This document shows positions 1-64,000 of a stretch of 64,000 nt of DNA, one piece after another. The notes below the pieces were generated by a model. That model ran no database searches and was not told the DNA's origin. It worked only from the letters and a program-made list of their open reading frames with translations. Positions within the stretch are counted from its first letter, which is position 1. Every line of letters begins with the position of its first letter. A program made the translations under genes and the position numbers. This DNA is from Halopseudomonas oceani (GTDB lineage Bacteria > Pseudomonadota > Gammaproteobacteria > Pseudomonadales > Pseudomonadaceae): contig NZ_PPSK01000001.1 in the NCBI RefSeq assembly GCF_002903165.1, positions 1 through 64,000 on the forward strand, given 5' to 3'.

Positions 1-34
1 ATTTTCCGTCAAGCCCTATTTTCGTGCCGGCATG

Positions 35-69
35 AAAAAACCCGGCTTCCTTACGGATAGCCGGGTTTT
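35..69 (-). terminator. Rho-independent terminator of the urt operon
   Basis: A hairpin pairs AGCCGGGT with ACCCGGCT, and on the minus strand it is followed by a run of six T. It lies about 20 bases past the urtE stop codon, so it should end the leftward transporter transcript. Flanking A and T runs on both sides mean it could also work for transcripts arriving from the left. Confidence 0.85.
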
Positions 70-89
70 GCCCTGCGAGACGCAGGTGT

Positions 90-785
90 TCAGACCGACA
101 GATAACGACTGATATGGTCCTTGTCGATTTGCTCACCTACCGCCTCATGGACAATCTTGCCCTTGTCGATCACCAGCATCCGGTCTGCTACTGCCAGCGC
201 GAAGCTCAGCACCTGCTCCGACACGACGATGCTGATCTTGCGCAGCTGCTTGATCTCGTTAAGCGTGGTTGCCAATTGCTTGATGATCGATGGCTGAATC
301 CCCTCGGTTGGCTCATCCAGCAGCAGAATCTTGGGGTCGGCCGCCAGTGCTCGACCGATCGCCAGCTGCTGCTGCTGACCACCTGACAAGTTGCCGGCCT
401 TGCGATGGCGCATTTCCAGCAATACCGGAAACAACTCATAGATGTCATCCGGCACCTTGCGCCGCCCGGTGACTTCCAGCCCGGCCATGATGTTTTCCTC
501 TACTGTCAGGGTCGGAAACACCATCCGCCCTTGCGGCACATAAGCAACGCCATTGGCCACCCGCTGGTAAGACTGCAGCCTGGACAGCTCCTTGCTATTA
601 AAAGTGATCTCCCCGCCGCTGCAGGGAATCATGCCGATCAGCGACTTGAACAGCGTGGTCTTGCCCATGCCGTTGCGGCCCATGATCGCTACCGTCTCAT
701 TCTCACCCACGTCCAGGTCAATACCGTGGATGACCTCACTCATGCCATAACTGACCCGCAGATCACGTACGTTCAGCATGCTCAT
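90..785 (-). CDS. urtE: Urea/short-chain amide ABC transporter ATP-binding protein UrtE
   Basis: This is a 231-residue ABC ATPase of the branched-chain amino acid/urea (LivF-like) group, one of the two cytoplasmic motor subunits of the importer. Visible motifs are the Walker A loop GRNGMGKTT near residue 36, the signature LSGGQQQQLAIG near 133 and the Walker B segment ILLLDEPTEG near 153. It is the last gene of the leftward urtABCDE set, 12 bases after urtD, and is followed by a strong terminator. Family names say urea, but the formamidase and amidase genes next door suggest short amides as substrate. Met3 is an alternative start. Confidence 0.93.
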   Translation of the reverse strand: MSMLNVRDLRVSYGMSEVIHGIDLDVGENETVAIMGRNGMGKTTLFKSLIGMIPCSGGEITFNSKELSRLQSYQRVANGVAYVPQGRMVFPTLTVEENIMAGLEVTGRRKVPDDIYELFPVLLEMRHRKAGNLSGGQQQQLAIGRALAADPKILLLDEPTEGIQPSIIKQLATTLNEIKQLRKISIVVSEQVLSFALAVADRMLVIDKGKIVHEAVGEQIDKDHISRYLSV

Positions 786-797
786 GCTCCTTTGCAG

Positions 798-1538
798 TTA
801 GTGGCCGAGGTAAACCTCGATGACCTTTTCGTTTGCCTGTACTTCGTCCATCTTGCCTTCAGCCAGCAACTTGCCCTGATGGAGAACGGTCACCCGGTGG
901 GCGATGTCCTTGACGAAGTCCATGTCGTGCTCAATCACAATCACCGAGCGGTTTTTGCTGATCCGCCCGAGCAGTTCGGCGGTCGCCTCGCGCTCGGACA
1001 CACTCATCCCCGCCACCGGCTCATCCAGCATCAACAGCTCCGGGTCCTGAATCAGCAGCATGCCAATCTCCAGCCACTGCTTTTGGCCGTGGCTGAGCAG
1101 ACCGGCGCTGGTATCCAGGCGGTCGCTGAGAAAGATCTCTCCGGCGACGTCCATAACCCGTGCATTGACCTGTTCGGTGACTTTGAAAAACAAGCTGCCG
1201 AACACGTTGCGCCCCTTCGGGTACGACAACTCCAGATTTTCCCGCACCGTGAGGTTTTCGTAGATCGACGGAGTCTGAAACTTGCGCCCTACCCCGGCCT
1301 TGACAATGTCGTGTTCGACCAGTTTGGTCAGCTCGGTGTCTTTGAATTTGATCGAGCCCGCCGAGGCTTTGGTCTTGCCGCAGATCAAATCCAGCAGCGT
1401 GGTCTTGCCGGCGCCGTTCGGCCCGATCACCACCCGCACTTCGTTGCGCTCAACGTATAGGTTCAGACCGTCGACCGCCTTGAAGCCATCAAAGGACACA
1501 GTCAGATCTTCGATGGCCAGCAGAATGGGAGAACTCAT
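798..1538 (-). CDS. urtD: Urea/short-chain amide ABC transporter ATP-binding protein UrtD
   Basis: The second ATPase of the importer has 246 residues and resembles LivG. It shows Walker A GPNGAGKTT near residue 39, a divergent signature LSHGQKQWLEIG and Walker B LLMLDEPVAGM. The H-loop histidine follows in VIVIEHDMDFV. Its ATG overlaps the urtC stop codon as ATGA, so translation of the two is probably coupled. UrtD and UrtE are expected to form a heterodimer under the UrtB/UrtC membrane pair. Confidence 0.93.
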   Translation of the reverse strand: MSSPILLAIEDLTVSFDGFKAVDGLNLYVERNEVRVVIGPNGAGKTTLLDLICGKTKASAGSIKFKDTELTKLVEHDIVKAGVGRKFQTPSIYENLTVRENLELSYPKGRNVFGSLFFKVTEQVNARVMDVAGEIFLSDRLDTSAGLLSHGQKQWLEIGMLLIQDPELLMLDEPVAGMSVSEREATAELLGRISKNRSVIVIEHDMDFVKDIAHRVTVLHQGKLLAEGKMDEVQANEKVIEVYLGH

Positions 1539-2677
1539 GAGCGCGCCTCCTGAGCAACCGACTTGCCTTCTTCACTCACCGCCGCCCGCTTGCGCGAGAA
1601 CAGCTTGGCGACCTGCGGACGCACGTAGTCTTCATAGATACCGGCCAGCCCCTGCGGGAACAGCAGCACGACTCCGATGAACAGCGCACCCATGAACACG
1701 ATCCACAGTTGCGGAAAGCTCTCCGACAGCAGAGTCTTGGCCAGATTCACCAGCAGCGCCCCATACACCGCACCAATCAGCGACAGCCGACCGCCAACCG
1801 CGCAGAAGATCACCATTTCAATCGAGGCCACGGTGCCGACGAACGACGGCGACATAAAGCCAACCTGCAGTGCGAACATCGCCCCACCCAACGCCGAGAA
1901 CACGCCGGCCAGGGCAAACACGAAGATCTTGATGTTGGCGACGTCGTACCCGGAGAAACGCACCCGGTCTTCCTGGTCGCGCATGGCGATCAGCAATTTG
2001 CCGTAACGACTGTTGAGTACAAACTGGCCAACCAGCAAGCAGGCGATCAACAGAATGCAGCAGAGGAAATAGAGCAGATACTTGGCACTGTCTGGGCGGA
2101 TGTCCCACCCCAGCATGGTGCGCAGGTCGGTAATGCCGTTGATGCCGCCGGTATAGCCCTGCTGACCGATGATCAGAATGGTGGCGATGGAGGCAATCGC
2201 CTGGGTAATGATCGCGAAGTACACCCCGCCGACCCGGCGCTTGAACATGGCCGCACCAATCAGAAAGGCAACCAGCGCCGGCACCGTCAGGATCAGCAGC
2301 ACAGTCAGCGTCAGGCTGTGAAAGGGCATCCACCCCAACGGCAGCTCGGTGATCTGGTTCCAGTCCATAAAGTCCGGAATACCCGGGGTACTTTGAATCG
2401 CGGTGTTCTCCGGGCTGGATGCTTCCAGCTTGAGGAACATCGCCATGCAATAACCGCCAATACCGAAGAACACCCCCTGCCCGAGACTGAGAATCCCGCC
2501 GTACCCCCAGCAGAGCACCAGCCCTACGGCGACAAACGCATAGGTCAGGTACTTACCGACCAGATTCAGACGGAAGATGTCCAGCGTCAGCGGCAGGATC
2601 ACCATCAGCAGGACGGCCAGCGCGAGCAACTGCAGCAAGCGTTGCCGCCCCCCGAATGCTGCTATCCATTTATCCAT
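1535..2677 (-). CDS. urtC: Urea/short-chain amide ABC transporter permease UrtC
   Basis: This is a 380-residue inner-membrane permease of the LivM type with many hydrophobic segments from about residue 17 to 345. The stretch VLCWGYGGILSLGQGVFFGIG is typical of the first conserved LivM/UrtC loop. The charged C-terminal tail after residue 350 is cytoplasmic by family topology. It pairs with UrtB to form the channel. It starts 27 bases after urtB and overlaps urtD by four bases, so it sits in the middle of one transcript. Confidence 0.92.
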   Translation of the reverse strand: MDKWIAAFGGRQRLLQLLALAVLLMVILPLTLDIFRLNLVGKYLTYAFVAVGLVLCWGYGGILSLGQGVFFGIGGYCMAMFLKLEASSPENTAIQSTPGIPDFMDWNQITELPLGWMPFHSLTLTVLLILTVPALVAFLIGAAMFKRRVGGVYFAIITQAIASIATILIIGQQGYTGGINGITDLRTMLGWDIRPDSAKYLLYFLCCILLIACLLVGQFVLNSRYGKLLIAMRDQEDRVRFSGYDVANIKIFVFALAGVFSALGGAMFALQVGFMSPSFVGTVASIEMVIFCAVGGRLSLIGAVYGALLVNLAKTLLSESFPQLWIVFMGALFIGVVLLFPQGLAGIYEDYVRPQVAKLFSRKRAAVSEEGKSVAQEARS

Positions 2678-2704
2678 TTCAATAACCTCCAGCGCAGGCG
2701 TCGC

Positions 2705-3628
2705 TTAGCGACGCACCTTGCTTGCAAAGAGCCCCTGGGGACGGAACATCAGAATCGCGACCACAGTCAGCAAGGTGATCACCTTGGCCATGGAGCCACT
2801 GAGGAAGAATTCGAGAATCGACTGCGACTGGGCGATGCCGAAGGCCGACACCACGGTGCCGAACAGGCTGGCAGCACCACCGAACACCACTACCAGGAAG
2901 GTGTCGACGATATACAGAGAGCCGGTAGTCGGACCGGTCGAGGCGATAGTGGTAAAGGCGGCACCGGCAACCCCGGCGATACCGCAGCCGAGCGCAAAGG
3001 TAAAGCGGTCTACCCGTTGGGTATTGATACCCGCAGCGTTGGCCATCATCCGATTCTGGGTCGTCGCACGCACCTTGATGCCCCAGCGCGAGCGGTACAG
3101 CAGAATCACCACCAGCACCGTCATCAGCGCGGTGATACCCATGACGAACAGGCCGTTAAGCGGGATATCGATAATGTCGGTCGGCGCCCAGGAGCCCATC
3201 AGCCAGTCCGGCATAACGACGCTGACTTCACGCGGACCAAAGGTCGAACGGTAAATCTGCTGCAGGATCAGCCCCAGCCCCCAGGTCGCCAGCAGCGTAT
3301 CGAGCGGACGGGCATACAGCCGCCGGATCAATAGCATTTCGACCAGGTAGCCAAGTATGAAGGTACCGAGAAATGCCAGCACAACGGCCAGCGGGAAGTA
3401 AAACTGCTGCATCCAGGGCCAGGTTTCGGTGGCCAGCTTGGATACCATCCAGGTGATGTAGGCGCCCAGCGTAAGAAATTCACCATGGGCCATGTTGATG
3501 ACGCCCATCTGCCCGAAGATGATCGCCAGCCCGAGGGCCATCAGCAGAAAGACGCAGAACAGACTCAGGCCACTGAATCCTTGCATCACAAAAATGGCCA
3601 CGAGCTCCTGACTTGAATATCCGCCCAT
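2705..3628 (-). CDS. urtB: Urea/short-chain amide ABC transporter permease UrtB
   Basis: The 307-residue LivH-type permease is the partner of UrtC. The conserved IFGQMGVINMAHGEFLTLGA segment near residue 35 is a hallmark of LivH/UrtB proteins. The reading frame stays open upstream to 3667, but I chose the ATG at 3628 because an AGGAG sits 7 bases before it and the protein then begins just ahead of the first membrane helix. Some UrtB proteins carry a long extracytoplasmic N-terminal domain; this one does not. It follows urtA by 66 bases. Confidence 0.9.
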   Translation of the reverse strand: MGGYSSQELVAIFVMQGFSGLSLFCVFLLMALGLAIIFGQMGVINMAHGEFLTLGAYITWMVSKLATETWPWMQQFYFPLAVVLAFLGTFILGYLVEMLLIRRLYARPLDTLLATWGLGLILQQIYRSTFGPREVSVVMPDWLMGSWAPTDIIDIPLNGLFVMGITALMTVLVVILLYRSRWGIKVRATTQNRMMANAAGINTQRVDRFTFALGCGIAGVAGAAFTTIASTGPTTGSLYIVDTFLVVVFGGAASLFGTVVSAFGIAQSQSILEFFLSGSMAKVITLLTVVAILMFRPQGLFASKVRR

Positions 3629-3694
3629 AATTACTCTCCTAGACGGGTGCGGCCACCTGGACCGCACCCTGTTGCATCACTTCAAACGGACGTC

Positions 3695-4939
3695 TTACTG
3701 GTAGCCTTCCGGGAAGGGATTCGGTTCGATCAGGTCGGACTCGTAAACCACAGTGGCCTGGCCGTCAGCACCCCATTGACCAACCCGCAGCTTGCTCCAC
3801 AGGTGGTGGTTCGGATGAACGCGGACGTAGCCTTCAGGCGCGGTAGTCAGCTCAATATCAGCGGAGGCTGCAGCCACAGCATCAACGTCAAAGCTGCCAG
3901 CCTTCTCAACCGCGGCTTTCCACAGCCAAGGGCCGAGGTAGGCGGCTTGGGTTACGTCGCCGATCACGCTGTCTTCACCCCAGCGTGCCTTGAACGCGTC
4001 GACGAAGGCCTGGTTGTTTTCGTTGTCCAGCGACTGGAAGTACTTCATCGCGGAGTAGAAACCTTCCATGTTCTCACCACCGATACCCAGTACTTCATCC
4101 TCGGTTACCGAAATGGTCATGATGGTTTGACGGTCAGCCGTGATACCGGCGGCCTTGAGCTGCTTCCACCAGGCGACGTTGGAACCGCCAACGATGCTGG
4201 AATAAACAACATCAGGTTTCTTCAGGCGGATCTTGTTGATCAGCGAGCCGAAGTTGGTATTGCCCAGCGGGTAATACTCCTCGCCGACAACTTCGCCACC
4301 CAGCACGTCTTCGATGTGCTTGCGGGCAATCTTGTTGGAGGTGCGCGGCCAGATGTAGTCGGAGCCGACCAGGTAGAAGGTCTTGGCGTCCTTTTCTTCG
4401 GCGATCCAGTCAAGACCGGCGATGATCTGCTGGGTGGCTTCCTGGCCGGTGTAAATCACGTTCTTGGATTGCTCCAGCCCCTCATAGAAGGTCGGGTAGT
4501 AGAGCATGCCGTTCTCGTTCTCGAAGACCGGTAATACCGCCTTACGAGAGGCGGAGGTCCAGCAGCCGAAAACCGAGGCAACGCGGTCCTGAACCAGCAG
4601 CTTGCGGGCCTTCTCGGCAAAGGTCGGCCAGTCACTGGCGCCGTCTTCCTGGATGATTTCGATCTGGCGACCCAGCACACCGCCCATGGCGTTGATCTGC
4701 TCGATGGCCAGCATTTCTGCCTCAACCGAACCGGTTTCGCTGATCGCCATGGTGCCGGTAATGGAGTGGAGAATACCGACTTTGACGGTGTCGTCGGTCA
4801 CGGCCAGCCCAGTGGTATTGACCTCAGCCGTCGGCATATCTGCCGCACCCGCCATGCTGGCCAGGCCCAGACCTGTGCCCAGCGCCAGACCGATCAGGCC
4901 ACGCTTCCAGGCTGGCTTGCTGCGTTTTGAGTCTTGCAT
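3695..4939 (-). CDS. urtA: Urea/short-chain amide ABC transporter substrate-binding protein UrtA
   Basis: This is a 414-residue periplasmic binding protein of the Peripla_BP family. It has an N-terminal export signal (basic start followed by a hydrophobic stretch ending at SMAGAA near residue 32). The mature part begins with VKVGILHSITGTMAISE, the usual first strand of urea/amide-binding proteins. The start is supported by AAGGAG nine bases upstream. It is the first gene of the importer operon and has a sigma54-type promoter about 80 bases upstream. Relatives include UrtA of urea importers and FmdD of Methylophilus amide importers; the sequence alone does not settle which ligand it binds, and context favours amides. 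Confidence 0.92.
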   Translation of the reverse strand: MQDSKRSKPAWKRGLIGLALGTGLGLASMAGAADMPTAEVNTTGLAVTDDTVKVGILHSITGTMAISETGSVEAEMLAIEQINAMGGVLGRQIEIIQEDGASDWPTFAEKARKLLVQDRVASVFGCWTSASRKAVLPVFENENGMLYYPTFYEGLEQSKNVIYTGQEATQQIIAGLDWIAEEKDAKTFYLVGSDYIWPRTSNKIARKHIEDVLGGEVVGEEYYPLGNTNFGSLINKIRLKKPDVVYSSIVGGSNVAWWKQLKAAGITADRQTIMTISVTEDEVLGIGGENMEGFYSAMKYFQSLDNENNQAFVDAFKARWGEDSVIGDVTQAAYLGPWLWKAAVEKAGSFDVDAVAAASADIELTTAPEGYVRVHPNHHLWSKLRVGQWGADGQATVVYESDLIEPNPFPEGYQ

Positions 4940-5019
4940 AGGGTGAATCTCCTTGATGTGGGTAGAACCGGCTGGCAGACCTCTCTCCCCGGCCTGCCTT
5001 GCCTGTCATCAAGGCCTAC

Positions 5020-5036
5020 AGCAACCACTGTGCCAG
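5020..5036 (-). promoter_or_regulatory. Sigma54 (-24/-12) promoter for urtABCDE
   Basis: Read on the minus strand the site is CTGGCACAGTGGTTGCT, which matches the consensus TGGCAC-N5-TTGC exactly, with GG and GC ten bases apart. It lies about 80 bases before the urtA start codon and points at it. Nitrogen-source transporters are commonly sigma54-dependent. Confidence 0.85.
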
Positions 5037-5138
5037 CGCGCCAGAGTGCGCACTGTCAAACCACCATGACGGCCAAAAATCCTTTGCAGATCAATTGACT
5101 GCATAGCTGTATCAAAATCTTCCAGGCGCTCGACTGCG

Positions 5139-5262
5139 GCCAATGTCAAGCAACGGCCAGGGGAAATGACAATCTGCACCTGACATTGTCATGACAATGT
5201 CCAACATCGCTTAGTGACATTGTTAAACCCGCCCGTCTCAGCGCCTGACAATGCGCTGAACA
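5139..5262. promoter_or_regulatory. Cluster of GACAATG/CATTGTC half-sites (putative shared enhancer)
   Basis: Between the two outward sigma54 promoters the heptamer-like word GACATTG/CAATGTC or a close variant recurs: near 5141, 5168, 5182, 5193, 5215 and 5247. One pair forms the perfect palindrome annotated separately. The position is typical of an upstream activator site for a sigma54 activator, and such an activator is encoded at 7102. The remaining bases of this 449-base gene-free gap show no reading frame I would support. Confidence 0.6.
5182..5201. promoter_or_regulatory. Perfect 20-base palindrome (putative activator operator)
   Basis: GACATTGTCATGACAATGTC is its own reverse complement over all 20 bases. 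It lies about 110-150 bases from each of the two divergent sigma54 promoters, a normal enhancer distance. The Fis-type helix-turn-helix of the neighbouring activator would bind such a dyad. Confidence 0.65.
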
Positions 5263-5310
5263 ATTCATTTAAGGCACTGATATATAAGAAATAATAAAAA
5301 CAAAACAAAG

Positions 5311-5326
5311 CTGGCACGGCTTCTGC
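5311..5326 (+). promoter_or_regulatory. Sigma54 (-24/-12) promoter for fmdA
   Basis: The site CTGGCACGGCTTCTGC has GG and GC spaced by ten bases and matches the -24 element TGGCACG perfectly; the -12 element is CTGC rather than TTGC. It lies 62 bases upstream of the fmdA ATG. Together with the opposing site at 5020 it makes a divergent pair of sigma54 promoters. Confidence 0.82.
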
Positions 5327-5388
5327 TCAGGGAAAAGTACGGTCCATACACGGGCCCGACTCATCACCCAAGCAGAGGATTCGCTGTC

Positions 5389-6618
5389 ATGGCAGAAACA
5401 CTGATCAAGATCGATCTGAGCAAGAGCCCTCAGGAGCACGACAACATTCACAACCGCTGGCACCCGGACGTCCCGATGGTCGCCACGGTCAAGCCCGGCT
5501 CTGACTTCATCGTCGAATGCATGGATTGGACCGGCGGCCAGATCGGCAACAACGACAGTGCCGAAGACGTGCGCGACGTCGACCTGAGCAAGGTGCACTA
5601 CCTCAGCGGCCCGATTGCAGTCGAGGGCGCCGAGCCGGGCGACCTGCTGGTCGTCGACATTCTCGACATCGGTGCCTTTGCCGATCAGATGTGGGGGTTC
5701 AACGGCGTGTTCGCCAAAGAGAACGGCGGCGGCTTCCTGACCGAACACTACCCGGAAGCGCGCAAGACCATCTGGGACTTTAACGGCATCTATACCAAGT
5801 CTCGCCATATTCCGGGCGTGGAGTTCATCGGCCTGATGCACCCCGGCCTGATCGGTTGCCTGCCGTCGCAGGACCTACTGGATGAATGGAACAGCCGCGA
5901 GCAGGCGCTGATTGATACCGACCCGGATCGCGTTCCAGCTCTGGCCAACCCGCCGTACGCCCCGACCGCGCATGTCGGCCGTGCCACCGGTGACGCTGCC
6001 GCCAAGGTCGCTGCTGAAGGTGCGCGCACCGTACCGCCGCGCGAACACGGTGGTAACTGTGACATCAAGGATCTGACCAAAGGCTCACGGGTGTTCTTCC
6101 CGGTATATGTGAAGGGCGGCGGCCTGTCGATGGGCGACCTGCACTTCTCCCAGGGCGACGGCGAAATTACCTTCTGCGGCGCCATCGAGATGGCTGGCTG
6201 GATTCATATCCGCGTCAACGTCATCAAGGATGGCTGCAAGAAGTACGGCGTGAAGAACCCGATCTTCCAGCCCAGCGACATGGCGCCAAGCTACAAGAAA
6301 CACCTGATCTTCGAAGGCATCTCGGTCGACGAGAGCGGCAAGCAGCACTATCTGGATGCGCACGTTGCCTACCGTCAGGCCTGCCTGAATGCCATCGAAT
6401 ACCTGAAGAAATTCGGTTACAGCGGCGCCCAGGCGTACTCGCTGCTCGGCACAGCACCGGTGCAGGGTCACATCAGCGGTATCGTCGACGTGCCGAACGT
6501 CTGCGCCACCATCTGGATTCCGACCGAGATATTCGACTTCGACATCATGCCGAACGCCGAAGGCCCGACCATCGCGGTAAGCAGTCCGGAAGTGCCAACA
6601 GCCCTCTGGAAAGGCTGA
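5389..6618 (+). CDS. fmdA: Formamidase (acetamidase/formamidase family)
   Basis: This 409-residue cytoplasmic enzyme of the FmdA/AmdA family hydrolyses formamide to formate and ammonia. Length and the opening segment (DLSKSPQEHDNIHNRWHPDV) match bacterial formamidases, as do EPGDLLVVDILDIGA, the glycine-rich GGNCDIKDLTKGS and the FSQGDGEITFCGAIEMAG region near residue 255. This family is unrelated to the nitrilase-fold amidase encoded at 8762. It is the first gene of the rightward arm, behind a sigma54 promoter and an AGAGG ribosome site. Formamide is the likely main substrate; other short amides are possible. Confidence 0.93.
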   Translation: MAETLIKIDLSKSPQEHDNIHNRWHPDVPMVATVKPGSDFIVECMDWTGGQIGNNDSAEDVRDVDLSKVHYLSGPIAVEGAEPGDLLVVDILDIGAFADQMWGFNGVFAKENGGGFLTEHYPEARKTIWDFNGIYTKSRHIPGVEFIGLMHPGLIGCLPSQDLLDEWNSREQALIDTDPDRVPALANPPYAPTAHVGRATGDAAAKVAAEGARTVPPREHGGNCDIKDLTKGSRVFFPVYVKGGGLSMGDLHFSQGDGEITFCGAIEMAGWIHIRVNVIKDGCKKYGVKNPIFQPSDMAPSYKKHLIFEGISVDESGKQHYLDAHVAYRQACLNAIEYLKKFGYSGAQAYSLLGTAPVQGHISGIVDVPNVCATIWIPTEIFDFDIMPNAEGPTIAVSSPEVPTALWKG

Positions 6619-6628
6619 TAGCACAGCA

Positions 6629-6656
6629 GTGGCCCGCACCAGCATGGGCGGGCCAC
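6629..6656 (+). other. Intercistronic hairpin between fmdA and fmdB
   Basis: GTGGCCCGC pairs perfectly with GCGGGCCAC around a 10-base loop. No T-run follows, so it may stabilise or process the fmdA message or act as a weak attenuator rather than a full terminator. Confidence 0.55.
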
Positions 6657-6688
6657 ATCTTCCAAGTCGCACGTTTGCGGAGCAGATA

Positions 6689-7012
6689 ATGCCTTTATAC
6701 GATTTTGAATGTACCGACTGCGGCCCCTTCGAAGCGCTGCTGCCGAGCAGTGAGCGGAACCTGCCACGGGCCTGCCCAATCTGCTCGCAGCCCATGCAGC
6801 GCCGCATCAGCGCACCTCGCCTGCAGACCCTCAGCGCCCATCAGCGCAAGGCACACGAGACCAACGAGCGCAGCGCTCACGCCCCCAAGGTCAGCCACGG
6901 GCACAGTTGTTGCAGCTCCGGTAGTTGCCAGCACACCAAGCGCAAGGAGGGAGAACCTCCTGCCCTCAAACAACAGTCTGGACCACGACGACCCTGGATG
7001 ATCAGTCACTAG
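6689..7012 (+). CDS. fmdB: FmdB-type zinc ribbon protein
   Basis: The 107-residue protein begins MPLYDFECTDCG and has the FmdB zinc ribbon with Cys8, Cys11, Cys29 and Cys32. The C-terminal half is basic and ends in a Cys/His-rich patch (HGHSCCSSGSCQH), which might bind a second metal. FmdB was named as a putative regulator beside Methylophilus formamidase, but its biochemical role is unsettled. The start is set by the family N terminus. It lies between formamidase and the activator gene, so it is probably co-transcribed with them. Confidence 0.85.
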   Translation: MPLYDFECTDCGPFEALLPSSERNLPRACPICSQPMQRRISAPRLQTLSAHQRKAHETNERSAHAPKVSHGHSCCSSGSCQHTKRKEGEPPALKQQSGPRRPWMISH

Positions 7013-7101
7013 ATCAGAGGCGGTGCAGACCGCTTACCCAGTCAGCAGTGCAGGGATGACAGGTCGCGTGGATATCAGCCAACGCGGAGGATCTGTTCAT
7101 C

Positions 7102-8730
7102 TTGAATGCCATACAGAAACGGACAGCCCAACAGATGATGAAGCGCGAACTCGTCGTCATTCTGGAGATGGCCAAGCTCCTCGAGAAACCACTGGATGCC
7201 CCACGCACCATTCAGGGCATCCTGCGTTTGCTGTCTCAGCTCTATGGACTGAACTGTGGACGCGTCAGCCTGCCGGAAGCGAACTCCCAGTCGCTACAGG
7301 TGAAGTACTCCTACGGCTTGTCAGTTGATGATCTCAAGGCCGGCCGCTTCAACGTCGACATCAATCAGGGCGTGACCGGCTATGTGATGCGCACCGGATC
7401 GATCGGTCTGGTGCCCGACGTCAACGACGAGCCACTGTTTGTGCGCCGCATTACCGAACTGTCGCACCACAGCGGCGGCCGCATGGCTTTTATCGCTGTG
7501 CCGATTCTCGAATCCGGCACCCCGATTGGCGTGCTCTCGGTGCAGCGCGAAGGCATGCACGAACGCCCCTTCGACGAAGACATCAGCCTGCTGCGCGTGG
7601 CCGCCGCGATGATCGGACAGGTGCTGCGCATCCACCAGTTTGTGGTGGACCAGACCGAGCATCTGGTCAAGGAAAACCAGAGCCTGCGCCACAGCATCGC
7701 GGTCGAAGGCATGCTCAAGCAGAGCCTCGCCCACGGCATCCTCGGCAGCAGCCCGGCCTTGATGGACGCGGTGCGCTCGACCATTCAGGTCGCCCACAGC
7801 GATGCCCCGGTGATGCTGCTCGGCGAGTCCGGCACCGGCAAGGAAAAATTTGCGCGGATGATCCACCAGCAGAGCGACCGCCGCGAGAAGCCGTTCATCT
7901 GCATCAACTGTGCGGCGATTCCGGCAGACCTGCTTGAATCCGAACTGTTCGGCCACACCAAGGGCGCCTTCACCGGCGCGTCACAGAACAAGCAAGGCAA
8001 GATCGTCCAGGCCGACGGCGGCACGCTGTTTCTCGACGAAATCGGCGACATGCCGCTGTCACTGCAGGCCAAGCTGCTGCGCGTACTGCAGGAGAAGAAG
8101 GTCGACCCGATCGGTAGTCACGACTCCGTCGCCGTGGACTTTCGGGTGATTACCGCTACCCACGTCAACCTGCAGGCCTCGGTCAACCAGGGCGCCTTCC
8201 GCCTTGACCTGTTCTATCGCCTGCACGTGGTGCCGGTACACCTGCCGCCGCTGCGCGAGCGCCAGGAAGACATCCGTCAGTTGGCCCTGCACTTTCTCAA
8301 CGAACTCAACCACCACTACGAACGCAACTGGAGCCTGGCAGCCGACGCCTTTGCGGTACTCGAAGGCTTCGACTGGCCCGGCAATATCCGGCAGTTGCAG
8401 AACGTACTGGAGCGGGCCTCACTGACCAGCGATCAGGAGCTGATTGATGCCGACAAGCTGCGTCAGGCACTGGCCTCGGAAAGCTCGATAGCAATCCCCG
8501 GCAACCGCCAGCCACAGGCCACCGCCGAGGTCGCCGCCCCTGGACCCAGCGACAACGCGCCCCGCCAGTACGGGCGCTCCTACAACTGGGTACAGGAAGA
8601 CGAGGCCGACCGTATCCGCGCGATGCTATCGCAAACCAATAACAACCAGTCTGAAGCCGCACGCCGCCTGAACATCAGCCTGCGGCAACTGCGCTATCGG
8701 GTCGACAAACTCGGCATCGGGCGCAACTGA
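7102..8730 (+). CDS. Sigma54-dependent activator, GAF-AAA+-Fis (NifA-like)
   Basis: The 542-residue protein has an N-terminal GAF sensor domain (about residues 20-185), an AAA+ domain with Walker A GESGTGKE at 241 and the sigma54-contact motif GAFTGA at 288, and a Fis-type helix-turn-helix at the C terminus ([18 protein letters not shown]). It lacks a receiver domain, so activity is probably set by a ligand or partner bound at the GAF domain. It lies inside the amide operon between fmdB and amiE, and should drive both divergent sigma54 promoters. The chosen start is TTG with GGAGG 11 bases upstream; ATG at 7135 is the alternative. Confidence 0.9.
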
Positions 8731-8761
8731 CTGCAACTCAACCGCAACAAAGGAGTTACCC

Positions 8762-9808
8762 ATGCGTCACGGAGATATTTCCAGCAGTCCCGATACCGTT
8801 GGCGTGGCTGTCGTCAACTACAAGATGCCGCGCCTGCACACCCGCGAAGAGGTACTCGACAACGCGCGCAAGATCGCCGATATGATCATCGGCATGAAAC
8901 AAGGTCTGCCGGGCATGGACCTGGTGGTGTTTCCGGAATACAGCACCATGGGCATCATGTACGACGGCGACGAGATGATGGCGACCGCCACCACGGTACC
9001 CGGCGACGAAACCCGGATCTTCAGCGAGGCCTGCAAGCAGGCCAGCACCTGGGGCATCTTCTCGCTCACCGGCGAGCGTCACGAAGAACACCCGCACAAG
9101 GCGCCCTACAACACTCTGGTACTGATCAACGATCAGGGCGAGATCGTACAGAAGTACCGCAAGTGCATTCCCTGGTGCCCCATCGAAGGCTGGTACCCGG
9201 GCGATCGCACCTACGTATCCGAAGGCCCCAAGGGCATGAAGATCAGCCTGATCATCTGCGACGACGGTAACTACCCCGAAATCTGGCGCGATTGCGCGAT
9301 GAAGGGCGCCGAGCTGATCGTCCGCTGCCAGGGTTACATGTACCCGGCCAAGGACCAGCAGGTGATGATGGCCAAGACCATGGCCTGGGCCAACAACTGC
9401 TACGTTGCCGTCGCCAACGCCACCGGCTTTGACGGCGTCTACAGCTACTTCGGTCATTCCGCGATCATCGGCTTCGACGGCCGTACGCTGGGCGAATGTG
9501 GCGAAGAGGACATGGGCGTGCAGTACGCGCAACTGTCGGTGTCGCAGATTCGTGATGCGCGTGCCAACGACCAGTCGCAGAACCACCTGTTCAAGCTGCT
9601 GCACCGTGGCTACACCGGCATGTACAACTCCGGCGACGGTGACCGAGGCGTGGCAGACTGCCCATTCGAGTTTTATCGCACCTGGGTCATGGACGCGGAG
9701 AAGGCGCGCGACAATGTCGAGGCCATAACCCGCAAAACCATCGGCGTCGCCGACTGCCCGGTCGGCGAGCTGCCCCACTCCGGCAAGGAACGCGAAGCCG
9801 GACTCTGA
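8762..9808 (+). CDS. amiE: Aliphatic amidase AmiE
   Basis: This 348-residue nitrilase-superfamily amidase converts short aliphatic amides such as acetamide and propionamide to acids and ammonia. The catalytic set is intact: Glu59 (VVFPEYS), Lys134 (KYRKCIPW), Glu142 and Cys166 (LIICDDGN), the same numbering as known AmiE enzymes. AAAGGAG precedes the ATG. It follows the activator gene by 31 bases. The family forms hexamers in the cytoplasm. The close paralogue AmiF (formamidase) is the alternative; length and motifs fit AmiE better, and formamidase activity is already covered by FmdA. Confidence 0.93.
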
Positions 9809-9815
9809 CCACACC

Positions 9816-9836
9816 GGGGCGCCCGCACGGCGCCCC
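9816..9836 (+). other. Strong hairpin between amiE and the AAA+ gene
   Basis: GGGGCGCC and GGCGCCCC form a perfect 8-pair GC stem with a 5-base loop starting 7 bases after the amiE stop. There is no T-run, so it probably protects the amiE message or lowers expression of the next gene rather than terminating fully. Confidence 0.6.
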
Positions 9837-9861
9837 GCCCGGAGCGATACGGCCCAACACC

Positions 9862-10908
9862 ATGCCCTTTATCAATGACCTGCTGGCCGAGAACCAGCAA
9901 CACAACGAGCAGCAAGCGCCGCGCGCCCACACCAGCCGTTTCCTGTTTGAGCCGTTGCGCGTCATGCAGTTGCTGCAGCAGCGCATCATCGGTCAGGACG
10001 ATGCCCTCGCAGAAATCAGCGACAGCCTGGCGGTGGTCAAGGCCGAGCTGGGCGATCCACGCAAACCACTCGGCGTGTTCCTCTTGCTCGGCCCTACCGG
10101 CGTCGGCAAAACCGAAACCGTGCGACTGCTGGCCGAGGCGATTCACGGTCGGGCCGATGCCCTGTGCCGGATCGACATGAACACCCTGGCACAGGAGCAC
10201 TACGCAGCCTCCCTGACTGGCGCACCACCCGGCTACGTCGGCAGCAAGGAAGGCACCACCCTGTTCGACCGCGAGGCCATCGAAGGCAGCTTCGGCAGAC
10301 CCGGCCTCGTGCTGTTTGACGAGCTGGAGAAAGCTAGCGACCCGGTCATTCGCGCGCTGATGAATATCTTCGACAACGGCCAACTGCGCCTCAGCGCCGG
10401 CAACAGCACATTGGACTTTCGCAACAGCCTGATCTTTTTGACCAGCAACCTCGGCGCCAGCAGCGTGCAACAACTGGAGCAGGGCTGGGCGCGACTGTTG
10501 CCACCCCGCTGGCGCAGCAGCCTACAGCAACGGGTACAGCGGCGTGCACTGCAACAGCGTTTTGATCCCGAGTTTCTCAACCGACTGGATCACCGCATTC
10601 GCTACCGCTCACTGCACAGCAGCCAGTTGCAGCATCTGGTCGAACTGGCGTTGGCGCAGCTCAATCAACGACTGGCCCGGCATCAGGTTCAGCTGGCGCT
10701 GGATGCCGAGCTGCGTGACTGGCTTGCAGCCCGCGGCCACGACCACCGCTTCGGCGCGCGCGCCATCGCGCGCAGCTTTCGCCATCACCTTGAGCCCGCG
10801 GTCGCCAGAGCCTTGCTTGACGCCGAGCCCCCCCCTGCGGGCAGCCTGCTGCGCGCCAGCCTGAACGCGGGGGAGGTGCAGATCCGGATTGAACCACCAC
10901 CAGTCTGA
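9862..10908 (+). CDS. amiB: AmiB-like AAA+ ATPase (ClpA/B-type)
   Basis: The 348-residue protein carries one AAA+ module of the Clp/Hsp100 second-domain type: Walker [10 protein letters not shown] near residue 76, pore-loop-like GAPPGYVGSKEG, Walker B LVLFDELEKA and a C-terminal D2-small domain (about 255-340) with HDHRFGARAIARS. It lacks the first ATPase domain and the N domain of full ClpA/ClpB. In the P. aeruginosa amidase operon a similar protein, AmiB, follows amiE, but its function is not established. A role in amidase folding, assembly or turnover is inference. Confidence 0.8.
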   Translation: MPFINDLLAENQQHNEQQAPRAHTSRFLFEPLRVMQLLQQRIIGQDDALAEISDSLAVVKAELGDPRKPLGVFLLLGPTGVGKTETVRLLAEAIHGRADALCRIDMNTLAQEHYAASLTGAPPGYVGSKEGTTLFDREAIEGSFGRPGLVLFDELEKASDPVIRALMNIFDNGQLRLSAGNSTLDFRNSLIFLTSNLGASSVQQLEQGWARLLPPRWRSSLQQRVQRRALQQRFDPEFLNRLDHRIRYRSLHSSQLQHLVELALAQLNQRLARHQVQLALDAELRDWLAARGHDHRFGARAIARSFRHHLEPAVARALLDAEPPPAGSLLRASLNAGEVQIRIEPPPV

Positions 10909-10924
10909 CAGCAAACAACAGGCA

Positions 10925-10952
10925 CAAAAAAACCCGCCGAAGCGGGTTTTTT
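10925..10952. terminator. Bidirectional terminator between amiB and maeB
   Basis: AACCCGC-CGAA-GCGGGTT is flanked by an A-run on the left and a T-run on the right, so it can stop both the rightward amide transcript and the leftward maeB transcript, which converge here. Confidence 0.9.
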
Positions 10953-10970
10953 CGTTCAACGCAATGCCGT

Positions 10971-12233
10971 TCAGATGCAGTCTTCAACCGACTTGAGCGG
11001 GTAGTGCGCCGGATAGGGCAGCGTGGCAACGCCAGAATCGATGGCTGCCTGGGCAACAGCGGCCGGCACCTTCTCGATCAGACGGACGTCCATCGGCTTC
11101 GGAATGATGTACTCACGGCCGAATTCCAGATCGATCCCACCGTAGGCCTGGGAAACGTATTCCGGTACCGGCTCCTTGGCCAGTTCGCGGATGGCGTGAA
11201 CCGCAGCGATCTTCATTTCTTCGTTGATGCGGGTCGCACGAACGTCCAGCGCACCACGGAAGATGAAGGGGAAGCCCAGAACGTTGTTGACCTGGTTCGG
11301 GTAGTCGGAACGACCGGTAGCCATGATCACATCAGGACGCGAAGCGTGGGCCAGCGCGGGGTCGATTTCCGGATCCGGGTTCGAGCAGGCGAACACAATC
11401 GGGTTCTCGGCCATCAGTTTCAGCTCAGCCGGTTGCAGCAGGTTCGGACCGGACAGACCAACGAACACGTCAGCACCTTTCATGGCATCAGCCAGGGTGC
11501 GCTTGTCGGTCTCGGTGGCGAAGATGGCCTTGTATTCGTTCAGGTCATCGCGGCCAGCGTGGATCACGCCCTTGCGGTCGAGCATGTAGATGTTTTCGGT
11601 CTTGGCGCCCAGGCTGACCAGCAGCTTCATGCAGGCGATGGCAGCCGCACCGGCACCCAGGCAGACGATTTTGGCGTTTTCGATGGTCTTGTCGGCCAGT
11701 TCCAGCGCGTTGATCATCGCCGCAGCGGTAACGATAGCGGTGCCGTGTTGATCATCGTGGAATACCGGGATGTCGCACTGCTCGATCAGAGCGCGCTCGA
11801 TCTCAAAGCACTCAGGGGCTTTGATGTCTTCCAGGTTGATACCACCAAAGGTGCAGGAGATACGCTTGACGGTATCGATGAAGGCCTGCGGGCTCTCGGC
11901 TTCAACTTCGATGTCGAAAACATCAACGCCAGCGAAGCGCTTGAACAGAACACCCTTGCCTTCCATGACCGGCTTGCTCGCCAGCGGGCCGAGGTTACCC
12001 AGGCCCAGAATGGCGGTGCCGTCAGAGATAACGGCAACCAGGTTACCCTTACCGGTGTATTTGTAGGCGTTTTCCAGATCCTTGGCGATTTCACGCACCG
12101 GCTCTGCTACACCCGGGCTGTACGCCAGAGCCAGATCGCGGGCAGTCGCGGTCGGCTTGGTCAGTTCAACGCTCAGTTTGCCTGGACGCGGTTCGGCGTG
12201 ATAGGCGAGTGCATCAGTTCTCAAATCAGACAT
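10971..12233 (-). CDS. maeB: Malic enzyme (oxaloacetate-decarboxylating)
   Basis: This 420-residue enzyme converts malate to pyruvate and CO2 with reduction of NAD(P). It shows the N-terminal malic domain (LALAYSPGVAEPVREI, near residue 35), SDGTAILGLGNLG and the nucleotide-binding CLGAGAAAIACMKLL. It is the short form without the phosphotransacetylase-like C-terminal domain of E. coli MaeB, as is usual in Pseudomonas. I set the start at the ATG opening MSDLRTDALAYH; upstream codons in the frame look non-coding. It supplies pyruvate and reducing power when growing on organic acids. NAD versus NADP preference cannot be read here. Confidence 0.92.
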   Translation of the reverse strand: MSDLRTDALAYHAEPRPGKLSVELTKPTATARDLALAYSPGVAEPVREIAKDLENAYKYTGKGNLVAVISDGTAILGLGNLGPLASKPVMEGKGVLFKRFAGVDVFDIEVEAESPQAFIDTVKRISCTFGGINLEDIKAPECFEIERALIEQCDIPVFHDDQHGTAIVTAAAMINALELADKTIENAKIVCLGAGAAAIACMKLLVSLGAKTENIYMLDRKGVIHAGRDDLNEYKAIFATETDKRTLADAMKGADVFVGLSGPNLLQPAELKLMAENPIVFACSNPDPEIDPALAHASRPDVIMATGRSDYPNQVNNVLGFPFIFRGALDVRATRINEEMKIAAVHAIRELAKEPVPEYVSQAYGGIDLEFGREYIIPKPMDVRLIEKVPAAVAQAAIDSGVATLPYPAHYPLKSVEDCI

Positions 12234-12363
12234 GGTCACTATTTTCCGGTCAGGTTGCTCATGCGGACGACGGAGAGTACATAAAACGACACACCCTCGC
12301 AAGGTTATTCACGAGATCAATGTCAAGGACATTCTCTTACAACTTTGAGTCATCTTGACGTTG

Positions 12364-13182
12364 TCAGTGAGTACTGACCGGGTGTATCTGGGCCGGGTGA
12401 CGCAGGTTGATCATAAAGCGCCGAAAGCCATTCTGCTGCTCGCCGCGATCAACTACCCAGCCGCGCACTTCCAGCTCACGGCCGGCCCAGCTGCTATCCG
12501 GTAGCGCCGTAAAGTGGGCCTGATCCCGGCGCTCCAGCCTGAGCGTCAGCGGGCCGTCCAGATCAATCCAGAGCGCCGGACGCGTCTGGGTAACAGCAAC
12601 CACCCGGCCGCGCAGCAGTTGAAAACCGCCGTTCTCGAGCCGCCCCACCGACTGCACCGGATCAGACTGCCAGAGCCCTCGCCGGGACTGACGCGCGTCG
12701 GCCTCAGCTGCCAGATAGCACTCGGCCAGCGCATCATTGGGCGGAATGACGATCGCATAACCGAGACCGGCCTGCAGCAACTGTGCCTCAACGCTGCGGC
12801 CGTGGCTGTCGAACAGATAGCCCAGCGTACGGCCGTAATGATCGCGCGGACCAGCCCCGACCTTGAGCTGTAACGGCTCATCGTCGACCAGCGCCAGCAG
12901 CTCCCGCCGAGCCGCCTGCGCCCAGGGCTCCGACGCCTTGCCGTCACGCCCAATCTCGGGGGTATTGATACCCGCCAGCCGCAGCCGGCGGCCGTCTGCC
13001 AGACGCAGGGTATCGCCGTCGGTGACACTTCGGCTGTACACCGTTTCACCCCCTGCAGGCACTGCACAGGATGCTGCCGGTGGCTCAGCCTGAACGCAGC
13101 TAGCCAGTAAACTGCAGACAAGAAAAAAGGCGCCCACGAGGGACGCCTTCTTTTCGTTCGCCAGAGCCACAAGGGCCTGCAT
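12364..13182 (-). CDS. Thermonuclease-family (SNase-like) lipoprotein
   Basis: This 272-residue protein has a staphylococcal-nuclease domain at about residues 55-170: DGDTLRLADGRRLRLAGINTPE, then a PWAQAARRELLALV helix and RDHYGRTLGYLF, which keep the Asp/Arg/Glu-type active-site framework. The N terminus has a basic start and a hydrophobic run ending in a lipobox (LLASC), so it is probably a membrane-anchored periplasmic or surface nuclease. The C-terminal about 90 residues look like a separate small beta-domain. It follows rpmE by 7 bases, and the rpmE terminator lies inside its signal-peptide codons. The start is the first ATG after rpmE. Confidence 0.82.
   Translation of the reverse strand: MQALVALANEKKASLVGAFFLVCSLLASCVQAEPPAASCAVPAGGETVYSRSVTDGDTLRLADGRRLRLAGINTPEIGRDGKASEPWAQAARRELLALVDDEPLQLKVGAGPRDHYGRTLGYLFDSHGRSVEAQLLQAGLGYAIVIPPNDALAECYLAAEADARQSRRGLWQSDPVQSVGRLENGGFQLLRGRVVAVTQTRPALWIDLDGPLTLRLERRDQAHFTALPDSSWAGRELEVRGWVVDRGEQQNGFRRFMINLRHPAQIHPVSTH
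13123..13149 (-). terminator. rpmE terminator embedded in the nuclease signal-peptide codons
   Basis: On the minus strand AAGGCGTCC and GGGCGCCTT form a stem with a short loop, followed by TTTTTT. It is a canonical intrinsic terminator 40-65 bases past the rpmE stop codon, yet it falls within codons about 12-20 of the next gene (KKASLVGAFF). Confidence 0.8.
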
Positions 13183-13189
13183 GACGAAC

Positions 13190-13402
13190 TTACTTGCTGC
13201 TGACCGCGCCAAAGCGAGCCTTGAAGCGCTCGATACGGCCGCCGGTGTCCAGAACTTTCTGCTTACCGGTGTAGAACGGGTGGCACTCGGAGCAGACGTC
13301 CAGGTGGATCGGAGCGCACAGGGTGGAACGGGTCTTGATCACCGCGCCGCAGCTGCAGGTCGCTTCGATTTCTTCATACTTCGGATGCAAATCAGCTTTC
13401 AT
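13190..13402 (-). CDS. rpmE: 50S ribosomal protein L31, zinc-binding form
   Basis: The 70-residue protein [19 protein letters not shown]... is bacterial L31, which bridges the two ribosomal subunits. Cys16, Cys18, Cys37 and Cys40 form the zinc-binding set, so this is the zinc-containing (C+) form rather than the zinc-independent paralogue made in zinc starvation. The start is fixed by the conserved N terminus. It is divergent from priA across 221 bases, which must hold both promoters, and is followed by an intrinsic terminator. Confidence 0.96.
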
Positions 13403-13623
13403 GGTATGTCCTCGGTTGGTTTGTGCCGCCACCGGATCAACCTGATCGGGCACCGCACTCTGAATCTGTTCTACCAGCCAAGTGACTGCATGCCACAAGC
13501 GGCGCATACAGAGTGACCGGAAAATAGGCCGGCGATGATAACAGAATCCGTCCCCGACGCAAGCACCATTGTTTTCCGCCCGTCGGTGGTACCATCTGCT
13601 GCACGCCCTATGGAGTGATCTGC

Positions 13624-15840
13624 GTGACCGGACCCATCTTGCAAGTTGCCCTGCCCTCACCGCTGAGACGCCTGTTCGACTACCGCGCGCCGCGGGGAGT
13701 CAGTGCAGCCGATCTGCAGGTGGGCCAGCGGGTGCGGGTGCCGTTCGGCAATCGCGCCATGGTTGGCATGATTGCCGGCATCAGTGACCACACCGAGGTG
13801 CCGGCCAATCGACTCAAGCCCGCCGAGGCGCTGCTCGATCTGACGCCAGTGCTGCCCGACAGCCTCTGGCGCCTGTGTCTGTGGACCGCACGTTACTATC
13901 AGCACGGCCTCGGCGATACTCTCAGCGTCGCCCTGCCGGTCCTGCTGCGCCAGGGCGAACCGGCGCTGGCCCGCCAGGACCAGCTCTGGCAGCTGCAGCC
14001 CGGCGCCTACCCCGAGCACCCGGCGGTGCAACGTGCGCCAAAGCAAAAACAGGCGGTACAAATCCTCGCCCAGCATCCGCATGGCCTGTCCCACGCGCTG
14101 ATCGGCCAATGGGGGCTGAGCCGCGACACGCTGGTCACCCTTGAGGGCAAGGGCCTGGTCCAGCGCATCGAGCGCTCACCGCACCATGTCGCCGAACCGC
14201 TGCCTTTATTAAGGGAGGCGCACCTCACCGCCAACGCCGAACAGCAGGCGGCACTGGACGCGATTCTCGGAGCCGAGGGTTTTCATACCTGGCTACTGGA
14301 AGGGGTAACCGGCAGCGGCAAAACCGAGGTTTACCTGCAAGCGATTGAGCGCTGCCTACTCAGCGGCCACCAGGCGCTGGTACTGATACCGGAGATTGGC
14401 CTGACCCCCCAAACCCTGAGCCGCTTTCAACAGCGCTTCAGCGCACCGGTGGTGATTCTCCATTCCGGTCTGAATGATCGCGAGCGACTGGATGCCTGGA
14501 TCGCTGCCCGCGACGGCGACGCATCCATTGTTATTGGTACCCGCTCGGCGATCTTCACCCCGCTGGCACGGCCCGGCCTGATCATCGTCGATGAGGAGCA
14601 CGACCTCTCCTATAAACAGCAGGACGGTCTGCGCTACAACGCGCGCGATCTGGCGGTCTACCGTGGCCACCTGGAACAGGTGCCGGTGATCCTCGGCTCG
14701 GCGACGCCGTCGTTCGAGAGCCTGCACAACGTGCAACAGGGCCGCTACCGGCACCTGCGCCTGACCCTTCGCGCCGGCAACGCCAAGGCACCGACCTTCC
14801 AGTGCCTGGATATTCGTAGCCGTCCACTGGAAGGTGGACTCTCCCGCCCGTTGACCGAGCTGGTCGGCGAGCACCTCAAGCGTGGCAATCAGGTACTGGT
14901 ATTCATCAACCGCCGCGGCTTTGCCCCGACCCTGATGTGCCACGACTGCGGCTGGATTGCCGAGTGCCGACGCTGCGACGCGCGCATGACCGTGCACCAG
15001 TCGCCGCCGCACCTGCATTGCCATCACTGCAACAGCCAGCGCCCGCTCGATCGCCACTGCCCCAAATGCCAGAGCGAAGACCTGCGCCCGCTGGGTGCCG
15101 GCACCGAGCGCACCGAGGAGTTTCTCAAGGAACGCTTTCCGCACACCGACGTACTGCGCATCGACCGCGAGAGCATGAGCCGCAAGCGCGCCATGCAGGA
15201 CATGATGGACACCATCCAGAGCGCCAAGCCGTGCATTCTGGTCGGCACCCAGATGCTCGCCAAGGGGCATCACTTCCCCAACGTCACCCTGGTCGCCATT
15301 CTGGATGCCGACGGCGGGCTGTTCTCCGCCGACTTCCGCGGCCCCGAGCGCATGGCACAGATGATTACCCAGGTCGCCGGACGCGCCGGACGCGCCGAAA
15401 AACCAGGGCAGGTCATCATTCAGACCCACATGGCCGAGCACCCGTTACTGATCGAACTGACCGAGCGCGGCTACCCAGCGATTGCCGAGCGCGAGCTGGC
15501 CGAACGTGAAATGGCCCAACTGCCGCCCTATCGTTTCATGGCGCTGCTACGCGCCGAAGCCAATCAGGCCAGCGCCGCCGAGGACTTTCTCGAAGCCGCG
15601 CTGGAGCAGGCCGAGGTACTGATCGGTCAGCACAACCTGGCGGACATCGACCTGCTCGGCCCGGTACCCTCACCAATGGAACGTCGCGCCGGCCGCCACC
15701 GCGCCCAACTGCTGCTGCAAGCCGCCCAGCGCTCGGCCCTGCATCAGCTGGTGCACATGCTGCTGCCTTTGCTGGAACAGCACCCGCAGGCGCGCAAGGT
15801 GCGCTGGTCGATTGATATTGATCCACTGGATATGTTTTAG
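13624..15840 (+). CDS. priA: Primosomal protein N' (replication restart helicase PriA)
   Basis: This 738-residue 3'-5' DNA helicase reloads the replisome at stalled forks. The N-terminal DNA-binding domain begins with [16 protein letters not shown]. Helicase motifs include Walker [14 protein letters not shown] and [12 protein letters not shown] (DEEH box). The zinc module has eight cysteines between about residues 438 and 485 ([27 protein letters not shown]). Motif V/VI regions are [14 protein letters not shown] and [14 protein letters not shown] chose the GTG at 13624, eight bases after GGAG; an in-frame GTG at 13615 is possible. Confidence 0.95.
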
Positions 15841-15869
15841 CAGTGGAGTGATGACTTCCACGCTCCGCC

Positions 15870-16140
15870 AGACCGAACGCAGAGCATGGGAACGATCAGG
15901 GGTGTTGCAAGGCGTGAAGACTGCACGGACCAACTCCCCGTTTACGCGGGCGAGTAGCGCAGGGCTAGCGGGAAAGAGGACGGCAGCATGTTTGAGGAGC
16001 GCAGCGACGAGTTCTGCCGGCCCCCGTTAGCCCGAGCAACGCAGCAAACCCGCAGGGCCGCGTAGCCGGGTGCCCCGGGGGATCGCTAAGGGGGGCTGGG
16101 CAAGCAGCTCCCCTTGGCTCGCCGTAAAAGGCGAAAGGCT
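15870..16140 (-). repeat. Dispersed intergenic repeat, copy A
   Basis: About 270 bases between priA and argS match, in inverse orientation, a sequence at 55485-55757 almost throughout. Shared words include CTCCCCGTTTACGCGGGCGA, GAACCCGCAGGGCCGCGTAG (here AAACCCGCAGGGCCGCGTAG) and GGCTGGGCAAGCA. A shorter relative lies at 26302. The small open frames inside it are not genes. The rest of the 461-base gap up to argS shows only an A/C-rich stretch and presumably the argS promoter. Confidence 0.85.
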
Positions 16141-16301
16141 GACTAAGAGACAGCACAGAGAGCAACCAGCCCAGCGCAGCACTGAATAAAGCCCGCGCAA
16201 ACCACAACAACCCACCCCACCCGACCACAGGGTTTGGCAAGCCGCCCCATAAAACGGATAATGTCAGGTTTTCACTGGGCACCTGCCGGATACTCCATTA
16301 A

Positions 16302-18047
16302 ATGAAGAACCTGATCAGCCAACTGCTTGCCGACGCTGTAGACCGCCTCAAGGCCGACGGCGTGCTGCCGACCGACCTTTCGCCCTCCATTCAGGTCGAG
16401 AATGCCCGCGACAAGGCGCACGGCGACTTCGCCAGCAACCTGGCGATGATGCTGGCCAAGCCGGCCGGCATGAAGCCGCGCGATCTGGCCGAGAAGCTGA
16501 TTGCCGCCCTGCCCGCCCACCAGGCCGTTGCGTCGGTCAACATCGCCGGCCCCGGTTTCATCAACTTCTTCCAGGATGCCGGCTGGCTGGCCGGTCAGCT
16601 TGAAACCGCACTGACCGACCCGCAGCTGAGCGTACGCGCCGAGATTCCAGCCCAGCGCGTGGTGGTCGATTACTCCTCGCCGAACCTGGCCAAGGAAATG
16701 CACGTTGGCCACCTGCGCTCCTCGATCATCGGTGACGCGGTTGCCCGCATCCTCGAATTCCTCGGCCACACCGTGATCCGCCAGAACCACGTGGGCGACT
16801 GGGGCACCCAGTTCGGCATGCTGCTGGCCTACATGGAAGAACACAGCGTCGACGCCGAAGCCAAGCTGGGCGATCTGGAGAATTTCTACCGCCAGGCCAA
16901 GAAGCGCTTCGACGAAAGCGAAGACTTCGCCGCCCGCGCCCGCCAGCGCGTGGTCGACCTGCAGGCTGGCGAACCGTCCTGCCTGGCCCTGTGGGAACGC
17001 TTCAACAGCATTTCCCTCGGTCACTGCCAGGCCGTCTACGACCGCCTTGGCGTCAGCCTGACGCCGGCTGACGTACGCGGCGAAAGCGCCTACAACGCCG
17101 ATCTGCCGGGCATCGTTGCCGATTTGCGCAGCGCCGGCCTGCTGACCGAAAGCGAAGGTGCCCAGTGTGTTTTTCTCGAGCAGTTCAAGAACGCCGACGG
17201 CAACCCGCTGCCGGTGATCGTACAAAAGGCCGGCGGCGGCTACCTGTATGCCACCACCGACCTGGCCGCCATGCGCTACCGCCATGCCGAGCTGCACGCC
17301 AATCGCGTGCTGTACTTTGTTGACCAGCGTCAGGCGCTGCACTTCCAGCAGGTATTTGCCGTGGCCCGGGCAGCAGGCTTTGTTCCCGCCGACATGCAAC
17401 TTGAACACATGGGCTTCGGCACCATGAATGGCGCCGACGGCAAGCCGTTCAAGACCCGCGACGGCGGCACCGTCAAGCTGGTCGATCTACTCGACGAGGC
17501 AGAGCAGCGTGCTCTGCGCCTGGTTAAAGAGAAAAACCCGGAGCTGCCGGCCGACGAGCTGCGCGCCATCGGCGCCGCCGTGGGGATTGGCGCGGTCAAG
17601 TACGCCGACCTCTCCAAGCACCGCAGCAGCGACTACAGCTTCAACTTCGACCTGATGCTGAGCTTCGAGGGCAACACCGCGCCCTACATGATGTATGCCT
17701 ACACCCGTGTTGCCAGCGTATTCCGTAGACTGGAGCGCAGCATGGACGCGGTCGCCGATCTGGCACCGCTGGCGCTGATCGAGCCGGCCGAAACCGAACT
17801 GGGTGCGCATCTGGCGCAGTTCAACGCCACGCTGAATTACGTTGCTCGCGAAGGTACCCCACACGTACTCTGCACCTATCTGTACGAGCTGGCCGGTCGC
17901 TTCTCCAGCTTCTATGAACAGTGTCCGATCCTCGCAGCGGACACTGAGACCCAGCGCGACAGCCGTCTGCGCCTGGCAGCACTGACCGGCCGCACTCTCA
18001 AGCAGGGTCTGAACCTGCTGGGCATCAACACTCTGGAGCGTATGTAA
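16302..18047 (+). CDS. argS: Arginyl-tRNA synthetase
   Basis: This 581-residue class I synthetase charges tRNA-Arg. The N-terminal additional domain precedes the HIGH-type motif in [21 protein letters not shown] (about residue 122-142). The KMSKS position is degenerate, as is common in ArgS ([17 protein letters not shown] near 370), and the DALR anticodon-binding domain fills the C terminus, ending in [10 protein letters not shown]. It is the first gene of a short unit with the SPOR protein four bases downstream. Confidence 0.96.
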
Positions 18048-18051
18048 GGGC

Positions 18052-18630
18052 ATGGCAAAAGGACGCAAAGCCCCCCGCCGCGGCGCCAGCCGCGCGCAAT
18101 CTGCGCCAAAGCGCAAAGGCATTCCCGGCTGGTTGTGGCTGGTCAGCGGACTGGTTATTGGTGTGTTCGTTACTTTCCTGCTGCAACTCGAGCCAGGGCG
18201 TGAGGAGGTCCGGCGCGCCCCCGAGCCGCCCAAGCCCGCCAACACCCCAGCGGCACAGCCCAGCACGCCGAAGCCGCAATACGATTTTTACACCCTGCTG
18301 CCAGAGTCGGACGTCAATGTCCCCCAGCAGCCTGCCCAGCCTGCTCCGGCGCCGACACCTGTACCTGCGCCCGAGGCCAGCAAGCCGGCCGCCAATGGCC
18401 CGTCCTACTATCTGCAGGCCGGTTCCTTTCGTCAGCGCTCCGACGCGGATCAACTGAGGGCGCAGATCCTGCTGCTTGGCCTGGACGTCAAGCTGGAGAA
18501 CGCCACCATCAACGGAAATCAGTGGTACCGCGTTCAAGTTGGCCCATTCAGCAACAAAGACAGCATGACCCAAGCCCAGCGTACTCTCGGTGGTAACGGC
18601 TTCAGCAACCTCCTGCCACAGCAGCGTTGA
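18052..18630 (+). CDS. SPOR-domain cell-division-type membrane protein
   Basis: The 192-residue protein starts with a very basic cytoplasmic tail, has one membrane helix (GWLWLVSGLVIGVFVTFLL, about residues 25-43), a proline/alanine-rich linker to about 115 and a C-terminal SPOR domain (YYLQAGSFRQRSDADQLRA... to the end). SPOR domains bind denuded peptidoglycan at the division site. The layout resembles FtsN, and its place after argS is conserved in Pseudomonas. Whether it is the essential FtsN is not shown by sequence. Confidence 0.88.
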   Translation: MAKGRKAPRRGASRAQSAPKRKGIPGWLWLVSGLVIGVFVTFLLQLEPGREEVRRAPEPPKPANTPAAQPSTPKPQYDFYTLLPESDVNVPQQPAQPAPAPTPVPAPEASKPAANGPSYYLQAGSFRQRSDADQLRAQILLLGLDVKLENATINGNQWYRVQVGPFSNKDSMTQAQRTLGGNGFSNLLPQQR

Positions 18631-18635
18631 GCCTT

Positions 18636-18664
18636 GCGCGCCCGTTTCTCGGGCGCGCTCTTCC
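18636..18664 (+). terminator. Terminator after the SPOR gene
   Basis: GCGCGCCCG-TTTCT-CGGGCGCGC forms a perfect 9-pair stem six bases after the stop codon, followed by TCTTCCTTT. It separates argS-SPOR from hslVU. Confidence 0.78.
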
Positions 18665-18755
18665 TTTGCCTTGAAATCCTGATCAGCGCCCCCAGATCAG
18701 GAAGCAAGGCAGCGATCCTGCCGCTTTTCCCCCCACAGCCAACCAGGAGTTGCGC

Positions 18756-19286
18756 GTGACTACAATCGTATCCGTACGCCGCCACGGCAAGGTCGTGATC
18801 GGTGGTGACGGCCAGGTATCCCTCGGCAACACCGTCATGAAGGGCAATGCCCGCAAGGTACGCCGCCTCTACAAGGATCAGGTCATTGCCGGGTTTGCCG
18901 GTGGCACCGCCGATGCCTTTACCCTGTTCGAACGCTTTGAAGCCCAACTGGAAAAACACCAGGGCAACCTCGTCCGCGCCGCCGTCGAGCTGGCCAAGGA
19001 CTGGCGCACCGACCGCGCCCTGCGCAAGCTGGAAGCCCTGCTTGCCGTCGCCAACAAGGACGCCTCGCTGATCATCACCGGCAACGGCGATGTCATTGAG
19101 CCTGAAGAAGGGTTGATCGCCATCGGTTCCGGTGGCCCCTACGCGCAATCCGCCGCGCGCGCCCTGCTGATGCACACCGAGCTGTCTGCTCGTGAGATCG
19201 TCGAAACCAGCCTCAACATTGCCGGCGACATCTGCATCTATACCAACCGCAACCTGACCATCGAGGAGCTGGACGCCAATACCTGA
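18756..19286 (+). CDS. hslV: ATP-dependent protease subunit HslV
   Basis: The 176-residue proteolytic subunit of HslUV starts at a GTG with CAGGAG upstream. This gives MTTIVSVRR, so that after Met removal Thr becomes the N-terminal nucleophile of the proteasome-type active site; an upstream in-frame TTG would abolish this. The GGDGQVS loop and the Lys of GNARKVRRL match the family. HslV dodecamers degrade misfolded cytoplasmic proteins when capped by HslU. hslU follows after 19 bases. Confidence 0.96.
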
Positions 19287-19305
19287 GGCGACCGGATTCA
19301 ACCCC

Positions 19306-20646
19306 ATGTCCATGACACCCCGTGAGATCGTGCACGAGCTGGACCGACACATCATCGGTCAGCAGGATGCCAAGCGCGCCGTCGCCATCGCCCTGCGCAA
19401 CCGCTGGCGCCGCCAGCAGTTGCCCGAGGCACTGCGCAACGAAGTCACCCCGAAGAACATCCTGATGATCGGCCCGACCGGTGTCGGCAAGACCGAGATC
19501 GCTCGTCGTCTGGCCAAATTGGCCCAGGCACCGTTCATCAAGGTCGAAGCCACTAAGTTCACCGAGGTGGGTTACGTCGGTCGCGACGTCGAATCCATCA
19601 TCCGTGATCTGGTCGATGCCGCCATCAAGCTGCTGCGCGAACAGGAGATGACCAAGGTTCGCTACCGCGCCGAAGACGCTGCCGAGGAGCGCATCCTCGA
19701 CGCCCTGCTGCCAGGCGCCCGCCCTGCCACTGGCGACCAGCCGGAGCGCAGCGACAGCAGCACCCGACAGCTGTTCCGCAAGCGCCTGCGCGAAGGCGAA
19801 CTGGACGACAAGGACATCGATATCGAGGTTGCAGACGCACCTGCCGGCATCGAAATCATGACCCCGCCGGGCATGGAAGAGATGACCAACCAGTTGCGCG
19901 ACATGTTCTCCAACCTGGGCAAGGGCAAGAAGAAAACCCGCACCCTCAAGGTCCGCGACGCGCTCAAGCTGGTGCGCGACGAAGAGGCAGCACGCCTAGT
20001 CAATGAAGACGACCTGAAGACCCGCGCGATCAGCGCCGTCGAGCAGAACGGCATTGTCTTCCTTGATGAGATCGACAAGGTCAGCAAGCGCGCCGACAGC
20101 GGCGGCGGTGCTGACGTTTCCCGCGAAGGGGTACAGCGCGACCTGCTGCCATTGATCGAGGGCTGCACGGTGAACACCAAGTTCGGCATGGTCAAGACCG
20201 ACCACATCCTGTTCATCGCGTCCGGTGCCTTCCACCTGACCAAACCGTCAGACCTGATTCCGGAGCTGCAAGGCCGCCTGCCGATTCGCGTTGAGCTGCA
20301 ATCACTGACGCCGAGCGACTTCGAGCGCATCCTGACCGAGCCGGATGCGTCGCTGACCGAGCAGTATCGTGCTCTGATGGCAACCGAAAACCTGAAGATC
20401 GAGTTCGCCCCCGACGCCGTCAGCCGCCTCGCGGAAATCGCCTGGCAGGTCAACGAGAAGACCGAGAACATCGGTGCCCGCCGTCTGCACACAGTGCTTG
20501 AGCGCCTGCTGGAAGAAGTCTCGTTCAGCGCCGCCGATCTGGCCGCCAAGCACGATGAGCAACCGCTGGTTATCGACGCAGCCTATGTCGACAGTCACCT
20601 CGGTGAGCTGGCCGTCAACGAAGATCTGTCGCGTTACATCCTTTAA
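19306..20646 (+). CDS. hslU: ATP-dependent protease ATPase subunit HslU
   Basis: This 446-residue AAA+ unfoldase (ClpY) feeds substrates to HslV. Walker [10 protein letters not shown] lies near residue 58, the pore loop is GYVGRDVE, the I domain covers about 110-240, Walker B is VFLDEIDKV and sensor 2 is GARRLHT. The C terminus ends in DLSRYIL, the tail that docks into HslV and activates it. Full length and intact. Confidence 0.97.
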
Positions 20647-20649
20647 CCC

Positions 20650-20736
20650 AAGCCGCAAGCTTCAAGCGGCAAGCGAACAGCAGATCGTGCGCGCCATGCG
20701 ATCTGCTTGAAGCTTGAAGCTTGAAGCTTGAAGCTC
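20650..20736 (+). repeat. Tandem heptamers with a nested hairpin after hslU
   Basis: Four consecutive copies of GCTTGAA (20708-20735) sit opposite AAGCTTCAAGC on the left. Inside, AGCAGATCG (20681-20689) pairs perfectly with CGATCTGCT. The whole can fold into one long stem. It may end the hslU message or be a short dispersed repeat; there is no T-run. Confidence 0.6.
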
Positions 20737-20747
20737 AGGACTCTGCC

Positions 20748-21128
20748 ATGCCCGCACCTATCCCGACCCGCATCAAGTTGCACAAGGCCTCGCGCACGCT
20801 GGAGCTGGGGTATGCCGACGGCAGCAGCTATCACCTACCTGCTGAATACCTGCGGGTCATGTCGCCCTCGGCTGAGGTGCGCGGCCATGGCAGCCCCATC
20901 CTCCAGACCGGCAAGATCAACGTTGCGTTAACCGGCATCGAGCCCGCTGGCCGCTACGCGCTCAAGCTGGTTTTTGACGACGGACACGACAGCGGCCTCT
21001 ACAGCTGGGACTACCTCTACCACCTCGCCACCGAGCAGGTACAGCGCTGGCAGTCGTACCTCGACGAGCTGCACCAAAATGGCGCATCGCGCGACCCCGA
21101 CGTCAGCGCTATCCGCTTCATCCCCTGA
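20748..21128 (+). CDS. DUF971 domain protein
   Basis: This 126-residue protein has the small domain found at the N terminus of gamma-butyrobetaine hydroxylases and as a free-standing protein (DUF971): LELGYADGSSYHLPAEYLRV, then ALKLVFDDGHDSGLYSWDYL. I started it at the ATG giving MPAPIPTRI, since the upstream codons come from the heptamer repeat. It sits between hslU and phaC1 as in other Pseudomonas. Roles in iron-sulfur handling have been suggested for the family, but nothing here shows it. Confidence 0.85.
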   Translation: MPAPIPTRIKLHKASRTLELGYADGSSYHLPAEYLRVMSPSAEVRGHGSPILQTGKINVALTGIEPAGRYALKLVFDDGHDSGLYSWDYLYHLATEQVQRWQSYLDELHQNGASRDPDVSAIRFIP

Positions 21129-21249
21129 CAAATTCCCTCCTCAACACCTGTCTGACACATAGATCTGGTTAAGTCGACCCAGTCAAAAAAAGGCGTTAAC
21201 AGCACACAAGCTGCGTGCTAACGTGTCTCAGGAGTGCGACACCAGGAAG

Positions 21250-21266
21250 CTGGTTCAATTCTTGCT
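21250..21266 (+). promoter_or_regulatory. Sigma54-like promoter upstream of phaC1
   Basis: CTGGTTCAATTCTTGCT keeps GG and GC ten bases apart and TTGCT at -12, but the -24 box is TGGTTC rather than TGGCAC. It ends 47 bases before the phaC1 ATG. Sigma54-type sites have been proposed for phaC1 in other pseudomonads. Confidence 0.55.
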
Positions 21267-21313
21267 GGACTGCATTCAGAGCGGCTTCCCTGCCTCAGAT
21301 TGGAGCGTTGAAA

Positions 21314-22996
21314 ATGGGCGACAAAACCAATAACGAAAATCTGGCCAACAAGGCCAGCGAACATATTCTCGGTCCCAACCCGGTGGTTGGTGTACCAGCG
21401 CGCGACCTTATCAGCACTGCCCGGATGGTGTTACGGCAAACGGTCAAACAACCCGTCCACAGCCTGCGTCATATCGGCCGCCTGGGCCTGGCATTTACCG
21501 ACGTGATGCTGGGCCGCTCACAACTTGCCCCCAGCGCCGACGACCGCCGCTTCGTCGATCCGACCTGGAGCCAGAATCCGCTCTACCGTCGCTATATGCA
21601 GACCTACCTCGCCTGGCGCAAGGAGCTCAACAGCTGGATTACCAGCTCGGACCTGTCAGCACAGGACATCAGCCGTGCGCAGTTTGTCATCGCCCTGATG
21701 ACCGAGGCCATGTCACCGACCAATACCGCACTCAACCCGGCCGCCCTCAAACGTTTCTTTGAAACCGGTGGCAAGAGCATCATGGATGGCCTCACCCACA
21801 TGGCCAAGGACATCGCCCACAACGGCGGCATGCCAAGCCAGGTGAACATGAATGCCTTTGAGGTCGGCGGCAACCTGGCCACCACTCGCGGCTCGGTCAT
21901 CTTCCGCAATGAGGTGCTGGAACTGATCCAGTACAAGCCGCTGACCGAGGAGGTCTACGAGCGTCCGGTGCTGGTAGTACCGCCGCAGATCAACAAGTTC
22001 TACGTCTTCGACCTGTCGCCGGACAAGAGCCTGGCGCGCTACCTGGTCAGCAACCACATGCAGGGCTTCGTCGTCAGCTGGCGCAACCCGACCAAGAGCC
22101 ACCGCGAGTGGGGGCTTAGCACTTATATCGACGCGCTCAAGGAAGCGGTCGACGTGGTGCTGGACGTGACCGGCAGCAAAGACCTGAGCATGCTCGGTGC
22201 CTGCTCGGGCGGCATCACCACCGTCTCCCTGCTTGGCCACTATGCCGCCCTGAAAGAGAAGAAGGTCCACTCCTACACCCTGCTGGTCAGCGTGCTCGAT
22301 ACCGAACTCAAGACCCAGGTTGCGCTGTTTGCGGACGAACGCTCGATCGAAGCAGCACGGCGCATGTCGTATCAAAGCGGTGTGCTCGAAGGCCGCGATA
22401 TGGCAAGGATCTTTGCCTGGATGCGGCCCAACGACCTGATCTGGAACTACTGGGTTAACAACTACCTGCTGGGCAACGAGCCGCCGGTGTTCGACATCCT
22501 GTTCTGGAATAACGACACCACCCGCCTGCCCGCTGCGCTGCATGGCGAGTTCTTGGAAATGTTCAAGACCAACCCGCTCACCCGCCCTGGCGCGCTGGAG
22601 GTCAGCGGCACCCCGATTGATCTCAAGCAGGTGAAGAGTGACCTATTCGTCATCGCCGGCCTGAACGATCACATTACCCCCTGGGAAGCCTGTTACAAGT
22701 CGGCCATGCTGATGGGCGGCAAGTGCGAGTTCGTGCTGTCCTCAAGCGGTCATATCCAGAGTATCCTGAACCCGCCGGGCAATCCGAAAGCCCGCTTCTT
22801 TACCGGCGGCGATCTCAGCGGCGACGCCAAGCAGTGGCTGGAAACCGCAACCAAACAGTCTGACTCCTGGTGGCAATACTGGCGCGATTGGCTGCATACC
22901 CGCGGCGGCAAACGCAAACCGGCTCCGACGGTCCTTGGCAATGAGAACTATCCGGCGCTGGAACCAGCACCGGGTACCTACGTTCACGAGCGCTGA
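21314..22996 (+). CDS. phaC1: Class II poly(3-hydroxyalkanoate) synthase PhaC1
   Basis: The 560-residue enzyme polymerises medium-chain 3-hydroxyacyl-CoA at the PHA granule surface. The catalytic triad is visible: Cys297 in the lipase-like box GACSGG, Asp452 (GLNDHITPW) and His480 (SSSGHIQS), matching class II numbering. The start ATG at 21314 gives MGDKTNNENL as in PhaC1 proteins. It is the first gene of phaC1-phaZ-phaC2-phaD. Confidence 0.97.
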   Translation: MGDKTNNENLANKASEHILGPNPVVGVPARDLISTARMVLRQTVKQPVHSLRHIGRLGLAFTDVMLGRSQLAPSADDRRFVDPTWSQNPLYRRYMQTYLAWRKELNSWITSSDLSAQDISRAQFVIALMTEAMSPTNTALNPAALKRFFETGGKSIMDGLTHMAKDIAHNGGMPSQVNMNAFEVGGNLATTRGSVIFRNEVLELIQYKPLTEEVYERPVLVVPPQINKFYVFDLSPDKSLARYLVSNHMQGFVVSWRNPTKSHREWGLSTYIDALKEAVDVVLDVTGSKDLSMLGACSGGITTVSLLGHYAALKEKKVHSYTLLVSVLDTELKTQVALFADERSIEAARRMSYQSGVLEGRDMARIFAWMRPNDLIWNYWVNNYLLGNEPPVFDILFWNNDTTRLPAALHGEFLEMFKTNPLTRPGALEVSGTPIDLKQVKSDLFVIAGLNDHITPWEACYKSAMLMGGKCEFVLSSSGHIQSILNPPGNPKARFFTGGDLSGDAKQWLETATKQSDSWWQYWRDWLHTRGGKRKPAPTVLGNENYPALEPAPGTYVHER

Positions 22997-23020
22997 GTGG
23001 CGCCCAACAGAGAGCTGTCC

Positions 23021-23887
23021 ATGCCGCAGTCCATTGTCTTTCGCACCATTGAGCTGGACGGTCAGTACCTGCGTACTGCCGTCCGCCCCGGCTCCAGCTC
23101 CCTGCCACCGCTGCTGATCTTCAATGGCATCGGCGCAAACCTGGAGCTGGTCTTTCCGTTTATCGAAGCGCTGGACCCTGATCTGGAGGTCATCGCCTTC
23201 GATGTGCCCGGTGTCGGCGGCTCGTCGACACCCATGACGCCGTTCCGGTTTCCGGGCCTGGCCAAGCTGGCCGCACGGATGCTGGATTACCTCGACTACT
23301 CGCAGGTCAACGTCATTGGCGTGTCCTGGGGCGGGGCGCTGGCACAGCAGTTTGCCTACAGTCACCCCGAGCGCTGCAAGAAGCTGATTCTCGCGGCCAC
23401 CTCGGCTGGCGCTGTAATGGTCCCTGGTCGGCCGGCGGTACTGATGAAGATGGCCAGCCCACGGCGCTACATTCAGCCATCGCATGGGGTCAGCATCGCC
23501 CCCGATATCTACGGCGGGGCATTCCGCCGCGACCCGCATCTGGCAGAAAAGCACGCTTCCAAGGTCCGGTCCTCAGGCAAGCTGGGCTACTACTGGCAAC
23601 TGTTCGCCGGGCTTGGCTGGACCAGCGTGCACTGGCTGCACAAGATCCGGCAGCCAACGCTGATTCTGGCCGGTGACGACGACCCCATCATTCCGTTGAT
23701 CAACATGAAGTTGCTGGCCTGGCGCATTCCCAACTCGGAGCTGCACGTAATCGACGACGGCCACCTGTTTCTGGTGACTCGAGCGCAGAGTGTTGCACCG
23801 ATGATCATGGCCTTCCTTTCCGAAGAGAAGCAGCCCGCCGTGATTCGCCACACAATCCCGGGCAAGCAAACGCCACACCATGGCTGA
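23021..23887 (+). CDS. phaZ: Intracellular PHA depolymerase PhaZ
   Basis: This 288-residue alpha/beta hydrolase releases 3-hydroxyacids from stored medium-chain PHA. The nucleophile is Ser102 in GVSWGG; LAGDDDPIIPL supplies the acid and DDGHLFLV the histidine. It has no export signal, consistent with action on intracellular granules. It begins 24 bases after phaC1, so synthesis and breakdown genes share a transcript, as in P. putida. The start is the ATG giving MPQSIVFRTIELDG. Confidence 0.95.
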   Translation: MPQSIVFRTIELDGQYLRTAVRPGSSSLPPLLIFNGIGANLELVFPFIEALDPDLEVIAFDVPGVGGSSTPMTPFRFPGLAKLAARMLDYLDYSQVNVIGVSWGGALAQQFAYSHPERCKKLILAATSAGAVMVPGRPAVLMKMASPRRYIQPSHGVSIAPDIYGGAFRRDPHLAEKHASKVRSSGKLGYYWQLFAGLGWTSVHWLHKIRQPTLILAGDDDPIIPLINMKLLAWRIPNSELHVIDDGHLFLVTRAQSVAPMIMAFLSEEKQPAVIRHTIPGKQTPHHG

Positions 23888-23926
23888 TCGTCTGGCAACA
23901 CGGGCACGGAAGCCGTAGGCTAGACC

Positions 23927-23944
23927 CCAAGATACGTATCTGGA
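23927..23944. promoter_or_regulatory. Palindrome between phaZ and phaC2
   Basis: AGATACGTATCT is a perfect 12-base dyad, extended with one mismatch pair to CCAAGATACGTATCTGG. It lies 14 bases before the phaC2 start codon. It may be an operator or a short mRNA hairpin next to the ribosome site. Confidence 0.4.
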
Positions 23945-23957
23945 TCAGGAAAGCTGG

Positions 23958-25583
23958 ATGCCCGAACACCCCCATGGACGATTACCCACCACCACCATTG
24001 GGGCTGATGTTTCGAGCAGCCTGCTGGCGCTGCTACGCAGCCTGATACGCCAGCCGTGTCACCACGCCGACTACCTGCGCCGCAGTTTGAGCAAGGTGCT
24101 TCAGGCCCTGCAGGGGCGGCTCGATCTCAGCACGCTGAACGACGACCCGCGTTTTACCCATCCCGGCTGGCAGGCAGCCTTGCCTCAGCGGGCACTGCAG
24201 CTATGGCAGGCCTGGCAGCTGCCGCTGGCCGACTGGCTCGACGGACTTGAAGTTGCCGAGCACGAACGCGCGCAACTTCGCTGGCTGTTGGTGCAACTGG
24301 CTGCAGCAGCATCACCCAGCAACAGCCTGCTCAACCCCGAGGTTGCCGAAGCGGCCCGCCAAAGCCGCGGCCAGAGCCTGTGCCGGGGAGGACACAACCT
24401 GTGGAGCGACCTGGCCAGCGGCCGCCCCTTCGCCCAGCCCAATCTGGATACCAGCCATCTGCTGGGACGAGACATTGCCTGCAGTCCGGGCCGGGTTATC
24501 GCTCGCCACGCCGAGTTCGAACTAATCTGCTATCAGCCGTTGACCGATCAGGTACACGATAAACCGCTGCTGATCGTGCCGCCGCCGATAAATCGCTTCT
24601 ACCTGCTCGACCTGACCCCGGACACCAGCCTGATCCGCTACGCCCTGCAACAGGGTCTGCAGGTGTATCTGATCAGTTGGCGCAACCCCAACCCCAGCCA
24701 CTGCAATTGGGGACTAGCTCGCTACGTCAGCGCCAGCCAGCGCGCACTCAACGAATGTCTGCTGCATAGCGCCAGCGCGCAGGCGACACTCACCGGGATC
24801 TGCAGCGGCGGCCTGATTGCCGCCCTGCTCTGCGCCTGGCAGGCAGCGAGCGACCATACCCGCCAACTCAGCGCGTTCAGCCTACTGGTGACGCCACTCG
24901 ACACCCGCCTGCAGACTGACGTCATGCGGCTCAGCGGACCGGCAACCCGACAGCGTCTACGCCAACGGGTCTGGCGCGACGGCTACCTGGACGCCCGCAG
25001 CAGCGGTGCCGCCTTCGGCTGGATGCGTCCCGAGCAACTGGTTTGGACGCCCGCCGTTACCCGCTACGCGTTAGGTCAGGAGCTTAAGCAAAACCCCGTC
25101 ACCACCTGGGGGCACGATCACACCCGCCTGCCGGCGCAACTGGTAGAAGACCTGTTTGACCTGCTGGATCGCGACCCGCTTGGCCTGCCGGGCAACCTGC
25201 AGCTGAACGGCGAGCCCATCGATCTGGGCGCCGTCACTCTGCCCAGCTGGCATCTGGCCGCGCGCCGTGACCACATCGTGCCGTGGCAAAACACCTACCC
25301 CGGCACCCGTCTGGGGGGCGAGAAAGTCTTCAATCTGTGCCACAGTGGCCATATTCAGGGGCTGCTGTGCCCACCCGGTCACCCACGAGCCCACTTTCAG
25401 CATGGCAACGCAAACGCCGTCTCGACGGATGATTGGTTAGCCTCAGCCAGCACCGTGCAGGGCAGTTGGTGGCCTGCATGGAGCACCTGGCTGAAGCAAC
25501 ACAGCGGCGAGCTGGTTGATGCACCGGTTCATACCGATGGTGGCCACGGCCCTGCGCCCGGCCTTTACGTCCAACAGCAATGA
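23958..25583 (+). CDS. phaC2: Class II poly(3-hydroxyalkanoate) synthase PhaC2
   Basis: This second medium-chain PHA synthase has 541 residues, about 20 shorter than PhaC1, mostly at the N terminus. The triad is intact: Cys282 in GICSGG, Asp438 (AARRDHIVPW) and His465 (CHSGHIQG). The conserved PPINRFYLLDLTPD and LISWRNPNPSH blocks match PhaC1. The first about 100 residues are more divergent. PhaC2 enzymes usually differ from PhaC1 in monomer preference. It lies between phaZ and phaD, with phaD 7 bases downstream. Confidence 0.96.
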   Translation: MPEHPHGRLPTTTIGADVSSSLLALLRSLIRQPCHHADYLRRSLSKVLQALQGRLDLSTLNDDPRFTHPGWQAALPQRALQLWQAWQLPLADWLDGLEVAEHERAQLRWLLVQLAAAASPSNSLLNPEVAEAARQSRGQSLCRGGHNLWSDLASGRPFAQPNLDTSHLLGRDIACSPGRVIARHAEFELICYQPLTDQVHDKPLLIVPPPINRFYLLDLTPDTSLIRYALQQGLQVYLISWRNPNPSHCNWGLARYVSASQRALNECLLHSASAQATLTGICSGGLIAALLCAWQAASDHTRQLSAFSLLVTPLDTRLQTDVMRLSGPATRQRLRQRVWRDGYLDARSSGAAFGWMRPEQLVWTPAVTRYALGQELKQNPVTTWGHDHTRLPAQLVEDLFDLLDRDPLGLPGNLQLNGEPIDLGAVTLPSWHLAARRDHIVPWQNTYPGTRLGGEKVFNLCHSGHIQGLLCPPGHPRAHFQHGNANAVSTDDWLASASTVQGSWWPAWSTWLKQHSGELVDAPVHTDGGHGPAPGLYVQQQ

Positions 25584-25590
25584 GCAACCG

Positions 25591-26205
25591 ATGAAAACCC
25601 GCGACCGAATCCTGCTCTGCACGCTGGAGCTGTACAACACCCACGGTGAGCCGAACGTCACCACACTGGACATCGCCAACGAGCTGGAGATCAGCCCAGG
25701 CAATCTGTACTACCACTTCAAGGGTAAGGAAGCCTTACTGGAGTCGCTGGTCGATGACTTTCTGCTGACCACCCGCGCTCTGCTGGTCAGTGCCGAGGAA
25801 CCCGACGAGGCAACTCCAGAGGACCTCTGGCTGCTGCTGCATCTGCTGTTCGAAGCGATCGCCACGCACCGTTTCCTGTTTCAGGACCTGTCCAACCTGA
25901 TGGGCCGCTACCCCTACCTCCGCCAGGCCATGTCCCCCTGGCTGGCAGCACTGCGCGCCCGGCTGGATCAGGTACTGCAGGCCCTGCGTGACAGCGGGCA
26001 CCTGATCTGCGATGCCGATGCCGAACAACGGCTGCTCGACGCGCTGTGCCAGACCACCCTGTTCTGGCTCGACTACCAGCGCGTAGCGGGTAATGGCGAG
26101 CTTGATGCCGCCAGCGGCGTGCAACAAATGCTTGGTTTGCTGCGCCCCTGCCTCGACGAGGAAACTGCCGAGTGGATGCAGCTACTGATTGAACGCTACG
26201 ACTGA
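25591..26205 (+). CDS. phaD: TetR-like PHA regulator PhaD
   Basis: The 204-residue protein has an N-terminal TetR helix-turn-helix (TRDRILLCTLELYN, then NVTTLDIANELEISPGNLYYHFKGKEAL) and a ligand-binding C-terminal domain. In P. putida PhaD activates both phaC1 and phaI promoters, probably with an acyl-CoA ligand. The start MKTRDRILLC fits the family. It closes the rightward pha operon, convergent with phaIF. Confidence 0.94.
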   Translation: MKTRDRILLCTLELYNTHGEPNVTTLDIANELEISPGNLYYHFKGKEALLESLVDDFLLTTRALLVSAEEPDEATPEDLWLLLHLLFEAIATHRFLFQDLSNLMGRYPYLRQAMSPWLAALRARLDQVLQALRDSGHLICDADAEQRLLDALCQTTLFWLDYQRVAGNGELDAASGVQQMLGLLRPCLDEETAEWMQLLIERYD

Positions 26206-26301
26206 TCGCCTTTACCCAGGCGGTAAAACGGTTCATCGCGGATTAGGCGCGTAAACAGCCTCCTTCGGTTTACCATTTCATCCAGCACGGTTGCCGAGTC
26301 A

Positions 26302-26405
26302 GCCTTTCGCCTTTTTCTGTGAGCCAAGGGTGGCTGCTTGCCCTGCCCCCCCTTAGCGATCTCCCGCCAATCCTGCGCTACTCGCCCGCGTAAACGGGAA
26401 GAACC
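26302..26405 (+). repeat. Dispersed intergenic repeat, truncated copy B
   Basis: GAGCCAAGGGTGGCTGCTTG and the segment CGCCAATCCTGCGCTACTCG followed by CCCGCGTAAACGGG match the two ends of copy C at 55485 in the same orientation, but about 130 bases between them are missing. The 341-base gap between phaD and phaF holds this copy, a short AT-richer stretch and the phaF terminator, and no gene. Confidence 0.72.
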
Positions 26406-26493
26406 CCGGTGCCCACTCAACGATCTGAGCATTCGGTAAATCGTCCCGGCTTAGTAAGCAGTAGCGTCATCCGGGAATTGAGTGAAGAACCAA

Positions 26494-26528
26494 TAAAAAA
26501 CCCCGCAGTGAAGAAGCAGTGCGGGGTC
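26494..26528 (-). terminator. Terminator of phaIF
   Basis: On the minus strand ACCCCGCA pairs with TGCGGGGT and is followed by TTTTTTATTGG, just after the phaF stop codon. The pha operons converge here. Confidence 0.88.
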
Positions 26529-26546
26529 GGGTACGACTGAGTGCGA

Positions 26547-27302
26547 TCAGGCGTCGGTCGGCTTGTCCGCAGCAGATGCTGCAGGAGCCGGAGCAGGTGC
26601 CGCCGAAGCAGGCGCCTTCACAGCCGGAGTTGCCTTCGGCTTGGCCGGGGCTTTCGGCTTCGCCGGCGCCCTGGGCTTGGCTGCAGCAGGCTTCGCAGCC
26701 GGCTTGGCGGCCGGTTTCGCTGCAGGCTTGGCAGCAGCCGGTTTCGCCGCCGTTTTAGCTGCGGGCTTGGCTGCAGAAGCAGCCTTGGGCTTGGCAGCCG
26801 GTTTTGCTGCCGGTTTGGCAGTGGCTTTGGCCGCGGCCGGGCTGGCCTTGGGCGCAACCTTGGTAGCCGGAGCCTTGCCAGAGGCCATGCCCTGAATCAG
26901 CTTGGTCAACTCATCGACCTTGTCATTCAGCACCTTCACTTCATCACGTGAGGGCACCCCAAGGCGGGAAACAGCACTGTTGAGACGCTTGTCGAAGGCT
27001 TCTTCCAGCTCGTTCCACTTGCCAGTCAGCTTACCCCGGGCCTTCTCGGCCTTGGACTTCGCGTCATCAAGCGGATTCTTGCTGGCTTTCGCCTTACCCT
27101 TAAGGGTATCGACCTGCTTGTCGATCTCAGCCTTGGCTTTCTTCTCGGCCGCCTCACCGTCCTTGATCAGGGTTTCAAAGAGCTTCACGCCCTCCTTCCC
27201 GACCTTGGCGTAGGCACCCAGACCTGCCAGCCAGATCTGTCGCGAATAGCTTTCGATATCCGCAACCCAACTTGGATCCTTGTCCTTCTTCTTACCCGCC
27301 AT
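26547..27302 (-). CDS. phaF: PHA granule-associated, histone-like phasin PhaF
   Basis: This 251-residue protein has two parts. Residues 1-140 form a phasin domain (IWLAGLGAYAKVGKEGVKLFETLIKDGE, then coiled-coil-prone helices), which coats PHA granules. Residues 140-251 are a lysine/proline/alanine tail built of KPAA-like repeats, resembling histone H1 and AlgP, which binds DNA. In P. putida PhaF thereby ties granules to the nucleoid for even segregation. It follows phaI by 20 bases; the two N-terminal domains are clearly paralogous. Confidence 0.95.
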   Translation of the reverse strand: MAGKKKDKDPSWVADIESYSRQIWLAGLGAYAKVGKEGVKLFETLIKDGEAAEKKAKAEIDKQVDTLKGKAKASKNPLDDAKSKAEKARGKLTGKWNELEEAFDKRLNSAVSRLGVPSRDEVKVLNDKVDELTKLIQGMASGKAPATKVAPKASPAAAKATAKPAAKPAAKPKAASAAKPAAKTAAKPAAAKPAAKPAAKPAAKPAAAKPRAPAKPKAPAKPKATPAVKAPASAAPAPAPAASAADKPTDA

Positions 27303-27322
27303 GGAGCAACTCCTCTGTGACC

Positions 27323-27733
27323 TTACTTGCTTTGCAGCGACTTGAGTGCAGCACTCAGATCATCCAGCTTAGCAGACAGCTGATCAATATCTTTCTTGCT
27401 CGGAATACCCATGCGACCCAGGGTCGAGGCAACGCGCTCGTCGAATACTTCTTCGACCTTGCTGAAACGACCGCCGGTCTTTTCCTGCACCTTCTCTTTG
27501 AAGCTCTCGATGCGGCTGTTGGCGGCTTCAACCTGGCCGGCAACCAGCTCCTTGCCCTGCTTTTCTACTGCTTCACCTTCGCTTACCAGGGTCTTGAAGT
27601 AGTCCGCACCTTCTTTACCCGCCTTGGCGTAGGCACCCAGGCCGGCCAGCCAGATCTGATGGGCGTACTTCTTCACGTCAGCAGCAAAACCAGCGGTGCT
27701 TTCTTCAATTTTCTTTGCGGTGTTCTTGGCCAT
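27323..27733 (-). CDS. phaI: PHA granule phasin PhaI
   Basis: The 136-residue phasin contains the same core as PhaF (HQIWLAGLGAYAKAGKEGADYFKTLVSEGE) without the DNA-binding tail, and ends in a helix (KDIDQLSAKLDDLSAALKSL) suited to oligomerisation. It is the first gene of phaIF, transcribed toward phaD. The 195-base region upstream should hold its promoter and a PhaD site; I could not identify either with confidence. Confidence 0.95.
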   Translation of the reverse strand: MAKNTAKKIEESTAGFAADVKKYAHQIWLAGLGAYAKAGKEGADYFKTLVSEGEAVEKQGKELVAGQVEAANSRIESFKEKVQEKTGGRFSKVEEVFDERVASTLGRMGIPSKKDIDQLSAKLDDLSAALKSLQSK

Positions 27734-27874
27734 GTTCGTAACTCCAGTTCAGTAGATTGGGATACTGCAATGGACCGGTTACCGATCCTTGGAGACGACA
27801 TTACGCAGCAAAATTAGAAAACACATACTAAAAACCGGGACCGGGCAGAACAGCCAGTCCGCAAAGGGAGGTGC

Positions 27875-27910
27875 GCAGGCTCTGGACTGGCGGTTACCGC
27901 CCGAGCCTGC
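27875..27910 (-). terminator. Hairpin downstream of the PHA-system protein gene
   Basis: GCAGGCTC pairs with GAGCCTGC, with a second inner stem GGCGG/CCGCC. It lies 19 bases after the stop codon of the gene at 27929. No T-run is present, so it is a putative terminator or message-end structure. Confidence 0.5.
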
Positions 27911-27928
27911 GACACGATGGCGCAGCGC

Positions 27929-28204
27929 TTAGCCCAGGTATTTGTCCAGCGCCTTCTGCACTTCGCTCTTCACCATGCCGGCCATCGGGGTGAGCATCAT
28001 GCCCAGATTGACCTGGACCCGCACGTCGGCGTCGGAAACGGTGATGCACCCGTCGGCACCGCTGCGCTTGAAGGTCAATTGATCACCCTGCCAGCTGCAC
28101 TTTACATCCAGCTTCTGAACCAGCTTGTCGGCCAGTTGTTGCGCGCGCTGACGCGCTTCTTCCTTGCCCAGGCTGTGTTCGCGGGTAATGTCTACTGTCG
28201 GCAT
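27929..28204 (-). CDS. Polyhydroxyalkanoic acid system family protein
   Basis: This small protein of 91 residues opens [25 protein letters not shown] and belongs to the PHA-system family found beside phaIF in Pseudomonas. It has an alpha/beta pattern like small cold-shock or polyketide-cyclase-like folds, with no catalytic motif I can see. I prefer the ATG at 28204 because a GGA lies 7-8 bases before it; an ATG four codons upstream is also possible. It is divergent from ubiE. Its role at the granule is unknown. Confidence 0.85.
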
Positions 28205-28389
28205 CGGCTGTTCCATCCAGTGTTGTTATCAGGGCCCGTCAGAATGCCGTAAATGCAGCTACACGTCATCACCCCTGCCGCCAGCCGTCGCTCAACATCC
28301 GCCAACAGCTGTCCGCGGCAATTGAGCAGCGCTTCCGAGGACAAAAAGTGGTTAGAATGGGAGCGAATTTGCCAGCGCAGACGGAATCC

Positions 28390-29151
28390 ATGAGCGACCG
28401 ACACGACAGCGAAAAAACTACCCACTTCGGTTACCAGACCGTAGCCGAGTCCGAGAAAGCCCAGCGCGTCGCCGAGGTCTTTCACTCGGTAGCAGCCAAA
28501 TACGACATCATGAACGACCTGATGTCCGGTGGCATTCACCGCATCTGGAAGCGGTTTACCATCGAACTGTCCGGCGTGCGCACCGGCAACCGGGTACTCG
28601 ACATTGCCGGCGGCACCGGCGACCTGACCCGCCGCTTCGCCAAGCGCGTCGGCCCGACCGGTGAAGTCGTACTGGCCGATATCAATGCCTCCATGCTCAA
28701 GGTCGGCCGCGACCGTCTGCTCGACCTGGGCGTCGCCGGCAACGTGCGCTTCGTCCAGGCCGACGCCGAAGCACTGCCGTTCCCCGACAACTACTTCGAC
28801 TGCATCACCATCGCCTTCGGGCTGCGCAACGTTACCCACAAGGACACCGCCATCGCCTCGATGCTGCGCGTGCTCAAGCCGGGCGGACGTCTGCTGGTGC
28901 TGGAGTTCTCCAAACCCAAGAGCGAGCTGCTGTCCAAGGTCTACGATCAGTACAGCTTCAAGTTCCTTCCCCTGATGGGCAAGCTGGTGGCCAACGATGC
29001 CGAAAGCTACCGCTATCTGGCCGAGTCGATTCGCATGCACCCGGATCAGGAAACGCTCAAGGCGATGATGGAAGAAGCAGGTTTTGCCCGGGTGACCTAT
29101 CACAACATGACCGGTGGCATCGTCGCCCTGCACCGGGGCGTCAAACCCTGA
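28390..29151 (+). CDS. ubiE: Ubiquinone/menaquinone methyltransferase UbiE
   Basis: The 253-residue SAM-dependent C-methyltransferase acts on the benzoquinol ring in ubiquinone synthesis. The SAM-binding [20 protein letters not shown] lies near residue 68, and [17 protein letters not shown] and [17 protein letters not shown] are UbiE signatures. The start is the ATG giving [16 protein letters not shown]. Its stop overlaps the ubiJ start (TGATG), so ubiE-ubiJ-ubiB is translationally coupled. Confidence 0.96.
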
Positions 29152-29774
29152 TGTTGCCGGCCGCACTGCTCAAGGCCGCAGAGCGCAGCATTGCTGCAGC
29201 GCTGGCCCGTGACAGTGTCACCGCCAGACGGCTCGGTGCGCTGCAGGGCAAATGTGTGCTGATCTCGGCCCGCGACCCGGAATGGCAACTCTGGCTGCTA
29301 CCCGCCGAGGGTGAGATTGCCCTGCGCACCGCCAGCGAACTGCCCGCCGACTGCGAACTACACGCTCCCAGCAGCCTGCTTGCACGCCTGCTGATCAGCA
29401 GCGACCGCAAAGCGGTGCTGCAGGATCCGGACGTCGAGCTGGTCGGTGACAGCCAGGTCCTGGTCACGCTGCAGAACATCATGGCCGACTTGCAGCTCGA
29501 CGGCGAGGCCGAGCTGGCTCGCTGGTTCGGCCCGGTTGCCGGTCACGCCATTGGCAGCGCGCTGCGTCGCAGCCACCAATGGGGCCGCGAAAGCCGTGAC
29601 AGCCTGCGTCAAACCCTGGCCGAGTACCTGACTGAAGAAAGCCGCCAGCTGGTTGGCCAGGCCGAGGCCCGCGCCCGCGCCGAACAGCTGCACGCACTGC
29701 GCCTGCAACTCGACCGACTGGAAGCCCGGGTCGCGCTGCTCACCCCTACTGCACCGGACTCGCCCGACGCATGA
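29151..29774 (+). CDS. ubiJ: Ubiquinone biosynthesis accessory factor UbiJ
   Basis: This 207-residue protein has an N-terminal SCP2-like lipid-binding domain (about residues 15-120) and a C-terminal coiled coil ([26 protein letters not shown]). UbiJ pairs with UbiK and helps assemble the soluble Ubi enzyme complex that carries the hydrophobic intermediates. It overlaps ubiE and ubiB by a few bases on each side, as in other gammaproteobacteria. Confidence 0.92.
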
Positions 29775-31369
29775 GACTGACCGCCTTTTCGCGCCTGTTG
29801 CGCATTCTGCATATCTTCGCCCGCTACCGCCTCGATCAGATCCTGCTGGCGTTACCGCTACCCTGGCTGGCGCGCCTGGCCCTACAACTCGGCCCGTGGC
29901 GACTGCGCCCCGCCCCGCGCGACCTGAGCCGCGGCGCACGGCTGCGCAAGGCCTGTGAAGACCTCGGCCCGGTGTTCATCAAGTTCGGCCAGATCCTGTC
30001 TACCCGCCGTGACCTGTTACCCGACGACATTGCCCTGGAGCTGGCGCATCTGCAGGACAAGGTGCCGCCATTCCCGGGTCCCAAGGCCAGAGCGCGAATT
30101 GAGGAGCAGCTGGGCGAGCGCATTGAGGATGTCTTCGCCGAGTTCAGTGATCAGCCGCTGGCCTCCGCCTCGGTCGCCCAGGTCCACGCCGCACGCCTGA
30201 AGGACGGTACCGAAGTGGTGGTCAAGGTGATTCGTCCCGGTATCGGCGAAACCATCGACCAGGACATCCAATGGTTGTTTCTTGCCGCCCGCACGCTAGA
30301 ACGGCTATCTACCGAAGGCCGTCGCCTGCGCCCGGTCGAGGTCGTCGAAGACTATGAGCGCACCATCTTCGACGAGCTGGACCTGTACCGTGAAGCCGCC
30401 AATGCCTCCCAGCTACGCCGCAACTTCGAAGGCTCGGACCTGCTCTACATTCCGCGCATCTACTGGGACTGGTGCCGCCACAAGGTGCTGGTGATGGAGC
30501 GTATCGACGGCATCCCGGTCACCGACCTGGCCACCCTCGCAGACCAGCGCACAGACATGAAGAAGCTGGCCGAGCGCGGCGTCGAGATCTTTTTCACCCA
30601 GGTGTTCCGCGACAGTTTTTTCCATGCAGACATGCACCCGGGCAACATTTTTATCTCCCGCAAGCACCCGTGGGAGCCGCAGTACATCGCCATCGACTTC
30701 GGCATCGTCGGCAGCCTGACGCCCGAAGACCAGAGCTATCTGGCGCGCAACCTGATGGCCTTCTTCAAGCGTGACTACCGCCGCGTCGCCCAGCTGCATA
30801 TCGATTCGGGCTGGGTGCCAGCCGACACCCGGGTCAACGAGTTCGAAGCAGCCATTCGCAGTGTCTGCGAACCGATCTTCGAGCGCCCGCTGAAAGACAT
30901 CTCCTTCGGCCAGCTGCTGCTACGCCTGTTCCAGACCGCGCGCCGCTTCAACATGGAAGTCCAGCCGCAGCTGGTGCTGCTGCAAAAAACCCTGCTCAAC
31001 ATCGAAGGCCTGGGGCGTCAGCTCTATCCCGAGCTGGACCTGTGGAACACCGGCCAGCCGTATCTGGAACGCTGGATGCGTGAGCGCATGCTGCCGCAGA
31101 ACCAGATGAAGAACTGGCAGCAACACCTCGAACGCGTACCCGCACTGATCGACACCGCCCATCAGGCGCTGGATAATCTGGCCAAGGCACCATTGCAGGC
31201 CCGAGCGGAGCGGCGTCCACGCTGGCCATTGCAGCTGGCCGGTATCGCCCTGCTGGTGTTTGGTGCCAGCGCCCTGGGTGGCAGCGACCCGGCGCTCTGG
31301 ATCAACGCCGCGCCGGCCCAATGGGGCCTGATTGCACTCGGCGGCTGGCTTATTCTGCGCCGCGGATAG
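29771..31369 (+). CDS. ubiB: Ubiquinone biosynthesis atypical kinase/ATPase UbiB
   Basis: The 532-residue protein of the ABC1/ADCK family has the [14 protein letters not shown] (KxGQ) motif near residue 76, the alanine-rich nucleotide loop [21 protein letters not shown] as catalytic loop and AIDFGIVG as the DFG equivalent. Two hydrophobic stretches end the protein (about 482-530), anchoring it in the inner membrane. It is needed for ubiquinone synthesis, probably by moving lipid precursors. It overlaps ubiJ as ATGA. Confidence 0.95.
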
Positions 31370-31423
31370 TCAGCCCCCGTCATAACTGGCACACTTGCGA
31401 CATTCAACGAAAGACGACCCGCC

Positions 31424-31840
31424 ATGACCGACTCGACCTCCGCCAGCAACTGGCTCGACAGCATCCACTGGGATGCAGACGGACTAATTCCCGCCATCGC
31501 CCAGGACGTGCACACCCAGCGCATTCTGATGATGGCCTGGATGAACCGCGAAGCACTCGAGTTGACCGTACAGGAAGGCCGGGGCATTTACTGGTCGCGT
31601 TCGCGTCAGCGCCTGTGGCGCAAGGGCGAGGAGTCCGGCAACGTGCAGAAGCTGCACGAACTGCGGCTGGACTGCGATGCCGATGTGATCATTCTGCAGG
31701 TCGAACAGATCGGCGGGATCGCCTGTCACACCGGCCGCGAGAGTTGTTTCTACCGGGTTCTGAAGGACGGCCAGTGGCAGACCGTCGACGCCGTCATCAA
31801 GGATCCGAAAACGTTATACGAGCACCCAAAACATGTCTGA
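31424..31840 (+). CDS. hisI: Phosphoribosyl-AMP cyclohydrolase HisI
   Basis: This 138-residue enzyme carries out the third step of histidine synthesis. It shows the metal-binding [15 protein letters not shown] and [11 protein letters not shown] segments and the conserved [10 protein letters not shown] and [14 protein letters not shown]. Here HisI and HisE are separate genes, as in Pseudomonas, not the fused form of enterics. Its stop lies within hisE (8-base overlap). Confidence 0.96.
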
Positions 31841-32162
31841 CACCCTGAGCCAACTGGCCGCCGTACTGGAGCAACGCAAGCAGGCGTCTGCCGACACCTC
31901 CTACGTTGCCAGCCTGCACGCCAAGGGCCTGAACAAGATTCTCGAAAAGGTTGGTGAAGAGTGCACTGAGACACTGCTAGCCGCCAAGGATTGTCAGCAT
32001 AGCGAGGACAAGTCCGACCTGATCTACGAGACCGCTGACCTGTGGTTCCATTCGCTGGTCATGCTCAGTCATCTCGGTCTCGGTCCGGACGACATCCTGA
32101 ACGAATTGGCACGCCGCTTCGACCTGTCCGGTCTGGAAGAAAAGGCGTCCCGCGGCAAATAA
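31833..32162 (+). CDS. hisE: Phosphoribosyl-ATP pyrophosphatase HisE
   Basis: The 109-residue enzyme catalyses the second step of histidine synthesis. The MazG-like helical core shows [19 protein letters not shown] and [17 protein letters not shown], whose acidic residues bind magnesium. It overlaps hisI, giving coupled production of two sequential steps, and is followed after 27 bases by tatA. Confidence 0.95.
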
Positions 32163-32189
32163 ACTGGGCAATAGGCCCCGGAGGCAAAA

Positions 32190-32420
32190 ATGGGTTTTGG
32201 TGGCATTAGTCTGTGGCAACTGCTGATCGTACTGGTCATCGTGGTACTGCTGTTTGGTACCAAGCGTCTGAAAAACATCGGCGGCGATCTCGGTGGCGCG
32301 ATCAAGGGCTTCCGCAAGGCGATGAACGATGAGGACAAGCCCTCGGTCGAAAGCAAGCCGGGAGAAACGCTCGACGCCAAGTCCGAAGAGCACAAGCAGG
32401 ACTCCCAGTCCAAGCCGTAA
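32190..32420 (+). CDS. tatA: Twin-arginine translocase subunit TatA
   Basis: The 76-residue protein starts [35 protein letters not shown]: one short membrane helix, the conserved FGTKRL hinge and an amphipathic helix, then a polar tail. TatA multimers form the passage for folded proteins carrying RR signal peptides. It begins a tatABC unit. Confidence 0.96.
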
Positions 32421-32441
32421 TCCGCCGACAGGTCCCGTCTC

Positions 32442-32816
32442 ATGTTCGACATCGGCTTCATGGAAATGCTGGTGGTGGCGGTCATCGCCCTGCTGGTACT
32501 CGGCCCCGAGCGGCTGCCCGGCGCCATCCGCACCGTCAGCCTGACCGTAGGCCGGATCAAGCGTGGCTTCTCAGAAGTGCGCAGCCAGGTCGAGCGTGAG
32601 ATCGGCGCGGACGAGATTCGTCAGCAACTGCACAACGAACGCATCCTCGCCGAGCTGGAAAAACAGGGCCTGAACGCTGGCAGCCCAAGCAATCAAACCC
32701 CGACCGCCAGCGGTAACAAGCCCGTCACACAGCCGTCGCAAACTGGCCCGACCGCCGATGAACCCAGCGCCGAGCCCGTCAATGAGCAGCAAGACACCCG
32801 CCATGAGCAACCCTGA
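32442..32816 (+). CDS. tatB: Twin-arginine translocase subunit TatB
   Basis: This 124-residue protein starts [26 protein letters not shown], with the TatB-type short helix and the GPERLPG hinge. An amphipathic helix follows, then a variable Pro/Thr-rich tail. TatB with TatC receives twin-arginine signal peptides. Its 3' end overlaps tatC by 14 bases. Confidence 0.95.
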
Positions 32817-33579
32817 ACTGCCACCCGCGAAGCCGGCCGGTGACATGCCGCTGGTCGCGCACCTGACCGAGCTGCGCTCGCGTCTGCTGCGTATCGTCTT
32901 GATCTGGCTGCTGATCTTTGCCGGCCTGTTCTACTTCGCCAACGACATCTACGCGTTCATTTCCGAGCCGCTGCGTGCGCTGATGCCGCCCGGCACCAGC
33001 ATGATCGCAACCGACGTCGCCTCACCGTTTCTGACCCCGTTCAAGCTGACCCTGATTAGCGCGCTGTTCGTCGCCATGCCGTTCGTCCTGCATCAGATCT
33101 GGGGCTTTATCGCTCCCGGGCTGTACAAGCACGAAAAGCGCATTGCCATCCCGCTGCTGGTATCGAGCATCTTGCTGTTCTACAGCGGCATGGCGTTTGC
33201 CTACTTTGTGGTGTTCCCACTGGTGTTCGGCTTCTTCACCAGCGCTGCGCCGGATGGTGTGGCGGTGATGACCGATATCAACAGCTATCTGGACTTCGTG
33301 CTGACCCTGTTCATGGCTTTCGGCCTGTCGTTCGAGATTCCGGTCGCCACCGTGCTGCTGGTACTGGTGGGCATCGTCGACGTGCAGAGCCTGAGCAAGG
33401 CCCGCCCCTACGTGGTGGTCGGTTGCTTTACCGTCGGCATGGTGCTGACCCCGCCGGACGTGATCTCCCAGACCCTGTTGGCGCTGCCGATGTGGCTGCT
33501 GTATGAAGTCGGCATTCTGTTCAGCCGCCTAGTCCGCCCGCGTACACCGGAAGAGCAGCAGGACAACCCGCAGGGATGA
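32803..33579 (+). CDS. tatC: Twin-arginine translocase subunit TatC
   Basis: The 258-residue membrane protein has six predicted helices and the conserved [15 protein letters not shown] near the N terminus, [17 protein letters not shown] in the second region and [14 protein letters not shown]. TatC recognises the twin-arginine motif. The start ATG at 32803 opens [18 protein letters not shown], inside the end of tatB. rsmE begins at the TatC stop codon. Confidence 0.96.
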
Positions 33580-34283
33580 ACCTGCTGCTGCTTGAAGAGA
33601 CTGATTTCATCGACGCGGACCATGTTCGCCTGAGCGGTCGCCGCCTGGCCCACATGCTGGACATCCAGCAGGTCAGCGTTGGCGACACCTTGCGTGTTGG
33701 CCGCATCGGCGGTCTGATGGGTCGAGGCACCGTTCTGGAGCTGGACAACGGCAGCGCGCTGCTGGCCGTCGACTTAAGCGAGTCGCCACCAGCCAAGTTG
33801 CCGCTTACCCTGCTGCTGGCCATGCCCCGTCCGAAGATGTTCCGCCGTATTCTGCAGCACTGCGCCACCCTCGGCGTACCCGAGATCATCCTGCTCAACA
33901 GCGTGCGCGTGGAAAAGAGCTTCTGGCAGACGCCGTTTCTGCAGCCAGAAGTGGTGCGCGAGAACCTGCTGCTGGGCCTGGAGCAGGCACGCGACACTGT
34001 GCTACCGACGGTGCGTATCGAAAAGCGCTTCAAACCCTTCGTTGAAGACAGCCTGCCCGGCATCATCGACGACCGACTCGCGCTGGTCGCCCACCCCGGA
34101 GACTACCCCGCCTGCCCACGCGGTATCGACCAGCCACTGACCCTGGCTATCGGGCCTGAAGGCGGTTGGATTCCCTACGAAGTCGACAAACTGATCGAGG
34201 CCGGCATGCAGCCGGTGCAGCTGGGTGAACGTATCCTGCGGGTTGAAACCGCTGTGACAGCATTGCTCGCCCGATTGTTCTGA
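33576..34283 (+). CDS. rsmE: 16S rRNA m3U1498 methyltransferase RsmE
   Basis: The 235-residue SPOUT-class methyltransferase modifies U1498 of 16S rRNA. An N-terminal PUA-like domain (to about 70) is followed by the knotted SAM-binding core with [17 protein letters not shown] and [16 protein letters not shown]. It overlaps the tatC stop by four bases and closes the conserved block. Confidence 0.94.
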
Positions 34284-34495
34284 CACCTGGTTTCGCCAGG
34301 CCATAACGACAATCGGCCGGAACCGTCTAGGAGCATTGGGCGTTATATGACTGGGGGCTTTTACGTTACCCCGCGCGAGCTTATCCTCACAGCAGGGCCA
34401 GGCCGATCATTCTGACCGCTCTATCCCGACCGACAACAACAAGAGCCCATGCCCCTAAGCCGAGACAAGTCTGGGCCTGACAAGGAGTCCCCCGA

Positions 34496-34840
34496 ATGGA
34501 CAGATTCGCACTGCCACCTGCTGCCCGACTGCTCAACAACATCCTGATTTTTTTCCAGGGCACCTGCACCCTGATCGCGCTGACCGCCATATTCGTCTAC
34601 CCCCTCGCCGCTATCGCCCTGGTTATAAGCGCGGCAATCACAGCGGGCCTCTGGTTCAAACATCCATTCGCCTACGCGGCGGTCATGGTCAGCTCCTTCA
34701 TCGCCATCATCATCTGCCTGAGAAACAATGACTTGGTTGCGGTCGGCGCGGGCGTACTCAACGTCTTGCTTGCGCTCTATATCCGACTCAATCTGCACGA
34801 GCTGAGAGCCTCCTCCGAGGCCGACACCAAACCGGAGTAG
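34496..34840 (+). CDS. Small membrane protein of unknown function
   Basis: I do not recognise this 114-residue protein. It shows about four hydrophobic segments (LLNNILIFFQGTCTLIALTAIFV, YPLAAIALVISAAITAGLW, YAAVMVSSFIAIIICL, VGAGVLNVLLALYI) and an acidic C-terminal tail, so it is an integral membrane protein. CAAGGAG lies nine bases before the ATG. It stands alone between rsmE and a lipoprotein gene. Confidence 0.65.
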   Translation: MDRFALPPAARLLNNILIFFQGTCTLIALTAIFVYPLAAIALVISAAITAGLWFKHPFAYAAVMVSSFIAIIICLRNNDLVAVGAGVLNVLLALYIRLNLHELRASSEADTKPE

Positions 34841-35085
34841 TCGCAGCGCGGCATACTCAACAGCGCGTTGCGCTGCAGATTTAGCCTCAAGCCTTGGCCG
34901 AGGCACTGCGCTGCATTATTCTGTTGGCCGGGCAAGGGACTGCCAGCTGCTTCACCTTCGCGTTATCTTCGCTGACTTCCCCATGACATCAGTCGAGCCG
35001 CGCTAAGCGCGTCAGGCCGGTGCACGCTTGCGCCTGTGCCCAGGCAAACCGATCGGTACCTGTCCAATAAAAACCAAGAAGAATA

Positions 35086-35646
35086 ATGAAGATGAAATTA
35101 CCTGCACTGACCATCGCCGCGTCGATCCTCCTGACCTCCGGCTGCGCGGGCTTTAAGGCCAACGACCTCCCTACCGTGAGCAACGCCAGCTACTCGGTTC
35201 AAAACGAGAAACCCGTAAAAGTATTCAGCACCTGGCAAGCCCGCGCGGGAAGTAACGTTCCCAAGGGCCACTTTGACTCTGCCATCCGTAGCTCAGGCTG
35301 CTGCGAAATCGTGGATAGCGCTGAGCAGGCCGATGTTATCGTCAACGGCGTGGTGGTTGTCGAAGGCACTCCTGGCGCAGGCATCTTGGGGATGATCTCG
35401 GGCTTTACCTTCGGAGTCATACCCGCGTGGGCCACCCAGGATCTTAGTCTGCGGGTAACCGCTACCGAATCCGAGCAACAGCACAGATATACCCTGTCAG
35501 ACTCAGCTACTCTGGTGATATGGCTACCAATGCTGCTGGTGATGCCATTTCGCGACAACCCGCTCAACATTGAGCAGGAGGTCACTCAGAATACTTACCG
35601 CACCCTGGTCGCCCGAATGAAAAATGACGGTCTGCTGAGCAACTGA
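35086..35646 (+). CDS. Hypothetical lipoprotein
   Basis: The 186-residue protein has a lipoprotein signal (KLPALTIAASILLTSGC), with the lipidated Cys near residue 20. The mature part is mixed alpha/beta with two hydrophobic glycine-rich stretches (GILGMISGFTFGVIPAW and LVIWLPMLLVMPF), so it may associate with the membrane beyond its lipid anchor. An ATG two codons downstream is an equally good start. No family function recognised. It is the first of a cluster of small lipoprotein genes. Confidence 0.72.
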   Translation: MKMKLPALTIAASILLTSGCAGFKANDLPTVSNASYSVQNEKPVKVFSTWQARAGSNVPKGHFDSAIRSSGCCEIVDSAEQADVIVNGVVVVEGTPGAGILGMISGFTFGVIPAWATQDLSLRVTATESEQQHRYTLSDSATLVIWLPMLLVMPFRDNPLNIEQEVTQNTYRTLVARMKNDGLLSN

Positions 35647-35709
35647 GTCCAGACGTGTGGGCAGAACCTCACGTGTGCACTGTCCACACTCCGTGCCCGA
35701 GGAGCAAAT

Positions 35710-36165
35710 ATGAAACACGTCGCCGCGGGGATGGCCCTGCTGCTGTCCGCCTGCGCCACTGGCGTCACCCAAACACCCCTTGAAACGGCGCTTGTCGCTC
35801 AGTTCGGTGAAGATATTCCAGAACATCAACGCGTGCTCATCGACCTCAACGGTGACGGTTTTAACGATGCGTTGATCTATGCCCAGGGGCCTGACTGGTG
35901 CGGCTCGGCAGGCTGCACGCTATTCGTCTACAAGGGTGGAGCCAAGGGTTTCTCACTGCTATCGAGAAGTACGGTGGTGCAATTACCGCTGGTGGTGTCT
36001 GCGCAGAGAAGCGCGGGCTGGAACGACCTGATAGTGCACGCCAGGGGGCAGGGGCAAGTGGTGCTCCGAGCCACGGCCGAAGGCTACCCACTCAATCCGT
36101 CGCTGCAGCCGTCGGCGTCAGCGCACGACCTGCAGGACAGCCGGGCTCTGCTCGACTACAACTAG
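35710..36165 (+). CDS. Hypothetical lipoprotein with an EF-hand-like repeat
   Basis: This 151-residue protein starts MKHVAAGMALLLSAC, a short lipoprotein signal with Cys15 as the anchor. Residues 44-52 read DLNGDGFND, the FG-GAP/EF-hand-type calcium loop, and DWCGSAGC suggests a small disulfide. GAGGAGC precedes the start. It follows the previous lipoprotein by 63 bases. The mature domain resembles VCBS/FG-GAP single modules; function unknown. Confidence 0.7.
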   Translation: MKHVAAGMALLLSACATGVTQTPLETALVAQFGEDIPEHQRVLIDLNGDGFNDALIYAQGPDWCGSAGCTLFVYKGGAKGFSLLSRSTVVQLPLVVSAQRSAGWNDLIVHARGQGQVVLRATAEGYPLNPSLQPSASAHDLQDSRALLDYN

Positions 36166-36955
36166 CCCAGCGCCCGAACCAGCATCGATACCAGCTCAGT
36201 CTGCTTGCGGTAACCGTTCTTGCCGAGCAGGTTCTTGATGTGCTGACGGGCAGTATGTATCGAGATAAAGCGCTTTTTGGCGATATCGTTGGCACTCAGC
36301 CCCTGAATCGGGTCGCCCGCCACCGCCGCTTCGGCCGGCGTGCAATCAAATAGCTGTTGCAGTCGCGGCTGATGACTGCCAAAGCTGAACAGCTCAACCA
36401 GCACACCGTTGTTCTCAGCGCGCTCCGCGATCAGCGGTGTGAGACAAAGCGCAATGCGTTCATCACCAGCGTTGACGAACAGCGTTCGGGTAGCCAGTTT
36501 GCTCTGATGGGAGTGAACGATGCAGGTGCTTATTGCCGCGCTCAACTTGCGCGCCAGCGCACGGTCACGGTTTTGCAGGCGCTGGTCACCATCCATGTAA
36601 AGTACGCCGCTGCGCGCCAGTAGCGTCTCTGCGGCGGCGTTGGCCTGAGCGCGGCAGCTGCACGTAACAACTGATCGCCTCATCGCGCTCGGGCAGGTCG
36701 CTGTTCATGTACCAGTCTTCAACCCCCCTCCGGGTAGCCGAAGGTCCAGCCGTAAATCAACCGCTGCGGTGCCTGAGAAACCCCGAGAATACCGCCCTGC
36801 AGGGCCTTGAAGTGCTCGCGAAATGCAACAAAGAAAGGGGCGAAGCCCCCGCTGTCGTGCAGACAACGGTAGAGAATGCTGACCAGATTGTTATAGGCCT
36901 GCAATCCCTCCTCTCTGAGCACGGGAGCTGACAGGTCGACGCTCTGATTTGGCAT
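36162..36955 (-). pseudogene. Broken LuxR-type regulator gene
   Basis: Three pieces of one regulator lie in three frames on the minus strand. The N-terminal piece (36955-36719) reads VSILYRCLHDSGGFAPF and ends at a stop just after a run of six C (36723-36728, G on the coding strand). Skipping one base continues as EGVEDWYMNSDLPERDEAI, which is plausible protein. A second change of frame near 36655 leads to ANAAAETLLARSGVLYMDGD and a LuxR helix-turn-helix (GLSANDIAKKRFISIHTARQHIKNLLGK). The central segment is shorter than in intact relatives. An assembly error could explain one shift but not both. Confidence 0.7.
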
Positions 36956-36993
36956 ATTTCGACCAATCCGCCTTACGTTGCGGTACGAGCGGG

Positions 36994-37341
36994 CTACTCC
37001 ACCCGTACCAGTTTAATGTTGACCAGATCGTTGCCCTGCATCAGCGTGTTGTCATCAACGATGGTCCAGACCTCTTCGTTCTCACCGCTCTTGAAAACCA
37101 GATAGCGCTTGCCTGCCGACTCGCGCTCGAAGATATCGTCAAAACGCGTGCGCTTGCCTTCGGATTCGATGTAGTCATCGCCGATAACGATGCGGTCGGC
37201 GCCGGCCATCTCAGCAAACGCGTTGAGCACGTCATTGCTGGATCCCGCGCGGCTTTCGTAGACACCCTCGAAGTCGTGACCGCCGCAGGCGCTGAGCAGC
37301 GCGACTGCAACCAGCAGGGCACTGTATTTGAACCATTTCAT
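36994..37341 (-). CDS. Hypothetical lipoprotein
   Basis: This 115-residue protein has a lipoprotein signal (FKYSALLVAVALLSAC, Cys19) and a small mature domain rich in charged residues: FEGVYESRAGSSND and YLVFKSGENEEVWTIVDDNTLMQ, a beta-rich pattern like small lipocalin or copper-resistance-type barrels. The start is the ATG giving MKWFKYSALL, with GGAA upstream. It is divergent from the hotdog gene at 37571. Function unknown. Confidence 0.72.
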   Translation of the reverse strand: MKWFKYSALLVAVALLSACGGHDFEGVYESRAGSSNDVLNAFAEMAGADRIVIGDDYIESEGKRTRFDDIFERESAGKRYLVFKSGENEEVWTIVDDNTLMQGNDLVNIKLVRVE

Positions 37342-37570
37342 GGAATGTTCCTTGTGCAAAAACCGCAGCGGCGGCGAGTTGACCATCATAACCTGACAGG
37401 ACAGCGCCCCATACCCGCACGGTCCTTCTCGGGCCGCCCCTATAACCCCGATGAATAGCGCGCCACAGAGCATTTGCCGGGGTCCGGAGCCGCCGCCTAA
37501 ACTCGGTCGTTGATCAAGGCACGTGCCCGGCGCCGTGCAGCCATAAACCCCTTGCAGGAAGACAGCCCCC

Positions 37571-38494
37571 ATGAGTTTCGATACCCCCCTCTACCTCTGC
37601 GGCCCGCTGCGCGAGCCCAAGCAGATGCTGGCTGACCAGGAATACAGCGGTCACTCTTCGATTCACGACGATGACATGGCCGAGAAGCTGGGCTTCCGTG
37701 CCGGCCCGATCGAAGGCCCGACCCACTTCAGCCAGTTCACTCCGCTGCTGGTCGAACTCTGGGGCCAGGCCTGGTTTGAGCGCGGCTGCTTCTCCTCGCA
37801 CTTCCAGAACATGGTGGTCGAGGGCGAACAGGTACGCGCCTTCGTCGAGCGCCCGGCTCCGGGCCAGACCCGTGTCCGTTGCTGGGCGGAAAAGGCTGAC
37901 GGCACGCCGGTCCTGGAAGCCAGCGCCAGCATTGGCGCTGCCCCAGGCGAGAGTCTGTTGTACGAACGCATGGCCAAGCTGCGTGCACCGGAGAAGCTGG
38001 TCATCCTGTCTGACCTGCGAGTTGGCATGAAAGGCGCCGTCGACGAGAAGGTGCGCATGGACCCGGACCAGTACATGGGCAAACTCTATCCATTCTCGCT
38101 GAACCAGAAGCTGGCCGGCATCACTGAAAACTCCAGCTGGTACTCCGATGGCAGCAGCACGCCCTGGGGCCACGCGGTGATTCCGACCGAAATGGTCAGC
38201 GTGCTGGCCGAATACACCAACAAGGATGCCGAATTTCCGGTCAAGCAGCCGGTCATCGGCCTGTTTGCCGACCAGGAAATCCGCATGATCGACGGCCCGT
38301 TGCTGGTCGGCGAGGACTACCTGATCCGCCGCGAGATTGTCGCCCTGTCCGAGAGCAAGCGCACCGAGTCCTACTGGGTACTATCGCGCATCTATGATGC
38401 CAGCGGCGAGGTGCTGAAGGCCGAAATGCTGCTCAACCATGCCACCCTCAAACACTCCTACGCCAACTACGAAGCGGAAGCCGCCGCGCTCTGA
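37571..38494 (+). CDS. Hotdog-fold (MaoC/FAS1-dehydratase-like) protein
   Basis: The 307-residue protein has two halves compatible with tandem hotdog folds. The first contains HSSIHDDDMAEKLGFRAGPIEGPTHFSQFTPLL, the region of the MaoC active loop (normally D-x-N-P-x-H with F-G-x-P-x-H-G); here the motif is diverged, with a Gly-Pro-x-x-x-Gly-Pro-Thr-His core. The second half runs from about residue 150. Such proteins hydrate or bind enoyl-thioesters, but the catalytic Asp/His pair is not clear. It may serve fatty-acid or PHA-precursor metabolism; that is inference. Confidence 0.65.
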   Translation: MSFDTPLYLCGPLREPKQMLADQEYSGHSSIHDDDMAEKLGFRAGPIEGPTHFSQFTPLLVELWGQAWFERGCFSSHFQNMVVEGEQVRAFVERPAPGQTRVRCWAEKADGTPVLEASASIGAAPGESLLYERMAKLRAPEKLVILSDLRVGMKGAVDEKVRMDPDQYMGKLYPFSLNQKLAGITENSSWYSDGSSTPWGHAVIPTEMVSVLAEYTNKDAEFPVKQPVIGLFADQEIRMIDGPLLVGEDYLIRREIVALSESKRTESYWVLSRIYDASGEVLKAEMLLNHATLKHSYANYEAEAAAL

Positions 38495-38599
38495 AACAGG
38501 CGCCCTCTAAAAACCATCTGAATATGCTCCGGTCCTTGCGTTGGGCCGGAGCCGGTGGGAGTATCAGCAGTAAGAATTCTCACTGACAGGAGGTTAGAG

Positions 38600-38902
38600 A
38601 TGTTGATTCGACCACGCCAACGGGCACTGCTGGCTGCGCTGGTGGCCATGCTGTTCAGCATGCCAGCACACGCGCTACGTTGCGGAACCAGCATTGTCGA
38701 GGAAGGAGACCTCAAGATCGAGGTGTTGCAAGCCTGCGGTGAGCCGATCTCCCGCGAGGTCATCGGCTACATAGACAGCGTCCGGGTGAACGACCGTATT
38801 CGGGTCATGAAGATTGAAGAACTGATCTACCAGATTAACGGCAACTACCAGAGCCTGGAATTTGAGGGCAACCAGTTGGTACGCATTACCCGCGTCCGCT
38901 GA
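38600..38902 (+). CDS. DUF2845 family secreted protein
   Basis: The 100-residue protein has an N-terminal signal (LLAALVAMLFSMPAHA, cleavage near residue 25) and the short DUF2845 core LRCGTSIVEEGDLKIEVLQACGEP, whose two cysteines could form a disulfide. The start at 38600 follows AGGAGG closely. It stands alone. Members are periplasmic and of unknown function. Confidence 0.8.
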   Translation: MLIRPRQRALLAALVAMLFSMPAHALRCGTSIVEEGDLKIEVLQACGEPISREVIGYIDSVRVNDRIRVMKIEELIYQINGNYQSLEFEGNQLVRITRVR

Positions 38903-38978
38903 CCCGCGTCAGCGCCGCTGCAAAAACAACAAACGCACTCCCGCAGAGGGTGCGACATGCCGTTGAGGATGTCTGTTC

Positions 38979-39608
38979 ATGAGCAAGACTCTGGTTATCG
39001 GCAGTACCGGTCAAATCGGACTGCAACTAATGCCGCTGCTGCAGCAGGCAGGTCTGAACGTGGTCGCCCTGACCCGCAACCCCGGCAAGCTGGCCGGCAT
39101 CGACGGACTGGAGATTATCGAGGGCGACCTGGAGAGTGACTTCGAGCAGGCTTTCGTCGGCTGTGAGCGGGTCATCTTTACCGCCGGCTCAGGAGCCAGT
39201 ACCGGGGCAGACAAAACCCTGCTGGTCGACCTGTGGGCCGCCCGCAAGGCCGTTGACTACGCCCTCAAGCACCATCTCAAGCACTTTGTCATGGTCAGCT
39301 CGCGGGGCGCTGACAATCCCGACCGCGGCAACTCGCCGATCAAACCCTACTTGGTCGCCAAGTGTTTTGCCGACGAGTACCTGCAACGCTCAGGCGTGCC
39401 CTACACCATCCTCCGGCCAGGCCGTCTGACCGATGCTGCCGCCACCGGCTGCATCACCACCCGCCGCCCGGAAGAGGCAGAACGCCAGCACATCACTCGC
39501 GCCGATACCGCGCGTATCATTGCTCACGTGGTTAAGACCGGGCAAAGCCGCAACACCATCTACGAGTTGTATCAGGGCGACACTCCCTTCACTGACCTGA
39601 TCGCCTGA
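38979..39608 (+). CDS. NAD(P)H-binding short-chain dehydrogenase-like protein
   Basis: This 209-residue atypical SDR of the NAD(P)-binding (NmrA/YwnB-like) group starts with the dinucleotide loop VIGSTGQIGLQLMPLL (a GxTGxxG variant). It continues with VIFTAGSGASTGADKT and VMVSSRGADNP. The classical YxxxK is present in altered form (KPYLVAKCFADEYL). Such proteins act as quinone or flavin reductases or as redox sensors; the substrate is not readable. A GC hairpin follows the gene. Confidence 0.85.
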   Translation: MSKTLVIGSTGQIGLQLMPLLQQAGLNVVALTRNPGKLAGIDGLEIIEGDLESDFEQAFVGCERVIFTAGSGASTGADKTLLVDLWAARKAVDYALKHHLKHFVMVSSRGADNPDRGNSPIKPYLVAKCFADEYLQRSGVPYTILRPGRLTDAAATGCITTRRPEEAERQHITRADTARIIAHVVKTGQSRNTIYELYQGDTPFTDLIA

Positions 39609-39623
39609 GCTGCGTGACAGCGT

Positions 39624-39643
39624 GCCGCACGCGACCGTGCGGC
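39624..39643 (+). terminator. Hairpin after the SDR gene
   Basis: GCCGCAC and GTGCGGC form a perfect 7-pair stem with a 6-base loop, 16 bases after the stop codon. There is no T-run, so it is a putative terminator only. Confidence 0.45.
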
Positions 39644-39783
39644 GAGGCTCTGGCATACTCGGCAGCACGCAAGCGAAAGTCACGGTGGAGAGGGAGTTCA
39701 GCCAGCTTGCCGGACATTTGCGCCCCTCCCCATCCTTCCTGACTTTCTGCCCAACCTGCGTCGTCAATCAGGGGAGGATCAGC

Positions 39784-40146
39784 ATGCAGTGTTTCAACCA
39801 TCAACAACAGGCCGCCATCGGAGTGTGCAAGTGTTGCAGCCGTGGCCTGTGCGCTGAATGCGCCAAAGATCTCGGGCACGGCCTGGCCTGCCGCGACCGA
39901 CACGAGGCGCAGGTCGAGGCGATGAACATGATCATCGAGAAGAACGCCCGCATCTACGCGGCAGCACCCAAAAACATTCTGATCGGCCCGGTCTTTTTCC
40001 TGCTGCTGGGCCTGCTGTTTGCCGGCTTCGGTTACTTCAGCGCAGGCGGCATCACCGATCTGCCATTCCTAATGGGGCTGGCCTTCATCATTTTTGCTGT
40101 TGTGTCCTTCGTTCGCAGCCGAGCGCTGTTTCGTGACGCCCCATGA
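39784..40146 (+). CDS. B-box-type zinc-binding membrane protein
   Basis: The 120-residue protein begins with a cysteine/histidine-rich module (CFNHQQQAAIGVCKCC, GLCAECAKDLGHGLACRDRH), the bacterial B-box-like zinc finger. It is followed by two membrane helices (ILIGPVFFLLLGLLFAGFGYF and FLMGLAFIIFAVVSFV). The finger should lie in the cytoplasm. It overlaps the next gene by four bases (ATGA), so the two are coupled. Function unknown. Confidence 0.78.
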   Translation: MQCFNHQQQAAIGVCKCCSRGLCAECAKDLGHGLACRDRHEAQVEAMNMIIEKNARIYAAAPKNILIGPVFFLLLGLLFAGFGYFSAGGITDLPFLMGLAFIIFAVVSFVRSRALFRDAP

Positions 40147-41273
40147 GCTGCCAGCGTATTCTGGTTCTTGGCGGCTACGGCAACTTTGGCAAGCGCATCA
40201 CCGAAGGTCTGGCGGCCACCGCCGGTATTACCCTGATCATCGCCGGGCGCCGCAACGCGCCAGCGCGACAGCTGCAGGCCCAGTTGCAGGCGACTGCAAG
40301 CGCTCAGCTGGAAACCGCGGAACTGGATCTTCACGCTGCCGACTTTGAAGCGCGACTCAGCGCCCTCAAGCCGGACCTGCTGATACATACCGGCGGGCCG
40401 TTTCAGGGCCAGGACTACCGCGTACCCAGGGCCTGCATCGCCGTCGGCTGTCACTACATCGATCTGGCCGACGACCGCCGTTTTGTCTGCGACATCAGCC
40501 AGCTGGACGCCGAGGCACGCGCTACCGGGGTCCTGATCGTCAGCGGCGCCAGCTCGGTGCCGGGGCTGTCATCCTGCGTTATCGCCCACCATGCCGAGCA
40601 ATTCAGCCGGCTCGACGACATCGACTTTGCGATTGCCCCGGGCAATCAGGCTGAGCGTGGCGAAGCGACCGTACGCGCCATCCTGTCCTATACCGGACAC
40701 CCAATCACAGTCTGGCAGGACAGTCGCTGGCAGCAGGTCTACGGCTGGATGTCACTGCGGCGTCTGTGGTTTGACGACATCATCGGCCGCCGACCGTTGG
40801 CCAACGTCGATATCCCCGATCTAGAACTGCTGCCGGCGGCCTATCCCGAGGTACGCAGCGTACGCTTTCAGGCGGGACTCGAGCTTGGCCTGCTGCATTA
40901 CGGCATGGGGTTGATGGCCACGGTTGCGCGTATCGGCTTGGTTCGCAACTGGGCACGCTGGAGCAAACCGATTGTCCGCGCCAGCGAGTGGTTTATCCGC
41001 TGGGGCACCGATATCGGCGGCATGCAGATCAATCTGCGCGGACTGGACCACCAGCAACAACCGCTGCACCTGAAATGGCTACTAGGCGCCACGGACGGAA
41101 TCGGCCCGTATATCCCGACCCTGTCGGCGCTTATCCTTACTCGTCAGCTGATCAGCGGTGAACTAGGCGAGTGCGGTGCCAAACCCTGCATGAACCTGTT
41201 CCCCTTCGAGGCATTCGAACAGGAAGCGCAGGGGCTGGCAATCTATCACCGGCTGGAAGTCCACCGTGGATAA
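40143..41273 (+). CDS. Saccharopine-dehydrogenase-like NAD(P)-binding protein
   Basis: This 376-residue protein opens with a dinucleotide-binding fold, ILVLGGYGNFGKRITEGLA (GGxGxxG), then IIAGRRNAPARQL. The central part (ADDRRFVCDISQLDAEARATG) matches the saccharopine dehydrogenase-like family. The C-terminal half lacks any lysine-pathway signature I can place, so the true substrate is unknown. It overlaps both neighbours by a few bases, within a four-gene unit from 39784 to 42127. Confidence 0.82.
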   Translation: MSCQRILVLGGYGNFGKRITEGLAATAGITLIIAGRRNAPARQLQAQLQATASAQLETAELDLHAADFEARLSALKPDLLIHTGGPFQGQDYRVPRACIAVGCHYIDLADDRRFVCDISQLDAEARATGVLIVSGASSVPGLSSCVIAHHAEQFSRLDDIDFAIAPGNQAERGEATVRAILSYTGHPITVWQDSRWQQVYGWMSLRRLWFDDIIGRRPLANVDIPDLELLPAAYPEVRSVRFQAGLELGLLHYGMGLMATVARIGLVRNWARWSKPIVRASEWFIRWGTDIGGMQINLRGLDHQQQPLHLKWLLGATDGIGPYIPTLSALILTRQLISGELGECGAKPCMNLFPFEAFEQEAQGLAIYHRLEVHRG

Positions 41274-41739
41274 CTACCTGCTGCTCAAGCTGCTGCACAT
41301 TCTCGGCGCTACCGTACTGGCCGGTACCGGCAGCGGCATTGCCTTTTTCATGTTCATGGCTCACCGCAGCGGCAATGTCCAGGCGCTGGCGGTAACCACT
41401 CGCCATGTGGTGCTGGCCGACTGGCTGTTTACCGCACCGGCGGTGGTGTTGCAGCTCGGGACCGGCCTACTGCTTACCCGCCGACTGGGGTTCAGCCTGA
41501 CCTCGCCCTGGTTCCTCAGCGTGCTTGGTCTGTTCGTGTTCATCGGCCTGTGCTGGCTACCGGTGGTGGCGATCCAGTACCGACTGCGCCAACTGGCGAA
41601 TGAGGCGCTGGATACCGGTGAGCTCTCTGCGGATTTTCACCACCAGATGCGTTGGTGGACAGCGCTGGGCATTCCCGCCTTTGCCGCCATTCTGCTGCTG
41701 TTCTGGCTGATGGTCTTCAAGCCGCTGCCGCTGGTGTGA
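41266..41739 (+). CDS. DUF2269 family membrane protein
   Basis: The 157-residue protein has four hydrophobic segments with conserved polar spots: LLLKLLHILGATVLAGTGSG with a histidine in the first helix, and RHVVLADWLFTAPAVVLQ. This fits the DUF2269 family. It begins at a GTG overlapping the end of the preceding gene by 8 bases. The helix histidines hint at metal or haem binding, but no function is known. Confidence 0.82.
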   Translation: MDNYLLLKLLHILGATVLAGTGSGIAFFMFMAHRSGNVQALAVTTRHVVLADWLFTAPAVVLQLGTGLLLTRRLGFSLTSPWFLSVLGLFVFIGLCWLPVVAIQYRLRQLANEALDTGELSADFHHQMRWWTALGIPAFAAILLLFWLMVFKPLPLV

Positions 41740-41743
41740 GCCG

Positions 41744-42127
41744 ATGAGCCGAGTCGAACACCTGTTTGCGCGCCTCAGTCTGGCTCTGCTCTGGCTGCTA
41801 ACCGGTGTGGTCTCTCTGACCGCGGGCCAGTCGATTGGCGTTGAGGTGCTAACCGCTGCCGGGGTTGACCGCACCTTGATCGTCCCCTTGATCTGGGCTG
41901 GCAGCCTGCTGGATCTGGCGCTTGGCCTGTGGTTGCTGAGCGGCTGGGCGCTGCGGCTGTGTTGCGCGCTGCAGCTAGGGGTGGTGATCAGCTACTCGAT
42001 ACTGCTCAGCCTGCTTGCTCCCGCGTTCTGGTTGCACCCATTCGGTCCCCTGAGCAAGAACCTGCCGATTCTGGTACTGATCTGGCTGCTACTACGCGAC
42101 CATGACAAGCGCACCGAGCTGACCTAA
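41744..42127 (+). CDS. DoxX-like membrane protein
   Basis: The 127-residue protein has four membrane helices in the DoxX-like pattern: FARLSLALLWLLTGVVSL, then PLIWAGSLLDLALGLWLLSG and a final short basic tail. It lies 4 bases after the DUF2269 gene. DoxX-like proteins often accompany NAD(P)-binding oxidoreductases, as here. They have been linked to quinone or thiosulfate redox chemistry in other organisms; no evidence for that here. Confidence 0.78.
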   Translation: MSRVEHLFARLSLALLWLLTGVVSLTAGQSIGVEVLTAAGVDRTLIVPLIWAGSLLDLALGLWLLSGWALRLCCALQLGVVISYSILLSLLAPAFWLHPFGPLSKNLPILVLIWLLLRDHDKRTELT

Positions 42128-42160
42128 GGTATCTTCAGAGTCACTACCGGGAGCCAGCTC

Positions 42161-42583
42161 ATGTTGCCGATCAAAACACTCGAAGGCCACTGTCTGTGTG
42201 GCGCCGTAACCCTTCGGGCCGCCGTCAACCACGACCAGGTGGGCGCCTGCCACTGCACGACCTGTCGACGCTGGGGTGGCGGCCCGCTGCTCGCCGTCGA
42301 AAGCGATCAGCCCGTGGAATGCAGCGGCGAGCAGCACATTGGCGTATACGCCTCGTCGGACTGGGCCGAGCGCGGCTTCTGCATAGAGTGCGGCACCCAC
42401 CTGTTTTACCGCCTGCGCGAACAACCGTTCTACGCCATTCCGGTCGGATTGTTTGATGATCAGCGGGACTGGCAGCTGAACCGGGAAGTGTTCATCGACC
42501 AAAAACCCGGGTTCTACTGTTTCGCCCAGCGCACCGAGCAACTGACCGGCGAAGAACTGTTCGCACTGCATGCCGACGACTAA
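42161..42583 (+). CDS. GFA-family (glutathione-dependent formaldehyde-activating-like) protein
   Basis: The 140-residue zinc protein shows the GFA motif set: GHCLCGAVTLRA, then CHCTTCRRWGGG and FCIECGTHLFYR, which bind zinc. The family is named for Gfa of Paracoccus, but most members, including this one, lack demonstrated formaldehyde activity. It stands 33 bases after the DoxX-like gene, possibly in the same unit. Confidence 0.87.
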   Translation: MLPIKTLEGHCLCGAVTLRAAVNHDQVGACHCTTCRRWGGGPLLAVESDQPVECSGEQHIGVYASSDWAERGFCIECGTHLFYRLREQPFYAIPVGLFDDQRDWQLNREVFIDQKPGFYCFAQRTEQLTGEELFALHADD

Positions 42584-42705
42584 CCGATAACCCCTCCTTA
42601 TGACCCATCAATCTCCCCCGACGGAGGCATTGACGTTGTCACGGCTTGGGCAGACGCTTGAAGCGACGTAACACCAAAACAACACCAACCAGAAGGGATC
42701 ACCCG

Positions 42706-43086
42706 ATGTTCAGTCACATCATGCTTGGCGCAAATGATCTGGAAAAATCCAAGGCGTTCTACGACGCCACCCTCGGCGTTGTCGGTTGCAAGCCCGGCTT
42801 TGCCGACCCCAAGGGTCGCATCTTCTACATGACCCCAAGCGGCGTGTTCGCGCTCACCAAGCCGATCAATGGCGAGCCTGCCTCCTGCGGTAACGGCAGC
42901 ACCATTGGTTTTGCCATGGAAAGCCCGGAACAGGCCGATGCCTGGCACGCCGCCGGCCTGGCGGCTGGCGGCACCGAGTGCGAGGATCCGCCCGGTGTTC
43001 GTGAAGGCAACGGCATGAAACTGTATCTGGCCTACCTGCGTGACCCGGCTGGCAACAAGCTGTGCGCCATGTACCGCATGCCCTAA
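42706..43086 (+). CDS. VOC (glyoxalase-fold) protein
   Basis: The 126-residue protein starts MFSHIMLGANDLEKSKAFYDATLG and ends YLAYLRDPAGNKLCAMYRM, the two ends of a VOC module built of paired beta-alpha-beta-beta-beta units. His4 and the Glu/Tyr positions near the ends could bind a metal. The gene at 59274 encodes a related protein. The substrate is unknown; relatives are often called lactoylglutathione-lyase-like. Confidence 0.87.
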   Translation: MFSHIMLGANDLEKSKAFYDATLGVVGCKPGFADPKGRIFYMTPSGVFALTKPINGEPASCGNGSTIGFAMESPEQADAWHAAGLAAGGTECEDPPGVREGNGMKLYLAYLRDPAGNKLCAMYRMP

Positions 43087-43217
43087 GGCAAGTCCTTCCC
43101 TCGAGCAGTTCGGCGGCTTTCGCAGCCGCCGGATTGCGCACAACCCGCCGCAAAAAAACAGTTTGTTCCTGCGCCAGCAGCCTGCGTAACATCGCCTAAC
43201 CAACCGAGGCGATACGC

Positions 43218-43550
43218 ATGAACCATTGGGTCTACCTGATCACAGCCATTGTGTCCGAAGTGATTGCCACTTCCGCCCTGAAAGCCAGCACTGGCTTCAC
43301 CAAACCGCTGCCATCGGTGGTTGTGGTAATTGGCTATTTGGTCTCTTTTTACTTTCTTTCGCTGACACTCAAGACCATTCCTGTGGGCATTGCCTATGCC
43401 ATCTGGTCCGGAGTGGGCGTGGTGCTCATATCGGTCGTGGCCTGGCTACTGTACGGCCAGAAGCTCGACCTGCCTGCGCTAATCGGCATGGGGCTGATCA
43501 TCAGCGGCGTCATGGTCATCAATCTGTTTTCCAAAACCGCCGGGCACTGA
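43218..43550 (+). CDS. Small multidrug resistance (SMR) efflux protein
   Basis: The 110-residue protein has four membrane helices and the SMR hallmark Glu14 in the first helix ([15 protein letters not shown]), then [17 protein letters not shown]. It is an EmrE/QacE-type proton-coupled exporter of lipophilic cations. It works as a dimer in the inner membrane. It stands alone, convergent with the HxlR gene. Confidence 0.92.
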
Positions 43551-43560
43551 AGCCACTCAC

Positions 43561-44040
43561 TCAGCCCGCCAACAACTTCTCCACCTCTTCGCCAAACGCG
43601 GCACCCGGGCGCGCATCGATGTCCCGAGGCCCAACCGGCTCAGCACATTCCGAACAGACCATCACCGGTTTCATGCGCTGACCGCAGCCCTTGTGATAGT
43701 GCTCGATGGGCGCACCACGCTCATCCGCCATCCAGGTATCGCCCCAGCTGACCAGCGACAGAATCACCGGATGCAGCGCCAGCCCCTTGTCGGTCAGCCG
43801 GTACTCCTCACGCAGGGGTTTTTGCTGATACGGCACCTTGACCAGCACCCCGTGTTCAACCAGCTTCTTCAGACGATCAGCCAGCAGGTGGCGGGTCAGG
43901 CCGATGCGCCGCTCGAAGGCATCGAAGCGGCGTACGCCGAGAAAGCAGTCGCGCAGAATCAGCAACGTCCAGCGGTCGCCCACCACCGCCAGCGTGCGAG
44001 ACATGGAGCAGGGCTGCTCACCCAGTTCTTCCCAGCGCAT
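43561..44040 (-). CDS. HxlR-family transcription regulator
   Basis: This 159-residue protein has the HxlR winged helix (CSMSRTLAVVGDRWTLLILRDCFLGVRRFDAFERRIGLTRHLLADRLKKL) at its N terminus, with the conserved Cys12 that senses electrophiles in relatives. Unusually it continues past the usual about 110 residues with a tail carrying CGQRMKPVMVCSEC, two CxxC-like pairs that could bind zinc. It is divergent from the SDR gene at 44148 and probably controls it. Confidence 0.9.
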   Translation of the reverse strand: MRWEELGEQPCSMSRTLAVVGDRWTLLILRDCFLGVRRFDAFERRIGLTRHLLADRLKKLVEHGVLVKVPYQQKPLREEYRLTDKGLALHPVILSLVSWGDTWMADERGAPIEHYHKGCGQRMKPVMVCSECAEPVGPRDIDARPGAAFGEEVEKLLAG

Positions 44041-44080
44041 GTATTAACCCTCCAGTTGATGTGCTCAGAGTAGCTTGACA

Positions 44081-44126
44081 AGTTCCATAATGAAACCCAC
44101 CATCAAGTTAGTTCCAAAAAAGAACC
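44081..44126. promoter_or_regulatory. Putative HxlR operator
   Basis: AGTTCCA occurs at 44081 and AGTTCCAAAAAAGAAC (an inverted GTTC/GAAC pair) at 44110-44125, within the 107-base gap between the divergent HxlR and SDR genes. The repeated word and dyad suit a dimeric winged-helix regulator. Confidence 0.4.
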
Positions 44127-44147
44127 ATAGATAACAAGGACCATGCC

Positions 44148-44879
44148 ATGACAGCAACTGCACCCGTAGCCGTGGTGATCGGCGCCGGTGACGCCACCGG
44201 TGGCGCTATCGCTCGCCGCTTCGCCCGTGAAGGTTTTACCCTCTGCGTGACCCGCCGCAATGCTGACAGCTTGAGCGAGCTGGTTACTCGGATCGAGGCT
44301 GACGGCGGCAAGGCCCACGCCTTCGGCTGTGATGCGCGCAATGAAGACGAGATGGTCGGTCTGTTCGAGCACATCGAGCGCGAGATCGGCCCGGTTGAAG
44401 TGGCAGTTTTCAACATCGGCGCCAACGTGCGTTTCGGTATTACCGAGACCACTGCCCGGGTCTACCGCAAGGTCTGGGAAATGGCCGGCTTCGCCGGCTT
44501 CCTCACCGGCCGGGAAGCCGCCAAGGTGATGTTGCCGCGCGGCAAGGGCACCATTATTTTCACCGGGGCCACGGCCTCGCTGCGTGGCGGTTCGGGCTTC
44601 TCAGCCTTTGCCGGCGCCAAGTTTGCGCTGCGTGCACTGGCCCAAAGCATGGCCCGCGAACTGGGCCCGCAGGGCATTCATGTCGCCCACCCGATCATCG
44701 ACGGTGCCATTGATACGGCCTTTATTCGCGACAACTTCCCCGAGCGCTATGCGCTGAAAGATCGAGACGGCATCCTTAACCCCGAACATATTGCCGACCA
44801 ATACTGGGCCATTCATACCCAGCCGCGCGACAGCTGGACCCATGAGCTGGACCTGCGCCCCTGGATGGAAACCTTTTAA
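44148..44879 (+). CDS. Short-chain dehydrogenase/reductase
   Basis: This 243-residue protein starts with an altered nucleotide loop, VVIGAGDATGGAIARRF. It carries FNIGANVRFG in place of the usual NNAG, and the catalytic region shows GATASLRGGSGFSAFAGAKFALR, where the Tyr of YxxxK is replaced by Phe (FAGAK). A Tyr-less SDR may have changed or lost dehydrogenase chemistry. It is coupled to the DsbA-family gene 20 bases downstream and faces an HxlR regulator. Confidence 0.87.
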   Translation: MTATAPVAVVIGAGDATGGAIARRFAREGFTLCVTRRNADSLSELVTRIEADGGKAHAFGCDARNEDEMVGLFEHIEREIGPVEVAVFNIGANVRFGITETTARVYRKVWEMAGFAGFLTGREAAKVMLPRGKGTIIFTGATASLRGGSGFSAFAGAKFALRALAQSMARELGPQGIHVAHPIIDGAIDTAFIRDNFPERYALKDRDGILNPEHIADQYWAIHTQPRDSWTHELDLRPWMETF

Positions 44880-44898
44880 TTCAGCTCTGGAGAGACGC

Positions 44899-45486
44899 AT
44901 GAGCAAGACCATCGAGTTCTATTTTGACGTCGGCAGCCCGGCCAGCTATCTGGCCTGGAGCCAACTACCGGCGATTGCCGAGCGCACCGGCGCTAGCCTG
45001 GTCTACAAACCGATGCTGCTGGGCGGCGTGTTCATGGCCACCGGCAACAGCTCCCCGGCGACGGTGCCGGCCAAGGGCGCCTATTCGCGGATCGACATGC
45101 AGCGCTATGCCAACCGCTATGGCGTCACCCTGAACCAGAACCCCTTCTTCCCGATCAACACCCTGCAGCTGATGCGCGCGGTTACCGCTTATCAGGACAC
45201 ACCGAAGTTCGAGCCTCTGCTGACGGCGATCTTCAATGCCATGTGGATCAGCGAGCTGAACATGGGCGAACCCGCGGTCATCGGCAAGGTGCTGGTCGAG
45301 GCCGGGTTTGACCCGGAAGAGGTGATGGCCAAAGCCAGTGACCCGGCGGTCAAGGAGCAGCTCAAGCGCGCAACCGAAGAAGCCATCGGCCGCGGCATAT
45401 TCGGCGCACCGACCTGCTTTGTCGATGGCGAGATGTTCTTTGGCCAGGACCGCCTGGACTGGATCGAAGCAGCCGCGCGCAGCTGA
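44899..45486 (+). CDS. DsbA-family/2-hydroxychromene-2-carboxylate isomerase-like protein
   Basis: The 195-residue thioredoxin-fold protein starts MSKTIEFYFDVGSPASYLAW. The Ser of GSPASY sits where kappa-class glutathione transferases and hydroxychromene isomerases have their glutathione-contacting residue, and GAPTCFVDGEMFFGQDRL is the conserved C-terminal block. There is no CxxC, so it is not a disulfide oxidase. It likely uses glutathione on an aromatic or aldehyde compound made or reduced by the neighbouring SDR. Confidence 0.88.
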   Translation: MSKTIEFYFDVGSPASYLAWSQLPAIAERTGASLVYKPMLLGGVFMATGNSSPATVPAKGAYSRIDMQRYANRYGVTLNQNPFFPINTLQLMRAVTAYQDTPKFEPLLTAIFNAMWISELNMGEPAVIGKVLVEAGFDPEEVMAKASDPAVKEQLKRATEEAIGRGIFGAPTCFVDGEMFFGQDRLDWIEAAARS

Positions 45487-45493
45487 TCCGGCT

Positions 45494-45525
45494 GACCAGC
45501 GGCACCTTCGCCGGTGCCGTTGGTC
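45494..45525 (+). terminator. Hairpin after the SDR/isomerase pair
   Basis: GACCA and CGGCACC pair with GGTGCCG and TGGTC around a 6-base loop, just after the stop codon. There is no long T-run; putative terminator. Confidence 0.5.
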
Positions 45526-45660
45526 GGCTGCCGTCAAAACCCGCTTTGCAGCCAATTGACGGCCATCTCGGCGCGGCATACATTCGCGCCGATGAGCAGC
45601 GTTCTGGCGTCCTGCCCCTGCTCAGGGATTCCCTGTCCCTACCTTTGCGGATCTATCCAC

Positions 45661-46008
45661 ATGCTGTCCCTTGCCCTCAAGTGCGTCCTGGGTGCGCTCG
45701 CAGTGCTGCTGATTGCGCTGCTGGCGAAGACAAAGAGTTTCTACATTGCCGGCCTGGTGCCGCTGTTTCCGACCTTTGCGATCATTGCCCACTACATCGT
45801 CGGCAGCGAGCGGCTGGCCAGCGACCTGCGCAGCACCGCGATTTTCGGCCTGTGGTCGCTGCTGCCCTATGCGGCGTACCTGCTTTCGATTGTCGTGCTG
45901 AGCGAGCGCTTCACGCTGGCTGCCACCCTGACTCTGGGTGCACTGGCCTGGACACTGACGGCAGCCATGCTATTGACCGTCTGGACACGGGTTTACCCGA
46001 TTGCCTGA
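45661..46008 (+). CDS. glpM: GlpM family membrane protein
   Basis: The 115-residue protein has four hydrophobic helices: ALKCVLGALAVLLIALLAKT, then YIAGLVPLFPTFAIIAHYIVG, FGLWSLLPYAAYLLSIVVL and LGALAWTLTAAMLLTVW. It matches GlpM, a small inner-membrane protein linked to alginate production in P. aeruginosa but of unknown mechanism. The start ATG at 45661 opens MLSLALKC. It converges with dtd, 10 bases away. Confidence 0.82.
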   Translation: MLSLALKCVLGALAVLLIALLAKTKSFYIAGLVPLFPTFAIIAHYIVGSERLASDLRSTAIFGLWSLLPYAAYLLSIVVLSERFTLAATLTLGALAWTLTAAMLLTVWTRVYPIA

Positions 46009-46018
46009 ATACCGGCGC

Positions 46019-46456
46019 TCAAACCTCCAGCATGAAGGTTACCGGCCCGTCGTTGACTAGGTGAACCTGCATGTCGGCACCAAAGCGGCCGGTCGCAACC
46101 TGCGGGTGCCGTGCCTGCGCCTGAGCAACCAGATAGTTGAACAGCGCTTCAGCACGGTCAGGCGGCGCAGCGGTGGAGAAGCCGGGGCGGCGACCCTTGC
46201 GGGTGTCGGCGGCCAGGGTGAACTGTGATACCAGCAGCAGCCCGCCCTGCACGTCGGTCAGCGAGTCATTCATGCGACCGTCGGCATCGGTGAATACCCG
46301 GTATTCGAGCAGTCGCTTGAGCAGTTTGTCGGCGCTGGCCTCATCGTCCTGCGGTTCGATGCCAACCAGCACCAGCAGCCCCTGATCAATCGCCCCGACA
46401 ATCTCGCCGTCTACCTCGACCCGGGCCTGACGCACCCGTTGCAGCAATCCCTTCAT
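46019..46456 (-). CDS. dtd: D-aminoacyl-tRNA deacylase Dtd
   Basis: This 145-residue enzyme removes D-amino acids (and misattached glycine) from tRNA. It shows the starting [18 protein letters not shown], the SQFTLAAD motif and the ending [11 protein letters not shown], both part of the active site. It is co-directional with and downstream of the proline iminopeptidase gene, with one base between them. Confidence 0.95.
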
Positions 46457-46457
46457 A

Positions 46458-47429
46458 TCACTCGGCCTGCGGCGTCAGGTCGAGCAGGCGACGGGCCATA
46501 TCACCGGTAGCACGCACCAGCGCGTCGGCTATGCCCGGCTCGGAGGCGGCGTGGCCGGCATCGCGAATGATGTTCAGCTCACTGCCCGGCCAGCGCTGAT
46601 GCAGCGCGTGGGCGTTATCCAGCGGGCAGACCATGTCGTAGCGGCCATGCACGATGATGCCCGGGATATGGGCAACCCGGTCCATGTTGTCGAGCAGTTG
46701 GTTGGGGGCAAGGAAGGTTTTGTTGGCGAAGTAGTGACACTCGATACGGGCAATCGCATAGGCGCGACGGGCGTCGCTGAAGCGCTCGATCACCTGCGGG
46801 CTGGGCCTGAGCGTGGCGCAGCGCCCCTCCCACACCGACCACGCCTTGGCCGCGTGCATGCGACAGATCTCGTCGTCACCCGTCAGCCGACGGTAGTAGG
46901 CGGCCACCATATCGGCGCGCTCTTCCTCAGGAATCAGGCTCAGATAGTCTTCCCAGTAATCGGGGAACACATGGCTGGCGCCCTCCTGATAGAACCAGTG
47001 GATATCCTGCTCGCGGCACAAGAAGATGCCGCGCAACACCATGCCCATGACCCGGTCAGGGTGCGCCTGGGCGTAGGCCAGCGCCAGCGTCGAGCCCCAG
47101 GAGCCACCGAACAGCACCCACTTGTCGATGCCCAGGTGCTCGCGCAGGGTTTCCATGTCGGCGATCAGATCGGCGGTGGTATTGTTGTCGAGACTACCGT
47201 GCGGCGTGGAGCGGCCACAGCCACGTTGGTCAAAGGTAACGATGCGATAGACGGACGGGTCGAAGAAGCGGCGGCTTAACGCATCACATCCGGCCCCTGG
47301 GCCGCCATGGATGAATACCACCGGCAGGCCATCAGGCTGCCCGCTTTCATCGGCATAAAGTACATGGGGAGGAGTGACCGCCAGTTCGTGGCGGGCGTAG
47401 GGTTTGATCTCCGGATACAACAGCTGCAT
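46458..47429 (-). CDS. pip: Proline iminopeptidase
   Basis: The 323-residue alpha/beta hydrolase cuts N-terminal proline from peptides. It has the oxyanion segment [12 protein letters not shown], the nucleophile Ser in [13 protein letters not shown] near residue 110, [12 protein letters not shown] with the acid and DAGHAASEP with the histidine. [11 protein letters not shown] is a signature of the family. The pip-dtd pair is common in Pseudomonas. Confidence 0.95.
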
Positions 47430-47514
47430 GATGGCTCCCTGAACCGGCGCGAATGCGCCGTGCTCCTTACGTTGGAAGCCCCAACATTACTGACCCGCGA
47501 GGCTGCTGTCACCT

Positions 47515-47943
47515 ATGCGTTTTCTGCTTGCCGCCCTCCTTGCGCTGAGCCTCCTCGGCTGCGGTGCCTCCAGCCCTGACGAACGCCTGAACCAGGCCAT
47601 CGACCAGCTACAGAGTGGGATCGAAGAGCGTGACCGCGGTGCCGTCCTTGACCTGCTGCACCCCGAGTTCATCGCCCAGAGTCAGTACGACCAGGACTGG
47701 GCCGACCGCACCTTGCGGCTGATGTTCTTGCGCAATCAGCGCATCAACGTGCTGGTCACCCAGCAGCGCACCGAGATCGACCCGGGCTACGAACAACGTG
47801 CCGAAAGCGAGGCCCGCGTCACCCTGACCGGGGCTGAGCGGCTGATCCCCAACAGTGCCGGCCAGTACGATATTCGTCTGCTCTGGGAGGATGTCGACGG
47901 CCGCTGGCTACTGCGCGACATCAACTGGCAACCGGTACGCTGA
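47515..47943 (+). CDS. Lipoprotein with an NTF2-like domain
   Basis: This 142-residue protein has a lipoprotein signal MRFLLAALLALSLLGC (Cys16), then a helix (ERLNQAIDQLQSGIEERDRGAVLDLL) and beta strands ending in LLWEDVDGRWLLRDINWQ. This cone-like alpha+beta pattern matches NTF2/SnoaL-like domains. It begins 85 bases after the divergent pip gene and is followed one base later by the DUF2891 gene, so they share a transcript. Function unknown. Confidence 0.75.
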   Translation: MRFLLAALLALSLLGCGASSPDERLNQAIDQLQSGIEERDRGAVLDLLHPEFIAQSQYDQDWADRTLRLMFLRNQRINVLVTQQRTEIDPGYEQRAESEARVTLTGAERLIPNSAGQYDIRLLWEDVDGRWLLRDINWQPVR

Positions 47944-47944
47944 G

Positions 47945-48937
47945 ATGTCAGCCGGGCCGGACCACGCTGCTCTGGCACGTATCGCCCTTGGTCATATCAC
48001 CCGGGTCTATCCGCACAGCGGCCCACAGTGGCTGAACCGTGCAGCCGACTGGCAACCGCCCGAGCAGGCCCATCCGCTGTTCTGCGGCAGCTACGACTGG
48101 CATTCCTGCGTACACAGCCACTGGCTGTTGGTGAGGGTGCTGAACTGTGCTCCCGAGCTACCCGAAGCCGCCGCCATTCGCCAGCGTCTTGAACAGATCA
48201 CTGACGACGCAGTCACCGCCGAAATAGCCACCTTCGAGCGTCAGGGTGCGAGCTTTGAGCGTCCCTACGGCTGGGCTTGGCTGCTGATGCTGCAGGCCGA
48301 ACTGCTGCGCAGCAGCGAGCCGCTGGCAAGGCGTGCCGCAGTAACACTGCAGCCGCTGGCAGCCCTGCTAGCTGAACGCTTGCAGGATTACCTGCCACGC
48401 CTGCCCTATCCAATCCGCAGTGGCCAGCACAACAACACCGCCTTCGCCCTGCTGCTCTGTCTCGAATACGCCAGAACGGCGCAGGACCAGCAACTGGAGC
48501 GCCTGCTGCGCGAGCGCAGCCTGGCGTGGTTTGCCAACGACAGCGACTGCCCGGCCTGGGGCGAGCCGAGTGGCGAGGACTTTCTCTCACCCACACTGCA
48601 GCAGGCAGTACTGATGCAACAGGTAATGGGCGGAAGCGCTTTTGCCACCTGGCTGGATGCCTTTCTGCCAGAGCTGGCCGCACAGCAGCCGGCCACCCTG
48701 TTCCGGCCGGTTAACGTCAGTGAACGCAGCGACGGCAAGCTCGCCCATCTCGACGGCCTCAACCTCAGCCGCGCCTGGTGCTGGTTTCGGCTATCAGCCA
48801 CACGGCCCGCACTGCTGGCCGTGGCCAAAGCCCATCTCACCGCAGCGCTCGGCCACCTTGAGGACGACTACATGGGCAGCCACTGGCTCGCTACCTTCGC
48901 CCTGCTGGCGCAGCAGGCGGCCAGTGAACACGCGTGA
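47945..48937 (+). CDS. DUF2891 family protein
   Basis: The 330-residue protein opens with a block typical of DUF2891: ITRVYPHSGPQWLNRA and FCGSYDWHSCVHSHW, near residues 15-60. GSYDWHSCVHSHW is rich in His, Asp and Cys and could bind metal. Helical repeats follow, reminiscent of alpha/alpha toroids, with HNNTAFALLLCLEYAR near the middle. The ATG directly follows the lipoprotein stop. No biochemical function is established. Confidence 0.86.
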   Translation: MSAGPDHAALARIALGHITRVYPHSGPQWLNRAADWQPPEQAHPLFCGSYDWHSCVHSHWLLVRVLNCAPELPEAAAIRQRLEQITDDAVTAEIATFERQGASFERPYGWAWLLMLQAELLRSSEPLARRAAVTLQPLAALLAERLQDYLPRLPYPIRSGQHNNTAFALLLCLEYARTAQDQQLERLLRERSLAWFANDSDCPAWGEPSGEDFLSPTLQQAVLMQQVMGGSAFATWLDAFLPELAAQQPATLFRPVNVSERSDGKLAHLDGLNLSRAWCWFRLSATRPALLAVAKAHLTAALGHLEDDYMGSHWLATFALLAQQAASEHA

Positions 48938-48946
48938 CGCAAACGC

Positions 48947-50593
48947 TCAGCGCAGCTTGGTCTCCCGCAGCTTGAGCATGTAGTCCGGCGGCGCAAAGCT
49001 GTCGGCGCGCGCCTGGGCCCAGTACTTTTTGAACAGGTGCAGTTCTGCACGGCCATCCAACAGCACGCCCGGTTCAAGAAACTCGAACAACTCGCTGTAC
49101 GACCGCACCTCGTACCGCGACACCCGCCGAATCACATGTTCAGGGCCTAACTCGCTCGGATGTTTCAGCCCGGCCGCCTCCAGCATATGCGCCAGCGCCA
49201 GCACGGTATTGCGGTGGAAGTGGTATACCCGTTCGCTCTTGTCCGCCACGTCCAGCCGGGCGCTGCGGCTCGGGTCCTGGGTGGCAACACCGCTGGGACA
49301 CTTGCCGCTGTGGCAGCTCAGGCTCTGGATGCAGCCCAGGGCAAACATGTAGCCACGAGCGGCATTGCACCAGTCGGCACCGATCGCCAGGGTACGGGCA
49401 ATGTTGAAGGCCGAGGTGATCTTGCCCGCCGCGCCGAGGTGGATCTTTTCCCGCAGATTGGCGCCCACCAGCGTGTTATGTACCAGCAACAGGCCGTCGG
49501 TCATCGGCGTTCCGAGGCGGTTGATGAACTCCAGCGGCGCAGCACCAGTGCCACCCTCACCGCCATCCACCACGATGAAGTCGGGATGCTCACCCGTCTC
49601 CAGCATCGCCTTGACGATGCCGAACCACTCCCACGGATGCCCGATTGCCAGCTTGAAGCCAACGGGCTTGCCGCCCGACAGTTCACGCAGTCTGGCAATA
49701 AACGCCATCAGTTCCAGTGGGGTATGAAACGCCGAGTGAGCCGCAGGCGACACCACATCCTGCCCCTCCGGCACGCCGCGGGCTTCAGCAATCTCGGCGG
49801 AGACCTTGGCCCCCGGCAGAATACCGCCGTGCCCCGGCTTGGCGCCCTGTGACAGCTTGATCTCGATCATTTTCACCTGTGGCAGCCGGGCGTTGCGCTC
49901 GAACAGCTCGGCATCAAAGCCGCCATCCGGCGTGCGACAGCCGAAGTAGCCCGAGGCGATTTCCCAGACCAGATCACCGCCGGGGCGCAGGTGGTAGCGC
50001 GAGATCGAACCCTCGCCGGTGTCGTGGTAGAAACCGCCCTTCTTGGCTCCGGTATTGAGCGCCAGAATCGCGTTGGCCGACAACGAGCCAAAGCTCATCG
50101 CCGAGATGTTGAATACGCTGACATCATAGGGCTGGGTAGTTTTCGGATGGCTGCCAACCCGCACCCGAAAGTTGCTGTCCGCGATGTGCACCGGCGCCAA
50201 CGAGTGGTTCAGCCACTCATAGCCCTCTTCGTTCATTGGCATCAGCGAACCAAACGGTTTCTTGTCGAGTACGTTCTTAGCGCGCTGGTAGATCACGTTG
50301 CGCTGCTCGCGCGAAAACGGCAGCTCATCGGTGTCGGATTGAATGAAATACTGCCGCAGCTCTGGCCCGATCGACTCCAGCAGATAGCGCAGGTGCGCCA
50401 ATACCGGATAGTTGCGGCTGATCGTCCGGCGCCGTTGAGTCACGTCCCAGAGCCCCAGCAGCGCCAGCGCCAGCAAGGGCACAGCGAGCACCCACCAGAG
50501 TGGCGATAACGCAGTCAGCGCCAGGCTGATCAACGCGCCCAGCACGCACAGCAGCCAGGTCAGATAACGGGTGGGAATCGCGGTCGGTTGCAT
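48947..50593 (-). CDS. FMN-binding glutamate-synthase-family protein
   Basis: This 548-residue protein has two N-terminal membrane helices (LLCVLGALISLALTALSPLWWVLAVPLLALALL) and then the GltB-type FMN barrel: QGAKPGHGGILPGAKVSAE, VVDGGEGGTGAAPLEF and the 3Fe-4S cluster site CIQSLSCHSGKC (C-x5-C-x4-C). It lacks the glutaminase domain, so it is not a complete glutamate synthase. Relatives are called ferredoxin-type GltS-like or archaeal-type. Physiological substrate unknown; membrane anchoring suggests respiratory electron transfer. Confidence 0.88.
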   Translation of the reverse strand: MQPTAIPTRYLTWLLCVLGALISLALTALSPLWWVLAVPLLALALLGLWDVTQRRRTISRNYPVLAHLRYLLESIGPELRQYFIQSDTDELPFSREQRNVIYQRAKNVLDKKPFGSLMPMNEEGYEWLNHSLAPVHIADSNFRVRVGSHPKTTQPYDVSVFNISAMSFGSLSANAILALNTGAKKGGFYHDTGEGSISRYHLRPGGDLVWEIASGYFGCRTPDGGFDAELFERNARLPQVKMIEIKLSQGAKPGHGGILPGAKVSAEIAEARGVPEGQDVVSPAAHSAFHTPLELMAFIARLRELSGGKPVGFKLAIGHPWEWFGIVKAMLETGEHPDFIVVDGGEGGTGAAPLEFINRLGTPMTDGLLLVHNTLVGANLREKIHLGAAGKITSAFNIARTLAIGADWCNAARGYMFALGCIQSLSCHSGKCPSGVATQDPSRSARLDVADKSERVYHFHRNTVLALAHMLEAAGLKHPSELGPEHVIRRVSRYEVRSYSELFEFLEPGVLLDGRAELHLFKKYWAQARADSFAPPDYMLKLRETKLR

Positions 50594-50661
50594 TCAGTGG
50601 TCCTTGTCAGCGGGGCATCAAGCCAGAGGATTGATAACATATCCGCTCCGGCACTGCACGG

Positions 50662-51816
50662 TCAGCGCGCCGACACGGCCACCTGATCAGCAATACAGGG
50701 CGAGACAAACAGCTCGCCACGCCAGGCACCGCGCAGGGTCGCAGCCATCACTACTAGCCAGAGCAGCGCCAACAGGCAGACCAACCCGGTTCCAAGGTGC
50801 GAGAAAAAGGCCAGTTGCAGCGTTTGCCCCAGAGTCAGCGTCGCCAGGGCATACACCCCGAGCGGAAAGGTAAAGGCCCACCAACCCAGGTTAAACGGCA
50901 TGCCCTCACGCAGATAACGGCAAATGATCAGCAGCGCCAGCAGCAGCCACCATAAACCCAGCCCCCAGAGCAACAACCCGCCGACTACCCCAAGGCCGTG
51001 CGCGACCACACCGACGCTGGAAAGGCCTTGGGCGGCAAAGACCTCTGTTGCTGCCTGACCCAGCAGCAACAGCCCGAGCGCACCAGTCCCCAAGGGCCCC
51101 AGTGCCAGCAAGCTGGACGCCGCCATATTGCGGTGCGGCAACTTGTGGACCGCCATGCGCAGCAACAGGATCACCAGAATGCTCAGCGCGACCGGTACCG
51201 AGCAGGCCCAGAGCACATAGCTGGTCACCAGCACGGCATAGGCCTGCTCCGCTGCCAGCCAGGGAATCAGTACCCCACCACTCGCAGCAGCGACCTCAGC
51301 GGCCACCACTGGCAGCAGCCATACCGCGGTCATCTGGTCGATACTGTGCTCCTGACGGGTGAACATCAGATAGGGGATGCCGACACCGCAGGCCAGCGCC
51401 AACGCCACATCCAGCCACCACAGAGGCAATGCCAGCGTCATCGCGGCCTCGCCCCAGAGGGCGACCCCATGACTCGGCAGGCCATTGATCAGGGTGGCCA
51501 GCCCCATCGGAATGGTACCAATAAACATCGATACGGTAGCGTGGCCGAAGATGCGTCGCGCCTCATTGAAAAACAGCAGCCAACGGGCGGCATACAGCCC
51601 GATGAACAGCGTAAAAAGCAGCAGGTTCAGCAGCCACAGCGCCTGCCCCAGCAATGCCGCGCCCGGCAACGCAAGGTGCGGCAGCGCAGCCGACAGAATG
51701 CCAGTGCCCATGGTGACGGCGAACCAGTTAGGGGTGAACTGCCGAACGACCTCCCGTGGGTGGCTCAACTGCCCTAGCGGGCGGCAGCAGGCAGTGTTGA
51801 ATGGCATACGGGGCAT
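50662..51816 (-). CDS. TDT family (TehA/SLAC1-like) transporter
   Basis: The 384-residue membrane protein has about ten hydrophobic helices. FTPNWFAVTMGTGILSAALP near the N terminus is the conserved first-helix signature of the tellurite-resistance/dicarboxylate (TDT) family, which includes TehA, Mae1, SLAC1 channels and sulfite exporters. The conserved pore Phe region lies in the middle. The transported anion cannot be decided. It lies upstream of and co-directional with the GltS-like gene and is divergent from an AraC regulator. Confidence 0.88.
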   Translation of the reverse strand: MPRMPFNTACCRPLGQLSHPREVVRQFTPNWFAVTMGTGILSAALPHLALPGAALLGQALWLLNLLLFTLFIGLYAARWLLFFNEARRIFGHATVSMFIGTIPMGLATLINGLPSHGVALWGEAAMTLALPLWWLDVALALACGVGIPYLMFTRQEHSIDQMTAVWLLPVVAAEVAAASGGVLIPWLAAEQAYAVLVTSYVLWACSVPVALSILVILLLRMAVHKLPHRNMAASSLLALGPLGTGALGLLLLGQAATEVFAAQGLSSVGVVAHGLGVVGGLLLWGLGLWWLLLALLIICRYLREGMPFNLGWWAFTFPLGVYALATLTLGQTLQLAFFSHLGTGLVCLLALLWLVVMAATLRGAWRGELFVSPCIADQVAVSAR

Positions 51817-51973
51817 GGCGGCACTCCAGCGGTAAATTCCATTTCATTCTACCGACCTTAAATATCGATATAAGCGCATAATTCCTGTTTCGCTTATCGG
51901 TTTTACCGAACACCAAGAATGACTGGCACTCTTTGTGCTTCACTGGCAACAGGCACCACACGAGCGCAGTCAC

Positions 51974-53035
51974 ATGATTCGATCCGATACCGCCTGCCAG
52001 GCACCCGACCGCAGATTGATCAGTCTGCAGAGCACCTGCCTGATCGCCAACTGGCTGGAGGAGCACAATCTGCCTGTTGAACCGGTCCTGGCGGGTTCCG
52101 GACTTAGCTCAGCGGACCTGCAAACCCCGGCTCTGCTGATCACCCCAGAGCAGGAGCAGCAGGTATTCGCCAACACGGTAGCGCTGACCGGCGACCCGCT
52201 GATCGGCCTCAAGCTCGGTCAGCGCATGCGGGTATCGGCCTATGGCCAACTGGGCTATGCGATGCTGTCGGCACCAACGCTGCTCGATGCCTTGCAGGTC
52301 ATGCTGGCCTTTCCGGTGTTACTCGGCAGTTACTTCCGGCTGCAACTGGAGACCCTCCCGGATGGTCAGCTGGCGCTGCGCGCCGACCACTATCACGAGT
52401 CGCCGGCGCTGCGGCTGTTCAACGTCGAACTCTGCCTGTCCTCCATCAAGGCGATGCTGGATGATGCGCTGGGCGGCCAACTTATGATCAGCGCGGTACA
52501 CCTGAGCGGCAGTCCACCCGACCACAGTGACCAGTACCGGGACTACATGGGCGACTGTCCTCTGCTTTGCGACCAGGACGCCGAGCGCCTGGTGTTCGCA
52601 GCAGGCACGCTAAATGCTCCGTTGCCGCTGGCTGAACCGGTCACCCACTTCGAGGCCAAGCGCCACTGTCAGACGGTACAGGACAGCTTCTGCCCCGAGC
52701 CGTCGCCGCTGGTCAGCCAGCTGCGCGCGCAGCTGGAGCAACAGCTGGAAGCGCCACCCACCCTTGAGCAACTGGCCAACCAGCTGCACTGCACCACACG
52801 CACCCTGCGGCGCCACCTGCAACGTGCCGGCTGTGGCTATCAGCAACTACTCGATCGGCTGCGCTTCCAGCGGGCCAAGCTGCTGCTTAATCGCGAGCAA
52901 CTGCCGATCTACGCCATCGCCGAACAGCTCGGCTTCAGCGAGACGGCCAGCTTCCGTCACGCATTCCAGCGCTGGTCCGGCACCACGCCACGCGCCTGGC
53001 GGCAGAGCCAGCAGCCACCGCACAGCGCATTCTGA
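51974..53035 (+). CDS. AraC-family regulator with an arabinose-binding-like N domain (OruR-like)
   Basis: This 353-residue protein has an N-terminal domain of the PF12625 type (about residues 20-205: TALTGDPLIGLKLGQRM, AYGQLGYAMLSAPTLLDAL), and a C-terminal AraC pair of helix-turn-helices (LEQLANQLHCTTRTLRRHLQ, then YAIAEQLGFSETASFRHAFQRWSG). Relatives such as OruR respond to small metabolites. It is divergent from the TDT transporter and lies 132 bases before the polyamine pair, so either could be its target. Confidence 0.9.
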   Translation: MIRSDTACQAPDRRLISLQSTCLIANWLEEHNLPVEPVLAGSGLSSADLQTPALLITPEQEQQVFANTVALTGDPLIGLKLGQRMRVSAYGQLGYAMLSAPTLLDALQVMLAFPVLLGSYFRLQLETLPDGQLALRADHYHESPALRLFNVELCLSSIKAMLDDALGGQLMISAVHLSGSPPDHSDQYRDYMGDCPLLCDQDAERLVFAAGTLNAPLPLAEPVTHFEAKRHCQTVQDSFCPEPSPLVSQLRAQLEQQLEAPPTLEQLANQLHCTTRTLRRHLQRAGCGYQQLLDRLRFQRAKLLLNREQLPIYAIAEQLGFSETASFRHAFQRWSGTTPRAWRQSQQPPHSAF

Positions 53036-53167
53036 CCCGAAGAAGCGGTCTTTCCCGGTCAAAGCACTGTCCGTTTCGGTCCCTTTTCTGTCCCTCTGCA
53101 GCATTTCCCGCGGCCCTGCTGAGCGCCATGATCAATGGCAACCCAGCCACTCGCCACAGGATTTACC

Positions 53168-54220
53168 ATGCAGACGTTCTACAGCGACGATCACCGCCTG
53201 CACCACGCCAACGCCGAACTCAACGAGGGTCAGCTCATGCCCTGCTTCGAGAAGCCTTCGCGCGCCGATATGGTGCTGGAACAGGTGAAACGAACCGGTT
53301 TGGGGCCAATCAGCGAACCGCAGGACTTTGGACTGGCGCCGATCAAGCGGGTACACAGCCCGGATTTTGTCGACTTTATCCAAAGCGCCTGGCAACGCTG
53401 GAGCGCATTGGGCCGCAGCCACGACATGCTGCCGCTGGCCTGGCCGCTGCGGCGCATGCCGCCGCGCTGCCCGGATGACATCGACGGTCAGCTCGGCTAT
53501 TACAGTTTTGACGTTGGAGCGCCACTGACCGCCGGCAGCTGGCAAGCGATCTACAGCAGCGCCCAGGTAGCGCTCAGCGCTCAAGCCCAGCTGTGTGCCG
53601 GTGCACGCAGTGTCTTCGCCCTGTGTCGTCCGCCGGGGCACCATGCCGGCATCGACTACATGGGCGGCTACTGCTACTTCAACAACGCCGCCATCGCCGC
53701 CCAGGCGATGCTCGATCAGGGCGCCCGCAAGGTCGCTATCCTCGACGTCGACTTCCATCACGGCAACGGCACCCAGGACATCTTCTACCAGCGCCCGGAC
53801 GTGCTGTTCACCTCGATCCACGGCGACCCGCGCAACGAATATCCCTGCTTCGCCGGCTACGCCGATGAACGCGGCGAAGGCACCGGCCTTGGCTACAACT
53901 ACAACTACCCGCTGCCCGCCGGCAGCGACTGGAATGTCTGGTCGCAGGCCCTGCGCGACGCACTGCGGCAGATCGCGGGATTCGGTGCGGATTATCTGAT
54001 CGTCTCGCTCGGCGTGGATACCTACCTGGCCGATCCGATCTCCAGCTTCAAACTCGACAGCCCCGACTACCTGAAGATGGGCGAACTCATCGCTAGTCTC
54101 GGGCTGCCGACGCTCTTTGTCATGGAAGGCGGCTACGCCGTGGAAGAAATCGGCATCAACGCCGTCAACGTCCTTACTGCTTTTGACGCAACCGTCACGA
54201 CTCAAGGAGAAGCACAATGA
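53168..54220 (+). CDS. aphA: Acetylpolyamine amidohydrolase (histone-deacetylase family)
   Basis: The 350-residue zinc hydrolase shares the deacetylase fold. It has RPPGHHAGIDYMGGYCYFNNAA with the paired catalytic histidines, VAILDVDFHHGNGTQDIFY with zinc-binding Asp and His, and IVSLGVDTYLADPISSF with the third zinc ligand. In P. aeruginosa AphA deacetylates acetylputrescine and acetylcadaverine for use as carbon and nitrogen. Its stop overlaps the start of the polyamine-binding protein, an arrangement also known there. Confidence 0.9.
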   Translation: MQTFYSDDHRLHHANAELNEGQLMPCFEKPSRADMVLEQVKRTGLGPISEPQDFGLAPIKRVHSPDFVDFIQSAWQRWSALGRSHDMLPLAWPLRRMPPRCPDDIDGQLGYYSFDVGAPLTAGSWQAIYSSAQVALSAQAQLCAGARSVFALCRPPGHHAGIDYMGGYCYFNNAAIAAQAMLDQGARKVAILDVDFHHGNGTQDIFYQRPDVLFTSIHGDPRNEYPCFAGYADERGEGTGLGYNYNYPLPAGSDWNVWSQALRDALRQIAGFGADYLIVSLGVDTYLADPISSFKLDSPDYLKMGELIASLGLPTLFVMEGGYAVEEIGINAVNVLTAFDATVTTQGEAQ

Positions 54221-55308
54221 AACTGGCAAGCAAACTCGGGCTGATTGCCCCGCTGGCCGCGCTGTCATTCAGTGCGCTGGCCGCCGATCAGGTAAAGATC
54301 TACAACTGGTTCGACTACACCCCGCAAGCCACGCTGGACGGCTTCCAGGCAGAAACCGGTATTGTTCCGACCCTGGACACCTTTGACTCCAATGAAGTGC
54401 TGGAAGCCAAGCTGCTGTCCGGTCGGTCGGGCTACGACGTGGTGGTGCCAAGCGACAGCTTTCTCGCCAAGCAGCGCCAGGCTGGCGCCTTTCAACCACT
54501 GGACAAAAGCCTGCTGCCGAACCTAGGCAACCTCAACCCGGACCTGATGAAGGTGCTGGAGGGCAGCGACCCCGGCAATCAGTACGCCGTGCCCTACATG
54601 TGGGGCACCAACGGCATCGGCTACAACCCGGAAAAAGTCCGTGCCGTGTTGGGTGACGATGCCCCGGTCGACTCCTGGGCGCTGGTCTTCGATCCGGAAA
54701 ACATGAAGAAACTGTCCGAGTGCGGCGTTGCATTCCTCGACTCGCCGTCGGAGATTCTGCCCGGTGCCCTGCACTACCTGGGCCTGGACCCGAACAGCAC
54801 CCGCAGTGAAGACTACGACGCTGCCGTCGCGATGATGAGCAAAATCCAGCCCTATGTGCGCTACTTCAACTCCTCGCGCTTTCTCAACGATATCGCCAAT
54901 GGCGAAATCTGCGTTGCGGTCGCCTGGTCCGGCAGCATCCTGCAGGCCAATTCACGCGCACAGGAAGCCGACAATGGCGTCCACCTTGAGTATCGCATTC
55001 CGAAGGAAGGGGCACAGGTCTGGTTTGACCTGATGGCGATTCCGCAGGATGCACCCAATCCCGCTGCAGCCCACGCCTTCATCAACTATCTGCTCAAGCC
55101 CGAGGTAGTAGCCGAGATCAGTAACGTGGTGGGCTACGCCAACCCCAACGCAGCCGCGACCGAGCTGGTCAATGAAAGCCTGCGCAACAACCCCGGTGCC
55201 TATCCGCCGGCCGATGTACAGGCCCGCCTGTTTACCCTCAAGCCGCTGCCCCTGGCCGCTGAGCGTGTGCGTACCCGTGCCTGGAACCGGATCAAGACCG
55301 GACAATAA
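54217..55308 (+). CDS. potF: Polyamine ABC transporter substrate-binding protein (PotF/SpuD-like)
   Basis: The 363-residue periplasmic protein has a signal peptide (LGLIAPLAALSFSALA, cleaved near residue 22) and the family opening QVKIYNWFDYTPQATLDGF. PYMWGTNGIGYNPEKV is the conserved ligand-site strand, and WSGSILQANSRA and WFDLMAIPQDAPN follow. It overlaps aphA by four bases (ATGA). The permease and ATPase genes are not nearby, so it must use a transporter encoded elsewhere. Acetylated polyamines are the likely ligand. Confidence 0.91.
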   Translation: MKLASKLGLIAPLAALSFSALAADQVKIYNWFDYTPQATLDGFQAETGIVPTLDTFDSNEVLEAKLLSGRSGYDVVVPSDSFLAKQRQAGAFQPLDKSLLPNLGNLNPDLMKVLEGSDPGNQYAVPYMWGTNGIGYNPEKVRAVLGDDAPVDSWALVFDPENMKKLSECGVAFLDSPSEILPGALHYLGLDPNSTRSEDYDAAVAMMSKIQPYVRYFNSSRFLNDIANGEICVAVAWSGSILQANSRAQEADNGVHLEYRIPKEGAQVWFDLMAIPQDAPNPAAAHAFINYLLKPEVVAEISNVVGYANPNAAATELVNESLRNNPGAYPPADVQARLFTLKPLPLAAERVRTRAWNRIKTGQ

Positions 55309-55330
55309 TTCCAGTCTGATTTGAGCCAAT

Positions 55331-55359
55331 AAAAAAACCCGCAGCGATGCGGGTTTTTT
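55331..55359 (+). terminator. Terminator of aphA-potF
   Basis: AAACCCGCA-GCGA-TGCGGGTTT with a following T-run and a preceding A-run; a strong, probably bidirectional intrinsic terminator 22 bases after potF. Confidence 0.9.
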
Positions 55360-55484
55360 GTCTTCCGCAAAATGTCAGGGACACACCATCGCAGCCGCTG
55401 CTCGCGACAGCTCAAGGGTGCGACACTAACGTGAGATATAGGGCTAATGGCGACTGGATCAGCGTTGCGCCATCGGCAAGTCTC

Positions 55485-55757
55485 CATTTCGCCTTCACGG
55501 CGAGCCAAGGGGGGGTGCTTGCCCAGCCCCCCTTGGCGATCCCCCCGGGCACCCGGCTACGCGGCCCTGCGGGTTCGCTGCGTTGCTCGGCTTGGCAGGG
55601 GCCGGCAGAACTCGGCTCTGCGAGCCTCAAACAGGCTGCCGTCCTTTTCCCTGCCAATCCTGTGCTACTCGCCCGCGTAAACGGGGAGTGGGTCCGTGCA
55701 GTCTTCACATCCTGCAACACCCTGATCGTTCCGACGCCTGCGTGCGGTGGGTCTGAC
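55485..55757 (+). repeat. Dispersed intergenic repeat, copy C
   Basis: This is the fullest copy and is opposite in orientation to copy A at 15870. Matching blocks cover the whole length with scattered substitutions: GGCGAGCCAAGGGGG at the left, GCTACGCGGCCCTGCGGGTT in the centre, CTACTCGCCCGCGTAAACGG and GTGCAGTCTTCAC at the right. It lies between two terminators, in a 530-base gene-free gap, so it is untranscribed or has its own transcript. Small frames inside it are spurious. Confidence 0.86.
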
Positions 55758-55797
55758 AGGGCCTTATCTTGACGCCAAAGACTCCCGATCAGACAAC

Positions 55798-55825
55798 AAA
55801 AAACCCGCATCACTGCGGGTTTTTC
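55798..55825. terminator. Terminator of the nnrU transcript
   Basis: AACCCGCA-TCAC-TGCGGGTT with A-run on the left and T-run on the right. On the minus strand it lies 14 bases after the NnrU gene stop. Confidence 0.88.
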
Positions 55826-55838
55826 ATGCCTGCCGGGA

Positions 55839-56423
55839 TCACACTCCCATCGGCTTAACCCCAATCCAGGCGCCATGCAGGTAGAAGGCAAAGGCCGCCC
55901 AGGCGACCAGACCGACCACCACAACCACCGCATCCATCACCGGCTTGCCCTTGCCGTAGCCGACACCCGCCGCGCGATCGCGCTTGCGCGAGACCACAAA
56001 CAGCGCGGTGGCCCAGGCCAGGAAGCCGCCGAACAGCAGCAGGTCAGCCAGCGAACCGTTGGCAATCAGGTGGGCCAGCGCCCAGAACTTCACGCCCAGC
56101 AGCATAGGGTGACCAACGCGCGCCTTGATACAGGAGCCGGGAATATAGGTCGCAGCGATGAGAATGAATGCAGGAATAGTCAGCAGCGCAGCCACATGGC
56201 GTGTCCAGACCGGCGATATCCACAGCCAGGTGGGGCTCATGCGGGCCTGGCCGTAGCCGTAGATGATCAATACAAAACCGACAATCGACACCAGCGCGTA
56301 GATACCCTTCCAGGCCAATGGCCCCTTGGCGGCAATGAAGGACGCGCGTTTTTCCGCGGCGAACAGGCGGGCGGAGTGCATGCCCAAAAACAGTATCAGG
56401 CCCAGAATCAGCAGCAGCATCAC
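55839..56423 (-). CDS. NnrU family membrane protein
   Basis: The 194-residue protein has about six hydrophobic segments, with LILGLILFLGMHSARLF at the N terminus and GHPMLLGVKFWALAHLIANG in the middle; this is the NnrU pattern related to methyltransferase-like ICMT folds. NnrU was first noted beside nitric-oxide metabolism genes in alphaproteobacteria. No denitrification gene is near here. In other bacteria relatives act in carotenoid isomerisation (15-cis-zeta-carotene isomerase), so function is open. Confidence 0.85.
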   Translation of the reverse strand: MMLLLILGLILFLGMHSARLFAAEKRASFIAAKGPLAWKGIYALVSIVGFVLIIYGYGQARMSPTWLWISPVWTRHVAALLTIPAFILIAATYIPGSCIKARVGHPMLLGVKFWALAHLIANGSLADLLLFGGFLAWATALFVVSRKRDRAAGVGYGKGKPVMDAVVVVVGLVAWAAFAFYLHGAWIGVKPMGV

Positions 56424-56482
56424 GGTACTCCGTTGTTATGGTTTTGGTTCACCGGCCCGATACCGGGCCGGACGCTGCCATC

Positions 56483-57169
56483 TTACTCCAGCCGAGCCTT
56501 CAGGGAACCGCCCTCATCACCCTCAAGGATCAGGGCACCGGTTTCATCAAGATGGAAACGACTGATCTGCTCCAGCGTCTGCACAAAACGGGTCTCCTGC
56601 TCGTTCAGCGCTGGCGCACAGGCACGCCGGGTGGTCGCCAGTTGCGTCAGCTGCAGGCTGCGGCCATCGACCTGATAGGCGCCGACGTAGTTGTTGCAGC
56701 TGGCGCGGCCGGAGACGCGACCGTCGTTGCCGAAGTTGAGCGTCACCCGTGAGCGATCAATGATGCCGCCACGGTTGATGTCCTCAACCACCCACTCACC
56801 GGCTTGCAGCACCAGCGCCCCGGCCGGCTCACACTCGGGCAGGCTTTCGCCCCGAATGGTCAGCAGGCCCTGATCGCCCTTATTCCAGAAACTGGTCGAG
56901 CTGTCATCAGGCGCCTCGTAGCGGGCACCTGAGGCGGTAACCACTCGCTCCAGCAAAAACCGGCCCTGCATTGCCTCAACCAGCGCCTGATCGCCCGTCA
57001 GAGTAACTCGCACCGGTGTCCGGCCACACTGCAGGATCATCACACCGCGCTGCGGAATCTGCTGCTCAGGGGCAACAACCTCCGCGGGTTGGCTGTCGAG
57101 GCCACTGCACCCCGCCAGCATTGCTGCACTGATCATCCCGGCTGCCAACACTGCCTGCCGTAAATTCAT
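56483..57169 (-). CDS. META-domain lipoprotein
   Basis: This 228-residue protein has a lipoprotein signal (LAAGMISAAMLAGC, Cys20), a central beta domain like the MliC/DUF4377-type small barrels (MILQCGRTPVRVTLTGDQALV, about 43-125), and a C-terminal META/HslJ-like domain (EWVVEDINRGGIIDRSRVTLNFGNDGRVSGRASCNNYVGAYQVDG). The G-R-A-S-C-N-N-Y block is the META hallmark. It is probably an outer-membrane lipoprotein linked to envelope stress; its role is unknown. Confidence 0.85.
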   Translation of the reverse strand: MNLRQAVLAAGMISAAMLAGCSGLDSQPAEVVAPEQQIPQRGVMILQCGRTPVRVTLTGDQALVEAMQGRFLLERVVTASGARYEAPDDSSTSFWNKGDQGLLTIRGESLPECEPAGALVLQAGEWVVEDINRGGIIDRSRVTLNFGNDGRVSGRASCNNYVGAYQVDGRSLQLTQLATTRRACAPALNEQETRFVQTLEQISRFHLDETGALILEGDEGGSLKARLE

Positions 57170-57240
57170 TCTGCCTCTCCCTGTTTAATTCAATGCTGCA
57201 AGCATAGCCGGTTGGCCCTCCCTATCGGGATGCCTGGATC

Positions 57241-58038
57241 TCAATCCGGCAAATGAATGCAGCCTTCAAGATAGAGCACCGCGTAGCCGCTGATGCGAAC
57301 TCGCTCAGCCTCGACCTGACAATACAGACGGCCGCAACGCGCGGATGCCTGTACGGCAACCAACCGGTCACGTCCCAGTCGCTCGGCCCAGTACGGTGCC
57401 AGCCCGGCATGAATCGAGCCGGTCACCATATCTTCCAGCCCGCCATTGGCCGGCCAAAAATAACGCGACACAAAGTCCACGTCGTGTCCGGGTGCAGTAA
57501 CCACTACATCGCGCGGTGCCAGCTGGCGGATCAGCTCCGGATCCTGCTCGACCGCGCGCACCTGCCCCTCATCAGCATAAACAGCAAACCACGCCTGACG
57601 GCTGACCAACACCGAATCCGGCCTGATCGACAGACCGTCGAGCAACAATGCAGGAGCCTCCTCTACCGGTACCGGTGCCAGCCGCGGCGCATCCATGTGG
57701 ATCAGCCCATCGGTTTCACGGCTGAGGCTCAGCTCCCCCACCGCTGCCGCCCGAAAACGCAACACTTGGGTATCCGGGTTCAGCCGGAACAGGACAAACG
57801 CGGCAGCCAGCGTGGCATGGCCGCAGAAGTCGATCTCGGCCAGCGGCGAAAACCAGCGAATGGCGTAGCCACCGTCAGCCTGTTTAACCACAAAGGCGGT
57901 TTCAGACACATTGTTCTCAGCCGCAATCGCCTGCATCAGCTCTGCCGACAGCCAGTCGGCCAGCGGCACAACGGCGGCGTAATTGCCACCAAACAGGGTG
58001 TCGGTGAAAGCATCAACCTGAAAGATCGACAATTGCAT
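57241..58038 (-). CDS. PhzF family isomerase
   Basis: The 265-residue protein belongs to the PhzF/diaminopimelate-epimerase-like fold. The likely catalytic Glu46 lies in AAENNVSETAFV, and WFSPLAEIDFCGHATLAAAFVL is the conserved PhzF block. The C-terminal half contains EDMVTGSIHAGLAPYWAERLG. No phenazine genes lie nearby, so this is one of the many PhzF paralogues of unknown substrate. Confidence 0.9.
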   Translation of the reverse strand: MQLSIFQVDAFTDTLFGGNYAAVVPLADWLSAELMQAIAAENNVSETAFVVKQADGGYAIRWFSPLAEIDFCGHATLAAAFVLFRLNPDTQVLRFRAAAVGELSLSRETDGLIHMDAPRLAPVPVEEAPALLLDGLSIRPDSVLVSRQAWFAVYADEGQVRAVEQDPELIRQLAPRDVVVTAPGHDVDFVSRYFWPANGGLEDMVTGSIHAGLAPYWAERLGRDRLVAVQASARCGRLYCQVEAERVRISGYAVLYLEGCIHLPD

Positions 58039-58127
58039 GAAACATCTCCGGCAAAAGACTCAAGCCTACGCCATCACATACGGGGCGTCGCAACACAGTT
58101 TGCTCAGCGTTCCGGGGTACAGTTTTG

Positions 58128-59198
58128 CTAGAAAGCGCTGCCCTTGGTACGCAGAAACGCCACCTCCTCCGCTGTGCTTGGCCGGCCAAGAATCGCGTTG
58201 CGATGCGGGTAGCGGCCAAAACGCTCGATAATCTCCCGGTGCCGCTGCTCAAAACGCAAGTTGTCTTCCAACCCTGGCGTGCTGAACAGCTTCGTTGCCT
58301 GTTCATGCATACGCAACGACTCGCTATGCATGAACGGCATGTACAGGAAAGCGCGCCATTTTACCGGCAACGGCTGGTCCGCGCCTTCAGCCACAGCCTC
58401 CTGCGCCAGGACCAGCGCCATCCCATCGGCGGCAAAGGCACGTGGCGTATCGCGCCAGATGTTGCGTGAAAATTGGTCCAGCACAATGATCTCGGCCAGC
58501 CGCCCCAGTGCAGTACCACGCCAGTTCATCAATTCACCGCGCACCGCACGTTCGTGCAGATCGCCAAAACGGCTACGGATCAATTCATCCAGCGCCGGAT
58601 CCTTTTGCCACCACTGAGCCGGGCGCAGCTCAGCAAACCAGAACGCCAGTACTTCATCCGCCGCCGACATCACCGTCTCCTGGTCAATCACTTCAGAGGC
58701 CGAGGCAATTCCCGGCATCTGGATCAGATCAGTCACACCCGGATCGGTTCCCAATTGGGACAACAGTGTAGTGAGTTGCCCACGGTGATGGGTCTGATGA
58801 TTGAAGAAGTGAGTCAGCGCCAGCCACAGCGGATAGCAACGCGGCTCCGGGTTGACCAGGCTCGTGTACCGCAGCTCACCCGCCAGCCGCGCCGGCGACA
58901 GGGTGCCGACCCATTCAATGATCCGCTCATCCATCATCTCGCGCGCACGACGCAGCTCGGCAAACCCGGCATACAGTTCGGTATCGAGCGCCGGAGCAGA
59001 GAAAGGCTGACCGGTAAAGCGTCCCATCCACAGGTTGTCGGCTAGCAGGATGTGGTTCAGCGTGCCATGAATGGAGCCGAAAAATGCCCCCCGGGGAGCC
59101 CGCCGGTCAGCCTCCTCAAGCGTCTCACACAACGCATAAAGCCGCTGATTCATCCACTGGTTATAGCGCGCGAGGGCTATTAGCTGGGCGTAATGCAT
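58128..59198 (-). CDS. DinB-DUF924 fusion protein
   Basis: This 356-residue protein joins two families normally separate. Residues 1-165 are a DinB four-helix metal-binding domain with His49 (LNHILLAD), His134 and His138 (FFNHQTHHRGQL). Residues 178-356 are DUF924 (ADEVLAFWFAELRPAQWW, then VLDQFSRNIWRDTPRAFAADG). Met177 at the junction has AGGAG seven bases upstream (58677-58681) and is the natural DUF924 start, so the second domain may also be made alone. DinB domains often act as thiol-dependent transferases; DUF924 has no known activity. Confidence 0.88.
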   Translation of the reverse strand: MHYAQLIALARYNQWMNQRLYALCETLEEADRRAPRGAFFGSIHGTLNHILLADNLWMGRFTGQPFSAPALDTELYAGFAELRRAREMMDERIIEWVGTLSPARLAGELRYTSLVNPEPRCYPLWLALTHFFNHQTHHRGQLTTLLSQLGTDPGVTDLIQMPGIASASEVIDQETVMSAADEVLAFWFAELRPAQWWQKDPALDELIRSRFGDLHERAVRGELMNWRGTALGRLAEIIVLDQFSRNIWRDTPRAFAADGMALVLAQEAVAEGADQPLPVKWRAFLYMPFMHSESLRMHEQATKLFSTPGLEDNLRFEQRHREIIERFGRYPHRNAILGRPSTAEEVAFLRTKGSAF

Positions 59199-59273
59199 GG
59201 GCTCTCCTTGATCACGATGCTCCCTGCAGTCGACACGGCTAAGAGCCGTCTGTCCAGACCCTTTTGCCTGTCG

Positions 59274-59696
59274 TCAGTCAGGGTCATGCAGGAAGCCTCG
59301 ACACACCACCGCCAGCTTGTTGCCATCCGGGTCGCGTACATAGGTACTGTAAAAGTCCGGATTATAGTGCTCGCGCAGCGCAGGCTCGCCTTCGCTGCGT
59401 CCGCCGTTAGCCAGTGCCGCAGCATGAAAGGCTCGTACTGATTTCCAGTCGGGCGCCGTAAAGGCGACCATCACCCCATTACCGACCGATGCGGGCTGGC
59501 CATCAAAGGGCTTGCACAGCCAGAGCGCCAGCTCCCGGGCTCCGCAATTCTCGTAACGCCCCCAGCCGACCCAACCGTCCCAGTTTTCCTCATCCGGCGT
59601 AGACACCCGGGCAATACCGAGCGTCGCCATCACCGCGTCATAAAAGCGCACCGCTCGCGGCAGGTTGTTGGTGCCCAGGGTGATATAGGTAAACAT
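59274..59696 (-). CDS. VOC (glyoxalase-fold) protein
   Basis: The 140-residue protein starts MFTYITLGTNNLPRAVRFYDAVMATLG, has GVMVAFTAPDWKSVRAFHAAALANGG in the middle and ends STYVRDPDGNKLAVVCRGF, a complete VOC module. It is a paralogue of the protein at 42706. It lies downstream of and 75 bases from the DinB-DUF924 gene on the opposite reading direction's end, and is divergent from the KamA gene. Substrate unknown. Confidence 0.86.
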   Translation of the reverse strand: MFTYITLGTNNLPRAVRFYDAVMATLGIARVSTPDEENWDGWVGWGRYENCGARELALWLCKPFDGQPASVGNGVMVAFTAPDWKSVRAFHAAALANGGRSEGEPALREHYNPDFYSTYVRDPDGNKLAVVCRGFLHDPD

Positions 59697-59968
59697 GGCG
59701 AACTCTCCAAGCAAAAACCGGGGCTTCAGCATAACCAATTGCGGGGTACCAGGTCGTTTTTTAGACATCAATGGATCATTTCGCTATCATGCTCGACTGC
59801 TGAACATTCAGCCCATCACTATGATCATTGCAAATTAGCCAATGATCGACGCTTTTTTTCGCCGTTCACTCCAGTTTGTCGGCTTACTTTCATGCACGCG
59901 CACTGCTTCTCAGCAGCCTGCCCGATGCGACCTATTGTTTTTTACAAGAAAGATACAGACGATCCTCT

Positions 59969-61321
59969 ATGCCAAAATCCAATCTTTTAGCCGTTACCTC
60001 CATCACACCTGATCAGTTCAACGTCAACCAGCTGCGCCACCAGCGCTTCAAGGTTTACACCGCCAAGCAGCTCGACCAGATTCCGCAGCTGCAGCAATTG
60101 AGTGCAGAGCAGCGCTTTGAAATGCAGGTTGTCGCCAGCGTCCTGCCGTTCCGGGTCAATCAGTACGTCATTGACGAGCTGATCGACTGGCAGCAGGTGC
60201 CGGCCGACCCGATTTTTCAGCTAACCTTCCCGCAACGCGGCATGCTCAAGCCAGAACACTACGACCGGGTTGCCAATGCCATGCGTGATGAGGTCGGGGC
60301 CGCCGAGTTGAAGGCGCTGATCAGCGAAGTCCGCGCTGAGCTGAACCCCCACCCGGCTGGCCAGCTGGAACACAACATCCCCAAACTGGATGGCGAGGTG
60401 GTAGAAGGTTTGCAGCACAAGTATCGCGAGACCGTGCTGTTCTTCCCCAGCTCCGGCCAGGTCTGCCACAGCTACTGCACCTTCTGCTTCCGTTGGGCCC
60501 AGTTTGTCGGTGACAAGGACCTGAAGATTGCTGCCCGTGAATCCAACCAGCTGCAGGACTACCTGCGCGCTCATCCCGAAGTGACCGACGTACTGGTCAC
60601 CGGCGGCGACCCGATGGTGATGAAAACCCGCAACCTGCGCGCCTACCTCGAACCACTGCTCAGCGATGAATTTGCCCACGTCCGTACCATCCGCATCGGC
60701 ACCAAGGCACTGACCTTCTGGCCCCAGCGTTTTGTCAGCGATGACGATGCAGAGGACCTGCTGGCCCTGTTTGCTGAAATCCAGGCCGCCGGTAAACACC
60801 TGGCGCTGATGGCGCACTACAACCACTGGAAGGAGCTGGAACCGGAGGTGGCCCGCGAAGCAATCCGTCGTGTCCGCGAAACCGGCGCGCAGATTCGCGC
60901 CCAGGGCCCGCTGCTGGCACATATCAATGACGACGCCAGCGTCTGGGCAAGGCTCTGGCAGACCCAGATCGAGCTCGGCATCATCCCCTACTATATGTTC
61001 GTTGAACGCGATACCGGGGCACGCCACTACTTTGAGGTGCCGCTGGTCAAAGCCTGGCAGATCTACCGCGACGCCATGCAGCAGGTCTCGGGTATCGCCC
61101 GCACCGCCCGCGGCCCCTCCATGAGCTCGCACCCGGGCAAGGTGGAAATCCAGGGCGTCACCGAGATCAATGGAGAGAAAGTCATCGCCTTGCGTATGAT
61201 TCAGGGCCGCAACCCCGACTGGGTACAGCGCCCGTTCTTTGCCAAATATGATGAGCAGGCCACCTGGCTCAACCACTTGAAGCCAGCATTCGGCGAAGAA
61301 CGCTTCTTTTTCGACGAGTAA
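59969..61321 (+). CDS. KamA-family radical SAM protein (lysine 2,3-aminomutase-like)
   Basis: The 450-residue enzyme has the radical SAM cluster motif CHSYCTFC (Cys166, Cys170, Cys173), VTGGDPMVMKTRNL for SAM binding and a family-specific N-terminal helical region. Lys391 in SSHPGKVEIQG is the likely pyridoxal-phosphate lysine, although the usual glycine-rich GGGK context is altered. It is longer than EpmB, which modifies EF-P. Its substrate may be lysine, glutamate or another amino acid. The start is the ATG giving MPKSNLLAV. Confidence 0.87.
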   Translation: MPKSNLLAVTSITPDQFNVNQLRHQRFKVYTAKQLDQIPQLQQLSAEQRFEMQVVASVLPFRVNQYVIDELIDWQQVPADPIFQLTFPQRGMLKPEHYDRVANAMRDEVGAAELKALISEVRAELNPHPAGQLEHNIPKLDGEVVEGLQHKYRETVLFFPSSGQVCHSYCTFCFRWAQFVGDKDLKIAARESNQLQDYLRAHPEVTDVLVTGGDPMVMKTRNLRAYLEPLLSDEFAHVRTIRIGTKALTFWPQRFVSDDDAEDLLALFAEIQAAGKHLALMAHYNHWKELEPEVAREAIRRVRETGAQIRAQGPLLAHINDDASVWARLWQTQIELGIIPYYMFVERDTGARHYFEVPLVKAWQIYRDAMQQVSGIARTARGPSMSSHPGKVEIQGVTEINGEKVIALRMIQGRNPDWVQRPFFAKYDEQATWLNHLKPAFGEERFFFDE

Positions 61322-61394
61322 CCCGACGACGCCCGGTGGTTTAGCACGCCGCCCGGCTCTTTTATAATGCGCGCCTCATCCCTTGGGGCGCTGC

Positions 61395-61790
61395 ATGAAA
61401 CCGCAACTGATTCCCGCCGCCGACATCGACCGGCTAGACACCTGGCAGAAGTACCGCAAGGGCCTGTGCGATAGCTGCAACGCCAGTTGCTGCACGCTGC
61501 CGGTAGAGGTTCGGCTGGACGACCTGATTCGCTTGGAACGGGTAGATGAATTCGAACGTGGCGAGCCACTAAAGCAGATCGCCAAACGCCTGCAGAGAGA
61601 AGGTGTCGTCGAGCGTTTTCACCAGAAGAGCGGCGTTTTCACCCTTAGCCGCATGAGCAACGATGACTGCCTGTTTCTCGATGCCCGCAGCCGGCGCTGC
61701 ACTGTCTACGACAAGCGCCCTGCGACCTGCCGCAACCACCCGCAAGTCGGGCCGCGCCCCGGTTTCTGCGCCTACCGACCAAAACCCTGA
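61395..61790 (+). CDS. YkgJ-family cysteine-cluster protein
   Basis: The 131-residue protein has the zinc/iron-chelating cysteine cluster of the YkgJ family: CDSCNASCCTLPVEV near residue 28, DDCLFLDARSRRCTVYDKRPATCRNHP near 92-118 and a last Cys in GFCAYRP. The start follows the family N terminus. It lies 73 bases after the KamA gene in the same direction and may be co-transcribed. YkgJ proteins are of unknown role; a link to Fe-S enzymes is possible. Confidence 0.88.
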   Translation: MKPQLIPAADIDRLDTWQKYRKGLCDSCNASCCTLPVEVRLDDLIRLERVDEFERGEPLKQIAKRLQREGVVERFHQKSGVFTLSRMSNDDCLFLDARSRRCTVYDKRPATCRNHPQVGPRPGFCAYRPKP

Positions 61791-61801
61791 CCATCAGCCA
61801 C

Positions 61802-61836
61802 AAAAAAGGCGCCGACCCGACGAGGGGCCGACGCCT
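61802..61836 (-). terminator. Terminator of the PET-hydrolase-like gene
   Basis: On the minus strand AGGCGTCGGCCC pairs with GGGTCGGCGCCT (12 pairs, two of them G-T) and is followed by TTTTTTG, 18 bases after the stop codon. The left arm also works for the converging YkgJ transcript. Confidence 0.9.
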
Positions 61837-61854
61837 GCTCCTTGAACCCGGAAC

Positions 61855-62766
61855 TTAGTACGGGCAGTTGCCGCGATAACCGGAGATCTGGAAATCCGAA
61901 GTATGGTTCGGACCACAGAGGAACTGCTTGTAGCGGTTGTCTTCATCCAGATGCAGTTTCATCCAAGACACGCCCAAGCGGCCCAATACATCGTTGTAAA
62001 TGCTGCCACCATTGGCACAGAAGTGGCTGCCACCGTTAATTTCCACAAAGGCCTTGTCGATGTTCGACGGCAGCGAATTGTAGAACGGCGATGCGTGCTG
62101 GAAGACCGGCGCGATCACATCCGCCTGACAGGCAAAGATCAAGGTCGGCGCCTGAGCGCGGCTGGCGTAGTAGCTGGAAGTATCCCAGGGTGCCAGCGGA
62201 ATGGCAGCCTTGATACGACCTTCGCTGGCCACCCGCAGGGTACCGCCACCGCCCATCGACCAGCCGACTACACCGAGGCGATTGGTATCAATCATTCCGC
62301 GCACGGGGCTTGTGCTCCGGCTGTTCTGGCTGATCAGGTAATCCAGTGCGTTATTGATCTGACGTGCACGGCTCGGCGGCTGATCAAAGCCGGTGTTGGT
62401 GTCAATGGTCATGACCACAAAGCCGTAGGACGCCAGTTTCGGCCCCCACCAGTCAATCGACGACTCGGCAGAAACAAACCCGGGAATCACCACCACCGCT
62501 GCCATGGTGCCGGTAGTACCGGTGGGGTAGTAAATGGTGCCGCCGCCAAAGCCGCTGACCAGGCCGGATACGCGGCTGGAGCGCACGCTGTACTGGCCGC
62601 GATCGGCTTCGAGGAAGCTGACGGATGGATCCGGGCCGCGCTGGTAGCTGGAACCACCGCCGTCACCAGGATCGGTCGGCGGTGGATTGTTGGCCAGGGC
62701 AGACATCGAAAACAGCAGCGCGCCAGCGCCACAAATGGCAAGGATGCCTTTTTTGCTGAATGGCAT
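61855..62766 (-). CDS. Type IIa PET-hydrolase-like polyester esterase (cutinase family)
   Basis: This 303-residue secreted alpha/beta hydrolase has a signal peptide ending SMSALA near residue 25. The triad is Ser170 (GWSMGG), Asp216 and His248. Substrate-cleft positions match known PET hydrolases: Phe97, Trp169, Met171, Trp194. Two cysteine pairs, Cys213/Cys250 and Cys284/Cys301, and the C-terminal loop around QFLCGPN mark type II enzymes; Phe249 after the catalytic histidine, instead of Ser, marks type IIa. It resembles PE-H of P. aestusnigri, which hydrolyses PET films. Activity of this protein is inferred, not shown; natural substrates are probably cutin-like or microbial polyesters. Confidence 0.93.
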
Positions 62767-62836
62767 GAGGTGTAGCCTCCATGAATCGTGCGTGGTTTTT
62801 GTTGTTGGGTACATCACGATCCGGCCTGCGCCGTTT

Positions 62837-63014
62837 CGGACCTCGGGTTGCCTGAGCGCTACTCTAGCGCCGCTCCCGACCAACACCAGCACCCATTCAG
62901 GTGACTTACCGGCAAATCCACCCTTTCGGGCGATGGCCGCTCCGGCAGCGGCCAACTAGTATCCTGTCTGCAATAAGCGAATCCCGTTGCCCGCCGCTCG
63001 GACCTCAGGTTGCC
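62837..63014. repeat. Two direct copies of a 16-base word upstream of the esterase gene
   Basis: CGGACCTCGGGTTGCC at 62837-62852 recurs as CGGACCTCAGGTTGCC at 62999-63014, with one mismatch, in the 279-base gap between the esterase and the response-regulator genes. They may be regulator sites or a short repeat. The rest of the gap holds no gene. Confidence 0.5.
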
Positions 63015-63045
63015 GCCTACAGTCCCAGCACCGAGCCAACGCCGA

Positions 63046-64000
63046 TCAGGGGTCGCTCAGCGATGCCCTGATGAACTCGATCTCGTCAAATAGTCCAGCC
63101 ATGATTTCTACCCCTGCTGGGTCAAAATGCTTACCCGACTGGGAAAGAATGTAGGCCTGTGCCTTCTCTGCGCTCCAGCCTTGTTTATAGGGTCGCGAAC
63201 TGCGCAGCGCATCATAGACATCGCACAGCGCAACGATGCGCGCCGAAATGGGTATTTCTTCCCCCTTGAGCCCGCCAGGATAGCCGCTGCCATCCCACTT
63301 CTCATGGTGATTGAGCGCAATTTCCGCAGCCAGCTCCAGCAAGGAGGATCGACCGCTATCGGCAAGAATGTCGTGCCCGATACGCGCGTGCCGCTTCATG
63401 ATGTCGAACTCGTCCTCAGTCAGCTTGCCCGGCTTGAGCAGAATATGATCAGGTATGCCAATCTTGCCAACATCATGCATGGGCGCGGCGAGCCGCAACA
63501 ACTCTACCCAGGTCGCCGGTGCGCCAATCGCCCGTCCTAGCAAGGCGGCAGTTTCACCTATCCGCATAATGTGGTTGCCGGTCTCGTTGTCCTTGTAATC
63601 TGCCGCCCGGGCCAGCGCCCGAATCACTGCCTGGTAACTGTCACGCAGCCGCGCAGTGCGCTCCTCGACGCGCATTTCCAGGGTCTCCCGCTCCTGCTGC
63701 AGCAGGCGATGGGCGAAACTCAAGTCCAGACAGTTGCGCACGCGCAACAGCAGCTCAGGCAAATCAACCGGCTTGGTCAGGTAGTCGTTGCCACCCAGGT
63801 CCAGGCCGCGTCGACGACTCACGGCGTCACCCAACGCCGTTACCAGTATTACCTGCTGCGCACTTCGATCGCGGTCGCGCAGCGCCTCCAGAATGGCAAA
63901 TCCGTCCGGCGCCGGCATGTCCAGGTCCAGCAGCAACAGATCCCAACTGTTCTGCTGCAACCAGGTCAGACCCTCGGCAGAATTGCTAAAGCCCTTTACC
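63046..64000 (-). CDS. Response regulator with HD-GYP domain (partial)
   Basis: The gene runs off the right edge, so its start is missing. The visible part begins in a receiver domain: DLLLLDLDMPAPDGFAILEAL contains the phosphorylated Asp, then LVTALGDAV and YLTKPVDLPELL with the conserved Lys. A coiled linker (LLQQERETLEMRVEERTARLRD) leads to the HD-GYP domain: GNHIMRIGETAALLG, MHDVGKIGIPDHILLKPGKLT, NHHEKWDGSGYPGGLKG (HHEKWDGSGYP). HD-GYP proteins with these residues degrade cyclic-di-GMP. Confidence 0.93.
   Translation of the reverse strand, partial: VKGFSNSAEGLTWLQQNSWDLLLLDLDMPAPDGFAILEALRDRDRSAQQVILVTALGDAVSRRRGLDLGGNDYLTKPVDLPELLLRVRNCLDLSFAHRLLQQERETLEMRVEERTARLRDSYQAVIRALARAADYKDNETGNHIMRIGETAALLGRAIGAPATWVELLRLAAPMHDVGKIGIPDHILLKPGKLTEDEFDIMKRHARIGHDILADSGRSSLLELAAEIALNHHEKWDGSGYPGGLKGEEIPISARIVALCDVYDALRSSRPYKQGWSAEKAQAYILSQSGKHFDPAGVEIMAGLFDEIEFIRASLSDP

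Follow-up and report, generated by a model that had tools for sequence, protein, structure and literature searches.

The stretch of DNA analyzed here (the window) comprises the first 64,000 nt of contig C1 (449,228 bases) of the genome (4,155,021 bases) of the marine bacterium Halopseudomonas oceani. It contains a minus-strand ORF of 303 aa, with the ATG at 62766-62764 and the TAA at 61857-61855 (Table 1). The first-pass annotation had given these coordinates without a strand; as the minus strand carries the gene, the plus-strand frame over the same interval was dropped. In a mechanically compiled list of ORFs the frame has a longer start, at a TTG at 62955 (366 aa). We prefer the ATG at 62766, since it is preceded by GGAGG 9 nt upstream and since PE-H, the polyester hydrolase of H. 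aestusnigri, starts with the same Met. A simple promoter scan yielded a single site, on the plus strand, and no minus-strand promoter-like site upstream of the gene. The hairpin directly downstream may have arisen by chance, as the region 61300-63100 contains five terminator-like sites on both strands, with 1.4 expected.

Table 1. Features of the hydrolase locus, in window coordinates
Feature	Position	Strand	Basis or remark
Type IIa PET-hydrolase/cutinase gene, PE-H orthologue	61855..62766	-	Translation, identity to PE-H, Pfam
Ribosome-binding-like GGAGG	62776..62780	-	Distance to the ATG, read from the sequence
Probable Sec signal peptide of 25 aa (MPFSKK...SALA, followed by NN)	62692..62766	-	Homology to PE-H
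GWSMGG (residues 168-173), containing catalytic S170 and M171 of the oxyanion hole	62248..62265	-	
Catalytic D216	62119..62121	-	PE-H counterpart D217
Catalytic H248 and F249 (codon TTC)	62020..62025	-	
Type II extended loop GGSIYN, residues 253-258	61993..62010	-	Identical to PE-H 254-259
Terminator-like hairpin with T-run, directly 3' of the hydrolase gene	61807..61836	-	
Upstream neighbor, response regulator with HD domain	63046..64000	-	Open frame continues to 64131, past the window
Convergent neighbor, presumed lysine 2,3-aminomutase-like protein	59966..61321	+	Radical_SAM Pfam below cut-off
Convergent neighbor, CxxCxxCC protein	61383..61790	+	

The longer of the two convergent genes encodes what we take to be a lysine 2,3-aminomutase-like protein; its score with Pfam Radical_SAM is 20.9 bits, under the cut-off of 29.5. 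The CxxCxxCC protein is presumably of the YkgJ type. A relative of the HD-domain response regulator adjoins PE-H in H. aestusnigri. Moreover, the order of all seven queried proteins (the PETase and six neighbors) is kept in H. aestusnigri VGXO14 (locus L034) and in H. pachastrellae (L035), the outermost queried proteins in the latter being partial matches. Among the 24 named loci compared, some of which are short, the HD-domain regulator lies near the hydrolase gene only in L034, L035, and L037. A phage origin was dropped, as there were no PHROGs matches.

A phmmer search against PDB sequences matched the protein to PE-H (6sbn) at E = 3e-193 (60 of 179 matched sequences listed), which excludes chance resemblance; the two proteins share 279 of 303 aligned residues (92.1% identity). 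The Pfam PETase family (PF12740) is matched at 391.7 bits, with a cut-off of 28. The NCBIfam BHET hydrolase equivalog NF051441 scores 313.5 bits, below its cut-off of 520, and we dropped this name for the protein. An AlphaFold model built from 40 aligned sequences (five models, best mean pLDDT 82.5, the other four from 76.8 down to 49.7) has pLDDT under 50 at residues 1-3, 25-37, and 125-128, the last of these beside the cleft; a prediction from the single sequence reached a pLDDT of 32 only. The predicted fold is closest to PE-H (TMt 0.97 to 6scd, the structure of the Y250S variant, and 0.95 to 6sbn), followed by PbauzCut, PsCut, Ple629, MG8, and Ple628. The PsCut (8ais, Pseudomonas saudimassiliensis) and PbauzCut (8ait, P. 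bauzanensis) cutinases, of the same fold and group, show 79-81% identity in the fold comparison. The protein also matches Pfam DLH (29.8 bits, cut-off 21), and some of its relatives carry the names "lipase" or "cutinase", as would be the case for a general lipase or esterase sharing only the alpha/beta fold with PET hydrolases. Given the PETase score, and with PE-H and its kin as the closest sequence and fold matches listed, such an enzyme is extremely improbable; the sequence and fold comparisons contradict it. Nor did we see the clustering with lipases that the first-pass annotation had set as a test, all best fold matches being kin of PE-H.

The catalytic triad S170/D216/H248 has residue-for-residue equivalents in PE-H, for which S171, M172, and D217 are described (PMC7031157), and the run GWSMGGGG starts at residue 168. 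F97, W169, M171, W194, and the loop G253-N258 also correspond to PE-H one for one, the loop limits in PE-H being taken from the same paper (PMC7031157). The cysteine pairs 213/250 and 284/301, predicted to form disulfides, are at the PE-H positions; among the 120 listed homologues of 2984, C213 and C250 are present in all, and C284 and C301 in 118, with gaps in two. The numbering is offset by one from PE-H because a single PE-H residue, S36, is missing here. Besides this, there are 24 substitutions, those near the catalytic Asp and His in the sequence being E215Q, S216A, Y250F, and G252A in the PE-H numbering; among the PE-H residues compared, the only changes are Y250 to F249, G252 to A251, and T198 to S197. 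Thus the triad, the four cysteines, the cleft aromatics, the extended C-terminal loop, and the offset of one are all as the first-pass annotation had described them. The secretion it had proposed is likewise plausible, the signal peptide being assigned purely by homology to PE-H, whose authors give 25 aa (PMC7031157). Two matches over the cut-off in a secretin search indicate that secretins exist, without pointing to one for this hydrolase.

The assignment to type IIa, also made at first pass, agrees with the identity to PE-H and the PETase score as well as with the GWSMG box and triad, the PE-H-type cysteine pairs, the loop of PE-H composition, and the bulky aromatic side chain directly following the catalytic His. 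According to the PE-H authors, the latter is found in types I and IIa (PMC7031157); type IIb (IsPETase-like) enzymes are marked by a small residue at this place, which here is F249. By the sequence, H224 and F228 occupy the positions of IsPETase S214 and I218, a pair described as unique to IsPETase; the remaining known PET hydrolases are all said to conserve His and Phe there (PMC10080609). Of the M5 motif (PMC12224614), the elements compared, PG[YF], GxSMGGGG, and DxDxRYxxFxC, are present, the comparison covering these elements themselves. Type I cutinase-like enzymes share the Phe after the catalytic His but have GHSMG in place of GWSMG, and are described as having one disulfide and no extended loop (PMC12442448).

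Type IIa copies, defined as matches over 400 bits, were found in 36 of 37 same-genus genomes, the genome under study included (53 distinct copies). A same-genus genome, G035 (92% complete), shows no such copy, its best match having E = 2.2e-16 and 33% identity. The H. oceani genome carries one type IIa copy, while several same-genus genomes have two or three adjacent ones: three in G018 (C63:27414-30973) and two side by side in each of G008, G023, G017, G009, G026, G029, G019, and G030. Outside the window, the H. oceani genome also encodes an enzyme with a GHSQG box (L002; contig C33, about 9682-10452, minus strand). Its solved relatives include 9w68, named "PETase" (E = 6.8e-167), and 9hl5 (E = 2.6e-166), which is HaloPETase1 (PMC12442448). 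Hence this genome has a type III-like PETase besides the type IIa one.

Two marine Halopseudomonas isolates are reported to carry incomplete "pseudo-PETase" genes (PMC12224614), and so membership in the group does not by itself prove activity. These incomplete copies in related isolates raise the prospect that the gene studied here is likewise inactive and retained without function. This is most unlikely, as the open frame is full-length, the triad is intact, and all four structural cysteines are in place; moreover, seven listed homologues (P0003-P0009, 95.7-99.7% identity) are of the same length or one residue longer.

The residue following the catalytic His was the focus of the first-pass annotation, which correctly noted that Phe here (F249) corresponds to Tyr in PE-H (Y250) and to Ser in IsPETase (S238; PMC7031157). 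Among the 120 listed homologues of 2984, this position holds Tyr in 100, Phe in 15, Thr in three, and Trp in two, the protein itself being counted among the 120 and among the Phe rows; seven of the 15 Phe rows are 95.7-99.7% identical to it. The 53 same-genus type IIa copies have 48 Tyr, three Phe, and two Thr. In a scan of named genomes, 80 loci were kept, 69 with a motif match and 11 without, and the first match per locus was counted. Among the 69 scored loci, all 45 with the type I-like GHSMG have Phe, and those with GWSMG have Tyr (19), Phe (2), Thr (2), or Trp (1). A FastTree phylogeny of 171 rows, computed with the column in question removed, requires seven changes of the label "Phe or not", at least six of them being forced by well-supported branches, with gain and loss indistinguishable. 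The tree contains the protein twice (L004_1 and P0002) and leaves out P0020 (293 aa, no motif by pattern) and, from the Phe rows, P0108 (216 aa). Judged from these alignments, Phe at this position is a recurrent state, usual in type I and a recurrent minority in type IIa.

Some type IIa-like (GWSMG) proteins naturally have Thr at this place, namely those of L130 (two copies on one contig) and L053, and P0066, P0103, and P0107. Being smaller, Thr recalls the activating Y250S substitution in PE-H and may be a better natural comparison than Phe. Trp is found in L051 and P0117 (Alkalilimnicola ehrlichii) and in P0070. The solved structure of PET44 (8otu) comes from A. ehrlichii as well, which is not meant to equate PET44 with the L051/P0117 protein. 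In PsCut and PbauzCut the residue is Tyr, as opposed to Phe here.

Phe at this site has also been studied experimentally. MG8 (9vzr), a PET-active class II hydrolase from a human saliva metagenome, has F250 beside H249 (PMC7613822), as in the H. oceani protein, and is 76.3% identical to it over 266 alignment columns; unlike the latter, it is reported to have a three-residue addition in the catalytic-His loop (PMC7613822). Changing F250 of MG8 to S, A, I, L, or V is described as bringing little gain on PET (PMC7613822), while F250A served as the template of improved double and triple variants (PMC12767563). In TfCut2, replacement of F209 by Ser or Ala increased activity, as cited in the PE-H paper (PMC7031157). 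The TfCut2 result and the use of MG8 F250A as a base count against the position hardly mattering in enzymes with Phe. For PE-H itself, a molecular dynamics study lists F98, W195, and Y250 among the residues contacting a PET dimer (PMC12933714); in the open-access literature searched, we found no test of exactly Y250F. Hence the novelty of the Phe variant implied at first pass does not hold: Phe is usual in type I, recurs in type IIa, and has been tested in MG8.

Activity on PET has been reported for several relatives. PE-H is active on Impranil, BHET, and amorphous PET (PMC7031157). In the Halopseudomonas lineage, two type IIa-like enzymes, HaloPETase5 and 6 of the same genus being similar to type IIa, and four HaloPETase1-type enzymes are described as PET-active (PMC12442448). 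A Halopseudomonas isolate with a complete M5 gene is reported to degrade PET films significantly, only with an additional carbon source (PMC12224614). The film degradation, the type IIa group, and the readable M5 elements are what one would expect of a dedicated PET-degrading enzyme that feeds a terephthalate pathway, with F249 tuned to PET. We regard such a role as very improbable: the isolate needed the additional carbon source, and pathway genes are absent among the neighbors examined. In addition, the presence of the type IIa copy in nearly all same-genus genomes argues, by inference, against recent adaptation to plastic. We found no tannase/MHETase-family match in the H. oceani genome, the control genomes being likewise silent.

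Taken together, the protein is very probably the PE-H orthologue of another Halopseudomonas species, that is, a Sec-exported serine polyester hydrolase of type IIa that would likely act on natural aliphatic polyesters and have a side activity on PET. By analogy with PE-H, S170, activated by H248 and D216, would attack the ester bond near F97 and W194, which may provide the aromatic contacts with the substrate; the main-chain NH groups of F97 and M171 would stabilize the oxyanion, and the C213-C250 disulfide would brace the catalytic loop. The PE-H authors suggested an aliphatic polyester from algae or plants as the natural substrate (PMC7031157), and natural aliphatic polyesters are probably the main substrate here as well. 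Slow, weak hydrolysis of amorphous PET to MHET would be, we infer, a side activity.

F249 would occupy the same gate position as Tyr250 and be still bulky, and since it lacks the hydroxyl, the contact between Tyr250 and E102 is impossible. Our guess is that its effect relative to PE-H is modest and much smaller than the effect of the Ser variant. One could also imagine, rather doubtfully, that Phe is a recurrent natural loosening of the active-site gate, with the beta3-alpha2 loop no longer held by the Y250-E102 contact. The cleft and the polyester activity might then be intermediate between those of wild-type PE-H and Y250S, and the switches between Tyr and Phe, and more rarely Thr or Trp, might tune the enzymes to different natural polyesters.

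This kind of enzyme is well studied, and MG8 provides an earlier example of Phe at the gate, one that has been examined by mutation as well. The gene is one more close orthologue of PE-H in a crowded group that is watched for plastic recycling. Although 23 other substitutions distinguish the two proteins, the pair offers a natural Tyr-to-Phe comparison that bears on the hydroxyl of the gate tyrosine.
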